DNA of 64,000 nucleotides from NCBI RefSeq assembly GCF_004341365.1, contig NZ_SLXH01000009.1, positions 1 to 64,000 on the forward strand, given 5' to 3'. Each line of letters starts with the position of its first letter. The first letter of the stretch is position 1. This DNA is from Simplicispira metamorpha. GTDB lineage: Bacteria; Pseudomonadota; Gammaproteobacteria; Burkholderiales; Burkholderiaceae_C. The notes under the pieces are model-generated. The model did no database searches and was not told the DNA's origin. It saw nothing but the letters and a program-made list of their open reading frames with translations. Shown here piece after piece: positions 1-64,000 of the stretch. A program made the translations under genes and the position numbers.

Positions 1-8
1 TTCTGTGT

Positions 9-248
9 TACAGTAGAGGGCTTCGCTACCCGGTGCTTTGGTTTTTCCGGTGTTGTTTGGGTGGCGAAGGTGGTTGAAAAAGTTTTCTGGGTTTTGTGTT
101 TAGTTGCTGAAAAGCGGTGTAGAATACAAGGCTTCGCTAGATAAGATTGCTGCTTGCAGTGTTCTGTTTGGTGAGAATGCTGAGAAGTTTAAATAACCCT
201 CAGTGTTGACAGGAAATAAAAAGACCTGTTATAATTCAAGGCTTCGCT
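9..248 (+). promoter_or_regulatory. rRNA operon promoter region with three tandem units
   Basis: The best promoter is TTGACA (206-211), an 18-bp spacer and TATAAT (230-235). The sequence GGCTTCGCT follows at 240-248. The same nine bases occur at 19-27 and 130-138, each ten bases after the start of a -10-like hexamer (TACAGT 9-14, TAGAAT 120-125). The units are therefore spaced 111 and 110 bp apart. Only the third has a good -35, so it is probably the main start. The upstream two may be weaker tandem promoters or relics of a duplication. Confidence 0.7.
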
Positions 249-291
249 GATCGCAGCGACCTTAGTGGAATAAGAGTTAAATCTGTTCTGT

Positions 292-305
292 TGGTACTTT
301 AAAAA
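292..305 (+). promoter_or_regulatory. boxA-like antitermination site in rRNA leader
   Basis: TGGTACTTTAAAAA resembles the boxA element (TGCTCTTTAACAA) that loads the NusB/S10 antitermination complex on rRNA transcripts. It lies between the promoter and the 16S processing stem. A better copy is present in the 16S-23S spacer. Confidence 0.4.
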
Positions 306-312
306 TATACAG

Positions 313-330
313 CCGATAAGCGTGGGCGTT
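313..330 (+). other. 5' arm of pre-16S processing stalk
   Basis: These 18 bases pair with 2007-2024 downstream of 16S with a single C x A mismatch. This forms the long-range helix that RNase III cuts to release pre-16S. The helix follows directly from the sequence; the cleavage role is established for bacterial rRNA operons. Confidence 0.75.
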
Positions 331-450
331 TGGACGTGGATTGCCAAGTTCTTTGGAACTAGTGCTTGCACTACAAACGCTCATGGAGAAGTGAAGTTCA
401 CTTCGATTTCTTTATGAGTTAACTCGGAAGAGTATAAATTTAACAAGATC

Positions 451-1983
<1,533 letters not shown>

Positions 1984-2006
1984 CTGGAAAACTGCAATCT
2001 AGTTTG

Positions 2007-2024
2007 AACGCCCACACTTATCGG
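2007..2024 (+). other. 3' arm of pre-16S processing stalk
   Basis: AACGCCCACACTTATCGG is complementary to 313-330 except at one position. It lies 24 bases after the 16S 3' end, as expected for the RNase III stalk. Confidence 0.75.
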
Positions 2025-2095
2025 TTGTTGGAAGAAGTCGCTGTAAAGCAACTGCAAGATTAAAAATTCTTGTTGTTATTTGCAGAGACCCGCTT

Positions 2096-2172
2096 GGGTC
2101 TGTAGCTCAGTTGGTTAGAGCACTGTGTTGATAACGCAGGGGTCGTTGGTTCGAGACCAACCAGACCCACCA
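2096..2172 (+). tRNA. ileT: tRNA-Ile (GAT anticodon)
   Basis: This is a 77-nt cloverleaf. The acceptor stem GGGTCTG pairs with CAGACCC. The anticodon loop TTGATAA gives GAT, the T-arm is GGTTCGAGACC, and CCA is encoded. It has the standard spacer position between 16S and 23S and is released by RNase P from the rRNA transcript. Confidence 0.97.
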
Positions 2173-2212
2173 AGTGTTACAGGTCAAATTTCGACACGAC
2201 AATGCGATTCCT

Positions 2213-2288
2213 GGGGGATTAGCTCAGCTGGGAGAGCACCTGCTTTGCAAGCAGGGGGTCGTCGGTTCGATCCCGTCATCCTCCACCA
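2213..2288 (+). tRNA. alaT: tRNA-Ala (TGC anticodon)
   Basis: This is a 76-nt cloverleaf. The acceptor stem GGGGGAT pairs with ATCCTCC with one G-U. The anticodon loop TTTGCAA gives TGC, the T-arm contains GGTTCGATCCC, and CCA is encoded. It is the second spacer tRNA of the operon. Confidence 0.97.
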
Positions 2289-2378
2289 ACCAAGTATTTG
2301 GTTTATACGTGATTCAACACCAAAGTGGCTTTGAAAAAGGCTACTTTGTTGTTGATCGATATTGTTCGATCAATCGGC

Positions 2379-2391
2379 TGTTCTTTAAAAA
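2379..2391 (+). promoter_or_regulatory. boxA in 16S-23S spacer
   Basis: TGTTCTTTAAAAA closely matches the boxA consensus and lies upstream of 23S, where NusB/S10 antitermination of the long transcript is re-established. The rest of the 348-nt stretch 2289-2636 shows no gene. It holds this element, AT-rich unstructured sequence and the 5' arm of the 23S stalk. Confidence 0.6.
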
Positions 2392-2624
2392 TTCATAGAG
2401 TCGAATCAGAGTTGCTGATGGAAACTGCAAGGATAAAACCTGCAGACCGTGCCATCAGCAACATGAAATTTTTGATTGCGTCAAAACGAATATTCAAGCT
2501 TAGCTTGGAAATTCAAAAGTAATACGATGAAGGCCCGAAAGGGTTTAGTTGATTACGGCATAACGCGCAAGGTGAAAGACCTTGCAAGTCCTTGAAAGAA
2601 AATGGAGATGTTTCGCAAGAGACG

Positions 2625-2636
2625 TCAAAGTTATAG

Positions 2637-2643
<7 letters not shown>
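2625..2643 (+). other. 5' arm of pre-23S processing stalk
   Basis: This arm is perfectly complementary over 19 bases to 5508-5526. It includes the first bases of mature 23S and forms the base of helix 1 plus the RNase III substrate. Confidence 0.8.
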
Positions 2644-5517
<2,874 letters not shown>

Positions 5518-5634
5518 TAACTTTGATCTCCAATGATCAAGGTCTGTTATGCCAATAGCGCAATCAAAAACAATCTGATTCCATACTCTATGAATTCGCT
5601 AGGCAGTCCAAAAAACTGCCCAGCAACAAGTTAC

Positions 5635-5748
5635 GCCTGATGACCATAGCAAGTCGGTACCACTCCTTCCCATCCCGAACAGGACAGTGAAACGACTTCG
5701 CGCCGATGATAGTGCGGGTTCCCGTGTGAAAGTAGGTCATCGTCAGGC
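5635..5748 (+). rRNA. rrf: 5S ribosomal RNA
   Basis: This is a 114-nt RNA whose ends GCCTGA and TCAGGC pair. It contains the typical CCATCCCGAACAGGACAGTGAAACG and GATGATAGTG segments of betaproteobacterial 5S. It follows 23S after about 118 nt and precedes the operon terminator. Confidence 0.95.
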
Positions 5749-5762
5749 ACCAATAGCCTCCA

Positions 5763-5808
5763 AACCCCCCCGTAACCTCACAAACAGGTCACGGGGGGGT
5801 TCGGTTTT
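5763..5808 (+). terminator. intrinsic terminator of the rRNA operon
   Basis: A 16-bp stem (5763-5778 with 5786-5801, one A x C mismatch) encloses a 7-nt loop and is followed by CGGTTTT. The C7/G7 core makes it very stable. It lies 15 nt after 5S. Confidence 0.9.
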
Positions 5809-5880
5809 GGGGGGGTAGAAAATATATAAAAAACTAGAAAGACAAAGTCTGAAGCTTGTCTCTTCTTCGTGGAGCCGTAT

Positions 5881-6630
5881 ATGCAACTACAAGATATTCT
5901 TTATTCTCAGGGATTCGGTACCCGTCGTGTTTGTGCTGGATTGGTACAACAAGGTTGGGTCGAGATTTACGATGTCGATGGGAATAATTTTCCTGTGGTT
6001 TGTACCAATTCAACGGCTGATTTCTCTCTTGAGGGTTTCAAATTTCGTGTTCAGGGGATAGATTGGGAATGCTTTTCTCAGGCTTATGTCGTGCTTCATA
6101 AACCTGCGGGAACAGAATGTTCCCAAAAGCCATCAACATATCCCAGTATTTACACTTTGCTGCCTTCTCCTTTAAGAAACCGACCAACCAAAAGTGCGAT
6201 CCAAGGTGTACAAGCAGTGGGGCGATTGGATCAAGATACTACGGGTCTTTTGTTGCTCAGTGATGATGGTCAATTCATCCATCGAATGAGTTCTCCTAAA
6301 AAACATGTTCCCAAGGTTTATCAAGTCACTGCCAAGCACCCTGTGACATCTGTGCAGGTAGAGCAACTTTTGGCCGGTGTAGTGCTTGACGATGATCCAA
6401 AGCCTGTACGTGCAGCAGCTTGCGTTTTGACGGATGAATATCGCTTGGATTTGACACTGACTGAAGGTAAGTACCATCAAGTCAAGCGAATGCTTGCAGC
6501 AGTCGGTAACCGTGTTGAAGCATTGCACCGATCCCGGATTGGTGCGTTAGAGCTTCCTGCTGATCTCGCCCCTGGTCAGTGGCGTTGGTTGACTACAGAA
6601 GATCTACAAAAATTACAGGCCGTAGCCTGA
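5881..6630 (+). CDS. rsuA: 16S rRNA pseudouridine(516) synthase RsuA
   Basis: This enzyme isomerises a uridine of 16S rRNA (U516 in E. coli). The 249-residue protein has an N-terminal S4-like RNA-binding part (about 1-60) and the catalytic motif GRLDQDTTG with Asp117. Further motifs are VLHKPAG and EGKYHQVKRM, typical of the RsuA/RluB/E/F family. RsuA rather than RluB is inferred from length and the short N-terminal part. The ATG at 5881 is chosen because GGAG lies six bases upstream; a GTG at 5869 would add four residues. The gene is noticeably richer in A+T than the genes downstream, with codons such as AAA, TTT and ATT. Confidence 0.88.
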   Translation: MQLQDILYSQGFGTRRVCAGLVQQGWVEIYDVDGNNFPVVCTNSTADFSLEGFKFRVQGIDWECFSQAYVVLHKPAGTECSQKPSTYPSIYTLLPSPLRNRPTKSAIQGVQAVGRLDQDTTGLLLLSDDGQFIHRMSSPKKHVPKVYQVTAKHPVTSVQVEQLLAGVVLDDDPKPVRAAACVLTDEYRLDLTLTEGKYHQVKRMLAAVGNRVEALHRSRIGALELPADLAPGQWRWLTTEDLQKLQAVA

Positions 6631-6699
6631 AAAATAGAACGCTTTAGGCATTTCATGCAAGCCCACGGCTAAACTCGTTGCATGTTTTGAAAGCTGTTT

Positions 6700-7683
6700 G
6701 TGAAATTTCTGATGCACGGCATGCTCCGCATTGCGGTTGTGGGGAGCGTGGTTTTTGGTGGGGTCGCCTTTGCTGCGCAGCCGCCTGTGTTTGTGCTCAA
6801 TTCACTGGATGCCAACGTCAGTGTGATTGATCCGTCGAGTTGGGTGGAAACATCGCGTATTCCTACAGGGAAAGAGCCACATCACCTCTACCTCACACCC
6901 GATGAAAAATCCCTCATTATTGCCAACGCTTTGGGGGACTCGCTGACTTTTGTGGATCCGCGCACAGCGCAGATTCAGCGCACGGTGCGTGGCATTATTG
7001 ATCCTTATCATTTGCGCTTCACACCGGATATGAAGTGGCTGATCACCGCAGGCAACCGGCTGGACCATGTGGATTTTTATCGCTGGGATGGCAAGGAGCT
7101 GACGTTGGTGCGGCGGGTTGCCACGGGTCGCACACCCAGCCATTTATGGATCGATAGCGCCAGCCGCCGTGTTTATGCCACGATGCAGGATAGCAACGAG
7201 TTGGTAGCTATGGACATCGCAAGCCAAACCATTTTGTGGCGCATTCGCACAGGGGCGACTCCAGCGGATGTGTATGGCAATGGGGATGGGCGTCGACTTT
7301 TTGTCGGGCTGACGGGCAGTGATGGTGTGGAAGTTTTTGATATTTCTGCCCAAGTGCCACGCAGTCTCCAAATTATCAAGACGGGTGAGGGTGCCCATGC
7401 GTTTCGAGCCGCTGGTGATGGGCGGCATCTTTATGTCAGCAACCGCGTGGCCAATACCATCAGCAAGATTGACATGAAAGCCCTGGAAGTGACAGCGCAA
7501 TACCCAGCCCCCGGTGGCCCCGATTGCATGGACGTCTCTGCGGATGGGCGTTGGATTTACCTGAGTTCACGCTGGGCACGGAAATTGACCGTGATCGATA
7601 CACACACGCGCCAAGTGGTACGCCAAGTGAAAGTTGGAAAGTCGCCCCATGGTGTTTGGACGCTTAACCACGCGCCCCGTTAG
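6700..7683 (+). CDS. secreted YVTN/YncE-type beta-propeller protein
   Basis: The 327-residue protein has a signal peptide of about 25 residues (hydrophobic core IAVVGSVVFGGVAFA). Seven-bladed propeller repeats follow, of the type vFVLNSLDANVSVID, LYLTPDEKSLIIANA and LYVSNRVANTISKID. These match the surface-layer/YncE family, whose members bind cofactors or DNA or have unknown roles in the periplasm. The precise function is unknown. The start is a GTG at 6700; ATGs at 6712 and 6721 are alternatives and leave the signal peptide nearly intact. The deacetylase gene starts 13 bp after its stop, suggesting one transcript. Confidence 0.75.
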   Translation: MKFLMHGMLRIAVVGSVVFGGVAFAAQPPVFVLNSLDANVSVIDPSSWVETSRIPTGKEPHHLYLTPDEKSLIIANALGDSLTFVDPRTAQIQRTVRGIIDPYHLRFTPDMKWLITAGNRLDHVDFYRWDGKELTLVRRVATGRTPSHLWIDSASRRVYATMQDSNELVAMDIASQTILWRIRTGATPADVYGNGDGRRLFVGLTGSDGVEVFDISAQVPRSLQIIKTGEGAHAFRAAGDGRHLYVSNRVANTISKIDMKALEVTAQYPAPGGPDCMDVSADGRWIYLSSRWARKLTVIDTHTRQVVRQVKVGKSPHGVWTLNHAPR

Positions 7684-7696
7684 AGCGGTGCTCCAC

Positions 7697-8506
7697 ATGA
7701 TTTCAGGTGCCAGATGGCGGCTTTTTTATGCTTCTGTATTGATAGCTGTTGGCGCTTATCCAGCGGGCGTTAGAGCCCAATTTAGTTGTGAAAAACCGGT
7801 GTATCTCACGCTGGATACCGGGCATATGGGTATCGCGCATTTGGTGGCCCAGGTGCTGGCCCGTCAGCAGGTCGTTGTGACTTTTTTTGCTGCCAATGAG
7901 CCAACTCAGCAAGGCGACGGCAGCTTGGGCAGTTATTGGTCTGCTTGGTGGCGTGATCGTGCAGCAGAAGGCCATGCCTTTGCTTCGCACACCTGGAACC
8001 ATACCTATTGGCGTGCTGATGCAGGCACACCAACGGCACCTGCATTCCGCGTGCGCCCTTCGGCTGGGCCCCGGGCGGGCCAGGAGTTCATTCTCAGCGC
8101 GGCGCAGTACTGTGATGAGATTACGCAATCTGCGCGCCGTTTGCAGGCATTGACGGGGCAGGTGCCTTTGCCGCTGTTTCGTGCGCCCGGCGGCAAAACG
8201 TCAGCACGGTTGCTTGCTGCGGCGCAAGCGTGCGGTTATGCCCATGTGGGATGGTCACCTGCCGGATTTTTGGGCGATGAGCTACCCAGTGAGCAGTTCA
8301 GCAACCAGGCATTGCTGCAAGAAGCCTTCAAAAACATTCGCAGCGGCGATATTTTGCTTGCCCACCTGGGCATTTGGTCGCGCAAAGACCCGTGGGCACC
8401 GGCGGTTCTGGAGCCGCTTATCGTGGGGCTGAAAGAGCGTGGGTTTTGCTTTCGCACGTTGCGCGAGCACCCCCGGTATGCTGGGTGGCAGGCAGGAAAA
8501 TCCTGA
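7697..8506 (+). CDS. secreted polysaccharide deacetylase (NodB fold), with a repeat-derived signal peptide
   Basis: This is probably a 269-residue periplasmic or extracellular carbohydrate esterase family 4 protein. Motif 1 reads TLDTGH (Asp40), where the family consensus is TFDDG. The presumed catalytic Asp is kept, but the second Asp, normally a metal ligand, is Thr. Motif 2 is SHTWNH with His98 and His102, and motif 3 is RAPGG. The substrate is unknown. The ATG at 7697 follows the previous stop and gives a clean signal peptide ending VRA-QF. Most of that peptide is encoded by a palindromic repeat at 7722-7783. Longer TTG or ATG starts (7634, 7649) would overlap the upstream gene and spoil the signal peptide. 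Confidence 0.8.
   Translation: MISGARWRLFYASVLIAVGAYPAGVRAQFSCEKPVYLTLDTGHMGIAHLVAQVLARQQVVVTFFAANEPTQQGDGSLGSYWSAWWRDRAAEGHAFASHTWNHTYWRADAGTPTAPAFRVRPSAGPRAGQEFILSAAQYCDEITQSARRLQALTGQVPLPLFRAPGGKTSARLLAAAQACGYAHVGWSPAGFLGDELPSEQFSNQALLQEAFKNIRSGDILLAHLGIWSRKDPWAPAVLEPLIVGLKERGFCFRTLREHPRYAGWQAGKS
7722..7783 (-). repeat. palindromic repeat copy A, inside the deacetylase signal peptide
   Basis: The reverse complement contains GGGCTCTAACGCCCG and AAGCGCCAACAGCTATCAAT, matching copies B, C and J. On the plus strand it is read as LIAVGAYPAGVRAQF. Confidence 0.75.
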
Positions 8507-8529
8507 ATTCTTGGGGCAAGGACGACGCG

Positions 8530-9498
8530 ATGGATTGGTTGGCAACAGGGTTTGATGCAGCGCAGCAATGGCTTTTTGAAGCCGTGGTGCAGCCGCTGCT
8601 GTTTGCCGGTGGCATGGCCAATTTTCTGGAGGATGGCTACCGTGCCACGGGGTGGCTGCTGGTCGGGCTGCTGCAATTGGTTGTCATCGTTGGCTTGCTG
8701 GTACCGCTACAGCGTTGGCGGCCTGTGGAAGCGATTACAGACCGCGGCGCGGTACGCACTGACATCATTTACACGCTGCTGCACCGGCTGGGGATATTCC
8801 GTGTGGGGCTGTTTTTGGCGTTGGATCCATTGTGGGACACGTTTTTTGGCGCGCTCAGCGTCGGCGGCATCACGACTTTCCAGCTCGACAGCATCTGGCC
8901 GGGTATTACTGATATTCCTTGGGTCAGTCTGCTGTTGTACCTGGCGGTTTTTGATCTGCTGGATTATTGGATTCACCGTGGTCAGCATCGCTTCGAATGG
9001 TGGTGGCGTCTGCATGCGTTGCACCATTCTCAGCGCCAGTTGACGGTATGGAGCGACAACCGTAACCATCTGCTGGACGATATTTTGCGTGACAGCATCA
9101 TTGTGCTGGTAGCGCAGTTGATTGGTGTGGCACCTGGGCAGTTTGTTGCCATCGTGGCCCTGACGCAGTTGAGTGAGAGTTTCCAGCATGCCAACTTGCG
9201 GCTGTGGTTCGGCCCTGTGGGTGAGCGCTTGTGGATCAGCCCCCGGTTCCATCGACTGCACCATGCGTTGTATGCGGGCCATGCCTTGACTCCGAAAACC
9301 GTAGGGAGCAGCAATTTTGGCGTGCTCTTGCCATGGTGGGACATGCTGTTTGGTACCGCCAATTTTGAGCGGCGTTTTGACCCTACGGGGGTGTACGACC
9401 AGATAGAGCCGGGCCCTGATGGCCGAGTGCGTGATTACGGCCAGGGTTTTTGGGCGCAGCAGTGGCGCGGCTTATTGCGGTTGGCCGGGCGGGCGTAG
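8530..9498 (+). CDS. sterol desaturase/fatty acid hydroxylase family membrane protein
   Basis: This 322-residue integral membrane di-iron protein has at least four hydrophobic segments (about 20-35, 42-60, 85-100, 128-146). The three histidine clusters are HRGQH (149-153), HALHH (162-166) and HRLHH (241-245), which bind the iron pair in the hydroxylase superfamily. It probably oxidises a lipid or sterol-like alkyl chain; the substrate cannot be read from sequence. The ATG at 8530 is preceded by AAGGA (8518-8522) at good spacing. It lies 23 bp after the deacetylase, apparently in the same operon. Confidence 0.85.
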   Translation: MDWLATGFDAAQQWLFEAVVQPLLFAGGMANFLEDGYRATGWLLVGLLQLVVIVGLLVPLQRWRPVEAITDRGAVRTDIIYTLLHRLGIFRVGLFLALDPLWDTFFGALSVGGITTFQLDSIWPGITDIPWVSLLLYLAVFDLLDYWIHRGQHRFEWWWRLHALHHSQRQLTVWSDNRNHLLDDILRDSIIVLVAQLIGVAPGQFVAIVALTQLSESFQHANLRLWFGPVGERLWISPRFHRLHHALYAGHALTPKTVGSSNFGVLLPWWDMLFGTANFERRFDPTGVYDQIEPGPDGRVRDYGQGFWAQQWRGLLRLAGRA

Positions 9499-9538
9499 CA
9501 CCCCCCTGCATTCGTTGACAAAAGGTATGCTTGAACCC

Positions 9539-10444
9539 ATGGCCCTTTTGCTGGATTCATTTTGGCGTGCGATGGCGTATTGTGTGCATCCACGCGTAAT
9601 CATGCTGTCGCTGCTGCCCTTGCTGTTGATGGCCATTTTGGCTTTGGGGCTGGGTTATTTTTACTGGGATGCCGCAGTGCAATATGCGCAGGCATTGCTA
9701 CAGGCGCCCGGTCTGATGAGTAGCTTTTGGAATTGGCTACAGCGCTTTGGCATTGCGGATGCCACATCTTTCGTTGCACCGCTGATAGTGGTCGCTTTCA
9801 TCACCCCTCTGATCGTGCTGGTGGCATTGCTGGTGGTGGCTGTGTTGATGACGCCTGCCCTGGTTGCTTTGGTGGCCCAGCGCCGCTTTGCCACTCTGGA
9901 GCGCAAAAAAGGCGGCTCTTTGTTGTGGAGCTTGGGGTGGTCGCTGGGTTCAACTGCACTGGCATTGCTCGCCTTGGTGGTGTCGGTTCCTTTGTGGTTG
10001 ATTCCGCCGTTGGTTCTGGTGCTCCCGCCGCTTATTTGGGGATGGCTTACCTACCGCGTAATGGCTTTTGATGCATTGGCAGAGCACGCCAGCTCTGCCG
10101 AGCGCAAAGCGCTGTTTTTGCGCCATCGCTGGAGTTTGCTTCTGATTGGGATTTTTTGTGGTTATTTGGGTGCTGCGCCAGCCATTGTGTGGGCTTCCGG
10201 TGTGGTTTTTGCGGCGGCGTTCTTTATCCTGATTCCGTTGGCTATCTGGATTTACACCCTGGTGTTTGCGTTTTCTTCTTTGTGGTTTGCACACTTCTGC
10301 CTTTCTGCACTGGCTTTGCTGCGTGCGGAAACCGACACCCGCGTCGTGATTGATCCCTCTGAGCGCACGCCAGATAGCGTACTTACCGACCACAATACAC
10401 CCTCTGTTACCAATTTACCTCCACCTGAAAAAGCCGCGCCATGA
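9539..10444 (+). CDS. EI24 domain membrane protein
   Basis: The 301-residue protein has about six hydrophobic segments and the N-terminal ALLLDSFWRAMAYCVHPRVI that characterises the EI24/CysZ-like family in Burkholderiales. CysZ is a sulfate permease, but most EI24 members have no known role. The C-terminal tail of about 40 residues is hydrophilic. An ATG at 9527 adds four residues. AAAGG (9521-9525) is too close to that start and rather far from 9539, so the start is undecided; 9539 fits the family N-terminus better. The stop overlaps the next start (ATGA), indicating translational coupling. Confidence 0.78.
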   Translation: MALLLDSFWRAMAYCVHPRVIMLSLLPLLLMAILALGLGYFYWDAAVQYAQALLQAPGLMSSFWNWLQRFGIADATSFVAPLIVVAFITPLIVLVALLVVAVLMTPALVALVAQRRFATLERKKGGSLLWSLGWSLGSTALALLALVVSVPLWLIPPLVLVLPPLIWGWLTYRVMAFDALAEHASSAERKALFLRHRWSLLLIGIFCGYLGAAPAIVWASGVVFAAAFFILIPLAIWIYTLVFAFSSLWFAHFCLSALALLRAETDTRVVIDPSERTPDSVLTDHNTPSVTNLPPPEKAAP

Positions 10445-11262
10445 CGCAAAAATTTGGACTCATCATCGTTGGCGATGAAATCCTCTCTGGCAAACGCGTT
10501 GACAAGCACTTGCCCAAGTTCATTGAGCTTTTAGCTGCACGCGGTCTGGCGCTGTCTTACGCCGACTATGTGGGCGATGACCCTGAGCGCATTACTGCCA
10601 CGTTGCAGCGTGCCTTCGCGTCGGGGGACATCATTTTCTCGACGGGTGGGATCGGTGCCACACCGGATGACCATACCCGCCAGTGCGCTGCACGGGCGTT
10701 GGGCGTGCAGCTGCAATTGCATCCCCAGGCTGAAGTGTTGATTCGTGAGCGCATGCAGGATATGGCGCGCGAGCAAGGAACGCCCTACGAACCTGAGCGT
10801 GCCGACAACGTGCATCGGTTGAATATGGGTGTTTTTCCAGTGGGGGCACACATCATTCCCAATCCTTACAACAAGATACCGGGCTTCAGTTGCAGCGCTG
10901 GTAGTGGCGGTGCCGTGCATTTTGTGCCCGGCTTTCCCGTCATGGCATGGCCGATGATCGAATGGGTGCTGGATCAGCAGTACCCGCACTTGTTCCACCG
11001 TGCGCCGCAGATAGAGCACTCCGTGCTGGTACTGGGTGGTATGGAAGCCACACTCACGCCGTTGATGGAGCGGATTGAACGTGAGCACGCACCTGTGCGG
11101 GTTTTCAGCTTACCCAGCGTCGATCACCCTGTGCACGGACGCCATATTGAATTGGGTGTCAAAGGCCCTGCGGCGGTGGTTCCTGCCGCATGGGTTGACT
11201 TGCGTGCAGGATTGCACTCTATTGGTGCAAAAGTAGGCCCCGAATTAGTGCGCAATCTTTGA
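10441..11262 (+). CDS. molybdopterin-binding domain protein (CinA N-terminal/MoaB fold)
   Basis: The 273-residue protein begins FGLIIVGDEILSGKR, followed by IIFSTGGIGATPDDHT. These are the conserved loops of the MoCF/CinA-N domain that binds molybdopterin or, in CinA, ADP-ribose derivatives. The C-terminal nicotinamide-nucleotide amidase domain of full CinA is missing, so it is not a complete CinA. The function is unknown beyond the fold. It overlaps the upstream gene by four bases. Confidence 0.8.
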   Translation: MTQKFGLIIVGDEILSGKRVDKHLPKFIELLAARGLALSYADYVGDDPERITATLQRAFASGDIIFSTGGIGATPDDHTRQCAARALGVQLQLHPQAEVLIRERMQDMAREQGTPYEPERADNVHRLNMGVFPVGAHIIPNPYNKIPGFSCSAGSGGAVHFVPGFPVMAWPMIEWVLDQQYPHLFHRAPQIEHSVLVLGGMEATLTPLMERIEREHAPVRVFSLPSVDHPVHGRHIELGVKGPAAVVPAAWVDLRAGLHSIGAKVGPELVRNL

Positions 11263-11283
11263 CGTGTCATTTTTCTCTTTTGT

Positions 11284-11300
11284 TGCACCTTTGTGGTGCA
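11284..11300 (+). promoter_or_regulatory. NtrC binding site upstream of glnA
   Basis: TGCACC-N5-GGTGCA is a perfect 17-bp palindrome matching the enteric NtrC enhancer consensus. It is centred about 84 bp upstream of the -12 element. A second half-site GGTGCA is at 11330-11335. The ntrB-ntrC genes lie just downstream of glnA. Confidence 0.8.
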
Positions 11301-11362
11301 TCTATCCGCAGCGTTAGGCGTGAACTTATGGTGCATCTCTCGCTGTGCAGTGTCCGCAGGGT

Positions 11363-11378
11363 TGGCATGTAATCTGCT
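11363..11378 (+). promoter_or_regulatory. sigma-54 promoter of glnA
   Basis: TTGGCATGTAATCTGCTT contains GG (11364-11365) and GC (11376-11377) separated by exactly ten bases, the -24/-12 signature of RpoN promoters. With the NtrC site upstream it predicts nitrogen-limited activation. Confidence 0.8.
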
Positions 11379-11429
11379 TTTCACCCGGCATACTTCTTTT
11401 TCAACAAGCGTTTTTTCCAGGAGAACCTG

Positions 11430-12845
11430 ATGGCCCAGACCGTTGCAGACGTGATGAAGATGGTGAAGGAAAACGAAATCAAGTTCGTGGACTTCCGTTT
11501 TACCGATACCCTTGGCAAACAGCACCACACCACGGTGCCGGTGTCGCATTTCGATGAAGACAAATTCTCGTCGGGCCATGCGTTTGACGGTTCGTCGATC
11601 GCTGGCTGGAAGGGCATCGAAGCGTCGGACATGCAGCTCATCCCCGACCCGAACTCTGCCAACATCGATCCCTTCTTTGAAGAGCCTACGCTGGTCTTGA
11701 CCTGCGACGTGATTGAGCCCAGCGACGGCAAGGCCTATGACCGCGACCCACGTTCCATCGCCAAGCGTGCCGAGGCTTACCTCAAGGCATCCGGCCTGGG
11801 CGATACGGCTTTCTTCGGCCCTGAGCCCGAATTCTTCATCTTCGACGGCGTGCGCTGGACCAATGAACCCGGCCACGTGAGCTATGAAATCGAAGAGTAC
11901 GAAGCCCCCTGGAATACGGGCAGCAAACTCGAAGGCGGCAACCGCGGTCACCGTCCCACCACCAAAGGCGGCTACTTTCCGGTGCCCCCAGTGGACAGCA
12001 CGCACGACATGCGTGCCGAGATGGCCCTGATCCTCGAATCCCTGGGCATCCCGGTCGAAGTGTTCCACCACGAAGTGGCCGGCGCTGGTCAGAATGAAAT
12101 CGGCACACGTTTCAGCACCCTGGTGGAGCGTGCCGACTGGACCATGTTGCAAAAGTACGTGATCCACAACGTGGCCAATGCCTACGGCAAGACCGCCACC
12201 TTCATGCCCAAGCCCTACGCAGGCGACAACGGCTCGGGCATGCACGTGCACCAGTCGGTCTGGAAGGACGGCAAAAACCTGTTCGCCGGTGACGGCTATG
12301 CCGGCTTGTCGGATTACGCCCTGTACTACATCGGCGGCATCATCAAGCATGCGCGTGCCCTGAACGCCATCACCAACCCTGGAACCAACAGCTACAAGCG
12401 CCTCGTGCCGCACTTCGAAGCCCCGGTGAAGCTGGCCTACTCGGCCAAGAACCGCTCGGCCTCGATCCGTATCCCCTACGTGTCCAACCCCAAGGGCCGC
12501 CGCGTCGAAGCGCGCTTCCCCGATCCACTGATGAACCCCTACCTGGGCTTTGCTGCCTTGCTGATGGCGGGTCTGGATGGCGTGGAAAACAAGATCCACC
12601 CCGGCGAAGCCGCCACCAAAGACCTCTACCACCTGCCGCCCGAGGAAGACAAGCTGGTGCCCACCGTGTGCCACAGCCTGGACCAAGCCCTCGAAGCACT
12701 GGACAAGGACCGCGCGTTCCTGACCAAGGGTGGTGTGTTCTCCGACAACATGATCGACGCCTACATTGAGCTGAAGATGTCTGAAGTGACGCGTTTCCGC
12801 ATGGCCGTTCACCCGGTTGAATACGACATGTATTACTCCATCTGA
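11430..12845 (+). CDS. glnA: glutamine synthetase type I
   Basis: This enzyme condenses glutamate, ammonia and ATP to glutamine in the cytoplasm and acts as a dodecamer. The 471-residue length is that of GSI-beta. Motifs seen: the early [10 protein letters not shown] loop, the PNSANIDPF segment, the metal-binding [13 protein letters not shown], the MHVHQS motif with the [10 protein letters not shown] loop, and [10 protein letters not shown] carrying the adenylylation tyrosine near residue 400. The ATG at 11430 follows AGGAGAACCTG. It is controlled by the sigma-54/NtrC elements upstream and ends before a terminator at 12879. Confidence 0.97.
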
Positions 12846-12878
12846 TGCGTGGGCCCGGCAGGGCCCTGCACAGTGTTC

Positions 12879-12904
12879 AAGGCGGTGCTTGCACCGCCTT
12901 TTTT
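12879..12904 (+). terminator. intrinsic terminator after glnA
   Basis: AAGGCGGTG-CTTG-CACCGCCTT is a 9-bp perfect stem with a tetraloop, followed by TTTT. It lies 34 bp after the glnA stop. Confidence 0.88.
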
Positions 12905-13063
12905 CATGCAGACCCGAGGTGTCGGCATGCGCTGGGAACCTGCGGTGTGTGGTGGTGTCCCATGCAGCATTTCGGCGGTAAGGTGCCGTCCAAAAATTGG
13001 TGCTGCATGGTGTTTGGGCGATACTCTGGCGCAACCCCTGCATGTGCCATGCGAGGAAAACGT

Positions 13064-13600
13064 ATGACAAAAACTCTCACTACCCTGCTGTCCACCATCC
13101 TGTGCAGTGTCTTTGTGGCACCTATGGCTTGGTCGCAAGACCGTATTTACCGCTGTGGCAATGAGTACACCAACAACGCCAGCCAAGCCCGCGAGCGCGG
13201 CTGCAAACTCGTTGAAGGCGGCAATGTGACTGTGCTGCAAGGCAGCGCGCCTCGTGCACCAGCTCCAGCGTCTGCGCCTGCACAGGCCAGCAACCGCCCC
13301 GCCGGATCAGCAACGCCCCCAGCCGCATCGCGCATGAACGACAGTGACCAGCGCGCCCGCGATGCCGATGCGCGCGCCATCTTGGAGTCCGAGTTGCGCA
13401 AGGCAGAGAGCCGCCTGGCCGAGTTGAACAAGGAATACAACAACGGCGCGCCTGAACGCAATGCGCTCGATTTGCGCAATCCCCAGCGCTACATGGAGCG
13501 CACCGCAGAACTCAAAGCCAGCATCGCCCGTGCAGAAGGCGACATCGCTGGCATTCAGCGCGAACTGGGCCGCCACGGCGCGGCCAACAGCGGCAAATAA
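13064..13600 (+). CDS. secreted DUF4124-like protein with C-terminal coiled coil
   Basis: The 178-residue protein has a signal peptide ending near AMAWS-QD. Next comes a short DUF4124-like segment (DRIYRCGNEYTNNASQARERGCKLVEG), an Ala/Pro-rich linker (about 65-88), and a charged helical region rich in Ala, Glu and Arg (about 90-165) likely to form a coiled coil. Such proteins are common near glnA-ntrBC in this family; I know of no assigned function. The ATG at 13064 follows GAGGAAAACGT. It is separated from ntrB by five bases and could be co-transcribed. Confidence 0.75.
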   Translation: MTKTLTTLLSTILCSVFVAPMAWSQDRIYRCGNEYTNNASQARERGCKLVEGGNVTVLQGSAPRAPAPASAPAQASNRPAGSATPPAASRMNDSDQRARDADARAILESELRKAESRLAELNKEYNNGAPERNALDLRNPQRYMERTAELKASIARAEGDIAGIQRELGRHGAANSGK

Positions 13601-13605
13601 TCCAC

Positions 13606-14682
13606 GTGACCCCAGATACTGCATCGCACACGGCCAGCCGCTTTCAGGCGCTGGATTTGTTGTCATTGTTGGTGGCCGTATTGCAAAGCGATGGTGCGGT
13701 GCAATTTGCCAACGCTGCGCTGGAGAACGTGCTGGGCCTGTCGCGGCGCACTCTCGAAGGCGTGGGTTTTGCCCAGTTCTTTACCGATCCGGCGCTGCTG
13801 CACACCGCACTGCAAGGCGCCCGCAGCCGGGATTTTGCGGCCCTGCGCTTTGAAGGCAGTCTCAAGCGCTTGCACCAGGATCCCGTGCTGGTGCATGTGA
13901 GTGTGACCGCCGCAGAGTTGTCAGGGCAGATGCTGGTGGAGATGTGGCCCTTGGAGCAGCAGGCGCGCCAAGACCGTGAAGAGCGGCTGCGTGAACAGGC
14001 GCAGGCGCACAAAGAGCTGATCCGCAATCTGGCACACGAAATCAAAAATCCGCTGGGTGGTATTCGCGGCGCCGCACAGTTGCTGGAAATGGATTTGCAA
14101 AGCCCTGACCTGGTCGAATACACCCAGGTCATCATCCATGAGGCCGATCGCCTGCAAAGCCTGGTGGACCGGCTGCTGGCGCCGCACCGCCATCCCCATC
14201 TGGTGGGTGACGTGAACATCCACGAGGTCTGTGAGCGCGTGCGCTCGCTGATTCTGGTGGAGTACCCCCAGGGCTTGTCGATTGCGCAGGATTACGACAT
14301 CTCCATTCCCGAATTTCGCGGCGATCGCGCCCAGCTGATCCAGGCATTGCTCAACGTGGTGCAAAACGCCGCCCAGGCCCTGGCGCCCCGCATCGCCCAG
14401 GGCGATGCCCGCATCACCTTGCGTACCCGCGTGGCCCGGCAGGTCACGGTGGGGCGTGAGCGCTACAAGCTGGCATTGGAATTGCATGTCATCGACAACG
14501 GGCCGGGCGTGCCTGATGCCATTCGGGAGCGGATTTTTTACCCATTGGTGTCGGGGCGCGACGGCGGATCGGGTCTGGGGTTGACGCTGGCACAAACTTT
14601 TGTCCAGCGCCACCATGGAATGATTGAGTGCGACAGCGTGCCAGGGCGCACCGACTTCCGCATCCTGATTCCTTTGCCCTGA
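13606..14682 (+). CDS. glnL: nitrogen regulation sensor histidine kinase NtrB
   Basis: The 358-residue cytoplasmic kinase/phosphatase of NtrC responds through PII to glutamine status. A PAS-like sensor domain occupies about 15-125. The H-box RNLAHEIKNPLGG carries the phospho-acceptor His144. The N-box QALLNVVQNAAQA and the G-boxes DNGPGVP and GGSGLGL complete the ATPase domain, and no membrane segment is seen. The start is GTG, five bases after the upstream stop. ntrC follows after 35 bp. Confidence 0.93.
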   Translation: MTPDTASHTASRFQALDLLSLLVAVLQSDGAVQFANAALENVLGLSRRTLEGVGFAQFFTDPALLHTALQGARSRDFAALRFEGSLKRLHQDPVLVHVSVTAAELSGQMLVEMWPLEQQARQDREERLREQAQAHKELIRNLAHEIKNPLGGIRGAAQLLEMDLQSPDLVEYTQVIIHEADRLQSLVDRLLAPHRHPHLVGDVNIHEVCERVRSLILVEYPQGLSIAQDYDISIPEFRGDRAQLIQALLNVVQNAAQALAPRIAQGDARITLRTRVARQVTVGRERYKLALELHVIDNGPGVPDAIRERIFYPLVSGRDGGSGLGLTLAQTFVQRHHGMIECDSVPGRTDFRILIPLP

Positions 14683-14717
14683 GGACCCACACACCACCAC
14701 CAGCGAGAACACAGCAC

Positions 14718-16289
<1,572 letters not shown>

Positions 16290-16307
<18 letters not shown>

Positions 16308-16345
16308 CGCTTACCGGTTAAGCGCAAGCAGCTATCATTTTGAAT
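16290..16345 (+). repeat. palindromic repeat copy B, supplying the ntrC stop codon
   Basis: GCCTCTAGCGCTTACCGG, then TTAAGCGCAAGCAGCTATC. The inner stem is GCGCTTA/TAAGCGC. The last codons of ntrC and its TAG fall inside the element, which ends at the start of the next gene. Confidence 0.8.
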
Positions 16346-16898
16346 GACTTCCACACCTTCGATCCGTTTCATGTGCCGCGCCATCCTGACCACACTGGGG
16401 TGCGCCGGGCTGGTGCTCATAGCCGGATGCACCAGCGCCGGCAAGGCGTTTGCGCCGCAGGAAAGCTTTGGCTCCGTCGCCACCTACTCGCGCCTCTTTG
16501 ACGCCACGCCCCACCAGACCTGCGAAGCCGCACGGCGTGCCCTGCTCAGCCAGGGTTACATCGTCAACACCACCACGGCCGAGCTGATCGAGGGCAAGAA
16601 AAACTTCCAGCCCGATGCCGAGTCCCACCTGCAAATGATGATTCGCGTGGTGTGCGTGCCTGAAAGCGGCGACGGCAAGGTCAGCCTGGGCTTTGTCACC
16701 GCCCTGCAAGACCGCTACACCCTGAAGAAAACCAACAACTCCGCCAGCCTGGGCGTGGGCGGGGTGGGGTCGGTATCGCTGCCGTTCATGTCGGGCGGCG
16801 AGTCGCTGGTGAAGGTGGGCAGCGAGACCATTGCCTCCGACCAGTTCTACGAAAGCTTCTTTGATCTGGTCAAGCGCTATCTGCTAGCGCTGGAGTAG
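16344..16898 (+). CDS. DUF2242-type lipoprotein
   Basis: The 184-residue protein has a lipoprotein signal: a hydrophobic segment and the lipobox LIAGC with Cys about residue 29, predicting envelope anchoring. The mature part contains RLFDATPHQTCEAARRALLSQGY and a Gly/Ser-rich segment SASLGVGGVGSVSLPFMSGG. I associate these with the DUF2242 family of Burkholderiales. The function is unknown. A later ATG (MCRAIL) would also preserve the lipobox. The patatin gene starts seven bases after its stop. Confidence 0.75.
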   Translation: MTSTPSIRFMCRAILTTLGCAGLVLIAGCTSAGKAFAPQESFGSVATYSRLFDATPHQTCEAARRALLSQGYIVNTTTAELIEGKKNFQPDAESHLQMMIRVVCVPESGDGKVSLGFVTALQDRYTLKKTNNSASLGVGGVGSVSLPFMSGGESLVKVGSETIASDQFYESFFDLVKRYLLALE

Positions 16899-16905
16899 CG
16901 GCGCG

Positions 16906-17862
16906 ATGCCAGCCAAAAAGCCATCCAGCGAATTTCGGATTCTGGCCCTCAGTGGCGGTGGCTATCTGGGCCTGTACACTGCCGTGGTGCTGGCTGAACT
17001 GGAGCAGCGCGTGGGCGAGCCACTGGGGCGGCGTTTTGACCTGATCGCCGGTACTTCGGTGGGCGGCTTGCTGGCGATGGCGTTGGCGTTTGAAGTGCCC
17101 ATGGCCCGCATCGTGGAGCTGTTTGTGCAGCGAGGGCAGGAGGTTTTTTCATCGCGGCGCCTGCCTGGCAGTGCGGTGAGCCGCCTTTTCGACATGACCC
17201 GCTCGGTGCTGGGCCCCAAATACAGTGGCGAGGCCCTGCGCCGCGAGCTGACGCAGCACTTCGGTGACAAAACCCTGGGCGATGCACTGCACGCGGTGGT
17301 GGTGCCAGCGGTGGACGTGCGGCGCAGCGTGACCAAGATTTTCAAGACGCCGCATGCGCAGGCATCGCTGGGTGATGGGGGGCTGAGCGCGGTGGACGTG
17401 ACCTTGGCCACCTGCGCGGCGCCGGCGTATTTTCCGTGCGTGGCCGTGGGCGACCGGCTGTATGCCGATGGTGGCCTGTTTGCCGTGGCGCCCGACCAGG
17501 TGGCGTTGCACGAGGCCGAGCTTTTCATGGGGGCCAAGCCCGCCCGGGTGCGCATGCTCTCGGTGGGCACCGCCACCATGGGCTACCAGCCCGCCAGCCA
17601 GGTCGAGGCCGACGCGGGCGCCGTGGGCTGGCTGACCGACGGGCGCCTGATCCTCACCATGATTGCCGTGCAGCAGCAGCATGTGCAGGCCGTCATGGAA
17701 GACCGCCTGCAAGAGCGCTACCTGCGCCTGGACGCCCCCTGGCCTGCCCGGGCCGGGTTGGGCATAGACATTGCCACGCCAGAGGCGGCACACACCTTGT
17801 CGGCCCTGGGGCGCCAGACCCTGGTGCAGACCGATGCCCAGTGGTTGCTGGATTTTCTGTAG
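16906..17862 (+). CDS. patatin-like phospholipase
   Basis: This 318-residue lipid acyl hydrolase has the oxyanion loop SGGGYLG (16-22) and the nucleophile elbow GTSVGG with Ser51. The dyad Asp is in ADGG (Asp188), so the Ser-Asp dyad is complete. No signal peptide or membrane segment is seen, so it should be cytoplasmic or injected. It follows the lipoprotein gene by seven bases and may be co-transcribed. No cyclase, ubiquitin-like or 3'-5' exonuclease gene adjoins, so a CBASS role is not supported. The physiological substrate is unknown. Confidence 0.85.
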   Translation: MPAKKPSSEFRILALSGGGYLGLYTAVVLAELEQRVGEPLGRRFDLIAGTSVGGLLAMALAFEVPMARIVELFVQRGQEVFSSRRLPGSAVSRLFDMTRSVLGPKYSGEALRRELTQHFGDKTLGDALHAVVVPAVDVRRSVTKIFKTPHAQASLGDGGLSAVDVTLATCAAPAYFPCVAVGDRLYADGGLFAVAPDQVALHEAELFMGAKPARVRMLSVGTATMGYQPASQVEADAGAVGWLTDGRLILTMIAVQQQHVQAVMEDRLQERYLRLDAPWPARAGLGIDIATPEAAHTLSALGRQTLVQTDAQWLLDFL

Positions 17863-17954
17863 CGCTGGCAATCGGGTGCGGCGCACCTTTACTTTTGCTG
17901 GTGCTTGCAACACCATGGTGCCTGCACATTTCATTTGCACGGAGGTTGAATCCC

Positions 17955-18287
17955 ATGAGCACCATTACCTTGAACCAGGACGCCGCCAGCCGTTACACCA
18001 GCGCTGCTGTCAACGCTGGTGCCCAAGAGCGTGCTGCGGTGGCAGCGGCCAACCGGCGCAGCAACGAGCAGGCGGCTGCATCTGCACCCGCCCCCAGCAC
18101 ACGCAATGAAACCACCGTCACCTTCAGCCCGCGCGCCTTGGAACTGGCCGCCAATGCCGAGCGTGAGGATGCCCGCCGCACCGCCGAGCAGGCGCAGACG
18201 CGCCAGAACAGCGAGCAAATGGCCAGCCAGCGTGCCGCCGAATTGAATGCCCAGGCCCGCGCCGCCAGCGAGCGGGGCAGCAGCTGA
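17955..18287 (+). CDS. small Ala/Gln/Arg-rich protein of unknown function
   Basis: The 110-residue protein is hydrophilic and low in complexity. It has an N-terminal TITLNQDAASRYTS, a central VTFSPRALELAANAERED, and a helical tail rich in Ala, Gln, Glu and Arg. GGAGG (17941-17945) lies nine bases before the ATG, a strong reason to believe it is translated. I do not recognise the family. The central segment resembles short motifs in small flagellar regulators such as FlgM, but that similarity is too weak to name it. Confidence 0.6.
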   Translation: MSTITLNQDAASRYTSAAVNAGAQERAAVAAANRRSNEQAAASAPAPSTRNETTVTFSPRALELAANAEREDARRTAEQAQTRQNSEQMASQRAAELNAQARAASERGSS

Positions 18288-18310
18288 CGCCTTGCCTGTC
18301 TAAAATACAG

Positions 18311-18365
18311 GTAAAAAGTGGCTATAGCCCTTGCTGGGTAAGCGCTAGCAGCTATCAAATTGAAA
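18311..18365 (+). repeat. palindromic repeat copy C (intergenic)
   Basis: GGCTATAGCCCTTGCTGGG, then TAAGCGCTAGCAGCTATC. It lies between two convergent genes, and may also act as a bidirectional terminator-like structure. It is the best intergenic reference copy. Confidence 0.8.
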
Positions 18366-18420
18366 GCAAAATGGCCGGCCAATGCGGGCCATAGAGCGGT
18401 AGTTGAACCGCTGCCATTGC

Positions 18421-19305
18421 TCAGGTAGGCAGAAACAGGGCTGGATCAACCATCGCGCGGTTGAGCATCACGCCCCAGTGCAGGTGCGGCCCGGTGGCGC
18501 GGCCCGTAGCGCCCACTGCACCCAGGCGCTGGCCGGTGTGCAGGGCATCGCCTACCTGCACATCGATGGCGCTGAGGTGGCAGACCATGCTCAGCAGCCC
18601 GCCACCGTGGTCCAGCCACACCGTCTGGCCGTTGAAGAAATAGTCGCCCGTGTCGATCACCCGCCCCGGCAGCGGCGCCACCACCGGCGTGCCCGTGGCT
18701 GCGGCAATGTCCATGCCGCTGTGCGGATTGCGCGCCTGCCCGTTGAACACCCGCCGCAGCCCGAACGAGCTGGAGCGCCGCCCCGGCGTGGGCACTCGCA
18801 TGCGCAACTGCTGTGGCAGCGGCTCCGAGAAAGTGGCCATCACCACCGCCTGGTGGTCGCGCTCGCGTTCATAGCGGGCTTGGTTCTCGGGGGATAAATC
18901 GACGGTGCGCGGTGCCACCTGCAAGCGCTGCTCCTGGTAGCGTTTGGGTGCTACGGTGTAAGTCAGCTGCTGCGGTGCCTGGGTGCCGTGCTGCACGGTG
19001 ATGTGCGCCTGGCCTGGCGCTGCAGCCAGGGCAATGCCGACCAGCGCCGTCCATTCGATGGCGTCGCCCAGCACCAGCAGTGGCACATCACCTGCGCGGG
19101 CTTGTGGCCGCACAGCGCCTGGGCCCAGCGACAACCGCACCACACCGCCTGGCACGGGCAGGGCGTGGGGCCACGGGTCGGAGTCGGGCGCGGGCAGATT
19201 GGCCGCGGCCAGGTGCTGTGTGGGCAACGCCAGCAAGCCCAGGGTGCCGAGCAGGGCGGTGCGCCGTTGCAGCGGCGCCGAGTCAGCAAAAAGTGCAGTC
19301 GTCAT
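18421..19305 (-). CDS. secreted M23 family peptidase (LysM-free murein endopeptidase type)
   Basis: The 294-residue protein has an N-terminal twin-arginine-like signal (QRRTALLGTLGLLALP). A beta-rich middle region follows, then a C-terminal lasso/M23 Zn-peptidase domain. Zn ligands are seen in NPHSGMDIA (His and Asp) and GPHLHWG. It probably cleaves peptide cross-links of peptidoglycan in the periplasm. The ATG at 19305 is preferred over the longer frame to 19470 because it places the signal at the N-terminus and begins 50 bp after the amidase stop. The two genes are likely one transcript. Confidence 0.83.
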   Translation of the reverse strand: MTTALFADSAPLQRRTALLGTLGLLALPTQHLAAANLPAPDSDPWPHALPVPGGVVRLSLGPGAVRPQARAGDVPLLVLGDAIEWTALVGIALAAAPGQAHITVQHGTQAPQQLTYTVAPKRYQEQRLQVAPRTVDLSPENQARYERERDHQAVVMATFSEPLPQQLRMRVPTPGRRSSSFGLRRVFNGQARNPHSGMDIAAATGTPVVAPLPGRVIDTGDYFFNGQTVWLDHGGGLLSMVCHLSAIDVQVGDALHTGQRLGAVGATGRATGPHLHWGVMLNRAMVDPALFLPT

Positions 19306-19355
19306 CAAGGTACGGGCGGTGAATGTGGTGGGGGCTGTGGCAGTGGCGATGGCTA

Positions 19356-20726
19356 TCAGGGCATGGCCAGCGCCGCTTCGGCACGCAGGCTGATGTTCAG
19401 CACGGCATCGTCGCGCAACGGGCCGTGCCAGACCATCAGGCCCACCGGCAACTCGCCCGCTTGGTGGCAAGGCAGCGACAGCCCGCAGCCATCGAGAAAA
19501 TTGATGGGGCTGGTATTGCGCAGCAACAGGCTGTTGGCCTGGGCAAAAGCGGTATCGCGCGCGGCGTCTTGCGCCGGGTCTTGTCCGTCGGCGGGCGCCA
19601 CGCTGGCGATGGTGGGCGCCACGATGGGAACGGTGGGCGAGAGCAGGGCGTCAAACCCGTCGATGGCGGCCTGCATGCGCTCGCTCCAGCGCTGGCGTGC
19701 GTCCAGCAGATCAATGTAGTCGGCTGCGCTCATGGCGGCGCCCCGCTCAATCCGGCTGCGCACGCGCGGGTCGTAGCGGTGGCCATGCTGTGCCAGCAAG
19801 TGCCGGTGCCAAGCGTAGCTTTCGGCGGCGGAAAAGCCACCGGTAGCGTTGATTTGCAAGGCCTCCGCTACCTCAGGCAGAGTGATTTCTTCGATGTGCG
19901 CGCCTGCGCTACGCAGCGTTTGCAGCGTGCGCGCAAAAGCCTGGGCCACGGTGGCGTCCATGCCCTCCAGAAACAGGGTTTGCGGCACGGCCAGACGCCA
20001 GGCCGACAGAGGCGCCGGGCTGCGGGTGACACGTCGCGCGGCCAGAATCTCATGCGCCACGATGGCGTCGGACACTGAACGTGTCAGCGCACCTACGGTA
20101 TCGAGCGTGCGCGACAGCGGCACCACGCCCGAGGCCGGCACCAGCCGCGCTGTGCTTTTAAAGCCCACAATGCCATTGAGCGCGGCAGGAATACGGATAG
20201 AGCCGCCGGTGTCGGAGCCCAGGCCGATGAAGGCAGCGCCCGTGGCCACCGATACGCCCGCGCCGGAGGACGAGCCGCCGGGTACGCGCGCTGGGCCGGG
20301 CAGGGTGCCAAAGCGTGCATCCCAGGCGACAGGTGTGCTGAAGTGCGGATTGGTACCGACACCAGAAAACGCGAACTCCACCATATGGGTGCGCCCCAGA
20401 ATGCTGGCGCCCGCCGCGCGCAGCCGGGCTACGGCGGCGCAATCGTGGGCAGCGGCGGGGGCGTCTGCCAGCACCACAGAGCCCGCTGCCGTGGGTTGAC
20501 CACGTACATCGAACAGGTCTTTGATAGACACCGCCAGTCCGGCCAGTGGCAGGTGCTGTGCGCCGGGCTGGCTGGCGCGCTGGCGGGCTGTAGCAAAGTC
20601 TGTGCGGGTGAAAGCGTGGGCGCAGGCATCAGACTGGGCTGCCGCGATGCAGCGCTCAATTTCGTCGGTAGCGCTGGTGCGGCCTGCCTGGATCAGGCGG
20701 CGCGTGGTGCCGAGGTCTTGGGTCAT
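19356..20726 (-). CDS. amidase signature family hydrolase
   Basis: The 456-residue enzyme has the complete Ser-cisSer-Lys triad: Lys69 in SIKDLFD, the Gly/Ser-rich loop GGSSSG (150-155), and nucleophile Ser176 in GSDTGGSIR. It hydrolyses an amide bond; the substrate is unknown. It resembles GatA/AtzF-like proteins. No gatB or gatC adjoins, so a tRNA-amidotransferase role is unlikely. It is transcribed divergently from rpsB and upstream of the M23 peptidase. Confidence 0.85.
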   Translation of the reverse strand: MTQDLGTTRRLIQAGRTSATDEIERCIAAAQSDACAHAFTRTDFATARQRASQPGAQHLPLAGLAVSIKDLFDVRGQPTAAGSVVLADAPAAAHDCAAVARLRAAGASILGRTHMVEFAFSGVGTNPHFSTPVAWDARFGTLPGPARVPGGSSSGAGVSVATGAAFIGLGSDTGGSIRIPAALNGIVGFKSTARLVPASGVVPLSRTLDTVGALTRSVSDAIVAHEILAARRVTRSPAPLSAWRLAVPQTLFLEGMDATVAQAFARTLQTLRSAGAHIEEITLPEVAEALQINATGGFSAAESYAWHRHLLAQHGHRYDPRVRSRIERGAAMSAADYIDLLDARQRWSERMQAAIDGFDALLSPTVPIVAPTIASVAPADGQDPAQDAARDTAFAQANSLLLRNTSPINFLDGCGLSLPCHQAGELPVGLMVWHGPLRDDAVLNISLRAEAALAMP

Positions 20727-20730
20727 GGTG

Positions 20731-20739
20731 TGCTAGAAT
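20731..20739 (+). promoter_or_regulatory. extended -10 promoter of rpsB
   Basis: TGCTAGAAT is an extended -10 element (TGN plus TAGAAT). No good -35 was found. It leaves a leader of about 145 nt before the rpsB start, within which S2 autoregulation would be expected from other proteobacteria. Confidence 0.45.
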
Positions 20740-20891
20740 CTCGCGGTTTTGCCGACCAGTGAGCAGTTTGCCTTGCGAACTGTGGTCGTAGTGGCAAGAT
20801 AAATCGCAAACCAGCCCTATCAAGGTGTTGTCTTCCGAATCAGGAGGGCAAATGACGGGCTGAATTTTAGACCCAACCTTTGGAAAATATT

Positions 20892-21647
20892 ATGTCCGTT
20901 ACCATGCGCGAAATGCTGGAAGCCGGTGTCCACTTTGGTCACCAAACCCGCTTCTGGAACCCCAAGATGGCTCCGTTCATCTTCGGTCACCGCAACAAAA
21001 TCCACATTATCAACCTGGAAAAATCGCTGCCGATGCTCCAGGATGCAGCCAAGTTTGCCAAGCAACTGGCTGCCAACGGCGGCACCATCCTGATGGTGGG
21101 TACCAAGCGCCAAGCCCGTGACACCATCGCCGCTGAAGCTGCCCGCGCTGGCGTGCCTTATGTCAACCAGCGCTGGTTGGGCGGCATGCTGACCAACTTC
21201 AAGACTGTCAAGACTTCGATCAAGCGTCTCAAGGATATGAAGGCGCAGCAAGAAGCTGGCTTGGAGTCTCTGAGCAAGAAAGAGCAACTCATGTTCACCC
21301 GTGAGATCGAGAAGCTCGAAAAAGACATCGGCGGTATCCAAGATATGGCTGCGCTGCCTGATGCCATTTTTGTGATCGATGTGGGCTTCCACAAGATCGC
21401 CATCGCTGAAGCACGTAAGCTGGGCATTCCGCTGGTGGGTGTGGTTGATACCAACCACTCTCCTGAAGGCATCGGTTACGTCATTCCCGGTAACGATGAT
21501 TCGGCCAAGGCCGTTGATCTCTACGCCCGTGTCATCGCTGACGCCATCATCGAAGGTCGCGCCAACGCGATCGACGAAGTGGCCCGTGCAGTGGTGGCCA
21601 ACGAAGGTACAGACGAATTTGTGGAAGTGCAAGAAACTGCTGCCTGA
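20892..21647 (+). CDS. rpsB: 30S ribosomal protein S2
   Basis: The 251-residue S2 begins [25 protein letters not shown] and has the conserved [13 protein letters not shown] and [18 protein letters not shown] segments. The ATG at 20892 gives the family N-terminus; a TTG at 20880 would add four residues. The Shine-Dalgarno is weak (GGAAAA), whereas a very strong one (AGGAGGG) lies upstream before a three-codon ORF at 20851. It is followed by tsf, the usual order. Confidence 0.97.
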
Positions 21648-21682
21648 GCAGTCCTTGCTGCGCGTTTGTCGCGGTAAAAAGC

Positions 21683-21707
21683 GGGGCTCTTTTGGCCCCC
21701 TTTTTTT
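21683..21707 (+). terminator. attenuating terminator between rpsB and tsf
   Basis: GGGGC(T) pairs with (G)GCCCC across a 5-7 nt loop, followed by C and seven T. It lies 36 bp after the rpsB stop and probably reduces readthrough into tsf. Confidence 0.65.
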
Positions 21708-21743
21708 ATCTTGAATCGATTGAACTGAATACGGAGAAAACAA

Positions 21744-22667
21744 ATGGCTGCAATTACCGCAAGCATGGTGGCTGAACTGCGCGCTAAGACCGATGCTCCT
21801 ATGATGGAGTGCAAGAAGGCCTTGACCGAAGCCGAAGGCAACATGGACAAGGCAGAAGAACTGCTGCGCGTCAAACTGGGCAGCAAGGCGGGCAAGGCCG
21901 CTTCGCGCGTGACAGCTGAAGGTGTGGTGGCCAGCGCCATCAACGGCACTACCGGCGCGCTGGTGGAAGTCAACTGCGAAACCGATTTCGTTACCAAGAA
22001 CGATAGCTTCATCGCTTTGGTGCAGGCGGCTGCGAAGCTGGTAGCTGCGAACAATCCTGCGGATGTGGCTGCCCTGGGTGCTTTGCCCTACGAACAAGAC
22101 GGTTTTGGCCCTACGCTGGAAGACGTGCGCAAGGGCCTGATCGGCAAGATCGGCGAGAACATGTCGTTCCGCCGCTTCAAGTATTTTGCTGGCACCAACA
22201 AGCTGGCGAGCTACCTGCACGGCACGCGCATTGGCGTCGTGGTCGAGTTTGACGGCGATGAAGCCGCTGCCAAAGATGTGGCCATGCACATTGCTGCCAT
22301 GAAGCCCGTGGCGCTGACCAGCGCTGACGTGCCCGCTGAACTGATCGAAAAAGAGCGTTCGGTGGCAGCTGCCAAGGCCGAAGAAGACAAGAAGGCTGCT
22401 GAGGCAGCTGGCAAGCCTGTGCAATCGGACGAAATCGTTGCCAAGCGCATTGAAGGCGGCGTGCAAAAGTACCTGAAGGAAGTGTCGCTGTTCAACCAGC
22501 CTTTCGTGAAGAACGACAAGCAAACCGTTGAGCAAATGCTCAAGGCCGCTGGTACCACCGTCAAGGGCTTCACGCTCTACGTTGTGGGCGAAGGCATTGA
22601 GAAGAAGGTTGATGACTTCGCTGCTGAAGTGGCTGCCCAAGTGGCTGCTGCCAAGGCTGCTGCCTGA
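21744..22667 (+). CDS. tsf: translation elongation factor Ts
   Basis: This is the nucleotide exchange factor for EF-Tu. The 307-residue protein contains the UBA-like N-terminal domain with [16 protein letters not shown] and the TDFV motif in [11 protein letters not shown], which contacts EF-Tu. The C-terminal dimerisation part ends in an Ala-rich tail. The start follows CGGAGAAAACAA, a good ribosome site. It sits between rpsB and pyrH as in most proteobacteria. Confidence 0.97.
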
Positions 22668-22720
22668 TCATTGACGCCTACTGCCACCATTTACTGCATT
22701 TGATTTACGGAGAATCCCCC

Positions 22721-23443
22721 ATGTCCATCGCTACACCAGCCTACAAGCGTATTTTGCTCAAGCTGTCTGGTGAGGCGTTGATGGGGGACGATGCTTTTGG
22801 TATCAACCGCACCACGATTGAGCGTATGGTGCAAGAAGTTGCTGAAGTCACCCGTATGGGTGTCGAAGTGGCGGTGGTAATTGGTGGTGGCAATATTTTT
22901 CGTGGTGTGGCCGGTGGTGCGGTCGGTATGGATCGCGCTACTGCCGACTACATGGGCATGTTGGCCACGGTCATGAACGCATTGGCGCTGGCCGATGCCA
23001 TGAACAAGCAAGGTTTGACCGCACGTGTGATGTCGGCCATTTCGATTGATCAAGTGGTCGAGCCCTATGTGCGTCCTAAAGCATTGCAATACCTTGAAGA
23101 AGGCAAGGTAGTGGTTTTTGCTGCGGGTACGGGTAATCCGTTTTTCACTACCGACACCGCAGCCGCCTTGCGTGGTGCTGAAATTGGTGCTGAGCTGGTG
23201 CTCAAGGCCACCAAAGTGGATGGTGTGTACTCCGCAGATCCGCACAAAGACCCGACTGCCACGCGCTATACCAAGTTGACTTTTGATGAGGCCATGGTGC
23301 GCAATCTGGGCATCATGGATGCGACAGCATTTGCCCTGTGTCGCGACCAGAAACTGCCCGTGAAGGTGTTTTCCATCATCAAGCCAGGCGCACTCAAGCG
23401 TGTGGTCATGGGCGAAGATGAAGGCACGCTGGTTTACGCTTGA
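22721..23443 (+). CDS. pyrH: uridylate kinase (UMP kinase)
   Basis: This hexameric amino acid kinase-fold enzyme phosphorylates UMP to UDP. The 240-residue protein shows [24 protein letters not shown], and the C-terminal [14 protein letters not shown] substrate/ATP loop. The ATG at 22721 has GGAG eight bases upstream (22709-22712); the in-frame ATG at 22700 lacks a ribosome site. Confidence 0.97.
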
Positions 23444-23506
23444 CAGGCTGCATGACTGCGGCGCCTTGCGCGGCGCAGCCACCAGCTTTTCACCCGAGGA
23501 AAAAAC

Positions 23507-24064
23507 ATGACTGCCGATATCAAGAAAAACACAGAAGCCAAGATGGATCAGTCCATTGTGGCCTTCAAGAACAATCTGCTGAAAATTCGCACGGGCCGTG
23601 CTAGTCCGGCACTGCTCGATACTGTGCATGTGGATTACTACGGCTCCATGGTGCCACTGAGCCAGGTGGCCAACGTCTCGCTCATTGATGCGCGCACCGT
23701 CAGCGTGCAGCCCTGGGAAAAGAACATGGGCGCCAAGATCGAAAAAGCCATCCGTGAAAGCGATTTGGGTCTCAATCCCGCTTCCATGGGTGATCTGATC
23801 CGCGTTCCCATGCCTCCCATGAGCGAAGAGCGCCGCAAGGAAATGACCAAGCTGGCGCGCAACGAAGGCGAGTCGGCCAAGGTGGCTGTGCGCAACCTGC
23901 GCCGCGATGCCAACGAAGGCGTCAAAAAGCTGGTCAAAGACAAGCTGGCATCCGAAGACGACCAAAAGCGCTCCGAAGCCGAAATCCAGAAGATTACCGA
24001 CCGGCATATTGCCGAGATCGATGCGCTGGTGGCGGCCAAAGAGCAAGAAATCATGGCGGTGTGA
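23507..24064 (+). CDS. frr: ribosome recycling factor
   Basis: The 185-residue protein splits post-termination ribosomes with EF-G. It is a full-length RRF containing [20 protein letters not shown], and the long helical part with [18 protein letters not shown] precedes the ATG. Its last codons overlap the uppS start (GTGA), so the two are probably translationally coupled. Confidence 0.97.
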
Positions 24065-24825
24065 GGTCGGGCGCATTTTCTGTGTCCACCGCTCTAGCCC
24101 CCTTGCTCCAGGCACCACGCCACATCGCCATCGTCATGGATGGCAATGGCCGCTGGGCGCAGCGGCGCTTTCTGCCCCGTTTGGCTGGACACAAGCAGGG
24201 TGTCAATGCGCTGCGCCGTTGTACGCAGGCCTGCGCCCAGCGCGGTGTGGCTGTATTGACGGTGTTCGCTTTTTCGTCCGAGAACTGGAATCGCCCGGTC
24301 GATGAAGTCAGTGGCCTGCTGGAACTGCTGGCTTTGGCCCTGTCGCGCGAAGTGCCGCAACTGCGCAAGGATGGCGTATGTGTGCGCTTTGTGGGCGATC
24401 GGGCTGCATTGTCTGCCAAGGTGCGCAGCGGTCTGGAACAGGCCGAAGCAGCCACCGCGCACAACACCCGTCTGGTGCTCAACGTGTGTTTCAACTACGG
24501 TGGGCGCTGGGACATTGCCCAGGCGGCTGCCGCACTGGCCGCGCGCGGTGAGTCCATCACGGAAGCCAGCCTGAATGCTGCCATGTCCTTGTCTGCCGTA
24601 CCTGATCCGGATTTGTTGATCCGCACGGGTGGTGAGATGCGGCTGAGCAATTTTCTGCTATGGCAGGCTGCGTATTCCGAACTTTTTTTCAGCGACAAGT
24701 TGTGGCCCGATTTTGACGAAGCGGCACTGGACGAGGCGATTGCCGACTACAGCTCACGCCAGCGGCGCTTCGGGAAAACTTCAGAGCAAATCCTGGCAGC
24801 GCCTTCTCAGCCGCTGCACGCTTGA
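24061..24825 (+). CDS. uppS: undecaprenyl diphosphate synthase
   Basis: This cis-prenyltransferase makes the C55 lipid carrier for peptidoglycan from FPP and IPP. The 254-residue protein has [16 protein letters not shown] with catalytic Asp27, [11 protein letters not shown], and [19 protein letters not shown]. The start is a GTG overlapping frr by four bases. cdsA follows after nine bases. Confidence 0.95.
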
Positions 24826-24834
24826 AAGGGCGCC

Positions 24835-25695
24835 ATGCTGAAGCAGCGTGTAATCACGGCCTTGGTGTTGTTGGCCATTCTTTTGCCTGCACTGTTTTAC
24901 CCGTCAGTGGTGCCATTTGCTGTGGTCGTGCTGTTGTTGATGGCTGCCAGCGCTTGGGAATGGGCGCGTCTGAATGGTTATGGCATGGGGCCATCGGTAG
25001 CAGCAGGTATCGTCTGTGTGGCCTTGTGCGCGCTAGCCTGGCAATCGGGCTGGTTGTTGCAGCCGCTGACCGGGCTGTGGCTGGTCGGCGGTGTGTTGTG
25101 GGTGTTGGGCAGTGCGGCCATGCTGTATGCAGGCGTGTCGGGGTGGCCGCGTGTACCAGTACTGCTGCGGCTCCTGGGCGGGTTGTTGGTGTTGTGGCTG
25201 GCTTGGCTGGCTGCGGTGCAGGCGCGCATGGTGGGCATCAACTTTTTGCTGTCGGCACTGGCGCTGGTCTGGGTGGCTGACATTGCGGCGTATTTTGCGG
25301 GCCGTGCTTTCGGCCTGCGCTTCACTAAAAACCGGCTGGCGCCTTCCATCAGCCCCGGCAAGAGCTGGGAAGGCGTGTGGGGCGGGGGCGTGGGGGTTCT
25401 GGTGCTGGCGCTGGTCTGGGTAGTGGCAGATGCCGCCTGGCAAGCACCCGTGGCCAGCCTGTTCACCCGCCTGGCAAGCCATGGTGGCTGGTGGTTGCTT
25501 CCTGCCATGTTGTTCATGACGGCCATGAGCGTGGTGGGTGATCTGGTCGAATCCCTGGTCAAGCGTGCTGCGGGCGCCAAAGACAGCAGCGCTTTGCTGC
25601 CTGGGCACGGTGGCGTGCTCGACCGCGTGGATGCCCTGCTGCCCACCTTGCCCCTGGCGATGATGTTTTACTCTTTGGTACACACAAATTCATGA
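24835..25695 (+). CDS. cdsA: phosphatidate cytidylyltransferase
   Basis: This inner-membrane enzyme makes CDP-diacylglycerol. The 286-residue protein has about seven hydrophobic segments. The C-terminal CDS signature reads GDLVESLVKRAAGAKDSS, followed by LPGHGGVLDRVD, and APSISPGKSWEGVWGG lies before it. It overlaps dxr by four bases (ATGA). Confidence 0.95.
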   Translation: MLKQRVITALVLLAILLPALFYPSVVPFAVVVLLLMAASAWEWARLNGYGMGPSVAAGIVCVALCALAWQSGWLLQPLTGLWLVGGVLWVLGSAAMLYAGVSGWPRVPVLLRLLGGLLVLWLAWLAAVQARMVGINFLLSALALVWVADIAAYFAGRAFGLRFTKNRLAPSISPGKSWEGVWGGGVGVLVLALVWVVADAAWQAPVASLFTRLASHGGWWLLPAMLFMTAMSVVGDLVESLVKRAAGAKDSSALLPGHGGVLDRVDALLPTLPLAMMFYSLVHTNS

Positions 25696-26873
25696 AACAA
25701 CGGCTCACGGTTCTGGGCTCGACTGGCTCGATTGGCACCAGCACCCTCGATGTGGTGGCGCGCCATCCCCAGCGCTTTGAAGTGTTTGCACTCAGCGCTG
25801 CCACGCAGGTCGATGCCATGCTGGCGCAGTGCGCGCAGTTTCAGCCGCGCTATGCCGTTATGGCCAGCGCTCCCCATGCCCAGTTGCTGGCTGAAAAAAT
25901 CAAGGCAAATGGCCTTCAAACCCACGTTCTGCAAGCGCCAAAAGCTCTTGAATTGATAGCGTCTCACCCTGAGGTCGATGCGGTCATGGGGGCTATCGTG
26001 GGCGCCGCTGGCTTGGCACCTTGCCTGGCGGCGGCCCGTGCGGGCAAGCGCCTGTTGCTGGCCAACAAAGAGGCACTGGTGGTGGGGGGCGCGTTGTTCA
26101 TGCAGACGGTGCAAGAAGGCGGTTGCACCCTGCTGCCCATCGACAGTGAGCACTCGGCCATTTTCCAGTGCTTGCCCGAAGATCCCGGCACTTGGGCGCA
26201 GCGCGTGGACAGTATTTTGCTCACCGCTTCCGGTGGGCCGTTTCGCCAGCGCGATCCTGCCACTTTGGCGGCCATTACCCCTGACCAAGCCTGCGCGCAT
26301 CCCAACTTTGCCATGGGGCGCAAGATATCGGTGGATTCGGCCACGATGATGAACAAGGCCTTGGAGGTGATCGAGGCGCGTTGGCTTTTCAATCTGGCGC
26401 CGGAGCAGATCAAGGTGGTCATCCATCCGCAGCAAATCATCCACTCGATGGTGCAGTTCAAGGACGCTTCGGTACTGGCCCAGTTGGGTACGCCCGACAT
26501 GCGCGTGCCCATTGCCTGCGGTTTGGCGTGGCCTGAGCGCATTGACAGCGGTGCAGCGGTGCTGGATTTTTCCAGCCTGTTGGGGCTTGCTTTTGAAGAG
26601 GCCGATGCCGCGCGCTTTCCGGGGTTGCACCTGTCTTGGCAGGCCTTGCGTGCGCCCGAGGGCACGACCACGGTGCTCAATGCCGCCAATGAGGTGGCCG
26701 TGGATGCTTTCCTCTCGCGCCAACTGCGCTTTGACCATATCCACCGCGTCAACCTGGCCACGCTGGAGGCCGTGTCGCCGCAGCAGCCCGCCACGCTGGA
26801 CGATTTGCTGGCGCTGGACGCCCAGGCGCGCCGCGCTGCGCAGGCTGTCGTTGTGCGGCTGGCAGCTGCTTGA
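25692..26873 (+). CDS. dxr: 1-deoxy-D-xylulose 5-phosphate reductoisomerase
   Basis: This is the second step of the MEP isoprenoid pathway. The 393-residue enzyme has the NADPH loop GSTGSIGTSTLD, the metal/substrate loop PIDSEHSAIFQCL, and the helix SVDSATMMNKALEVIEA. Bases 25907-25960 match the palindromic repeat family (copy D), read as NGLQTHVLQAPKALELIA. The protein there is the length I recall for E. coli Dxr, so the repeat appears overlaid on the gene rather than enlarging it. Confidence 0.95.
   Translation: MKQRLTVLGSTGSIGTSTLDVVARHPQRFEVFALSAATQVDAMLAQCAQFQPRYAVMASAPHAQLLAEKIKANGLQTHVLQAPKALELIASHPEVDAVMGAIVGAAGLAPCLAAARAGKRLLLANKEALVVGGALFMQTVQEGGCTLLPIDSEHSAIFQCLPEDPGTWAQRVDSILLTASGGPFRQRDPATLAAITPDQACAHPNFAMGRKISVDSATMMNKALEVIEARWLFNLAPEQIKVVIHPQQIIHSMVQFKDASVLAQLGTPDMRVPIACGLAWPERIDSGAAVLDFSSLLGLAFEEADAARFPGLHLSWQALRAPEGTTTVLNAANEVAVDAFLSRQLRFDHIHRVNLATLEAVSPQQPATLDDLLALDAQARRAAQAVVVRLAAA
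25907..25960 (+). repeat. palindromic repeat copy D, inside dxr
   Basis: GGCCTTCAAACCCACG, then AAGCGCCAAAAGCTCTTGAATTGATAGC. It is a diverged copy with the conserved GGCC, AAGCGC and AGCT...TGATAGC blocks in the right order and spacing. Read in the same frame as copies E, F and G, ending ALELIA. Confidence 0.55.
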
Positions 26874-26887
26874 TATTGGAGGCAACC

Positions 26888-28249
26888 ATGCTCACGATCC
26901 TGGCTTTTGTGGTGGCGTTGGGCGTGTTGATTGCTGTGCATGAGTACGGCCATTACCGGGTCGCCGTGGCCTTTGGCGTCAAGGTGCTGCGCTTTTCGGT
27001 GGGCTTTGGCAAACCACTGCTGCGCTGGCGCTCCAAAGCGTCTGGAACAGAGTTCGTGCTGGCGGCATTCCCGTTGGGCGGCTATGTGCGCATGCTGGAC
27101 GAGCGTGAAGCACCCGTAGCCTCCGAGGAGCGCCACCTCGCTTTCAATACCCAACCCTTGCGTGCGCGCGCGGCCATCGTGGCGGCGGGCCCGGTAGCCA
27201 ATTTGCTGCTGGCGGTGGTGTTGTATGCCACTGTCAACTGGAGCGGGGTAGAGGAGCCCGTGGCTTATCTGGCCAGCCCGGTGCCCGGATCGGTAGCACA
27301 GGCCGCAGGATTGCGTGGTGGTGAACTGGTGCGCAACGCCGCCCTGGGATCGGACGAATTGCGTCCCGTGCGCTCGTTCGAGGACTTGCGCTGGATGCTC
27401 ACACGCGGTGCCCTCGAATCCACCCCCGTGCAATTGGAGTTGGAGCCCAAGCCCGGTGCAGCACTGCGCACGGTGGTATTGCCGCTGGAACAAATCGATA
27501 CCCAGGAAGCCGATGCGCAATTGCTGCGCAAAGTTGGCATCGTGGCGCCCTGGACTCGGCCGCTCATTGGCGCCTTGACTGAAGGGGGGGCTGGTCAGCG
27601 CGCTGGTTTGCGTGACGGTGACCTGGTGCTGGGCATTGGCAAAGTCGATGTGGTGGATGGACAGCAGCTGCGCGAACTGATTCGGGCCTCTGTGCGTGGA
27701 ACGCAGCCACTGGCACAAGCCTGGCGCATTGACCGCGCCGGGCAGACGCTCACGCTCGAGGTCACCCCGGATGTAGTGCGTGACAGCGCTGGCGTCACCG
27801 GGCGCATTGGCGCCTACGTGGGCGCACCGCCACAGCTCGCTACTGTGCAGTACGGCATGCTCGAGGGTTTGTGGGCTGGTGCGGTGCGCACTTGGGATGT
27901 ATCAATTCTGACCCTGCGCATGATGGGCCGCATGGTGATCGGCGAGGCGTCACTGAAAAATCTCAGCGGGCCGCTCACGATTGCTGACTATGCCGGGCGT
28001 TCTGCCAGCATGGGACTGGCGCAGTACCTGGGATTTTTGGCGCTGATCAGCGTGAGTTTGGGGGTGCTGAACCTGCTGCCTTTGCCCGTTTTAGATGGTG
28101 GGCACCTGATGTATTATCTTTGGGAGGGCATCACCGGCAGAGGCGTGTCCGATGCCTGGATGGAGCGTTTGCAGCGCGGCGGCGTCGCGGTGCTGCTGCT
28201 CATGATGTCCATCGCCTTGTTCAACGATATCACCCGGCTCCTGGGCTAA
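26888..28249 (+). CDS. rseP: RIP metalloprotease RseP
   Basis: This intramembrane site-2 protease cleaves anti-sigma factor RseA after DegS. The 453-residue protein has HEYGH (His18, Glu19, His22) in the first membrane helix. Two PDZ domains occupy about 115-200 and 210-290, and the C-terminal LDGGH motif provides the third Zn ligand. The ATG at 26888 follows GGAGGCAACC; the frame extends upstream to 26870 without a ribosome site. Confidence 0.95.
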   Translation: MLTILAFVVALGVLIAVHEYGHYRVAVAFGVKVLRFSVGFGKPLLRWRSKASGTEFVLAAFPLGGYVRMLDEREAPVASEERHLAFNTQPLRARAAIVAAGPVANLLLAVVLYATVNWSGVEEPVAYLASPVPGSVAQAAGLRGGELVRNAALGSDELRPVRSFEDLRWMLTRGALESTPVQLELEPKPGAALRTVVLPLEQIDTQEADAQLLRKVGIVAPWTRPLIGALTEGGAGQRAGLRDGDLVLGIGKVDVVDGQQLRELIRASVRGTQPLAQAWRIDRAGQTLTLEVTPDVVRDSAGVTGRIGAYVGAPPQLATVQYGMLEGLWAGAVRTWDVSILTLRMMGRMVIGEASLKNLSGPLTIADYAGRSASMGLAQYLGFLALISVSLGVLNLLPLPVLDGGHLMYYLWEGITGRGVSDAWMERLQRGGVAVLLLMMSIALFNDITRLLG

Positions 28250-28294
28250 CCTTATGTCCGCCATGGCATGGCAGTGGCGGCACCTGCTTCATTC

Positions 28295-30592
28295 ATGAAA
28301 ACACACATCCACCGCTTTGGCGTGCGCACCGCATCGGCTGTTGCCGCCATGATTTTTGCGGCCCAGGCAGCATGGGCACTGGAACCTTTCAAAGTGCAGG
28401 ACATTCGCGTGGAGGGGTTGCAGCGCGTGGAGCCCGGCACCGTCTTTGCCTCCATGCCGCTGCGTGTGGGCGAAGAGTACAACGATGAAAAAGGCGCTGC
28501 AGCCATTCGCGCACTTTTCGGACTGGGCTTGTTCACGGATGTGCGCCTGGAGGCTAACGGCGATGTGTTGGTCGTGGTGGTGCAGGAGCGTCCCACCATT
28601 GCTGACGTGAACTTTGCCGGCACCCGAGAGTTCGACAAAGAAGCGCTGCGCAAAAGCATGCGCGATGTGGGACTGACCGACGGCCGCCCCTACGACAAAG
28701 CCCTGGCGGATCGGGCCGAGCAAGAGCTCAAACGCCAGTACATCAACAAGAGTTTCTACGGCGCTGAGGTGGTAACCACCGTGACGCCCGTGGAACGTAA
28801 CCGGGTCAACCTGACTTTCACGGTAGTAGAGGGGGAGCCTGCCCGCATCAAGGACATCCGTATCGTTGGCAACAAGGCCTTCAGTGAATCGAGCCTGCGG
28901 GATTTGTTTGACCAGGACACCGGCGGCTGGCTGAGTTGGTACACCAAGTCCGATCGCTATTCGCGTGCCAAGCTCAATGCCGATCTGGAAGCCCTGCGTT
29001 CTTACTACCTACAGCGCGGTTACCTTGAATTCCGTATCGATTCGACGCAGGTTGCCATTTCTCCAGACAAGCAAGACATCTCTATTGCCATCAATGTGAC
29101 CGAGGGCGATCCCTATGTAGTGTCTGGTGTCAAGCTGGAGGGCAATTACCTGGAGCGCGAGGACGAGTTCAAGTCGCTGGTCACCATCCGTCCCGGCGAG
29201 CCGTACAACGCAGATCAGGTGGCACAAACTACCAAGGCTTTTTCTGAGCATTTTGGTAACTTCGGTTTTGCTTTCGCCCGTGTCGAAGCAGTGCCAGAGA
29301 TTGATCGCACGAATAACCGCGTGGCTCTGGTGTTGCAGGCAGAGCCCTCGCGCCGTGCCTATGTGCGCCGTATCCAGGTGGCAGGCAACAACCGCACCCG
29401 CGATGAAGTTGTGCGTCGGGAATTCCGCCAGTTCGAGGCATCTTGGTACGACGGTGAAAAAATCCGCCTCTCCCGCGATCGCGTAGACCGGCTAGGGTAT
29501 TTCACCGATGTCAATATCGAAACCCAGGAGGTGCCTGGTGCGCCAGACCAAGTGGATGTGGTCGTGAGCGTGAATGAAAAGCCCACGGGCTCGCTGCAAT
29601 TGGGGGCAGGGTTCTCGAGTGCCGAGAAAGTCTCGCTGTCTTTTGCGGTCAAGCAGGAAAACGTTTTTGGCTCAGGCAACTACTTGGGCATTGATGTCAA
29701 CACCAGCAAGTACAAACGCACTTTCGTGTTCAGTACAACCAACCCGTACTTCACTGCTGACGGTATTTCGCGCACGTTTGATCTTTACTACCGCACCGAC
29801 AAACCTTATGAAGACCAAGGCGGAAACTACGAGCTGGTCACCACAGGCGCCAGCATGCGCTTTGGTATCCCGTTCAGTGAAACTGACACGGTGTTTTTTG
29901 GTGGTGGCCTGGAGCGCAGCCAGATCAAGCCGGGTACCAATATCCCCGCTGCCTATCTCGCGTACGCCGATCGCTTTGGTTACACCAGCACTTCTGTGCC
30001 ACTGACGGTCGGTTGGACGCGCGATGACCGTGACAGCGCATTGGCCCCCAACTCGGGCCGCTACCAACGGCTGAACTCCGAGTGGTCTGTGGCGGGCGAT
30101 GCCCGCTACGTTCGCGCCAACTACCAGTACCAACAGTACGTGCCGCTCAATAAAAAGTTCACGCTGGCCTTCAACGGCGAGGTGGGGTTGGGTAAAGGCA
30201 TGAATGGTCGCCCATTCCCCGTATTCAAGAACTTTTACTCCGGCGGTCTGGGTTCCGTACGTGGCTTTGACCAAGGCACACTGGGCCCACGCGATGTCAC
30301 CGGCGCTTCTTTGGGCGGGCCGAAAAAAGTCACCCTCAATGCAGAGTTGATTACGCCTTTCCCCGGTGCAGGTAATGACCGCACGCTGCGCATGTTCACG
30401 TTTGTTGACGTGGGCAATGTGTACGGCGATGAAGAAAAAGTCCGGTTTGGCGAGATGCGTGCATCCGTCGGACTGGGTCTGAGCTGGATTTCTCCCTTGG
30501 GGCCGCTGCGCTTGGCATACGCCCACCCGGTGCGCAAGTTCGCGGGCGATAGAATCCAGAAACTGCAATTCCAAATTGGAACGTCTTTCTAA
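28295..30592 (+). CDS. bamA: outer membrane protein assembly factor BamA
   Basis: This is the core of the Bam complex, which inserts beta-barrel proteins into the outer membrane. The 765-residue protein has a signal peptide (AAMIFAAQAAWA-LEPF) and five POTRA domains (about 25-420). A 16-strand barrel follows with the VRGFDQGTLGPRD lid-loop motif and a C-terminal Phe (QIGTSF). The ATG at 28295 gives a proper signal peptide; an ATG at 28268 adds nine residues. It lies between rseP and skp, the standard order. Confidence 0.96.
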   Translation: MKTHIHRFGVRTASAVAAMIFAAQAAWALEPFKVQDIRVEGLQRVEPGTVFASMPLRVGEEYNDEKGAAAIRALFGLGLFTDVRLEANGDVLVVVVQERPTIADVNFAGTREFDKEALRKSMRDVGLTDGRPYDKALADRAEQELKRQYINKSFYGAEVVTTVTPVERNRVNLTFTVVEGEPARIKDIRIVGNKAFSESSLRDLFDQDTGGWLSWYTKSDRYSRAKLNADLEALRSYYLQRGYLEFRIDSTQVAISPDKQDISIAINVTEGDPYVVSGVKLEGNYLEREDEFKSLVTIRPGEPYNADQVAQTTKAFSEHFGNFGFAFARVEAVPEIDRTNNRVALVLQAEPSRRAYVRRIQVAGNNRTRDEVVRREFRQFEASWYDGEKIRLSRDRVDRLGYFTDVNIETQEVPGAPDQVDVVVSVNEKPTGSLQLGAGFSSAEKVSLSFAVKQENVFGSGNYLGIDVNTSKYKRTFVFSTTNPYFTADGISRTFDLYYRTDKPYEDQGGNYELVTTGASMRFGIPFSETDTVFFGGGLERSQIKPGTNIPAAYLAYADRFGYTSTSVPLTVGWTRDDRDSALAPNSGRYQRLNSEWSVAGDARYVRANYQYQQYVPLNKKFTLAFNGEVGLGKGMNGRPFPVFKNFYSGGLGSVRGFDQGTLGPRDVTGASLGGPKKVTLNAELITPFPGAGNDRTLRMFTFVDVGNVYGDEEKVRFGEMRASVGLGLSWISPLGPLRLAYAHPVRKFAGDRIQKLQFQIGTSF

Positions 30593-31116
30593 TGAAATCA
30601 CTTTCTCGCCATTTGTCCCTGGCCCTGCTGATGGGCTCTTTGGTTGCGGCTGTCCCGGTGCATGCCCAGGCTGAAGAATTCAAGGCTGGCTTTATCAATA
30701 CGGACCGCATCTTCCGCGAAGCCAGTACCGCCAAAGCGGCGCAGACACGTCTGGAGCAGGAGTTTTCCCGCCGCGACAAAGAGCTGATTGATCAAGGTAA
30801 CAACCTCAAAACTGCCAGCGAAAAGTTCGAGCGCGAGGCACCCACCATGGCCGAAAGCCAGCGCACCATTCGCCAGCGCCAGCTAGTGGACCAAGACCGT
30901 GACTTTCAGCGCAAGCGCCGTGAATTCCAGGAAGACCTGAACGCGCGCAAGAACGAAGAATTGGCCGCCGTGCTGGAGCGTGCCAACAAAGTGGTCAAGC
31001 AGCTGGCCGAACAGGAAAAGTACGACGTGATCCTGGATCAGGCGGTGTACATCAACCCCAAGCACGACATCACTGACAAGGTGATCAAGGCGCTGAATGC
31101 TGCGCCAGCCAAGTAA
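30592..31116 (+). CDS. skp: periplasmic chaperone Skp (OmpH)
   Basis: This trimeric jellyfish-shaped chaperone carries unfolded outer-membrane proteins to BamA. The 174-residue protein has a signal peptide ending VHAQA-EE, a beta-strand core (FKAGFINTDRIFREA), long charged coiled-coil arms (about 45-120), and a C-terminal KYDVILDQAVYINPKHDIT. The start codon overlaps the bamA stop by one base (TAATG). Confidence 0.93.
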   Translation: MKSLSRHLSLALLMGSLVAAVPVHAQAEEFKAGFINTDRIFREASTAKAAQTRLEQEFSRRDKELIDQGNNLKTASEKFEREAPTMAESQRTIRQRQLVDQDRDFQRKRREFQEDLNARKNEELAAVLERANKVVKQLAEQEKYDVILDQAVYINPKHDITDKVIKALNAAPAK

Positions 31117-31143
31117 GCCCCTGCAAGCCTGGTTGGACTGCGC

Positions 31144-32139
31144 GTGAGCCTGCACCTTGCACAATTCATTGCGGTACTGGGGGGGCAGCTGGAGGGAGAT
31201 CCCGAGCTGCCCATTGACCGGCTAGCGCCGCTTGAGGCGGCGGGCCCTCGGGAGCTGAGTTTCCTGAGCAATCCACGCTACCAGCCGCAACTGGCCGCCT
31301 CCCGGGCGGCCTGTGTCATTGTGGCGCCTGCCTTGGCTGAGGTCGCGCGCGCCCGTGGTGCCTGCATCGTGGCCGATGACCCCTACCTGTATTTCGCACG
31401 GGCCACGCAGCTCTGGAAGCAGCACCACCGCCCTGCGGTGGCTGTCGGCATCCACCCGAGCGCGGTGGTGGACAGCTCCGCCATCGTCCACCCTTCGGCA
31501 TCGATTGGCCCGTTGTGCGTGGTCGAGCGCGGCGCGCACATTGGCGCCGATACCGTGCTCAAGTCGCGCGTGACGGTGGGTGAAGACTGCCGCATCGGCC
31601 AGCGCTGCATCCTGCACGCTGGCGTGGTGATTGGCGCCGATGGCTTTGGTTTTGCGCCGCACGGCGGTGCGTGGGTCAAGATAGAGCAGCTGGGTGCGGT
31701 GCGCATTGGTGACGATGTGGAAATTGGGGCCAATACCTGCATTGACCGTGGAGCACTGCAAGATACCGTGATTGAAGATGGCGTCAAGCTCGATAACCTG
31801 ATCCAGATCGGCCACAACGTGCGCATTGGGCGTCACACCGCCATGGCGGGCTGTGCCGGGGTGGCTGGCAGCACCACCATCGGGGCGCACTGCACCATTG
31901 GCGGCGCGGCCAACATCCTGGGGCACCTGACGTTGGCTGACCATGTGCATGTCTCTGTGGCCACAGTGGTTTCGCATTCCATTGCCCGGCCAGGCCACTA
32001 CACGGGCATATTCCCCATGGACGACAATCCCAAGTGGGAAAAAAACGCGGCCACGCTCAAGCAGCTGTACCGCCTGCGTGAGCGCATCAAGGCGCTCGAA
32101 TCACAACAACAAACAACACCGATTGACCGACCCCGATGA
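31144..32139 (+). CDS. lpxD: UDP-3-O-acyl-glucosamine N-acyltransferase
   Basis: This is the third step of lipid A synthesis. The 331-residue trimeric left-handed beta-helix protein has hexapeptide repeats from about 100 to 270 ([20 protein letters not shown]). The catalytic His lies in [12 protein letters not shown]. The N-terminal uridine-binding domain contains [10 protein letters not shown]. It starts at a GTG, and its stop overlaps the fabZ start. Confidence 0.95.
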
Positions 32140-32576
32140 TGGACATCTACCAAATTCTCAAGCTTCTGCCCCACCGCTACCCTTTCTTGCTGGTAGACCG
32201 GGTGGTAGAGATTGACAGAGGAAAGCGCATCCAGGCGCTGAAGAACGTCTCGGTCAACGAGCCTTTTTTTACCGGCCATTTTCCAGCCCGTCCGGTGATG
32301 CCTGGCGTGCTCATCGTTGAAGCACTGGCGCAGGCGGCAGGCCTGCTGTCGTTTGACATGATGGGCGAGGCACCTGATTCCAACACGGTGTTCTACTTTG
32401 TTGGCATCGACAACGCCCGTTTCAAGCGCCCCGTGGAGCCCGGTGACCAACTCATTCTGGACGTGGAGCTGGACCGCATCAAGGGCGGCATCTACAAGTT
32501 CAAGTGTGTGGCGCGCGTCGATGGCAACGTGGCCTGCGAGGCCGACATCATGTGCACCATGCGCACCGTGGCCTGA
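32136..32576 (+). CDS. fabZ: 3-hydroxyacyl-ACP dehydratase FabZ
   Basis: This is the dehydration step of fatty acid elongation. The 146-residue hot-dog protein has [14 protein letters not shown] with catalytic His, and [22 protein letters not shown] with the active-site Glu. It lies between lpxD and lpxA, where it balances fatty acid supply against lipid A. ATG codons at 32136 and 32139 are both possible. Confidence 0.96.
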
Positions 32577-32597
32577 TATTTGCCTGCGGGTTTCGCT

Positions 32598-33386
32598 GTG
32601 AGCACTATTCACCCTACCGCCTTGGTTGATGCCGCTGCGCAGATCGACGCCAGTGTCACCATCGGCCCTTATGCCGTGATTGGCCCGCACGTGGTGCTGG
32701 GTGCAGGCACCACCGTCGGCGCCCATTGCGTGATCGAAGGCCACACCACCATTGGCCGCGACAACCGCATTTTTCAGTTCGCTTCGCTGGGCGCTGCCCC
32801 GCAAGACAAAAAATACGCTGGCGAGCCGACCCGGCTGGTCATTGGCGATCGCAACACCATCCGCGAGTTCTGCACCTTCAACACTGGCACCGTGCAAGAC
32901 CAGAGCGTGACCCGCATCGGTGACGACAACTGGGTCATGGCCTATGTGCATATTGCCCACGACTGCGTGGTGGGCAACCAGACCATTTTGGCCAACAACG
33001 CTACGCTGGCAGGCCATGTGCAGGTCGATGACTACGCCATCATCGGTGGCCTCACGGGCATACACCAGTTCACCAAAGTGGGCGCGCATGTGATGGCCGG
33101 GTTTGCCAGCCATATCTCGCAGGATGTGCCACCGTTCATGATGGTCGATGGCAACCCGCTGGCTGTGCGTGGGCTCAATCTGGAAGGGCTGCGCCGGCGC
33201 GGTTTCTCGCCAGAGCGCCTGGCCGCCATCAAGCAAATGCACCGCTTGCTCTACCGCCAGGGCCTGACGCTGGAGGCCGCGCACAGCGCCATCGCTGCGC
33301 TGCCCGCCGCCCACCCCGAGGCAGCGGCAGACATCGCGCAGCTGCTGGCGTTTCTCGATACCTCAGCGCGCGGCATTGCCCGCTGA
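32598..33386 (+). CDS. lpxA: UDP-N-acetylglucosamine acyltransferase
   Basis: This is the first step of lipid A synthesis. The 262-residue left-handed beta-helix protein matches the family length exactly when started at the GTG at 32598 ([14 protein letters not shown]). An in-frame TTG at 32580 would add six residues. The hexapeptide repeats run to about residue 190, with catalytic His in [11 protein letters not shown], followed by a C-terminal helical domain. Confidence 0.95.
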
Positions 33387-33395
33387 GAGCGCACC

Positions 33396-34556
33396 ATGCC
33401 AAACCACACCCCCCGCGTCGCGATGGTGGCGGGCGAGACCTCGGGCGATCTGCTCGCGGGCTTGCTGCTCGATGGCCTGCAAGACCTGTGGCCGGGCCTG
33501 CCCAGCGGCGGCATTGGCGGCGCCCAGATGGCGCAGCGCGGCTTTGACGCCTGGTGGCCCAGCGAAAAGCTGGCCGTGCACGGCTACAGCTTTGAGTTGC
33601 TGCGCCGCCTGGCCGAAATCATCCTGATCCGCAAGCGCCTGCGTGCGCGCCTGCTGCAAAGCAAGCCCGACGTGTTCATCGGCGTCGATGCGCCCGACTT
33701 CAACCTGGGCCTGGAAATGGATTTGCGCGCTGCGGGCGTCAAGACCGTGCATTTCGTCTGCCCGTCCATCTGGGCCTGGCGCGCCGAGCGCATCGAGAAG
33801 ATACGCCGCGCAGCCGACCATGTGCTGTGCATCTTCCCGTTCGAGCCCGAGCTGCTGGCAGGCCACGGCATTGCCGCCACTTACGTTGGCCACCCGCTGG
33901 CGGGCGTGATTCCTTTGGAGCCTGACCGCACAGCCGCCCGCGCCCGCCTGGGCCTGGCCGAGGGCGAGCCGGTGCTGGCCATTTTGCCGGGCAGCCGTTC
34001 TGCCGAGGTGCAGTACATCGCACCAGGATTTTTTCAGGCTGCAGCCCTTATTCGGCGCGCGCTTCCAGCTATCAAAATGATAGTCCCTGCGGTGCCCGCA
34101 TTGCATGAGCGCCTCAAGCGCATGGCGCACGACTGCGGCCTGGGCGATGCCCTGACCATCGTGGTCGGGCAGTCGCACACCGTGCTGGCCGCCTGCGACG
34201 TGACGCTGATTGCCAGTGGCACGGCCACGCTGGAGGCTGCGCTGTTCAAGCGCCCCATGGTCATCAGCTACCGCATGCACCCCTGGAGCTGGCGCCTGAT
34301 GCGGCGCAAGCAATTGCAACCCTGGGTGGGACTGCCCAATATCCTGTGCGGCGATTTCGTCGTGCCCGAACTGCTCCAGGATGCCGCCACGCCGCAGGCC
34401 CTGAGCGCCGCTGTGCTTGACTGGTTTGCTGCCCGACAGCACCAGCCTGAACGTATTTCCGCGCTGCACCAGCGCTTTGCCGCGCTGCACCACAGCCTGC
34501 GGCGCAACACCCCCCAATTGGCCGCCGATGCGATCCGCAAAGTTCTCACTGCCTGA
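33396..34556 (+). CDS. lpxB: lipid-A-disaccharide synthase
   Basis: This GT19 glycosyltransferase joins UDP-diacylglucosamine and lipid X. The 386-residue protein has [13 protein letters not shown] at the N-terminus, a VCPSIWAWR segment, [13 protein letters not shown], and a C-terminal [19 protein letters not shown] nucleotide site. Bases 34029-34083 are a copy of the palindromic repeat, read as [17 protein letters not shown]. It overlaps rnhB by 29 bp. Confidence 0.95.
34029..34083 (+). repeat. palindromic repeat copy E, inside lpxB
   Basis: GCCCTTATTCGGCGCGCGCT, then TCCAGCTATCAAAATGATAG. Over 38 aligned bases it is identical to intergenic copy C at 28 positions by my count. It is translated in the lpxB frame as [14 protein letters not shown]. 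Confidence 0.75.
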
Positions 34557-35163
34557 ACAGCACTGCCTGCAATGGCACCCACCGGGTCTGGTCGCTGGAG
34601 TGGACGAGGCGGGCCGGGGCCCGCTGGCCGGGCCGGTGGTGGCCGCTGCCGTCATCCTCGACGACCTGCACCCGATTGCCGGTCTGGCCGACTCCAAAAA
34701 ACTCACCGCCGCCCGGCGCGAGGCGCTGTTCGATGAAATCCGTGCCAAAGCGCTGTGTTGCAGCATTGCCGAAGCCAGCGTCGAAGAAATTGACCGCCTC
34801 AACATCCTGCAAGCCACGCTCCTGGCCATGCGCCGCGCGGTGCTGGGCCTGCGACTCAAGCCGGTGATGGTGCTGGTCGATGGCAACCGGCTGCCCGTGA
34901 TCGATGTGCCCGCCGAAGCCATTGTCAAGGGCGATGCGCTGGTGCCCGCCATTTCGGCGGCCTCCATCCTGGCCAAGGTGCACCGCGACCGCTGGTGCGC
35001 GCAGGTGCATGCCCAGTACCCTGAATACGGTTTTGCCGGGCACAAGGGCTACGGCACGGCAGCCCACCTGGCCGCACTGCGCGCGCACGGCGCCAGCCCA
35101 CTGCACCGCAGCACCTTCGCGCCCGTGGCGCAGCTTTTACACCGGCACGAGAGCCCCGCATGA
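34528..35163 (+). CDS. rnhB: ribonuclease HII
   Basis: This enzyme removes ribonucleotides from DNA-RNA duplexes. The 211-residue protein has [15 protein letters not shown] with catalytic Asp26-Glu27, VDGN, and [13 protein letters not shown]. The ATG at 34528 lies inside the 3' end of lpxB, and no better start is available. It overlaps the methyltransferase start by four bases. Confidence 0.94.
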
Positions 35164-35936
35164 CATCTGCCCCCATCACCCATATCCAGTCGCGCGACAA
35201 CGCTTTCGTCAAAGACCTGCGCCGTCTGGCCCAAGACAGCACGGCCTACCGCAAGCAGGGCCGGGTGTGGCTGGAGGGCGACCACCTGTGCCGCGCTGCG
35301 CTGGCGCGTGGCCTGGTGCCCGCAGTGGCTGTTTTTTCAGAGTCTTTTTGGCCTCAGGCGCCCGCCGAGTATGCGCAAACAGCTATCAAAATCATAGTTC
35401 TGGCCGATGCGCTGTTCGCCGATATCAGCGGTCTGGAGTCGCCCGCGCAAATGGGCTACGTGGTGGAACTGCCCGCGCCGCCTGCGCTGCTGCCCGATGC
35501 GGCCACGGTGGTGCTCGACCGGGTGCAGGACGCGGGCAATGTGGGGTCGATTTTGCGCAGCGCGGCGGCTTTTGGCTTTGGCCAGGTGCTGGCGCTCAAA
35601 GGCACGGCAGCGCTGTGGGCGCCCAAGGTGCTGCGCGCGGGCATGGGCGCGCACTTTGGCCTGCGCCTGATCGAGTCCGCCGAGCCCGCGCTGCTCGATG
35701 CCCTGCAAGTACCGCTCATCGTCACCAGCTCGCACCAAGGCGATTTGATCCAGCAGCAGCGCCTGCCCTGGCCTTGCGCCTGGGCCATGGGCCACGAAGG
35801 GCAGGGCGTGGGCCAGGCCGTGGCCGCGCGCGCACAGCGGGCGGTGCGCATTGGCCAGCCAGGGGGCGAGGAGTCGCTCAACGTGGCGGCGGCGGCGGCG
35901 ATTTGTCTGCACGCCAGCGCCATCAGCACCGTTTGA
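35160..35936 (+). CDS. SPOUT family RNA 2'-O-methyltransferase (TrmH/SpoU type)
   Basis: The 258-residue protein has an N-terminal substrate-binding part (about 1-85) and a SPOUT knot. It shows the three SpoU motifs: [32 protein letters not shown] and [14 protein letters not shown]. The RNA target is unknown; neighbours of rnhB in this family are usually annotated TrmH/RlmB-like. Bases 35345-35397 are palindromic repeat copy F, read [18 protein letters not shown] in the linker between the two domains. Confidence 0.88.
35345..35397 (+). repeat. palindromic repeat copy F, inside the SPOUT methyltransferase gene
   Basis: TTTTTGGCCTCAGGCGCCCG, then TATGCGCAAACAGCTATCAAAATCATAG. It is very similar to copies E and C at the AGCTATCAAAAT end. 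It is translated as [15 protein letters not shown]. Confidence 0.75.
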
Positions 35937-35959
35937 GAGCCAGCGCAGTCCCACTGGGA

Positions 35960-35977
35960 ACCCGGGTTTTCCCGGGT
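35960..35977 (+). terminator. strong hairpin after the rseP-lpx-rnhB gene run
   Basis: ACCCGGG-TTTT-CCCGGGT is a perfect 7-bp stem 23 bp after the last stop. No T-run follows, so it may be a pause/Rho-linked terminator or an mRNA-protecting hairpin. Confidence 0.4.
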
Positions 35978-36006
35978 GAAGGCGGCGCCAGGCGGCTGCC
36001 GCTGGC

Positions 36007-36012
36007 TATAAT
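36007..36012 (+). promoter_or_regulatory. -10 element of the carAB promoter
   Basis: TATAAT is a perfect -10 hexamer with no clear -35. It leaves a leader of about 115 nt before carA containing a hairpin at 36077-36096. Confidence 0.5.
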
Positions 36013-36076
36013 GGGCGGCTTTCCCGCACCCTCATACGCCTAGCGCAGCTTCAAGCCTAATCCCACAAAAGCTTTT

Positions 36077-36096
36077 GCAAGAGACTTCTCTCTTGC
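36077..36096 (+). promoter_or_regulatory. hairpin in the carA leader
   Basis: GCAAGAG-ACTTCT-CTCTTGC is a perfect 7-bp stem 38 bp before the carA start. No uridine run follows, so attenuation is possible but not demonstrated. Confidence 0.35.
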
Positions 36097-36133
36097 TCCG
36101 CTGGGCGTAACCGTAACCAACCCGGAGAACCCA

Positions 36134-37308
36134 GTGCTTTTGTCTCTACAGGGAAATTTCCCGCCCGCCATTCTGGCGCTCGCAGACGGCACGGTCTTTA
36201 TCGGCAATTCGATTGGTGCCACCGGCACCACCGTCGGCGAGGTGGTGTTCAACACCGCCATGACCGGCTACCAGGAAGTCCTCACTGACCCCAGCTACTG
36301 CCAGCAGATCGTGACGCTCACGTATCCGCACATTGGCAACTATGGGGTCAATACCGAGGACGTCGAAGCCCATAAAGTCCATGCCGCAGGTTTGATCATC
36401 AAAGACCTGCCCTTGCTCGCCAGCAACTTCCGCTCCACTGAAACGCTCTCGCAGTACCTGGTGCGCGAGAACACGGTGGCCATTGCCAACATCGACACCC
36501 GCCAGCTCACGCGCCTGCTGCGTGCCAAAGGGGCGCAAAACGGCTGCATCCTGGGCCTGCCTGCGGGCCAGGCCGTGTCGCAAGCGCATATCGACCAGGC
36601 CCTGGCGGCTGCGCGCACGGCGCCCGCCATGGTGGGCCTGGACTTGGCCAAGGTGGTGTCCACGCAGCAGTCCTACGTCTGGAACCAGACCGAGTGGAAG
36701 CTGGGCAGCGGCTACGGCGAACAAGTTGCACCGCGTTTTCACGTGGTGGCTTACGACTTCGGCATCAAGTTCAACATCCTGCGCATGCTGGCCGAGCGTG
36801 GCTGCAAAGTCACCGTGGTGCCCGCGCAAACACCTGCGGCGCAGGTGCTGGCATTGCAACCCGACGGCGTCTTCCTGTCCAACGGCCCCGGCGACCCGCA
36901 GCCTTGCGACTACGCCATCGCCGCTGCACGCGAGCTAGTGGCCACGGGCATTCCCACTTTCGGTATTTGTCTGGGCCACCAGATCATGGCGCTGGCCGCT
37001 GGTGCCAAGACCTTCAAGATGGGCCATGGCCACCACGGTGCCAATCACCCGGTCAAAGACCTGGACACGGGGCGCGTCAGCATCACCAGCCAGAACCACG
37101 GTTTTGCGGTAGACAAAGACTCGCTGCCCGCCCACCTGCGCGCCACGCACGTGAGCCTGTTTGATGGCACGTTGCAGGGCCTGGCCCACACCGACCAACC
37201 CGCGTTCAGCTTTCAGGGCCACCCTGAAGCATCACCCGGCCCGCACGACATTGCCTACCTGTTTGACCGCTTCACGGCCCTGATGGCCACGGCCCAGGAG
37301 AAGAAATA

Positions 37309-37309
<1 letters not shown>
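36134..37309 (+). CDS. carA: carbamoyl-phosphate synthase small subunit
   Basis: This is the glutaminase subunit that channels ammonia to CarB for arginine and pyrimidine synthesis. The 391-residue protein has an N-terminal CPSase domain ([28 protein letters not shown]). The class I amidotransferase domain has catalytic Cys in FGICLGHQ and His/Glu in [12 protein letters not shown]. The start is GTG with CGGAGAACCCA upstream. Its stop overlaps the carB start by one base. Confidence 0.96.
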
Positions 37310-40554
<3,245 letters not shown>

Positions 40555-40592
40555 GCCATGCCAAAGGCGGCATAATTGCTGCCTGAATCAAC

Positions 40593-40624
40593 ACCGCCGC
40601 GCGGCAACGTGCGGCGGTTTGCTT
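40593..40624 (+). terminator. intrinsic terminator after carB
   Basis: ACCGCCGC (40593-40600) pairs with GCGGCGGT (40611-40618) over a 10-nt loop, followed by TTGCTTTT. It lies 39 bp after the carB stop. Confidence 0.7.
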
Positions 40625-40711
40625 TTGGGGCGTCGCAATGGCACGTGAGGGTGCCCGACGCGGATTTTGCCGTGCCCTGCGCGGTGCATGAAGTTTGTGG
40701 AGACTGAAAAA

Positions 40712-41188
40712 ATGGCCACCATTCCGATTACCAAGCGCGGTGCTGAAAAGCTCAAAACGGAGCTGCACCGTCTCAAAACTGTTGACCGCCCAGCGGTGAT
40801 TGCGGCCATTGCCGAGGCCCGTGCCCAGGGCGACCTGAGCGAAAACGCCGAGTACGAAGCTGCCAAAGACCGCCAAGGCTTTATCGAAGGCCGTATCCAA
40901 GAGGTCGAGGGCAAACTGTCGGCTGCGCAGATCATTGACCCCAGCAGCATCGATGCCGAAGGCCGTGTGGTGTTTGGCGCCACTGTGGCGCTGGAAGATG
41001 AAGAGTCTGGCGATGCCGTCACCTACCAGATCGTGGGCGAAGACGAGGCTGACCTCAAGCTGGGGTTGATCAACATCAGCAGCCCGATCGCCCGCGCGCT
41101 CATCGGCAAGGAAGAGGGCGATACCGCCGAGGTGCAGGCGCCCGGTGGCATCCGCCGCTATGAAATCGTGGGCGTCAGCTACGTCTGA
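40712..41188 (+). CDS. greA: transcription elongation factor GreA
   Basis: GreA stimulates RNA cleavage in backtracked RNA polymerase. The 158-residue protein is the standard length from the ATG at 40712. The coiled-coil tip carries the acidic [14 protein letters not shown] motif, and the C-terminal FKBP-like domain follows. GGAG (40699-40702) supports the start. It lies after carAB, the usual Burkholderiales arrangement. Confidence 0.96.
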
Positions 41189-41211
41189 GCGCTGCGCACG
41201 CCTTGAATACC

Positions 41212-41658
41212 ATGACGCTGCGCTTGCCCGTGCTGGTGGCTGCCCTGTGGTGGGGTAGCTTGACGACGATCGGGTTTCTGGTCGTGCCCTTGTTGTTTGC
41301 ACATTTGCCCAGCCCTGCGCTGGCGGGCGGGATGGCCGCCCGGCTGTTTGCCGCGCAAACCTGGGTGTCGGTGGCCTGCTGCATGGTGCTGCTCATGATT
41401 TCAAGGCCAAAGGGGTCTGTAACGCCCTATCCATGGGCGCGAGCAGCTATTATTTTTATAGTGGGTGGATTGCTGCTGGCGCTGGTGTCACAGTTTGGCG
41501 TGGCACCACGCATCGTGGCCCGGCAGGATCTGCGCCTGTGGCATACCCTGGGCACGGTGCTCTACCTGGTTCAGTGGTGCTGCGCGCTGGTAGTGCTGTG
41601 GCGCACGCTGCCCCGACCTGAGGCGCCTGCCGCGCCCACCGGGGGCACTGCACCGTAG
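41212..41658 (+). CDS. DUF4149 membrane protein
   Basis: The 148-residue protein has four predicted membrane helices (about 5-30, 45-65, 78-98, 118-138). It resembles the DUF4149 family that follows greA in many Burkholderiales. The function is unknown. The ATG at 41212 is preferred over a TTG at 41203. Bases 41398-41461 are palindromic repeat copy G, read as SRPKGSVTPYPWARAAIIFIV. The repeat forms the loop between helices 2 and 3 and the start of helix 3. Confidence 0.72.
   Translation: MTLRLPVLVAALWWGSLTTIGFLVVPLLFAHLPSPALAGGMAARLFAAQTWVSVACCMVLLMISRPKGSVTPYPWARAAIIFIVGGLLLALVSQFGVAPRIVARQDLRLWHTLGTVLYLVQWCCALVVLWRTLPRPEAPAAPTGGTAP
41398..41461 (+). repeat. palindromic repeat copy G, inside the DUF4149 gene
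   Basis: AGGCCAAAGGGGTCTGTAACGCC, a spacer, then GGGCGCGAGCAGCTATTATTTTTATAG. It has the same orientation and reading frame as copies D, E and F. Confidence 0.65.
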
Positions 41659-41704
41659 CGCCGCCGTCTGGGAGATAGCGGGGGGCTAGATGCAGGCGCG
41701 GGCG

Positions 41705-42454
41705 TTACTCGTGCCAGTGCTCTGCCACCCAGGTGGCGGGCTGGATAAAGCGAAAACGCCGGTTGCGCCGTCCAGCCAAGGCATCGGGCGGGTTGCATTC
41801 GCCGTGAAAAATCACAATCCGGGCGCCGGGCGGCACAAAAGGGGCCTTCCAGTAGTTGCTGGGCCAAGGCGGTATGCCGTGGTATTTGAAGCTGGGGCAC
41901 CAGGCTGTGGGCCAGTACGCCAGCTTGCCTTGCCGGTGGAGAAAATCCGACAAATAGGCCTGCTCGTTGCGAAACTGTCGGCGGATGGTGTCAAAGTGGC
42001 CGCGAAAGTATTCCAGCACGTCCGGGTGCGCGCCCAGTTCGAAGCGGTACACCGAAGAGTTTCCGGTGATGCGCCAAGGCCGTTTGTAGTCGTGGATGAT
42101 GAGAAATGCACCAGGCTGGGTGAAAAAATCATCCAGGCTGCCGGTGATCACCACGTCCACGTCCAGAAACAGCGCAGTGCCGCGCAGCCCGTGCAGGTCG
42201 GCGCTGAAGGTGGCCAGCTTGTTCCAGCCGCGCTCGGGAATGCCCGCAGGCAAGTCCAGGGGGGGAATAGGTAGGCACTGCACCTCTGGGCGGATGCCGG
42301 TGCTGTCGTCAGTCAGGCAGACGAAATGAAAGTCGCCACTGAGGTGGCGGCGCACCATGGCATAGAGGCGGTTGACGTACTCGGGGCCGTATTTGCGGCC
42401 CCATTTCATGCAGATCACATGGCGCTGCTGCGCCACGGTAGCTGTCTGGGCCAT
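41705..42454 (-). CDS. glycosyltransferase-like protein
   Basis: The 249-residue soluble protein begins AQTATVAQQRHVICMKWG. It contains VNRLYAMVRRHLSGDFHFVCLTDD, and the DxD-type metal/nucleotide motif LFLDVDVVITGS. This is the layout of GT-A fold nucleotide-sugar transferases such as GT8-like families. Donor and acceptor are unknown. The ATG at 42454 lies four bases after the yhbY stop, so the two genes form an operon. A longer frame to 42523 would overlap yhbY. Confidence 0.65.
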   Translation of the reverse strand: MAQTATVAQQRHVICMKWGRKYGPEYVNRLYAMVRRHLSGDFHFVCLTDDSTGIRPEVQCLPIPPLDLPAGIPERGWNKLATFSADLHGLRGTALFLDVDVVITGSLDDFFTQPGAFLIIHDYKRPWRITGNSSVYRFELGAHPDVLEYFRGHFDTIRRQFRNEQAYLSDFLHRQGKLAYWPTAWCPSFKYHGIPPWPSNYWKAPFVPPGARIVIFHGECNPPDALAGRRNRRFRFIQPATWVAEHWHE

Positions 42455-42458
42455 GGGG

Positions 42459-42935
42459 TCAGTCGGCTTGGCGTTTCTTGACGGAAGTGGGCTTGCGTTT
42501 CTTGGCGCGTTTGATCTGTCCACCCGGTGTCAGGCGCTGGTTGCCCAGCACACGCAGGGTTTTGATTTCGGGACGCTGGCCGCCGCGTTTGCTGTATTTC
42601 AGCACCTTGACGTCCTTGGGGCCTGGCATGCGGTCTTCATCGACGGCACGTTCCTTGTCGGGCTGTGGGCGCCACAGTACCAGCAGCTTGCCAATGTGCT
42701 GTACGGGGGCAGCGTTCAATTCGGCAGCCAGTTCCTGGTACATCAGTTCGCGGGCGGCGCGGTCGTCGTTGAAGACGCGCACCTTGATGAGACCGTGGGC
42801 GTTGAGGGCAGCGTCCACTTCCTTGCGCACGCCAGGGGTCAGGCCATCGCCGCCAATCAGCACGACGGGGGCAAGGTGGTGGGCGGCAGCGCGTTGTTCC
42901 CGGCGCTCGGCCGGAGTCAGTTCAATTTGAGGCAT
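42459..42935 (-). CDS. yhbY: ribosome assembly RNA-binding protein YhbY
   Basis: This is a CRS1/YhbY-domain protein binding pre-50S particles. The 158-residue protein has the KH-like fold with LTPAERREQRAAAHHLAPVVLIGGDGLT at the N-terminus and HGLIKVRVF. An added Lys/Arg-rich tail (about 115-158) is not present in the roughly 97-residue E. coli protein. The ATG at 42935 gives the family start. yhbY is normally divergent from rlmE; here a prophage separates them. Confidence 0.88.
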   Translation of the reverse strand: MPQIELTPAERREQRAAAHHLAPVVLIGGDGLTPGVRKEVDAALNAHGLIKVRVFNDDRAARELMYQELAAELNAAPVQHIGKLLVLWRPQPDKERAVDEDRMPGPKDVKVLKYSKRGGQRPEIKTLRVLGNQRLTPGGQIKRAKKRKPTSVKKRQAD

Positions 42936-43042
42936 GGGCCGTATTATGTCTGCGGCCCGGAGCAAGGCACTTTCATTTCGCTTTGCGAAATGAGCCTTCG
43001 ATGCAATCGGTCAGGCCGATTGTCGAGAGACAATGGACGTGT
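42936..43042 (+). promoter_or_regulatory. stranded yhbY-rlmE intergenic region with the former rlmE promoter
   Basis: These 107 bp lead from the yhbY start to an ATGAAAGTCAA identical to the start of rlmE. TATTAT (42942-42947) could serve as a -10, and GGACGTGT precedes the ATG. The interpretation as the displaced promoter and leader of rlmE-ftsH is an inference from the prophage boundaries. Confidence 0.6.
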
Positions 43043-43053
43043 ATGAAAGTCAA
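43043..43053 (+). repeat. left attachment site core (attL)
   Basis: ATGAAAGTCAA repeats exactly at 49660-49670. It is read here as MKVN and then runs into phage sequence antisense to the recombinase gene. It is interpreted as the detached first codons of rlmE. Confidence 0.7.
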
Positions 43054-43068
43054 CAGTAGAATCCGATG

Positions 43069-43668
43069 TCAAAGATCCAGGTACTTACGCAATACCGGGT
43101 ACCGCCCGGTATTTTTTCGCCCGTTGCGTTCATCGACCAAGCGGCGCACAACGATCAAGCTCACACCGAATTCACGCGCTGCCGCAGATTGATTTACGCC
43201 GGAATCCACCAGGGCGAGCAGCTCTGCCTCACGCTCTGGAGAGAGCAGTTTAGGCCGGCCAAACTGAACGCCGCGCTTGATTGCTGACACTTGGCCGGCA
43301 ACCGTGCGCTCCCGAATGATTGACCGCTCCAACTGGGCAACAGCACCCAGCACCTGCACCATGAAAATGCCGACCGGCACAGAGGTATCCAGGGGCTCAG
43401 TCAATGATCGAATCGCCGCACCAGACGCTGATACGCTCTCCAGAATACTGAGTAAGTCTTTCAGCGATCGCGCAACCCGATCCATTTTGTAGACGACCAG
43501 GACGTCACCAGCCTTCAGCGTGGACAGCACGCGCTGCAGCTCAGGGCGCACGCTCACAGCGCTGGCCTTCTCTTGGTAAACCACCTCGACCCCTGCTTTT
43601 TTCAACGCATCGAGCTGTAAATGTGTCTCCTGATCTCGCGTTGAAACTCGCGCATAGCCAATAAGCAT
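43069..43668 (-). CDS. serine recombinase (resolvase/invertase family), probable phage integrase
   Basis: The 199-residue protein begins MLIGYARVSTRDQ with catalytic Ser9 and continues with VYKMDRVARSLKDL and VAQLERSIIRERT, the conserved Arg-rich active-site segments. A C-terminal HTH of the Hin/resolvase type follows (SPEREAELLALVDSGVNQSAAAREF). TGGAGGGG lies before the ATG at 43668; the longer frame is unlikely. It lies 16 bp inside the left attachment site, the expected place for an integrase. Serine recombinases of this size integrate some filamentous phages of Ralstonia. Confidence 0.88.
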   Translation of the reverse strand: MLIGYARVSTRDQETHLQLDALKKAGVEVVYQEKASAVSVRPELQRVLSTLKAGDVLVVYKMDRVARSLKDLLSILESVSASGAAIRSLTEPLDTSVPVGIFMVQVLGAVAQLERSIIRERTVAGQVSAIKRGVQFGRPKLLSPEREAELLALVDSGVNQSAAAREFGVSLIVVRRLVDERNGRKNTGRYPVLRKYLDL

Positions 43669-44171
43669 AGAACCCCTCCAAAGACTCGGTAAAGTCCGAG
43701 AACTGCAAACGAAGCCCAACGATATGACGATGGGAGCAAGGGCCGTAGCAAAAGGAACGACGATTAAAAGACGCACATGGCAAGAGCAAAAAACTGCTAG
43801 ATCGGCAGCATCACTTGCATGTGACTCGCTGGAATTAAGTCGTCGCTGTTTCGCAGAACAGCCGTTTGTTTTTCAAGCACGTGATCAGGACTGTGTCGGT
43901 CTGTCGCTGGGCTTCGCGTAGTTAGCTGGTGCAGGTGCGTGGGCAGTGAAAGGCTGCATGGGTTCCAGCTAAGTGAAGAAGCTGCCGCAGGCGCGCGGTA
44001 AGCCTTGGGGGAGGTCTGGCCCTAGGGGCCAGTCTGATGAGGGCAGGTGCGCGGGAAAAGCTGACCCTTAGGGCTGCGCCCTTGGACCCGCTTCAGATAA
44101 GCTAGCGCCCATGAAAACAAGTGCATTGATCTTCATGGCAGCGGCAATGCTGCTCTATGTACTGATGCGTA
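43669..44171. other. phage intergenic region, probable replication origin and packaging signal
   Basis: About 500 bp lie between the recombinase start and the zot stop without a convincing gene. Perfect hairpins occur: CTGGCCC-TAG-GGGCCAG (44016-44032) and AGGGC-TGC-GCCCT (44070-44082). Filamentous phages keep their plus and minus origins and packaging hairpin in such a region. The nick site cannot be identified from sequence alone. Confidence 0.5.
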
Positions 44172-45257
44172 TCAGAACGGTAAGGCGTGGCCAACCCCGA
44201 AGGCCTGCGCTGCGGCTGAGGTCTCGCCGTGAACAGGCAGCGTTTGATCCGGTGCAGACGACCTACTCGCCTCGACCTTACCGCCGATCGAATCGCGCTC
44301 CCCAACATAGGGATTAAACGGACGGTACACCGCCCAATGCCGACACTGATCGCTACCAACATCGAGCCGCTCCTGGCCGTGATAGCAAACGCAGTGCTCA
44401 TTGACGCAAACAGCGCCCGTGATGACTGGCATGCGGATCACCTGGCGCAGGTGGTCGTAGGCAGGAGCAGTCCATGGCCTGTCTGACAAGCGAGGCATGA
44501 AGTCGACGCGCTCGTCAGGCACAGAGGTAGGGATCTGAGCTCGAAGATCTGCCCGGACTGCGGCAGGGGCAGGTGCTGAGACCGGAGCAGGTTCTTTAAC
44601 CTGGTCGGGCGATGTATAGCGGTTAACCGAGCGCACGATCATGAACACAAGCGCGGCCAAACAGACCAGAAGCACGGCTATAAGCACCAGGGTCTTGGGA
44701 GCCATGCGCACGGGCGTGGTATGCACATTCGCACTGCCGTACAGGTCAAAAATCTGCTTGGGCAGCTTGTAGCGCTTTTTGACGGGACAGGTCTTCCAGG
44801 TCAAGGACTCATTTGTCTCGGGCCATTCGTACCACCAGCGACCGAGCCAGCCGGTGTCACGGATGTGCACATGGCGCCCCACCAAGCCGCGCACGTTTGC
44901 ATCAATCAGCCGGGGAGCCTGGGTGGTGATGAAGATGTCCACGCCAGCATGACGGTGGGTCTCCAAGGCAGCAATAGCTTCGGGCACCTTCGCAGACGGT
45001 CCCCGCGGACGCCAGCAGCCTTGGGCCTCGTCGATGATCAAAATACCGCCGTCGGGCACCTCTTCGTGCCAAGTCGATGCGTTGACCTGCGTGTGCGGGA
45101 GCTTGAGAGTTTCAGACAGCAGCTTCTGTTCGGGGCGCAGCCGCTCGGAAGGGTCGAAATGGACAAACAGCGGGCGATCCTTCGCAATGTCGCGCACCAG
45201 ATCGATCATGGCGGCAGTCTTGCCGGCGCCCGGCATGCCGGTGAACAGGGAAATCAC
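44172..45257 (-). CDS. Zot-like phage assembly ATPase (pI)
   Basis: This inner-membrane motor extrudes filamentous phage. The 361-residue protein has Walker A GMPGAGKT (7-14), Walker B ILIIDEAQG (72-80), and one membrane helix at about 188-208. The periplasmic tail is Pro/Ala-rich. The start is a GTG overlapping the upstream stop (GTGA). No frameshift is seen. The periplasmic segment is not evidence of toxin activity. Confidence 0.9.
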   Translation of the reverse strand: MISLFTGMPGAGKTAAMIDLVRDIAKDRPLFVHFDPSERLRPEQKLLSETLKLPHTQVNASTWHEEVPDGGILIIDEAQGCWRPRGPSAKVPEAIAALETHRHAGVDIFITTQAPRLIDANVRGLVGRHVHIRDTGWLGRWWYEWPETNESLTWKTCPVKKRYKLPKQIFDLYGSANVHTTPVRMAPKTLVLIAVLLVCLAALVFMIVRSVNRYTSPDQVKEPAPVSAPAPAAVRADLRAQIPTSVPDERVDFMPRLSDRPWTAPAYDHLRQVIRMPVITGAVCVNEHCVCYHGQERLDVGSDQCRHWAVYRPFNPYVGERDSIGGKVEASRSSAPDQTLPVHGETSAAAQAFGVGHALPF

Positions 45258-45535
45258 TTCACAAGCTCCAGCTTTTTAAGGCTCTGCAGGGCGACCCGTG
45301 CCACCAGTGCACCGGCAATGATGCTGGCGTAGGTATTGACGCCGGCAATCTGGACAATAGCCAGCGCCTCAGGAAAGCCAGACAGCCCCGCCCATGCCTG
45401 CTTGGCTGCAGTAAGTGCGGCATTCAGCGCGGCAGTCATAGCTGCATAGCTGACTAAGCCGAAGCCGAGTGCAGCCAGGGCGCGCTTCACGACTGATCCT
45501 GCAATCGCGGCAAGGAAAGTGCCAAAACCGGTCAT
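45254..45535 (-). CDS. minor coat protein pVI-like (DUF2523 type)
   Basis: The 93-residue hydrophobic protein has at least two membrane segments (about 18-40 and 62-82) and lies between pIII and Zot, the position of pVI in inoviruses. Its sequence resembles DUF2523 proteins, which I recall as inovirus minor coat proteins. The start overlaps the pIII stop (ATGA) and the stop overlaps zot. Confidence 0.78.
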   Translation of the reverse strand: MTGFGTFLAAIAGSVVKRALAALGFGLVSYAAMTAALNAALTAAKQAWAGLSGFPEALAIVQIAGVNTYASIIAGALVARVALQSLKKLELVK

Positions 45536-46959
45536 GACTCATCCCGAGCGCCAAGCAAGATGAACGCCGCAGATAGCCAAGCCATGGCAAGAATAATTGG
45601 CCGTATGCCCTGCGCCCAAGTGCAGAACAGATCAAACGGAATCGGGATATCGCGCCCCTGCACCATCAAATGCCTGGGTGCCGGGCACGTGGCGTTATCT
45701 GCGCCCCAGCCACTATCAGGGGTAATACTGATGGGTTTTTCTGAGCTTTGTAAATCTTTATCGCCTGGATCATCAAGTTTTTGACATGCCAATATGTCTG
45801 GATGCTTTTCGCACAGGCTCTGCTCCTCATCGGGCTTTGGCTTGTCGTTATCGCCTGGATCCGTGCCGGGGTCGGGCTTTGGGTCAGTGCTGTCAGTAGG
45901 ACGGTTGACGGGCTGCAAATCGACACGCCAAGGCTCAGTCGGCGTCGGGGATGGCTGAACCCTGATGCCTGGCTGAATGTAGGGCTGATTTTGCGGACTG
46001 GGGGCTGCGTTGGGGTCGTAGCGGGGATTTGCTACGGGGTCGCCCGTGGGGACAAACTTCGGATTGTGCAGAGGGTTCGGGTTTGTCGAGGGCGCGGGAT
46101 TGATCATGGGCGGCTGCACAGGCAGAGGTGTGGGAAACGGAAGCTCCCACGGCACGGACTCAGGCATAGGCCAATCAGCGGGGACGCGGGGCCAGCCTGG
46201 CTGTTTATCCGGCTTGAGCAAAGCATCTTCAAACTGGTCTCGGCCCAATTCCTGCGGAGGCGGCGTCTGAACGCAGCCTGCGGGTGTAACGTACCAACCG
46301 GTAGGGCAAGCGCCCTGCCTGCGATGAATGCCGATGTGATTTGTATAAGTTTCGCCTGCTTTTGAGCCGTTGTAATCCTCAGTAAGCACAAGTGTGATAG
46401 CGCAGAAAGGGGTGTTGTAGCGATCAAGGTAAAAGCGCGTACCAGTGAGCTTCACGTTCTTGCCAAAAAGTCCAGGGGTAGACGCATAAGATTGACAGGC
46501 TTGGGAGCCAGACGAGAACCACTGAACGAGATCGTGGGAATACTCAAAACCGTCAGATGTAGAAACACCGCCCTGGCCGTCTGAATCGGCCGCTCTTTTC
46601 CACTTTTTTTCGACCTCATCCCAGACGATTTTGGCGACGCCGAGCCATGCGGCAATCCCGGCAGCAGTGCGCAGTGCGGGGTGCATGAAGATGACACCGG
46701 CAGCGACACGGGGGGCATTGGCCGCGAAACGGTAGGCGGCAGGCATGATAGTAGGTGTACCGGGTACGGGTACTTTTAAGGCATTTGGCTGAAATGCAAT
46801 ATTGCCGAACTTGGCATCATTTGCAGAGGGAGCGAATGTGAAATTCGGATATGCGCCGCCGAAGCGTTCAGGGGTTGCAAGCTGGGCATAACCGGCGTGA
46901 GCGGAACACAACGCAAACAGACATGCAAACGCAGCTACCAATTTTGCGAGACGATCCAT
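45532..46959 (-). CDS. phage adsorption protein pIII-like (TspB-related)
   Basis: The 475-residue protein has a signal peptide (LVAAFACLFALCSAHAGYA). The N-terminal part contains a likely domain with cysteines, and a long Pro/Asn/Asp-rich stalk occupies about 265-400. A C-terminal cysteine-containing segment is followed by a membrane anchor (IRPIILAMAWLSAAFILLG). This is the architecture of pIII, which binds the host pilus and ends assembly. The C-terminal region resembles TspB of Neisseria phages. Its start lies within the 23-residue ORF. Confidence 0.85.
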   Translation of the reverse strand: MDRLAKLVAAFACLFALCSAHAGYAQLATPERFGGAYPNFTFAPSANDAKFGNIAFQPNALKVPVPGTPTIMPAAYRFAANAPRVAAGVIFMHPALRTAAGIAAWLGVAKIVWDEVEKKWKRAADSDGQGGVSTSDGFEYSHDLVQWFSSGSQACQSYASTPGLFGKNVKLTGTRFYLDRYNTPFCAITLVLTEDYNGSKAGETYTNHIGIHRRQGACPTGWYVTPAGCVQTPPPQELGRDQFEDALLKPDKQPGWPRVPADWPMPESVPWELPFPTPLPVQPPMINPAPSTNPNPLHNPKFVPTGDPVANPRYDPNAAPSPQNQPYIQPGIRVQPSPTPTEPWRVDLQPVNRPTDSTDPKPDPGTDPGDNDKPKPDEEQSLCEKHPDILACQKLDDPGDKDLQSSEKPISITPDSGWGADNATCPAPRHLMVQGRDIPIPFDLFCTWAQGIRPIILAMAWLSAAFILLGARDES

Positions 46960-47006
46960 GCGATCCCCACGACAGCGACAAAAACAATCAGGAATTCGGG
47001 GGTCAT
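46935..47006 (-). CDS. 23-residue hydrophobic protein, pVII/pIX-like minor coat candidate
   Basis: The ORF reads MTPEFLIVFVAVVGIAWIVS plus QNW: a single membrane helix with a short polar start, the size and character of pVII/pIX of filamentous phages. Its ATG overlaps the stop of the upstream phage gene (ATGA), implying translational coupling. pIII begins inside it in another frame. It is too short for routine gene calling. Confidence 0.6.
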   Translation of the reverse strand: MTPEFLIVFVAVVGIAWIVSQNW

Positions 47007-47323
47007 TGGTGTGCCGCCCTTCGAAGGTGCATCACGGCAGCCGTGACTATCCAGGCGGTAGCGACTCCCCAGCCGAGAGATAAGCCGTCTTGCCACTCAA
47101 GCAGCCCGCAGGGCTGCGGGGAGAGCTGTACGACGGACTGGATAGCCTGACCGCCCGCAAGAGGTGTCAGGCGGTAGGTGATCGACGTAGAAGAAACTGC
47201 ATCGACACCAATAACGAAGGTGGCACCACCATGCAAGACAACGCTGCCCACTTGGGACGATGCTGTAGCAGAAAGCGCATCAGATGCGCTGCCATAACAG
47301 GTGGTGCCGACCTGGTAGCCCAT
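47003..47323 (-). CDS. small phage membrane protein between coat and adsorption genes
   Basis: The 106-residue protein has a mostly beta-like N-terminal part (GATFVIGVDAVSSTSITYRL) and a C-terminal membrane helix (LSLGWGVATAWIVTAAVMHL) followed by Arg-Arg. Its start directly follows the coat stop and it overlaps the 23-residue ORF. It is probably a minor structural protein; the family is not recognised. Confidence 0.7.
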   Translation of the reverse strand: MGYQVGTTCYGSASDALSATASSQVGSVVLHGGATFVIGVDAVSSTSITYRLTPLAGGQAIQSVVQLSPQPCGLLEWQDGLSLGWGVATAWIVTAAVMHLRRAAHQ

Positions 47324-47521
47324 TTACTTGGCCGTACGCAGGAACTTGATGGCGGCAACAGCAATGGCAGCGACAACGAACGCAGTGGCCACAGTCACGC
47401 CGTCTTCCCGCATAGAAGAAATGGCCGTGGTGATTTCCGCAGGAACTGCGGCGTGAGCTGCGCCACCAACGAGCAGCGCCGCGCCGGCACCGTATTTGAT
47501 GGCTTGCTTGAACTTCTTCAT
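47324..47521 (-). CDS. major coat protein (pVIII)
   Basis: The 65-residue precursor has a Lys-rich start (MKKFKQAIK), a signal peptide cut near GGAAHA-AVPA, and a mature chain of about 41 residues. The mature chain has an amphipathic N-terminus, a hydrophobic core (VATAFVVAAIAVAAI) and a basic C-terminus (KFLRTAK), the pVIII pattern. AAAGGAG precedes the ATG at 47521. It lies next to the single-strand binding gene. Confidence 0.9.
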   Translation of the reverse strand: MKKFKQAIKYGAGAALLVGGAAHAAVPAEITTAISSMREDGVTVATAFVVAAIAVAAIKFLRTAK

Positions 47522-47563
47522 GGGAACTCCTTTGGGTTGTGATGCGGCAACGCGCTGCACCGC

Positions 47564-47588
47564 TTAGCCCACGTGCACCATGGGCTAA
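47564..47588 (-). terminator. hairpin between ssDNA-binding and coat genes
   Basis: TTAGCCCA pairs with TGGGCTAA over a 9-nt loop. In filamentous phages a terminator or mRNA-stabilising structure often sits near the coat gene. No T-run is seen, so the role is open. Confidence 0.4.
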
Positions 47589-47657
47589 CCGCTGAAGCGG
47601 CCCGCTCACCGGCCTATGCGCTCCTGGCGTCGCGCTTATGCCGGCGTGCGGGCGTTA

Positions 47658-47969
47658 TCACTCGACCACGTTGAAATAGTGGTCGGCGGTGCGGGCCATG
47701 GTGATTTCGCCGGTGTCCTTGTCGGTGCGCTTAAAGGTGCGCGGCACGCCACCGACGCGGCAGGTCACAGAGACTTCGTCGCCCACCATACCGAGGCGCG
47801 ATTTGCTGCGCACGGAGATGGTGGAAGGGTGGCTGTAGACATCCGGAGCCGGCGTCTTGATGAGCGTCGTGATGCTGTCCTGGAATTTGGCGACGTGCTC
47901 AATGCGGCCGACAGCGTGAAATGTCATGTTGGCCGGCTTTACGGCTGCAAGCGATGCGGGGGCGTTCAT
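47658..47969 (-). CDS. phage single-stranded DNA-binding protein (pV-like)
   Basis: The 103-residue protein contains FHAVGRIEHVAKFQD, SHPSTISVRSKSRLGMVGDEVSVTCRVGG and YFNVVE, a beta-rich OB-like pattern. It lies directly downstream of Rep, where inoviruses encode the protein that coats plus-strand DNA for export. The start at 47969 overlaps the Rep stop (ATGA); an upstream frame to 48005 is less likely. Confidence 0.75.
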   Translation of the reverse strand: MNAPASLAAVKPANMTFHAVGRIEHVAKFQDSITTLIKTPAPDVYSHPSTISVRSKSRLGMVGDEVSVTCRVGGVPRTFKRTDKDTGEITMARTADHYFNVVE

Positions 47970-49036
47970 GCGTAACTCCTGATTTGGGCCTGTAGCTCGG
48001 GCCATGCGAGACCAGCAAAAGCGCTGGCGGGGTCTACTCTTTTGGGAATTCCGATCACGCGCATTTCTTCGACCAGGTCAGCGGTGCTGCACTCGGTCAG
48101 GCTGAGCGTTTGGTGAATGGCTTTGCCATAGCAACGCCGCATGTGGTGGAGCAGGTGCGCCACGCTGGTCTTGGCTTCGGTGTGGACGGTGGGAATTTCT
48201 TCGGCTGCGGCTTCAAGCAAGCCGGCCAACGCGGGGTACGCGCCGACGAAGTACTGGTCTGGGTTCGTGAGCACGTCCAGCGGGATGACGCGGTCACGGT
48301 TGCCCAGGCGCACCTCGAAGCGGTTCCAGTTACTGTCGAGGTCGTTGAGCTGCTTGCCTTTTTCGTAGACGCAGAGGCTTTTGCCGTTTTTGAGTTTGCC
48401 GATGTACACAGTTCTGCCCTTCTTTCCGCCTTGGTTCCAGGCGCCCTGTGCGTCAAATTCAGGGTTTCGCCCGCGGTTGATAAATGCGCCGTCTTCGTAG
48501 AGGCCTACGGCGTCGTCCACGGTGTATTCACCGTCGAGAAAGTCCACTGCAAGGTCCACGCGCGAGAGCGTGGCGTTGAAGCCCTCCAGCAGTGCCTGCA
48601 GGCTGGGCCAGTCGGTGACGAGGGCGCAGCCTTTGCCGGTGAGCTGCAGCAGCCAACGGCCCTTTTGAGATTCGCCGCCCATGGCGATTGCGCCGACTTC
48701 GATGCGCGAGCCGTCGGGCACCGTGAGCGTGAGCCGGTGCCGCTCGGTGAAGCCAAACAAACCGCCATCGAGCTTTGTAGACAGTGGGCCCGCCATGACA
48801 TCGCCAAGAAACTGCAAAAGGCCATGGAAACTCATCGGGGGATGGTCAAAAGTGACATTCATCCAATCCAGTTTGGCAACGCGCTTGGTTTGGGCGACGG
48901 GGGTAGAACTTTCCACCCGTGTTACAGGACGGGTGGAAGGGAGCCGGGAAGCGCCTTCGCGGCGCAGACGCCAACCACCCCCGCCCCATGGGGGGGAGTC
49001 GATCATTCCTGCGCCGGATTGGCCGTTGATATTCAT
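47966..49036 (-). CDS. phage replication initiation protein (Rep_trans/RstA type)
   Basis: This 356-residue rolling-circle replication initiator has LDWMNVTFD, ATLSRVDLAVDFLDGEYTVDDA and GRTVYIGKLKNGKSLCVYEKGKQL. The motif FEVRLGNRDRVIP is typical of the replication initiation factor family of filamentous phages. The ATG at 49036 has AGGAG eight bases upstream; the frame open to 49075 lacks one. The start overlaps the stop of the Zn-ribbon gene by one base. Confidence 0.85.
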   Translation of the reverse strand: MNINGQSGAGMIDSPPWGGGGWRLRREGASRLPSTRPVTRVESSTPVAQTKRVAKLDWMNVTFDHPPMSFHGLLQFLGDVMAGPLSTKLDGGLFGFTERHRLTLTVPDGSRIEVGAIAMGGESQKGRWLLQLTGKGCALVTDWPSLQALLEGFNATLSRVDLAVDFLDGEYTVDDAVGLYEDGAFINRGRNPEFDAQGAWNQGGKKGRTVYIGKLKNGKSLCVYEKGKQLNDLDSNWNRFEVRLGNRDRVIPLDVLTNPDQYFVGAYPALAGLLEAAAEEIPTVHTEAKTSVAHLLHHMRRCYGKAIHQTLSLTECSTADLVEEMRVIGIPKRVDPASAFAGLAWPELQAQIRSYA

Positions 49037-49254
49037 CACGCTTGCTCCTTGCAGTACGAGAAACACTGAGGGCACAGGCCACCCTGATCAGCGTCGAATT
49101 CGTCGCTGCAGCCAGACCAATCGCAATGAGTACACCACCCCAGATTTGGGGGGTTGAGGGATGTGGTGTCCACCCCCTGCACCGCCGCAGCGGGAGCGTC
49201 CAAACTATCACCGGGGCGTTGGTGTGCAGGGGATGGGCAAGGGCAAAGGGACAT
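49036..49254 (-). CDS. small Zn-ribbon-like phage protein
   Basis: The 72-residue protein has a C-terminal CTHCDWSGC ... CPQCFSYC pattern suggesting a zinc ribbon. AGGAG lies seven bases before the ATG and the stop overlaps the Rep start (TGATG). It is therefore the first gene of the phage early operon. The function is unknown; a regulatory or DNA-binding role is plausible. Confidence 0.65.
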   Translation of the reverse strand: MSLCPCPSPAHQRPGDSLDAPAAAVQGVDTTSLNPPNLGWCTHCDWSGCSDEFDADQGGLCPQCFSYCKEQA

Positions 49255-49284
49255 TTGGACGCTCCTGTGGGAAAATTAGCAATC

Positions 49285-49336
49285 GTGATAACTAATCACA
49301 GATGCTTAGCGCCGAAATGTATCACCAATGATTAGT
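49285..49336. promoter_or_regulatory. phage divergent operator region
   Basis: Between the divergent Zn-ribbon and HTH genes lie GTGAT-AACTA-ATCAC (49285-49299) and an inverted copy of its ACTAATCA half (TGATTAGT, 49329-49336). Such paired sites between an early operon and its regulator are typical repressor operators. TAAGAT (49340-49345) could be the -10 for the rightward gene. Confidence 0.5.
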
Positions 49337-49356
49337 TTGTAAGATAGGGTTTTTCT

Positions 49357-50322
49357 ATGAATATCGTAGAAACTATAGAAAGAGCAGTTGAAAAAGTAGG
49401 TAGCCAGCGGAAATTGGCAGAGCTGGTAGGTACTCCAGAGCAAAACCTGAGCGGCTTTAAGAAAGGTCGCCCATGCAGCTACCAAAAACACGCAGAAATT
49501 GCAGCGGCTGCAGGCATGCACGAAGAAGCCCGGCATATCCTGATTCAAGGAATAGCTGATTCGTTGAGAGACGATGTAGAGCACGAAGCCCAGGCAAAGG
49601 CCGGGCTGTTGGCGATGCTGCAGGCTTTTCCCTTAGAACAAACACCACCGGAACCAGTGATGAAAGTCAAAACCCAAAGCAAGAAGGTCAACAAGGCCTG
49701 GTTGAACGACCATGTCAACGACACCTACGTCAAATTGGCCAAACTGGAAGGGTTTCGCGCCCGTGCTGCCTACAAGCTCAAAGAGATTGATGAACAGTTC
49801 GGATTGATCCGGCCTGGACAGATCGTGGTGGATTTGGGCAGTACGCCCGGTGCCTGGAGCCAGTATGTACGCCGCCGCCTGTCGCCCCAGGGGGCAGCTT
49901 CCGGTACGCTCAATGGCACCATTATTTCGCTGGATATTTTGCCCATGGAGCCGGTGGAGGGCGTGCTGTTCATTCAGGGCGATTTTCGTGAGCCGGATGT
50001 GTTGGCGCAGCTCGAAGAGGCCATGCAAGGGCGTCAGGCTGATGTGGTGGTGTCAGACATGGCGCCCAACCTGTCAGGAATTGGCGCCACGGATGCAGCG
50101 CGCATTGAGCACCTGGTGGAACTGGCCGTGGATTTTGCCAGCCAGCATCTCAAACCCGAGGGAGCGCTGGTGGTGAAGCTGTTCCATGGCGGCGCCTACG
50201 CGCCTTTGGTGCAGTTGTTCAAAGACACTTTCCGTCTGGTCAAGCCCGTCAAGCCCAAGGCGTCGCGTGACAAATCCTCTGAAACCTTTTTGGTCGGTAT
50301 CGGTCTGAAAAAGACGGTTTGA
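49357..50322 (+). CDS. phage HTH regulator fused in frame to RlmE
   Basis: The open frame encodes 321 residues. Residues 1-100 are an HTH regulator ([22 protein letters not shown]) of the kind found in filamentous phages. Residue 102 is the natural initiator Met of RlmE and the rest is a complete RlmE. AGGG lies seven bases before the ATG at 49357, so the HTH part should be translated, and no stop separates the two parts. The junction coincides with the right attachment site. Whether cells make the fusion, free RlmE from 49660, or both cannot be told from sequence. Confidence 0.75.
49660..49670 (+). repeat. right attachment site core (attR)
   Basis: ATGAAAGTCAA is the first four codons of rlmE and an exact repeat of 43043-43053. 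The prophage supplies the upstream in-frame codons GAA CCA GTG. Confidence 0.7.
49660..50322 (+). CDS. rlmE: 23S rRNA (uridine2552-2'-O)-methyltransferase RlmE
   Basis: This enzyme methylates U2552 in the A loop during late 50S assembly. The 220-residue protein from the natural ATG has [22 protein letters not shown] at its start. The K-D-K-E catalytic residues are in [27 protein letters not shown] and SSETFLVG, and the SAM loop is [13 protein letters not shown]. Only a weak ribosome site (CCGGAA) precedes this ATG, because phage sequence replaced the natural leader. It is followed by ftsH in the usual order. Confidence 0.93.
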
Positions 50323-50477
50323 TGTTGTTGATGGATTGATTTTCTGGCGTATTGCCGGACAAAAACCGCGTTCTTTCCATGGCTGCCAAGGGATATTGCG
50401 GCAGTCGCTTGGCTTGAAACGCCTAAAATCGGTCATATCTAAGTCATCTTCTTTTCGCACTCTCTCTGGAGTCCCGC

Positions 50478-52397
50478 TTGAATAATCAGTGGTTTTCAAA
50501 AGTCGCCGTATGGCTCGTTATCGCCATGGTGCTCTTCACCGTGTTCAAGCAGTTTGATACGCGTGCTGGCGCTGCTGCGGGTCATATCGGTTATTCGGAG
50601 TTTCTGGACGAGGTGCGCAACAACCGCATCCGCAGTGCCACCATCCAGGAAGGTCAGGGCGGCACCGAGATCGTGGCCGTTACCAACGATGACCGCAGAA
50701 TCCGCACCACGGCCACCTACCTTGATCGGGGCTTGGTGGGCGACCTGATCAACAACAACGTCAAGTTTGACGTCAAGCCGCGCGAAGAGGGCTCGTTGCT
50801 CATGACCTTGCTGGTCAGCTGGGGCCCCATGCTGCTGCTGATTGGCGTGTGGGTGTACTTCATGCGCCAGATGCAGGGCGGTGGCAAAGGCGGTGCCTTC
50901 AGCTTTGGCAAGAGCAAAGCGCGCATGCTCGATGAAAACAACAACACGGTCACCTTTGCCGATGTGGCTGGCTGCGATGAGGCCAAGGAAGAAGTCAAGG
51001 AAGTTGTCGATTTTCTGAAAGACCCGCAGAAGTTCCAGAAGCTCGGTGGTCGCATTCCGCGCGGTTTGCTGCTGGTAGGTCCTCCTGGCACGGGCAAGAC
51101 CTTGCTGGCCAAGTCCATCGCGGGTGAAGCGAAGGTGCCGTTCTTCAGCATCTCGGGCTCTGATTTTGTCGAAATGTTCGTTGGCGTGGGTGCAGCTCGC
51201 GTGCGCGACATGTTCGAGAATGCCAAGAAAAATGCCCCCTGCATCATCTTCATCGACGAAATTGACGCGGTGGGGCGCCAGCGCGGTGCGGGTCTGGGCG
51301 GTGGCAACGATGAGCGTGAGCAAACGCTGAACCAGATGCTGGTCGAGATGGACGGCTTCGAAACCAACCTGGGTGTGATCGTGGTGGCCGCCACCAACCG
51401 CCCTGACATTCTGGATGCCGCGCTGCTGCGTCCGGGCCGTTTTGACCGCCAGGTGTATGTCACGCTGCCCGACATCCGGGGCCGTGAGCAGATCCTCAAC
51501 GTCCATATGCGCAAAATTCCGGTCAGTCAGGACGTGAATCCCGGCATCATTGCCCGTGGTACGCCCGGCATGTCGGGTGCTGACCTGGCCAACCTGTGCA
51601 ACGAAGCCGCCTTGATGGCCGCGCGCCGCAACGCCCGCACCGTGGAGATGCAGGACTTTGAAAAGGCCAAGGACAAAATCCTCATGGGCCCCGAGCGCAA
51701 GAGCATGGTCATGCCCGAAGAAGAGCGCCGCAACACCGCCTACCACGAGTCCGGCCATGCGTTGATCGGCAAGTTGCTGCCCAAGTGCGATCCAGTGCAC
51801 AAGGTCACTATCATCCCGCGGGGCCGGGCGCTGGGCGTGACCATGAGCCTGCCTTCACAAGACCGCTACAGCTATGACAAGGAGTTCATGCTGAACCAGA
51901 TCAGCATGCTGTTTGGTGGTCGCATCGCCGAAGAAGTGTTCATGCACCAGATGACCACCGGCGCCAGCAACGACTTCGAACGTGCCACGCACATCGCCCG
52001 CGACATGGTGACGCGCTATGGCATGACCGATGCCCTGGGCCCCATGGTGTATGCCGAAAACGAGGGCGAAGTGTTCCTGGGCCGCTCGGTCACCAAGACC
52101 ACCACCATGAGCGAGTCCACCATGAAGAAGGTGGATGACGAGGTGCGCAAGATCATCGATGAGCAGTACGCCCTGGCGCGCCGCCTGATCGAAGAAAACA
52201 GCGACAAGATGCACGCCATGGCCAAGGCGCTGTTGGAGTGGGAAACCATAGACACCGACCAGCTCGACGACATCATGGCTGGCAAGGCGCCGCGCCCCCC
52301 CAAAGACTGGACGCCGCGCACCCCATCCTCTGGTGGCGATGGTTCTGGTGGCGGTACGCCTGCGGTGGCTTCGGAGCCCGCCCCCACGGTGGCCTGA
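50478..52397 (+). CDS. ftsH: ATP-dependent zinc metalloprotease FtsH
   Basis: This inner-membrane AAA+ protease handles quality control and LpxC/sigma-32 turnover. The 639-residue protein has two membrane helices (about 7-25 and 103-122) and Walker A GPPGTGKT. The pore motif lies in [15 protein letters not shown], followed by the SRH segment [19 protein letters not shown]. The Zn site is HESGH. The C-terminal tail is Gly/Ser/Pro-rich. The start is TTG with GGAG (50468-50471). If it has no promoter in 50323-50477, it depends on the phage-derived promoter upstream of rlmE. Confidence 0.96.
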
Positions 52398-52422
52398 CGC
52401 CCACTGATTGACCACCACCACG

Positions 52423-52444
52423 ACGGGGCCTTGTGCCCCGTTTT
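52423..52444 (+). terminator. intrinsic terminator after ftsH
   Basis: ACGGGGC-CTTGT-GCCCCGT is a perfect 7-bp stem followed by TTT. It lies 26 bp after the ftsH stop. Confidence 0.7.
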
Positions 52445-52468
52445 CCATTGTCTTTTGAAAGCTTGCCC

Positions 52469-53311
52469 ATGCTTTGGCACACCTCCCGCTTCACTCTGGA
52501 TTTGGCGCGTCCGCAGATCATGGGCATCGTCAACGCCACGCCGGATTCGTTCTCCGATGGAGGGCGTTATCTTTCCACCGCCGCCGCGCTGCGCCAGTGT
52601 GAGCAGCTGCTGCAAGACGGTGCCGATATTCTGGATATTGGTGGCGAATCCACCCGCCCGGGCAGCCCCGCCGTGGGTCTGGAAGAAGAGCTGGCCCGGG
52701 TGCTGCCCGTGGTGCGCGGCGCCGTCAGCCTGGGCGTGCCGGTGTCGGTGGACACCTACAAACCCGAAGTGATGCAGGCGGTGCTGGATTTGGGCGTGGA
52801 CATCGTCAACGACATCTGGGCGCTGCGCCAGCCTGGTGCCGCGCAGGTGGTGGCGCAACACCCGCGCTGTGGCGTTTGCCTGATGCACATGCACGGCGAT
52901 CCGCAAACCATGCAGGTGCAACCCATGGCGGGCGGTGTGTTGCCACAGGTGCTCTCATTTTTAGAGCGCTCAGCGCAGGCCCTGCAAGCCTTGGGGGTCG
53001 AAAAGGCTCGAATTGTTCTCGACCCGGGCATTGGCTTTGGCAAAACCGTGGAGCAGAACTTTGCCCTGCTGGCCCGCCAAAGCGAGTTGCTGGCGCTGGG
53101 CTACCCGGTGCTGGCGGGGTGGTCGCGCAAATCATCGCTGGGCGCCGTCACCGGGCTGGACGTGGGCCAGCGCTTGCAGCCCAGTGTGGCGGCTGCATTG
53201 CTGGCCGTAGAGCACGGTGCCCGTGTGGTGCGTGTGCATGACGTGCGCGAAACCGCCCAGGCCCTGGCCGTGTGGCGCGCCATGGCATCGGCCCAGACGC
53301 CTGCACCCTGA
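52469..53311 (+). CDS. folP: dihydropteroate synthase
   Basis: This enzyme condenses hydroxymethyl-dihydropterin diphosphate with p-aminobenzoate in folate synthesis. The 280-residue TIM barrel has IMGIVNATPDSFSDGG, LDIGGESTRPGS, VSVDTYKPEV and DPGIGFGKT. The ATG at 52469 gives the family start; a GTG at 52433 would overlap the terminator. It is followed by glmM. Confidence 0.95.
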   Translation: MLWHTSRFTLDLARPQIMGIVNATPDSFSDGGRYLSTAAALRQCEQLLQDGADILDIGGESTRPGSPAVGLEEELARVLPVVRGAVSLGVPVSVDTYKPEVMQAVLDLGVDIVNDIWALRQPGAAQVVAQHPRCGVCLMHMHGDPQTMQVQPMAGGVLPQVLSFLERSAQALQALGVEKARIVLDPGIGFGKTVEQNFALLARQSELLALGYPVLAGWSRKSSLGAVTGLDVGQRLQPSVAAALLAVEHGARVVRVHDVRETAQALAVWRAMASAQTPAP

Positions 53312-53372
53312 CGCCTGCCATCGCCTGCGCTAGACTGCATTGGCACCTTTTTGAAGTACCACCACCGATCCC

Positions 53373-54707
53373 ATGACGCAAAAATACTTTGGCACCGACG
53401 GCATTCGCGGCACCGTCGGCCAGGCACCCATCACCCCTGACTTTGTCCTGCGCCTGGCGCACGCCGTAGGCCGCGTGTTGAAGCGCACCGAAGAGCGTCC
53501 CATGGTGCTGATCGGCAAGGACACGCGCATTTCGGGCTACATGCTGGAGAGCGCGCTGGAGTCGGGCTTCAACTCGGCGGGTGTCGATGTGCTGTTGCTG
53601 GGCCCCTTGCCCACGCCTGGCGTGGCCTACCTCACGCGGGCACAGCGTGCCAGCCTGGGTGTGGTCATCAGCGCCAGCCACAACGCCTACCCGGACAACG
53701 GCATCAAGTTTTTCAATGCCCAGGGCTCCAAGCTGCCCGATGCCTGGGAGCTGGCCGTAGAGGCAGCGCTCGATGAGGCGCCAGTCTGGGTGGATTCGGC
53801 CTCGCTGGGCAAGACACGCCGCCTCGATGACGCGGCCGGGCGCTACATCGAGTTCTGCAAAAGCACCTTTCCCCACGACCTCACGCTCAAGGGTCTGAAA
53901 ATCGTGGTCGATGCGGCCCACGGTGCGGCCTACCACATCGCGCCCAAGGTGTTCCATGAGCTGGGTGCCGAGGTAATTGCCATTGGCTGTGCGCCCGATG
54001 GCCTCAACATCAACCATGAGGTCGGCGCCACGCACCCGGATGCGCTGGTGCGCGCTGTGCGCGCCAACCATGCCGATTACGGTATTGCCCTCGATGGCGA
54101 TGCCGATCGCCTGCAAATGGTGGATGCTGCTGGGCGCCTCTATAACGGTGACGAACTGCTCTACCTGATGGTCTGCGACCGCATGGGCCGCGATGAGCAC
54201 GTGCCCGGTGTAGTGGGCACGCTGATGACCAACATGGCCGTGGAACTGGCTTTGCACGCACGCGGTGTCAAGTTGGAGCGCGCCAAGGTGGGCGACCGCC
54301 ATGTGCTCGAAGCGCTGGCGCGCCACCGTTGGGTGCTGGGCGGCGAGGGCTCGGGCCACCTGCTGGTGCTGGACAAGCACACCACCGGCGATGGCCTGGT
54401 CAGTGCGTTGCAGGTGCTGCAATACTGCGTGCGCAGCGGCCAGAGCCTGGCGCATTTGCTGGCCGACTTGACCCTGTTTCCGCAGGTGCTGCTGAATGTG
54501 CGCTTGCGCCCCGGCCAGGATTGGAAGGGCAATGCCCGGCTGGCGCAAACCATCCAGAAGATCGAGGCCGATCTGGGGCAGGCTGGGCGGGTGCTGATCC
54601 GTCCCAGTGGCACCGAGCCGCTGCTGCGCATCATGGTGGAAGCGCGCGACGCCGCCGTGGCCAGCGACTGCGCCGAGCGCCTGGCCGAAGCGGCACGGGC
54701 TGATTGA
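53373..54707 (+). CDS. glmM: phosphoglucosamine mutase
   Basis: This enzyme converts glucosamine-6-phosphate to glucosamine-1-phosphate for UDP-GlcNAc. The 444-residue protein has FGTDGIRG at the start, the phosphoserine loop [13 protein letters not shown], the Mg loop DGDADR, and [15 protein letters not shown] at the C-terminus. The length and order folP-glmM are standard. Confidence 0.96.
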
Positions 54708-54771
54708 TTTTGCTATTTATTTAATAGTTGATAGCGCCCACTGGGCGGGCGTTAGAAGCTATTTTTATATG
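54708..54771 (-). repeat. palindromic repeat copy I (intergenic, after glmM)
   Basis: TTGATAGCGCCCACTGGGCGGGCGTTAGAAGCTATTTTT matches the reverse orientation of the family (compare copy A). A strong inner stem GCGCCCA/TGGGCGG could also terminate the convergent transcripts of glmM and the diguanylate gene. Confidence 0.65.
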
Positions 54772-54800
54772 TAATCAAGGGCCTGTGGAGGCCCTCTGGT

Positions 54801-57029
54801 TCAGCACAGCAACTGGGCTGCCAGCAGCGCCTGCAATTGCGCTGCGGGCTGTGGCCTGCCGCAGTGATAGCCTTGGGCCTCGGTGCAGCCTTGTTCACGC
54901 AAAAAGGCCAATTGCCCTATGGTTTCCACCCCTTCGGCGATGGTTTGCATGCCCAGGGCCTGTGCCATGCGGATGATGGCGCTGACGATGGCGCGGTCGT
55001 TGGCATCGTCGTCCAGATCGCGCACAAACGACTGGTCGATCTTGAGCTTGTAAATCGGAAAGCGCTTGAGCTGGCTGAGCGATGAGTAGCCCGTGCCAAA
55101 GTCGTCCATGGACAGCCGAATGCCGCAAGCGTGTAGTTGGTCCATGGTGGCGATGGCAGCGCGTGGGTCGTCCATGGCCACCCCTTCGGTCAGCTCCAGT
55201 TCCAGGCAGCCGGGTTCCAGGCCGGTTTCTGCCAGTGTGCGTTTGATGATTTCGGGCAGTTGCGGCTGGCGAAACTGCACGGCCGACAGGTTGACTGCCA
55301 TGGTTTTCAAGGCAAAGCCCTGGTTGCGCCACACCCGCAGCTGTACCAGTGCCTGGCGCAACACCCATTCGCCAATCGGCAAGATTTGTCCGCAGTCTTC
55401 GGCCACCGGAATGAACTCTGCGGGCGATACCTGGCCCAGCTCCGGGTGCTGCCAGCGCAGCAGTGCCTCGACCCCGGTGAGCTGGCCGGTGGTGATGCAG
55501 ACCTGGGGCTGGTAGTGCAGCGTGAACTGGTCGCGCTCCAGAGCGCGGCGCAGGGCGTTTTCCAGTTGCAGCGCGCGCACCGACTGGGCCCGCATTTCGG
55601 GGGTGAAAAAGCTGTACGTGTTGCGCCCCACCAGTTTGGCGCGGTACATCGCCACGTCGGCGGCCTGGTTCAGGGTGTCGAAGTCGGTGCCATCCTCGGG
55701 GTACAGCGCAATGCCCATGGAGGGGGCCATGGTCAGCTCGTGGTGGTCTATCTGGTAGGGCTGGCGTGAGGCCTCCAGCAGCTTGGTGGCCACCCGTTGG
55801 GCACCTCTGGCATTGGCACCAGGCAGCAGCAAAATGAACTCGTCACCACCGACGCGGCAAACCGTGTCTTTTTCGCGCACCACCGCGCGCAGGCGTTTGG
55901 CAATGGCCACCAGCAACGCATCGCCCACCCGGTGGCCCAGGGAATCGTTGACGTGTTTGAAATGGTCCAAGTCCAGAAAGATGACGGCCAATGGCGACTG
56001 CTCTTGCCGGGCCATCTCAATGGCTTTCTGGCTGCGTTCGGCCAGCAGCGTGCGGTTGGGCAAACCTGTGAGCGGGTCGTAGTGCGCCAGCCAGTAGATG
56101 CGTTCCTGGTCTTGGCGCCGGTCGTTGATTTCGCGGTGCAGGTTGTTCACGGTGTCGCGCAGCTGGCCGGTGCGCTCTTGTACCAGGCGTTCGAGTTCGC
56201 CGTGTATGCGTGCCAGCTCCGCTTGCGCCTGGCGCCGCTCGGTGATGTCGAGGGTGATCCAGACGGTGCCGTCTTCGGGCTTGGTCGGGTGGATGGCTTT
56301 GCAGCGCACTTCGCAGGCCACGGGTGTGCCGTCTTTTTTGCGCAGCGTGAGTTCGCCCTCAAAGCTGCGTCCTTGTGCCAGTGCTGCGTTGCTCTCGCGA
56401 CCGACCGCTTCCCAGTCCGTGTCGTGGTAGTACCAGCGCTGTGACAGGCTGCCAGCGAGTTCGCCAGGCCCATAGCCCAGCATTTGCTCGAAATGGCGGT
56501 TGCAGTGTGTCAGGCGGCGTTGGTGCAGGAACACAATGCCGACCATCGCGTTCTCCAGCAGCGCCTGTTTTTCCCGCAGGGCGGCATCGAGCTGAACCTG
56601 TGCGTTCTTTTGCTTGTCGATGTCGTCGATGATCCAGATGGAGCCCTCGGAGGTGTCCTGCGGGTTGATGAGCGTGCCAGTCAGGCAGCCCCAAAAGAGC
56701 GAACCGTCGCGCCGGCGCATGAGCTGCTCGGTGCGGTAGGTTTTGCCTTGGGACACCACCGGATAGGCGGCACGCCCCAGTGCGCGAAAAGCATTGCGGT
56801 TGGGGTAGAAGCTCTCGCTGGTTTGCCCCACCAGATCGTGGTGGGAGGCGTAGCCGAAGATTTCGGCATAGCGCGGGTTGGCACGCACCACCAGGCGCTG
56901 GCGTATGAAAACAATGCCCGCCCCCGCGCTGTCCAGCAGAGTTTGCTGTTCACGCAAGGCGCGCTCTAATGCAGCACCCGAGGAGGTAGCAGAGGGTTGC
57001 AAAATGGGTGGGTCGTACAAGAAAGACAT
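54801..57029 (-). CDS. PAS-PAS-GGDEF-EAL cyclic-di-GMP signalling protein
   Basis: The 742-residue cytoplasmic protein has two PAS domains (about 25-140 and 150-265), a helical linker, a GGDEF domain with intact GGDEF (394-398), and a C-terminal EAL domain. The EAL domain has EALLRW and metal-site motifs (ELTEG, MDDFGTGYSS, KIDQSFVRD). Both enzymatic motifs look competent, so it could make or break c-di-GMP. The ATG at 57029 is chosen; a TTG at 57065 would add 12 residues. It is a paralogue of the next upstream gene. Confidence 0.9.
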   Translation of the reverse strand: MSFLYDPPILQPSATSSGAALERALREQQTLLDSAGAGIVFIRQRLVVRANPRYAEIFGYASHHDLVGQTSESFYPNRNAFRALGRAAYPVVSQGKTYRTEQLMRRRDGSLFWGCLTGTLINPQDTSEGSIWIIDDIDKQKNAQVQLDAALREKQALLENAMVGIVFLHQRRLTHCNRHFEQMLGYGPGELAGSLSQRWYYHDTDWEAVGRESNAALAQGRSFEGELTLRKKDGTPVACEVRCKAIHPTKPEDGTVWITLDITERRQAQAELARIHGELERLVQERTGQLRDTVNNLHREINDRRQDQERIYWLAHYDPLTGLPNRTLLAERSQKAIEMARQEQSPLAVIFLDLDHFKHVNDSLGHRVGDALLVAIAKRLRAVVREKDTVCRVGGDEFILLLPGANARGAQRVATKLLEASRQPYQIDHHELTMAPSMGIALYPEDGTDFDTLNQAADVAMYRAKLVGRNTYSFFTPEMRAQSVRALQLENALRRALERDQFTLHYQPQVCITTGQLTGVEALLRWQHPELGQVSPAEFIPVAEDCGQILPIGEWVLRQALVQLRVWRNQGFALKTMAVNLSAVQFRQPQLPEIIKRTLAETGLEPGCLELELTEGVAMDDPRAAIATMDQLHACGIRLSMDDFGTGYSSLSQLKRFPIYKLKIDQSFVRDLDDDANDRAIVSAIIRMAQALGMQTIAEGVETIGQLAFLREQGCTEAQGYHCGRPQPAAQLQALLAAQLLC

Positions 57030-57110
57030 GTCGCCAATGATGGCAGCAAGATGCGGCCTGCACAAAAATATGTGCCAAAGTGTATCAGCAGGTGCTTGCT
57101 GGGGCTACCT

Positions 57111-60059
57111 TCAGGCATTTTTAGCGCGCAAGAGGGCTTCGAAGGCCAATGCCGGTACCGGGCGGCTGAAGAGGTAACCTTGGCCTTCATCGCAGCCTTG
57201 CTCCAGCAAGAAGGCCAGTTGCTCTTCGGTCTCTACGCCTTCTGCGGTGGTAGTCATGTCCATGGCCTGGGCCATGCGGATGATGGCGCTGATGATGGCG
57301 CGGTCGCTGGCATCGACGCTGACGTCACGCACAAAAGACTGGTCAATCTTGAGCTTTCCCAGCGGAAAGCGCTTGAGCTGGTTCAACGATGAATAGCCGG
57401 TGCCGAAGTCGTCCATGGACAGGCGGGCGCCGCGCTCGTGCAGTTGTTGCATCACGGTCAGCGCGGCATCGGGGTCGTCCACGGCAGCGCCCTCGGTCAG
57501 TTCCAGCTCCAGGTGGCTGGCGCAGAGGTTGGCTTCGTGAAGGCAGCGCGACACCATGTCAGGCAGTTGGGGATGCCTGAACTGTATGGCCGAGAGATTG
57601 ACGGACACGGTGCGCAATGGCAATTGCTGGTCCAGCCAATGCTTGGCATCTCGGGCCGCAGTGCGCAGCACCCACTCGCCGATGGCGACGATCATTCCGC
57701 TGTTTTCTGCCACCGGAATGAACTCGGCGGGCGAGACCATGCCCAGTTCCGGGTGGCGCCAGCGCAAAAGTGCTTCTGCCCCCACGATCTGGCGTGTGTG
57801 CAGCGACACCTGGGGCTGGTAGTGCAGTTCGAACTGCTGGCGCTCCAGCGCCCGGTGCAGGGCATTTTCCAGTGCCAGGGTGCGGGCTGAGCGTGCCTCC
57901 AGATCGGCGGTAAAAAAGCTGTGGCGGTTGCGGCCACTGCGTTTAGCGCGGTACATGGCCGCATCGGCACGCTGGTAGAGCGTGTCAAAGTTGCCGCCGT
58001 CGGTGGGAAACACCGCAATGCCGATAGACAACGTGGTGGTGAGCTCGTATTGGTCGATTTGAAAGGGTTGTGCCAGGGCGTGCAAAAGATCGGTGGCCAT
58101 GAGCGCAGCGGCCTCTGCCGTGGTGCCTGGCAGCAGCAGCAAGAACTCATCACCGCCCAGCCTGGAGACGGTATCTTGGGCGCGTACCAGTGCTTGCAAG
58201 CGTTTGGACATGGCCACCAACAGGGTGTCACCGATGCGGTGGCCCAGCGAGTCGTTGACGTTCTTGAAGTGGTCCAGGTCAATGAACACCATGGCCAAAG
58301 AGCCGCCGTTGCGCCGCTCTTGTTCGATGTCGCGCTGGGCACGTTCGGCCAGCAGGGCGCGGTTGGGCAGCCCGGTGAGGTGGTCAAAATGGGCCAGGTG
58401 CCGTATGCGGTCTTGCGTTTCGCGTTGTTGGGTGGTGTCGCGAAAGAGCGCGATGTGGTGCGTCACCCGATCTTGTTCGTCGCGCACGTTGCTCAAAGAG
58501 AGCCACTGCGGGTAGATGGAGCCGTCTTTGCGCCGACTGCAAACTTCGCCTTCCCAGAAACCTTGCGGGTTGAGCTGCTCGCACAGCTGGTCAAAGCTGG
58601 TGGTTGCATCGGCATTGGCGGTGAACAGGTTGACGGGCCTGCCCAGTGCCTCGGCAGCAGAAAATCCGGTAATGCGGCTGAAGGCGCGGTTCACCCGCAC
58701 GGCACTGCCTTGTGCATCACACAACACGATGGCTTCGCTGCTTTGGTCAAACGCTTGCGATGTCAAGACCAGTGCTTTCTGCGCGATTTTGCGTTCGGTG
58801 ATGTCACGCGACAAGACCACGTAGCCTGGCGCTTCGCCACCCGGGGTGGTAGCTTTGCGTGATACCGACAGTTCAAACCAAGTCGCCCCCCGCATGGGCA
58901 GATCAAGCATGAGTTCGTGCCCCGTAGACCAGGTGGTCTCATCGGCTTCACGCAGTGCCGCCGCAAACGATTGCGCCGCAGCTGTTGGCAAGTGCTGGTA
59001 AATGCTGTTGCCCAGCATGCTGGCAGCTGGTGCCACCAGCATATCGGGGCGCTGGTGGTGGATGTTGATAAACCGGCCTTCACTGTCGAGTTCAAACAGC
59101 AAATCAGGAATTGCCTCAATGGTGGCCTTGAGTTGTTGTTGCGTGGCTTCGATTTCTCTCGTGCGCTTGGCCACCATGGATTCGAGGTCTTTTTCGTGGG
59201 CTTTGAGTTGCAGCAGCAGGCGGGCCAGGTAGGCCATCAGCAAACTCACCAGCAAGCCCAGTGCGCAGCGTACCGCCAGTTTCACCGGTGAGCCCCAGCC
59301 CTGGCTGGGCGCCACGGCCAGCAGCCACTGGCCGTTGGGCAAAGACAGTGTGCGCACGGCAGCGTGGGGGCCGGGCGGGGGTACGGATGCGCTGATTTCC
59401 TGTTCTTCCCCAGTGTGTAGAACCGTGCGCCAGAGTCGGTACTGGTAGCCCCGTGCGCTCAATTGCGGCAGATTGGCTGCCGACAGCACCTCTGAGATGC
59501 GAATGGTCACGCTCGTAAAGCCCCAGAAGCGTTCCTCTCCAGAGCCTGTGTCCAGGTACACCGGCTGGCGACCCACCACACCCAAGCCACCTTGCACCAG
59601 TTGCAATGGACCAGCCAGGGTCATTCTTCTGCTGTCGCGCGCCAAGGCGGACTCTGCACTTTGTTGTGGGCTCAACAGTGCGGAAAAGCCAATCAGGGAT
59701 TCGTTGCCCCGCAGGGGCACCACATGCTGCACCACTCCTTGCGGTGCCAGTCCCAGCGCTGCGATGCCTGGATAGAAAGGCAGCATTTGTGTGCCTATGG
59801 CCTCGAAATCGGGCACGTTGCCATTGCCTTGGCGCACCAGCGCCGCCAATGCGTTGTTGGCTGACAGTGCCAGTTCAATACTGCGTTGCAGTGCCCGTGC
59901 ATGGTCGCTGGCCAAGTCGGCTACCTGGGTGCGCTCTTGCGCGTCTTCCCTGCGTTCCAGACTGGCAATGATGGCGCCCGCACACAGTGCCGTGAGCACA
60001 AACGCTACGAGCGCAGCGTACAGGGGCGAAGCAGCGGTGGGGTGAAAGCGTGGTGGCAC
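57111..60059 (-). CDS. membrane CHASE-PAS-PAS-GGDEF-EAL signalling protein
   Basis: The 982-residue inner-membrane receptor has membrane helix 1 (about 13-32), a periplasmic CHASE-like domain (40-255), and membrane helix 2 (260-284). Two PAS domains follow (about 312-425, 432-545), then GGDEF (motif at 635-639) and EAL with EALLRW and MDDFGTGYSS intact. It would link an outside signal to c-di-GMP. The start is GTG with GAGGAAAA upstream. It precedes the related 742-residue protein by 81 bp, so they may share a transcript. Confidence 0.9.
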   Translation of the reverse strand: MPPRFHPTAASPLYAALVAFVLTALCAGAIIASLERREDAQERTQVADLASDHARALQRSIELALSANNALAALVRQGNGNVPDFEAIGTQMLPFYPGIAALGLAPQGVVQHVVPLRGNESLIGFSALLSPQQSAESALARDSRRMTLAGPLQLVQGGLGVVGRQPVYLDTGSGEERFWGFTSVTIRISEVLSAANLPQLSARGYQYRLWRTVLHTGEEQEISASVPPPGPHAAVRTLSLPNGQWLLAVAPSQGWGSPVKLAVRCALGLLVSLLMAYLARLLLQLKAHEKDLESMVAKRTREIEATQQQLKATIEAIPDLLFELDSEGRFINIHHQRPDMLVAPAASMLGNSIYQHLPTAAAQSFAAALREADETTWSTGHELMLDLPMRGATWFELSVSRKATTPGGEAPGYVVLSRDITERKIAQKALVLTSQAFDQSSEAIVLCDAQGSAVRVNRAFSRITGFSAAEALGRPVNLFTANADATTSFDQLCEQLNPQGFWEGEVCSRRKDGSIYPQWLSLSNVRDEQDRVTHHIALFRDTTQQRETQDRIRHLAHFDHLTGLPNRALLAERAQRDIEQERRNGGSLAMVFIDLDHFKNVNDSLGHRIGDTLLVAMSKRLQALVRAQDTVSRLGGDEFLLLLPGTTAEAAALMATDLLHALAQPFQIDQYELTTTLSIGIAVFPTDGGNFDTLYQRADAAMYRAKRSGRNRHSFFTADLEARSARTLALENALHRALERQQFELHYQPQVSLHTRQIVGAEALLRWRHPELGMVSPAEFIPVAENSGMIVAIGEWVLRTAARDAKHWLDQQLPLRTVSVNLSAIQFRHPQLPDMVSRCLHEANLCASHLELELTEGAAVDDPDAALTVMQQLHERGARLSMDDFGTGYSSLNQLKRFPLGKLKIDQSFVRDVSVDASDRAIISAIIRMAQAMDMTTTAEGVETEEQLAFLLEQGCDEGQGYLFSRPVPALAFEALLRAKNA

Positions 60060-60271
60060 TGTGTGTTTTCCTCGCTGAATTATGCAGGCGCTAGGGCCTG
60101 CTTATGGTGTTGAACACCAGCCAGGCGTTGTCATGAAAACACCATGCAAGCTACACCGCGTTGTCATCCGTGGTGCCCACACTATTGCCCAGGTGCCGCA
60201 GCGTTCGTGCCAGAAAAATCGTTTGGTTGCTGCTGTGGTACTCCGTGACCCCGTAAACCCTGGAGTGTCTG

Positions 60272-61108
60272 ATGAACGATTCACATGGCCCCGCGCTGCC
60301 CCTGTCGGCGCCTTCTTTGCCCTGCGGTTCGCCTCAGCGCACAGACGATGCACGCCCAGGGCAGGGGATACGCCCTGGCGGCAGCCGTATTGAAGTGGCC
60401 TGGGCACGCCACCAAGACGAAGTGCGACAAGCCCAGCGCCTGCGATTTGATGTTTTTGCCACAGAAATGGGTGCCCGTCTCCATACGCCAGAGCCCGGAT
60501 ATGACATCGACTTTTTCGATGACTACTGCGAACACCTGTTGGTGCGCGATGTGCCAACGCGCCAGGTGGTGGGCACCTACCGTGTTCTGACGCCTGCGCA
60601 GGCCCAGCGCGTGGGCTGCACCTACAGCGACACCGAGTTTGACCTGACCCGTCTGCGGGCCTTGCGCGCGCACACCGTAGAACTGGGCCGCAGCTGCGTT
60701 CACCCGGAGCACCGCCATGGTGGGGTGATTTTGGCGCTGTGGGGGGCGCTGGCCGATTTCATGGTGCGCAACCGGCTGCACACCATGATCGGCTGCGCCA
60801 GCATTCCCATGGTTCACCACGGCGTGCCCAGTGCCCATGTGGCCGCCAGTATCTGGCAGCAACTGCGCCAGACCCACCTGGCACCCATTGAGCACCAGGT
60901 GCTGCCGCGTCTGCCATTGCCGGTAGAGCGGCTGGATGACTCGCTGGTGGTTGAACCGCCCGCTCTGATCAAAGGCTATTTGCGCATGGGAGCGCGGGTG
61001 CTGGGGCCACCTGCATGGGACCCGGACTTCAACACTGCCGATCTGCCGATGATGATGCGCATTGCCGATCTGCCATTGCGCTACCGTCAGCATTTTCTGG
61101 GCTGTTGA
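60272..61108 (+). CDS. olsB: OlsB-like L-ornithine N-acyltransferase
   Basis: The 278-residue GNAT-fold (hemolysin-like) protein contains RFDVFATEMGARL, FDDYCEHLLVRD, VELGRSCVHPEHRHGGVILALWGAL and a C-terminal LIKGYLRMGARVLG. This matches OlsB, which makes the lyso-ornithine lipid precursor from 3-hydroxyacyl-ACP. Ornithine lipids replace phospholipids under phosphate starvation, and the ppk1-sixA neighbours fit that. TGGAG lies six bases before the ATG. No olsA is in the window. Confidence 0.8.
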   Translation: MNDSHGPALPLSAPSLPCGSPQRTDDARPGQGIRPGGSRIEVAWARHQDEVRQAQRLRFDVFATEMGARLHTPEPGYDIDFFDDYCEHLLVRDVPTRQVVGTYRVLTPAQAQRVGCTYSDTEFDLTRLRALRAHTVELGRSCVHPEHRHGGVILALWGALADFMVRNRLHTMIGCASIPMVHHGVPSAHVAASIWQQLRQTHLAPIEHQVLPRLPLPVERLDDSLVVEPPALIKGYLRMGARVLGPPAWDPDFNTADLPMMMRIADLPLRYRQHFLGC

Positions 61109-61221
61109 AAATCCGCAGAAGCGCCAGAAAAATGTGTCCGCCAGCGACGTTGGAAACGGTTTTCCGGGCGTCCGGCGCAGCGGTGCGTCAGACTGTGACC
61201 GGTGTATCTTGGTTGCGGTTA

Positions 61222-61239
61222 ATGTCACGAAATTGACAC
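61222..61239 (+). promoter_or_regulatory. candidate Pho box upstream of ppk1
   Basis: ATGTCAC-GAAA-TTGACAC is a 7-4-7 direct repeat similar to the PhoB consensus CTGTCAT-N4-CTGTCAC. It overlaps a possible -35 TTGACA (61233-61238) with TCATAT 18 bp on. Suggestive, not conclusive. Confidence 0.4.
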
Positions 61240-61285
61240 AGCGTTGCTTGATACTGTCATATTTACCATCGATTTTGAGCGCGCC

Positions 61286-63478
61286 ATGTCACCTTCTTCA
61301 GAGGATCGCATTGTGACTTCGTCGCACCAGACCTTTTCGCCCACGCCGTCCCAGTCCAAAGCGCTGCATGCAGTGCCAGAGCAAGCCTGTACTGCGCTGA
61401 TCCCAGAGGCATCCGATGTCCTGCAAGCTACTTTGCTGGACCGGGACCACAGCATTCTGGCCTTCAATGAGCGCGTATTTGACTGGGCGGTTCGCGCCGA
61501 TGTGCCACTGCTGGAGCGGGTGCGTTTTCTGACCATTGTTTCTTCCAATCTCGACGAGTTTTTCGAGGTTCGCGCAGCCCCCCATCTGGCAGCAGCCCGC
61601 AGCGGGGAAACCAAAGGGCCCTGCACCCAGGCCTCTTTTGAGGCCCTGTCGGCCAAGGCGCATGACCTGGTGGCGCGCCAATATGCGCTCTACAACGATG
61701 ATTTGGTGCCAGCGCTGGATGCCCATGGCATTCGCATCATTTCGCACGGGCGGCGCACACCTGCGCAGCGGCGCTGGGTGCGGGAGTATTTCCGGCGCGA
61801 GGTGCGCCCCCTGCTGATTCCGGTCGGCCTGGACCCGGCGCACCCTTTTCCGCAGGTGGCCAACAAGTCCTTGAACTTCATCGTGCGGCTCAAGGGCGGC
61901 GATGCTTTTGGCCGTGAGAATGAGATCGCCATTGTCAAAATTCCCCGTGCGCTGCCACGGCTGATACGCATGCCCGCTGCCGTTGCAGCCAAAGGGGCGC
62001 AGTGCGTCAGCCTGTCCAGCGTGGTGCGGGCACACCTGGAAGATTTGTTCCCGGAGCGCCAGGTCACCGAGTTTTCGCAGTTTCGTGTCACCCGCCACTC
62101 GGATCTGGCGGTGGATGAAGAGGACGTGCGCAACCTGCGTACCGCGCTGCGCCAGGGGCTGCAACAGCGCCACTACGGTGAGGCCGTGCGGCTGGAGGTG
62201 TCGGCGGGCTGCTCGGATTTTCTGTCTGACTTTTTGCGCGCACAGTTCAATCTGCCTGCGCCTGCGTTGTACCGTGTGCATGGCCCGGTGAACCTGGTGC
62301 GGCTGGGGCAGTTGATCGACCTGGCCGATGCGCCCAACCTGCTGTTCAAGCCATCACCTCCGTGCTGGCCGCAGCAAATGCAGCAAGGCGGCTCTATCCT
62401 GGCGCAGCTGCGCAAGGGCGACGTGCTCATCCACCAGCCGTTTGAGAGCTTTGATGGCGTCCTGGCTTTTCTGCGCGAGGCCGTCAACGACCCGCATGTG
62501 CTGGCCATCAAGCAAACCATCTACCGCACCGGCGCCGATCCCCAAATGCTGGATTTGCTGCGCGAGGCCGTGCGCCGGGGCAAAGAGGTGCTGGCGGTGG
62601 TCGAGCTCAAAGCACGTTTTGACGAAGAGGCCAACATCAACTGGGCTGAAGCGCTCGAATCGGTGGGCGCGCAGGTGGTGTACGGCGTGGTGGGTCTCAA
62701 GACGCACGCCAAGATGCTGCTGGTCACCCGCCGCGAAGGCCGTGTGCTGCGCCGCTACGGCCATTTGTCCACTGGCAACTACAACCCGCGCACGGCGCGC
62801 CTGTACACCGACCTGAGCTACCTGACTGCCGACGAAGACACCACGGCGGACATGGACAACGTGTTCAACCACCTGGCCAGCCAGAACCGCCTGCCGCGCA
62901 TGCGCCGCTTGCTGGTGGCGCCGTTTCACCTGCACCGGCGCACGCTGGAAAAAATCGAACAGGTGGGGCTGGCCGCAGCGCAAGGCAAAGATGCCCGCAT
63001 CGTTGCCAAAATGAACGCCTTGACCGACGAGGCCCTGGTGCGTGCTTTGTTGCTGGCGGGCCAGCGCGGCGCGCGCATCGATCTGATCGTGCGTGGGGCC
63101 TGTATCTTGCCCGCGCAGGTGCCCGGCGTGAGCGACAACATCCGGGTGCGCTCCATCATCGGGCGCTTTCTGGAGCACAGCCGGGTGTTCTACTTCCGCG
63201 CTGGCGAGCAAGAGGAGCTTTACCTCTCCAGCGCCGACTGGATGAACCGCAACATGCTGCGCCGCGTAGAGGTGTCCTGGCCCGTGACCGATCCGGTGCT
63301 GCGCCAGCGCATCGTGGACGAATGCCTGGTGGCCTACCTGTGCGACGACCGTGATGCCTGGAACCTGCAACCCGATGGCGTGTATGCCCGCTCCAGCCCC
63401 GATGGCAGCGGCACAGGGGTGCAGAACGCGCTGATGCACCGCTATGCACGCAGCACCGCAGCGGGAGGAATGAAATGA
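61286..63478 (+). CDS. ppk1: polyphosphate kinase 1
   Basis: This enzyme polymerises ATP gamma-phosphate into polyphosphate. The 730-residue protein has ILAFNERVFDWA and SSNLDEFFEVR in the N-terminal domain. The catalytic part contains KTHAKMLLVTRR with the phospho-histidine and GHLSTGNYNP, and SSADWMNRNMLRRVEVSWP follows. The ATG at 61286 is chosen; a TTG at 61244 and a GTG at 61313 are also in frame. Its stop overlaps the sixA start. Confidence 0.94.
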   Translation: MSPSSEDRIVTSSHQTFSPTPSQSKALHAVPEQACTALIPEASDVLQATLLDRDHSILAFNERVFDWAVRADVPLLERVRFLTIVSSNLDEFFEVRAAPHLAAARSGETKGPCTQASFEALSAKAHDLVARQYALYNDDLVPALDAHGIRIISHGRRTPAQRRWVREYFRREVRPLLIPVGLDPAHPFPQVANKSLNFIVRLKGGDAFGRENEIAIVKIPRALPRLIRMPAAVAAKGAQCVSLSSVVRAHLEDLFPERQVTEFSQFRVTRHSDLAVDEEDVRNLRTALRQGLQQRHYGEAVRLEVSAGCSDFLSDFLRAQFNLPAPALYRVHGPVNLVRLGQLIDLADAPNLLFKPSPPCWPQQMQQGGSILAQLRKGDVLIHQPFESFDGVLAFLREAVNDPHVLAIKQTIYRTGADPQMLDLLREAVRRGKEVLAVVELKARFDEEANINWAEALESVGAQVVYGVVGLKTHAKMLLVTRREGRVLRRYGHLSTGNYNPRTARLYTDLSYLTADEDTTADMDNVFNHLASQNRLPRMRRLLVAPFHLHRRTLEKIEQVGLAAAQGKDARIVAKMNALTDEALVRALLLAGQRGARIDLIVRGACILPAQVPGVSDNIRVRSIIGRFLEHSRVFYFRAGEQEELYLSSADWMNRNMLRRVEVSWPVTDPVLRQRIVDECLVAYLCDDRDAWNLQPDGVYARSSPDGSGTGVQNALMHRYARSTAAGGMK

Positions 63479-63939
63479 TGGACTTGATTTTGTGGCGCCA
63501 TGCCCATGCCCGTGACCTCGTCGAGGGCGAGGAGGACATTCAGCGCCCCCTGACCCCGCGCGGCGAGAAGCAGGCCGCCCACATGGCCGCATGGCTGCGC
63601 AAGCACTTGCCCGATGGTTTGCGCGTACTGGCCAGCCCGGCAGTGCGCACTGAGCAGACGGTCAAGGCGCTGAACCGGAAATACAAGCTGCGCGCCGAGC
63701 TGCTGCCCGACGGCCTGCCGCAAGACCTGCTGGAGCTGGCCCAGTGGCCCAGCGCCCAAGGCACTGTGCTGGTGGTGGGCCACCAGCCCATGTTGGGCCA
63801 GGTGGCAGCGCAGCTGCTGGGCATGCAGGCCTCTGAGTGCGCGATCCGCAAAGGGTCGGTCTGGTGGTTGCGCCAGCGCCAGCGCCTGGACGCCACCGAA
63901 ACCGTCTTGCTCACGGTGCAGTCACCAGAGTTTTTATGA
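63475..63939 (+). CDS. sixA: phosphohistidine phosphatase SixA
   Basis: The 154-residue histidine phosphatase superfamily enzyme has the catalytic RHAHARD near its N-terminus, RPLTPRGEKQA, and VVGHQPMLG with the second His. SixA dephosphorylates phosphohistidine in phosphotransfer proteins. GGGAGG precedes the ATG at 63475; an ATG at 63478 is equivalent. It overlaps ppk1 by four bases, indicating co-translation. Confidence 0.88.
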   Translation: MMDLILWRHAHARDLVEGEEDIQRPLTPRGEKQAAHMAAWLRKHLPDGLRVLASPAVRTEQTVKALNRKYKLRAELLPDGLPQDLLELAQWPSAQGTVLVVGHQPMLGQVAAQLLGMQASECAIRKGSVWWLRQRQRLDATETVLLTVQSPEFL

Positions 63940-63940
63940 T

Positions 63941-63993
63941 GAAAAGTGGCTCCAGCGCGCACGGGGTGTGCGCTGGCAGCTATCTTTATTGAA
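63941..63993 (+). repeat. palindromic repeat copy J (intergenic, after sixA)
   Basis: GTGGCTCCAGCGCGCACGGGG, then TGTGCGCTGGCAGCTATC. The inner stem CCAGCGCGCAC/GTGTGCGCTGG is strong. It starts two bases after the sixA stop and resembles copy C closely. Confidence 0.8.
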
Positions 63994-64000
63994 TATCCAG

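Follow-up and report, generated by a model that had tools for sequence, protein, structure and literature searches.

The frame at positions 49357-50322 (+ strand) is a single open frame of 321 amino acids from its ATG, with zero internal stops in the ORF list and translation. Residues 1-101 are related to HTH proteins (PHROG 638, transcriptional regulator, E 1.9e-6). Their match to Pfam YdaS is weak (E 4e-4, under the cut-off of that family). Residues 133-316 match Pfam FtsJ (E 4.7e-52), and the FtsJ domain is complete. Across the junction the frame reads ...GAA CCA GTG and then ATG AAA GTC AAA, the beginning of rlmE at 49660. The first-pass annotation of this DNA had described one 321-codon frame holding a phage HTH regulator and a whole RlmE, joined by insertion of a prophage. 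The frame is confirmed by the translation and the FtsJ match. The insertion is borne out by the Zot, Rep, coat, ssb and TspB-like genes, by an 11-bp repeat and by empty sites in relatives.

Judged by its genes, the element is an inovirus-like prophage (Table 1). The genes for Rep, ssb, the coat protein, the TspB-like protein, Zot and the recombinase all lie upstream of the HTH-rlmE frame and on the opposite strand. The 11-bp sequence ATGAAAGTCAA occurs twice in the window (the whole 64,000-nucleotide stretch analysed here), at 43043 and at 49660, with no further copy on either strand. The tRNA genes of the window are at 2096 and 2213 only, that is, none is at the prophage site. ftsH follows rlmE and is therefore also placed behind the prophage.

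Table 1. Features of the prophage and its host flanks (positions in the window).
Feature	Position	Strand	Basis
yhbY, neighbour of rlmE in empty sites	42459..42965	-	Pfam CRS1_YhbY
Former rlmE upstream region, now severed from rlmE; carries ATTGTCGAGAGACAAT at 43019-43034	42966..43042	+
Inovirus-like prophage, 6617 bp (6.6 kb), between yhbY and rlmE	43043..49659		Flanking core repeat, phage genes, empty sites in relatives
Left attachment core ATGAAAGTCAA (attL); host side retains the former rlmE 5' region	43043..43053	+
Small serine recombinase, predicted integrase, converging on the att site	43069..43668	-	Pfam Resolvase 1.1e-36; same-site relatives 71-76% identical
Zot-like pI assembly protein	44172..45257	-	Pfam Zot 1.6e-21
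Small protein, probable minor virion protein	45254..45535	-	Relatives adjoin Zot in other inovirus-like loci
TspB-like, probable adsorption protein	45532..46959	-	Pfam Neisseria_TspB 1.9e-12
Unnamed phage ORF, 106 aa	47003..47323	-	Relatives in other inovirus-like loci
Major coat protein	47324..47560	-	Pfam Phage_Coat_B 7.9e-10
Single-strand DNA binding protein (ssb)	47658..48005	-	PHROG 8473 4.7e-25
Replication initiation protein (Rep)	47966..49075	-	Pfam Rep_trans 7.3e-31
Inverted repeat AACTAATCA...TGATTAGTT between rep and HTH; possible operator	49290..49337
HTH regulator (probable lysogeny repressor)	49357..49659	+	Open up to and through the att core; PHROG 638
Right attachment core (attR), first codons of rlmE	49660..49670	+
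rlmE, complete, here in frame with the HTH ORF	49660..50322	+	Pfam FtsJ; relatives up to 91% identical
ftsH, downstream of rlmE	50478..52397	+	Pfam Peptidase_M41 1e-71, AAA, FtsH_ext

RlmE was detected in 57 of the 60 genomes searched, the window genome counted. Thirty rlmE loci were fetched, and in 28 of them the site is empty, with a yhbY match directly upstream of rlmE, within 105 nt. The two loci that have no adjoining yhbY match are the window and genome G004. rlmE starts with ATG in all 30. For the window prophage, the repeat and the empty sites together confirm insertion at the 5' end of a host gene. The palindrome ATTGTCGAGAGACAAT stands just before the former rlmE start, and several relatives carry GCGACAAT at the same place. 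It is possibly a native control element that is now split from rlmE.

Prophages at the yhbY-rlmE site were found nine times, and the right end is readable in four (the window, G004, G279 and L057). G004 belongs to the same genus and holds a different phage at the same site; the Zot proteins are 28% identical, the recombinases 74% and the HTH proteins about 60-62%. In G279, from another genus, attL lies beside yhbY on one contig and attR at rlmE on another (recombinase 61% and HTH about 61-63% identical to those of the window). L057 is a metagenomic viral contig in which the HTH ORF overlaps rlmE. It carries inovirus-type Rep and ssb genes, and no recombinase was found on the contig. The remaining five are IMG/VR contigs (L042-L046) that show the left junction only; ATGAAAGTC lies next to their recombinases, which are 71-76% identical. 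In four of these five the left junction is followed by a yhbY match; the fifth, L043, shares the flank and ends before yhbY could match.

Occupancy of the rlmE site is rare among the 399 family genomes, because a recombinase profile search of these genomes (at most eight candidates scored per genome) found only the window and G279 at yhbY/rlmE among the eight genomes that matched at E 1e-70. Among 26 genomes of the genus, seven match at 1e-40, two of them at yhbY/rlmE. A DNA pattern for attL found the window only in the 399 genomes; this pattern is not exhaustive, misses cores like that of L046, and missed G279 although that genome was sampled and is occupied, and the genus is sparsely sampled. 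For further right junctions, an RlmE scan of viral contigs gave L057 alone, an attR DNA pattern gave none, and an HTH profile search of genome contigs gave G004 only. The recombinase tree does not resolve the rlmE-site phages as a clade and gives no support to a monophyletic origin of their recombinases.

In none of the four readable right junctions does the HTH ORF stop before the core; it overlaps the start of rlmE in each. The overlap spans the whole gene, in frame, in the window. It is 23 nt in G004, 31 nt in G279 and 46 nt in L057, all out of frame. The start codon supplied from the phage side is clearest in G279 and L057, where the ATG of rlmE is replaced by ATC and ATT, respectively. 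In the frame of these two phages, ATG (within ATGA) would give the HTH ORF an immediate TGA stop. The window and G004, which use other frames, retain the ATG. Four cases are too few to say that avoidance of TGA through ATC or ATT reflects selection. The HTH tail between a conserved AFP motif and the core varies (about 49630-49659 in the window). Joining the two prophage ends gives free-form HTH frames of 150 (window), 189 (G004) and 257 (G279) amino acids, and the integrated forms of G004 and G279 have 112 and 107. The three joined tails, which read through the recombinase gene in antisense, are unalike and share no conserved end. They differ in frame and length, and neither a conserved tail of the free-phage repressor nor a conserved degron was seen.

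The ribosome site claimed at 49357 in the first-pass annotation is present but modest, at -4.1 kcal where the median of the background is -2.8. Synthesis of native RlmE is uncertain because the Shine-Dalgarno match before 49660, at -3.5 kcal, is near that background, and internal initiation there is possible. The displaced native leader of rlmE is likewise weak (-4.0), as is the G004 junction (-2.9). Good-looking ribosome sites precede the replaced rlmE start in G279 (AAGGAGG) and in L057 (GGAG, -6.6 kcal). Among 14 empty loci tested, seven have a clear ribosome site (-8.0 kcal) and seven a weak one. A consensus scan found no sigma70-like promoter before the HTH gene at the threshold used. Nor did the + strand between HTH and rlmE show a terminator-like site.

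A profile built from the four HTH proteins matched 28 places in 24 of the 399 family genomes; one more, in the genus of G279, makes 29 loci. A site is recognisable at 18 of them (rlmE in two, tRNA-Ser in nine, dif-like in seven), and in all 18 the HTH stop lies in or beyond the near edge of that site. No site was recognised at the other 11. All nine HTH ORFs at tRNA-Ser run into the tRNA gene and end within it, 15 to 58 nt past its edge. Six of these end in WR[RK]RRDSNP, an antisense reading of that tRNA. A subsequent scan of 18 of the 29 loci found dif-like sites in seven, and all seven HTH ORFs end in or after them. The cut-off, 17 or more matches to the 24 positions of the E. coli consensus, was set after the scores were seen, and chance places in the same loci reach 16. 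One genome, G187, holds both states. The HTH ORF runs into tRNA-Ser in L092 and towards a convergent recombinase in L109, and the two are alike over 209 nt (one mismatch) up to the core TTGGCGGAAACGGA and divergent after it. Both the window junctions and this natural pair place attP inside the repressor ORF. Run-through into the site is not universal. The HTH gene has its own stop in L047 (inserted in another gene, with the stop at the core) and its relative L054 (site not visible), and also in L087 and L089, whose att cores could not be defined. The L047 phage carries a close relative of the recombinase, and the gene that it has entered reads like what we take to be comEC. At four loci (L083, L084, L088 and L092) inspection by eye showed a terminator-like hairpin shortly ahead of the tRNA-Ser core, within the HTH ORF and before it reaches a stop; any transcript that ended at the hairpin would be without a stop codon.

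Most probably, a filamentous phage has integrated site-specifically at the first codons of rlmE, with attP in the 3' end of its repressor gene, and the resulting overlap is in frame by chance here. In this scheme the small serine recombinase would carry out the recombination, a role suggested by phiRs551, whose recombinase is reported from deletion to integrate the phage (PMC5608472). The position of attP, as reconstructed from the two prophage ends, would be at the 3' end of the HTH gene, which converges with the recombinase gene, and attP would resemble the rlmE start. The inverted repeats before the HTH gene suggest that its product is the repressor. After integration the phage would provide everything upstream of about rlmE codons 2-4, including the start codon, the ribosome site and presumably the repressor promoter, and the host would provide the end of the repressor ORF. 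The lack of a terminator-like + strand site between the two genes suggests that rlmE is transcribed from the repressor promoter. The overlap present at all four readable junctions could couple translation of rlmE to that of the repressor. In the window, translation from 49357 would yield an HTH-RlmE protein of 321 residues, and native RlmE may be made alongside it from 49660. The data support a change by integration of both the regulator C-terminus and the rlmE upstream region.

The first-pass annotation suggested that the arrangement may work as a hybrid of DNA-binding protein and methyltransferase, either a repressor carrying RlmE or an RlmE tethered by a DNA-binding domain, that would tie lysogeny to host fitness. 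In its favour, the frame has no stop and neither part is truncated. An N-terminal extension of RlmE is also plausible, because the FtsJ crystal construct begins at about RlmE residue 31. An AlphaFold2 model of the 321-residue product, made from an alignment of 19 rows (mean pLDDT 65.7), is confident over parts of the RlmE core. It bears on this core only, because the 123 of 321 residues below 50 are nearly all in residues 1-116. It is not confident at residues 77-116 and is silent on the HTH part, with a pLDDT of 37-48 in each ten-residue block of residues 1-100. Against a functional fusion, three of the four readable junctions have HTH and rlmE out of frame, so the hybrid is not conserved. 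A search for the same HTH-RlmE junction in other genomes and viral contigs found that overlaps recur and that, among the four right junctions known, the window alone has the in-frame fusion. One in-frame junction in four is not more than chance, which predicts one in three for an HTH ORF open to the core. We therefore consider a working hybrid very unlikely and dropped it as the main reading; the sequences do not support a dedicated repressor-methyltransferase. The fusion is real but probably incidental. Three related insertions overlap rlmE out of frame, so that an integration strategy used repeatedly seems to have given the fusion here by chance. That the fusion is instead an assembly or sequencing error, joining frames truly out of register, is very improbable. 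The genome is a draft in 68 contigs and the tail from the AFP motif to the core is variable, but this tail has no homopolymer over four bases and the same type of junction is present in three other sources.

The exchange of C-termini could have a function of its own. The suggestion that the regulator acts differently once integrated fits the attP-in-repressor layout of the relatives and a proposal made in 2013 for phiRSS0, that its two repressor forms differ in function (PMC3816273). It is possible, if doubtful, that immunity depends on integration as in the mycobacteriophage BPs, with a long destabilising tail of the free repressor swapped for a host-encoded end that activates it. The place of attP, the longer free forms of G004 and G279, the precedents of BPs (PMC4557955) and phiRSS0 (PMC3816273), and the ATC and ATT in the two phages whose frame would meet the TGA all speak for it. 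The free-form tails, however, are unalike and antisense through the recombinase gene, and the integrated form in the window is longer than the free one. It is unlikely, to our mind, that this phage lineage uses the rlmE start codon as attB with overlap and TGA avoidance under selection, and with rlmE and perhaps ftsH co-expressed with the repressor. If this were so, integration would give the repressor a new tail and bring a host gene for ribosome assembly under repressor control, and the in-frame hybrid would be an extreme form. Less probable again is a plain loss of function, in which the prophage disables rlmE, and perhaps ftsH, because the gene loses its promoter and ribosome site, as mutL is affected by SpyCIM1; the open frame would then be incidental. 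The former upstream region does stay to the left of the prophage, and the ribosome site at 49660 is near background. Yet the + strand is free of terminator-like sites between HTH and rlmE, L057 and G279 bring ribosome sites of their own before rlmE, and the RlmE sequence is conserved.

Site-specific integration of a filamentous phage at the rlmE start, the reading we prefer, has partial counterparts in known systems. In the phiRSM-type filamentous phages of Ralstonia, attP is described as lying between serine integrase and repressor (PMC4471427). The window prophage shares with them the inovirus genes (Zot/pI, Rep, coat, ssb), site-specific integration, and an attP that lies between the converging genes of a small serine recombinase and the repressor (PMC4471427; PMC5608472). 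Their core TGGCGGAGAGGGT, however, lies in tRNA-Ser, a feature absent here, where the core is the rlmE start. Their repressor (ORF15) is reported to be unchanged by integration (PMC3816273), whereas the repressor ORF of the window crosses the core. In phiRSS0, attP (dif) is described inside the 3' end of the repressor gene ORF13, and integration alters the C-terminus, from 156 to 130 aa (PMC3816273). An attP in the repressor 3' end of a filamentous phage is thus already known. Unlike the window prophage, phiRSS0 relies on XerCD/dif in place of an integrase of its own, and the end contributed by its host does not belong to a protein gene. BPs is a tested case of integration-dependent immunity, with attP within the repressor ORF and different C-termini in its two states (PMC4557955). 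There the repressor is shortened and an ssrA-like tag removed, whereas in the window the tail is exchanged for host sequence. Elements that enter a host gene at its 5' end and re-supply that end are known at dusA (IMEVchUSA3) and prfC (SXT) (PMC8409611). Their effect is described as an altered N-terminus; at the rlmE site, by contrast, a regulator ORF overlaps or is fused to the gene, and the start is ATC or ATT in two cases. SpyCIM1 likewise targets the 5' end of a housekeeping gene, and its integration is reported to cut mutL from its transcription (PMC4689407), whereas here the HTH gene reads into the host gene.

New here are rlmE as the target and the supply of its start codon and upstream region by the phage. 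A search of the open-access literature on prophage or inovirus integration at rlmE (rrmJ, ftsJ) found no paper on this site. Integration sites listed for filamentous phages are tRNA, dif and repeat sites (PMC4471427), to which the start of rlmE adds a protein-coding target, the first codons of a conserved rRNA methyltransferase gene. The HTH relatives suggest that attP at the repressor 3' end is common in this phage group. Were expression to follow the phage repressor, lysogeny would alter 2'-O-methylation of 23S rRNA, and perhaps also the supply of FtsH, an effect that is directly measurable.

Some further observations concern related elements. A tblastn search of phages with the HTH protein (E 0.01) gave Dulem virus 61 as the sole match. 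In this named circular inovirus (L052), recombinase and HTH genes converge 6 bp apart, the same module in a free phage. On L044 and L045, two attachment cores lie 21 bp apart shortly beyond the recombinase stop, and the outer one reads like host rlmE codons 1-7; the pair may be a scar left by an earlier event, or the site may be duplicated. Contig 377 of genome G007 (L039) carries two recombinase-Zot sets within 16 kb, apparently two inovirus-like prophages side by side. In genome G065 (L086), an HTH gene close to the window type lies upstream of an ORF that we take to be YchJ-like.
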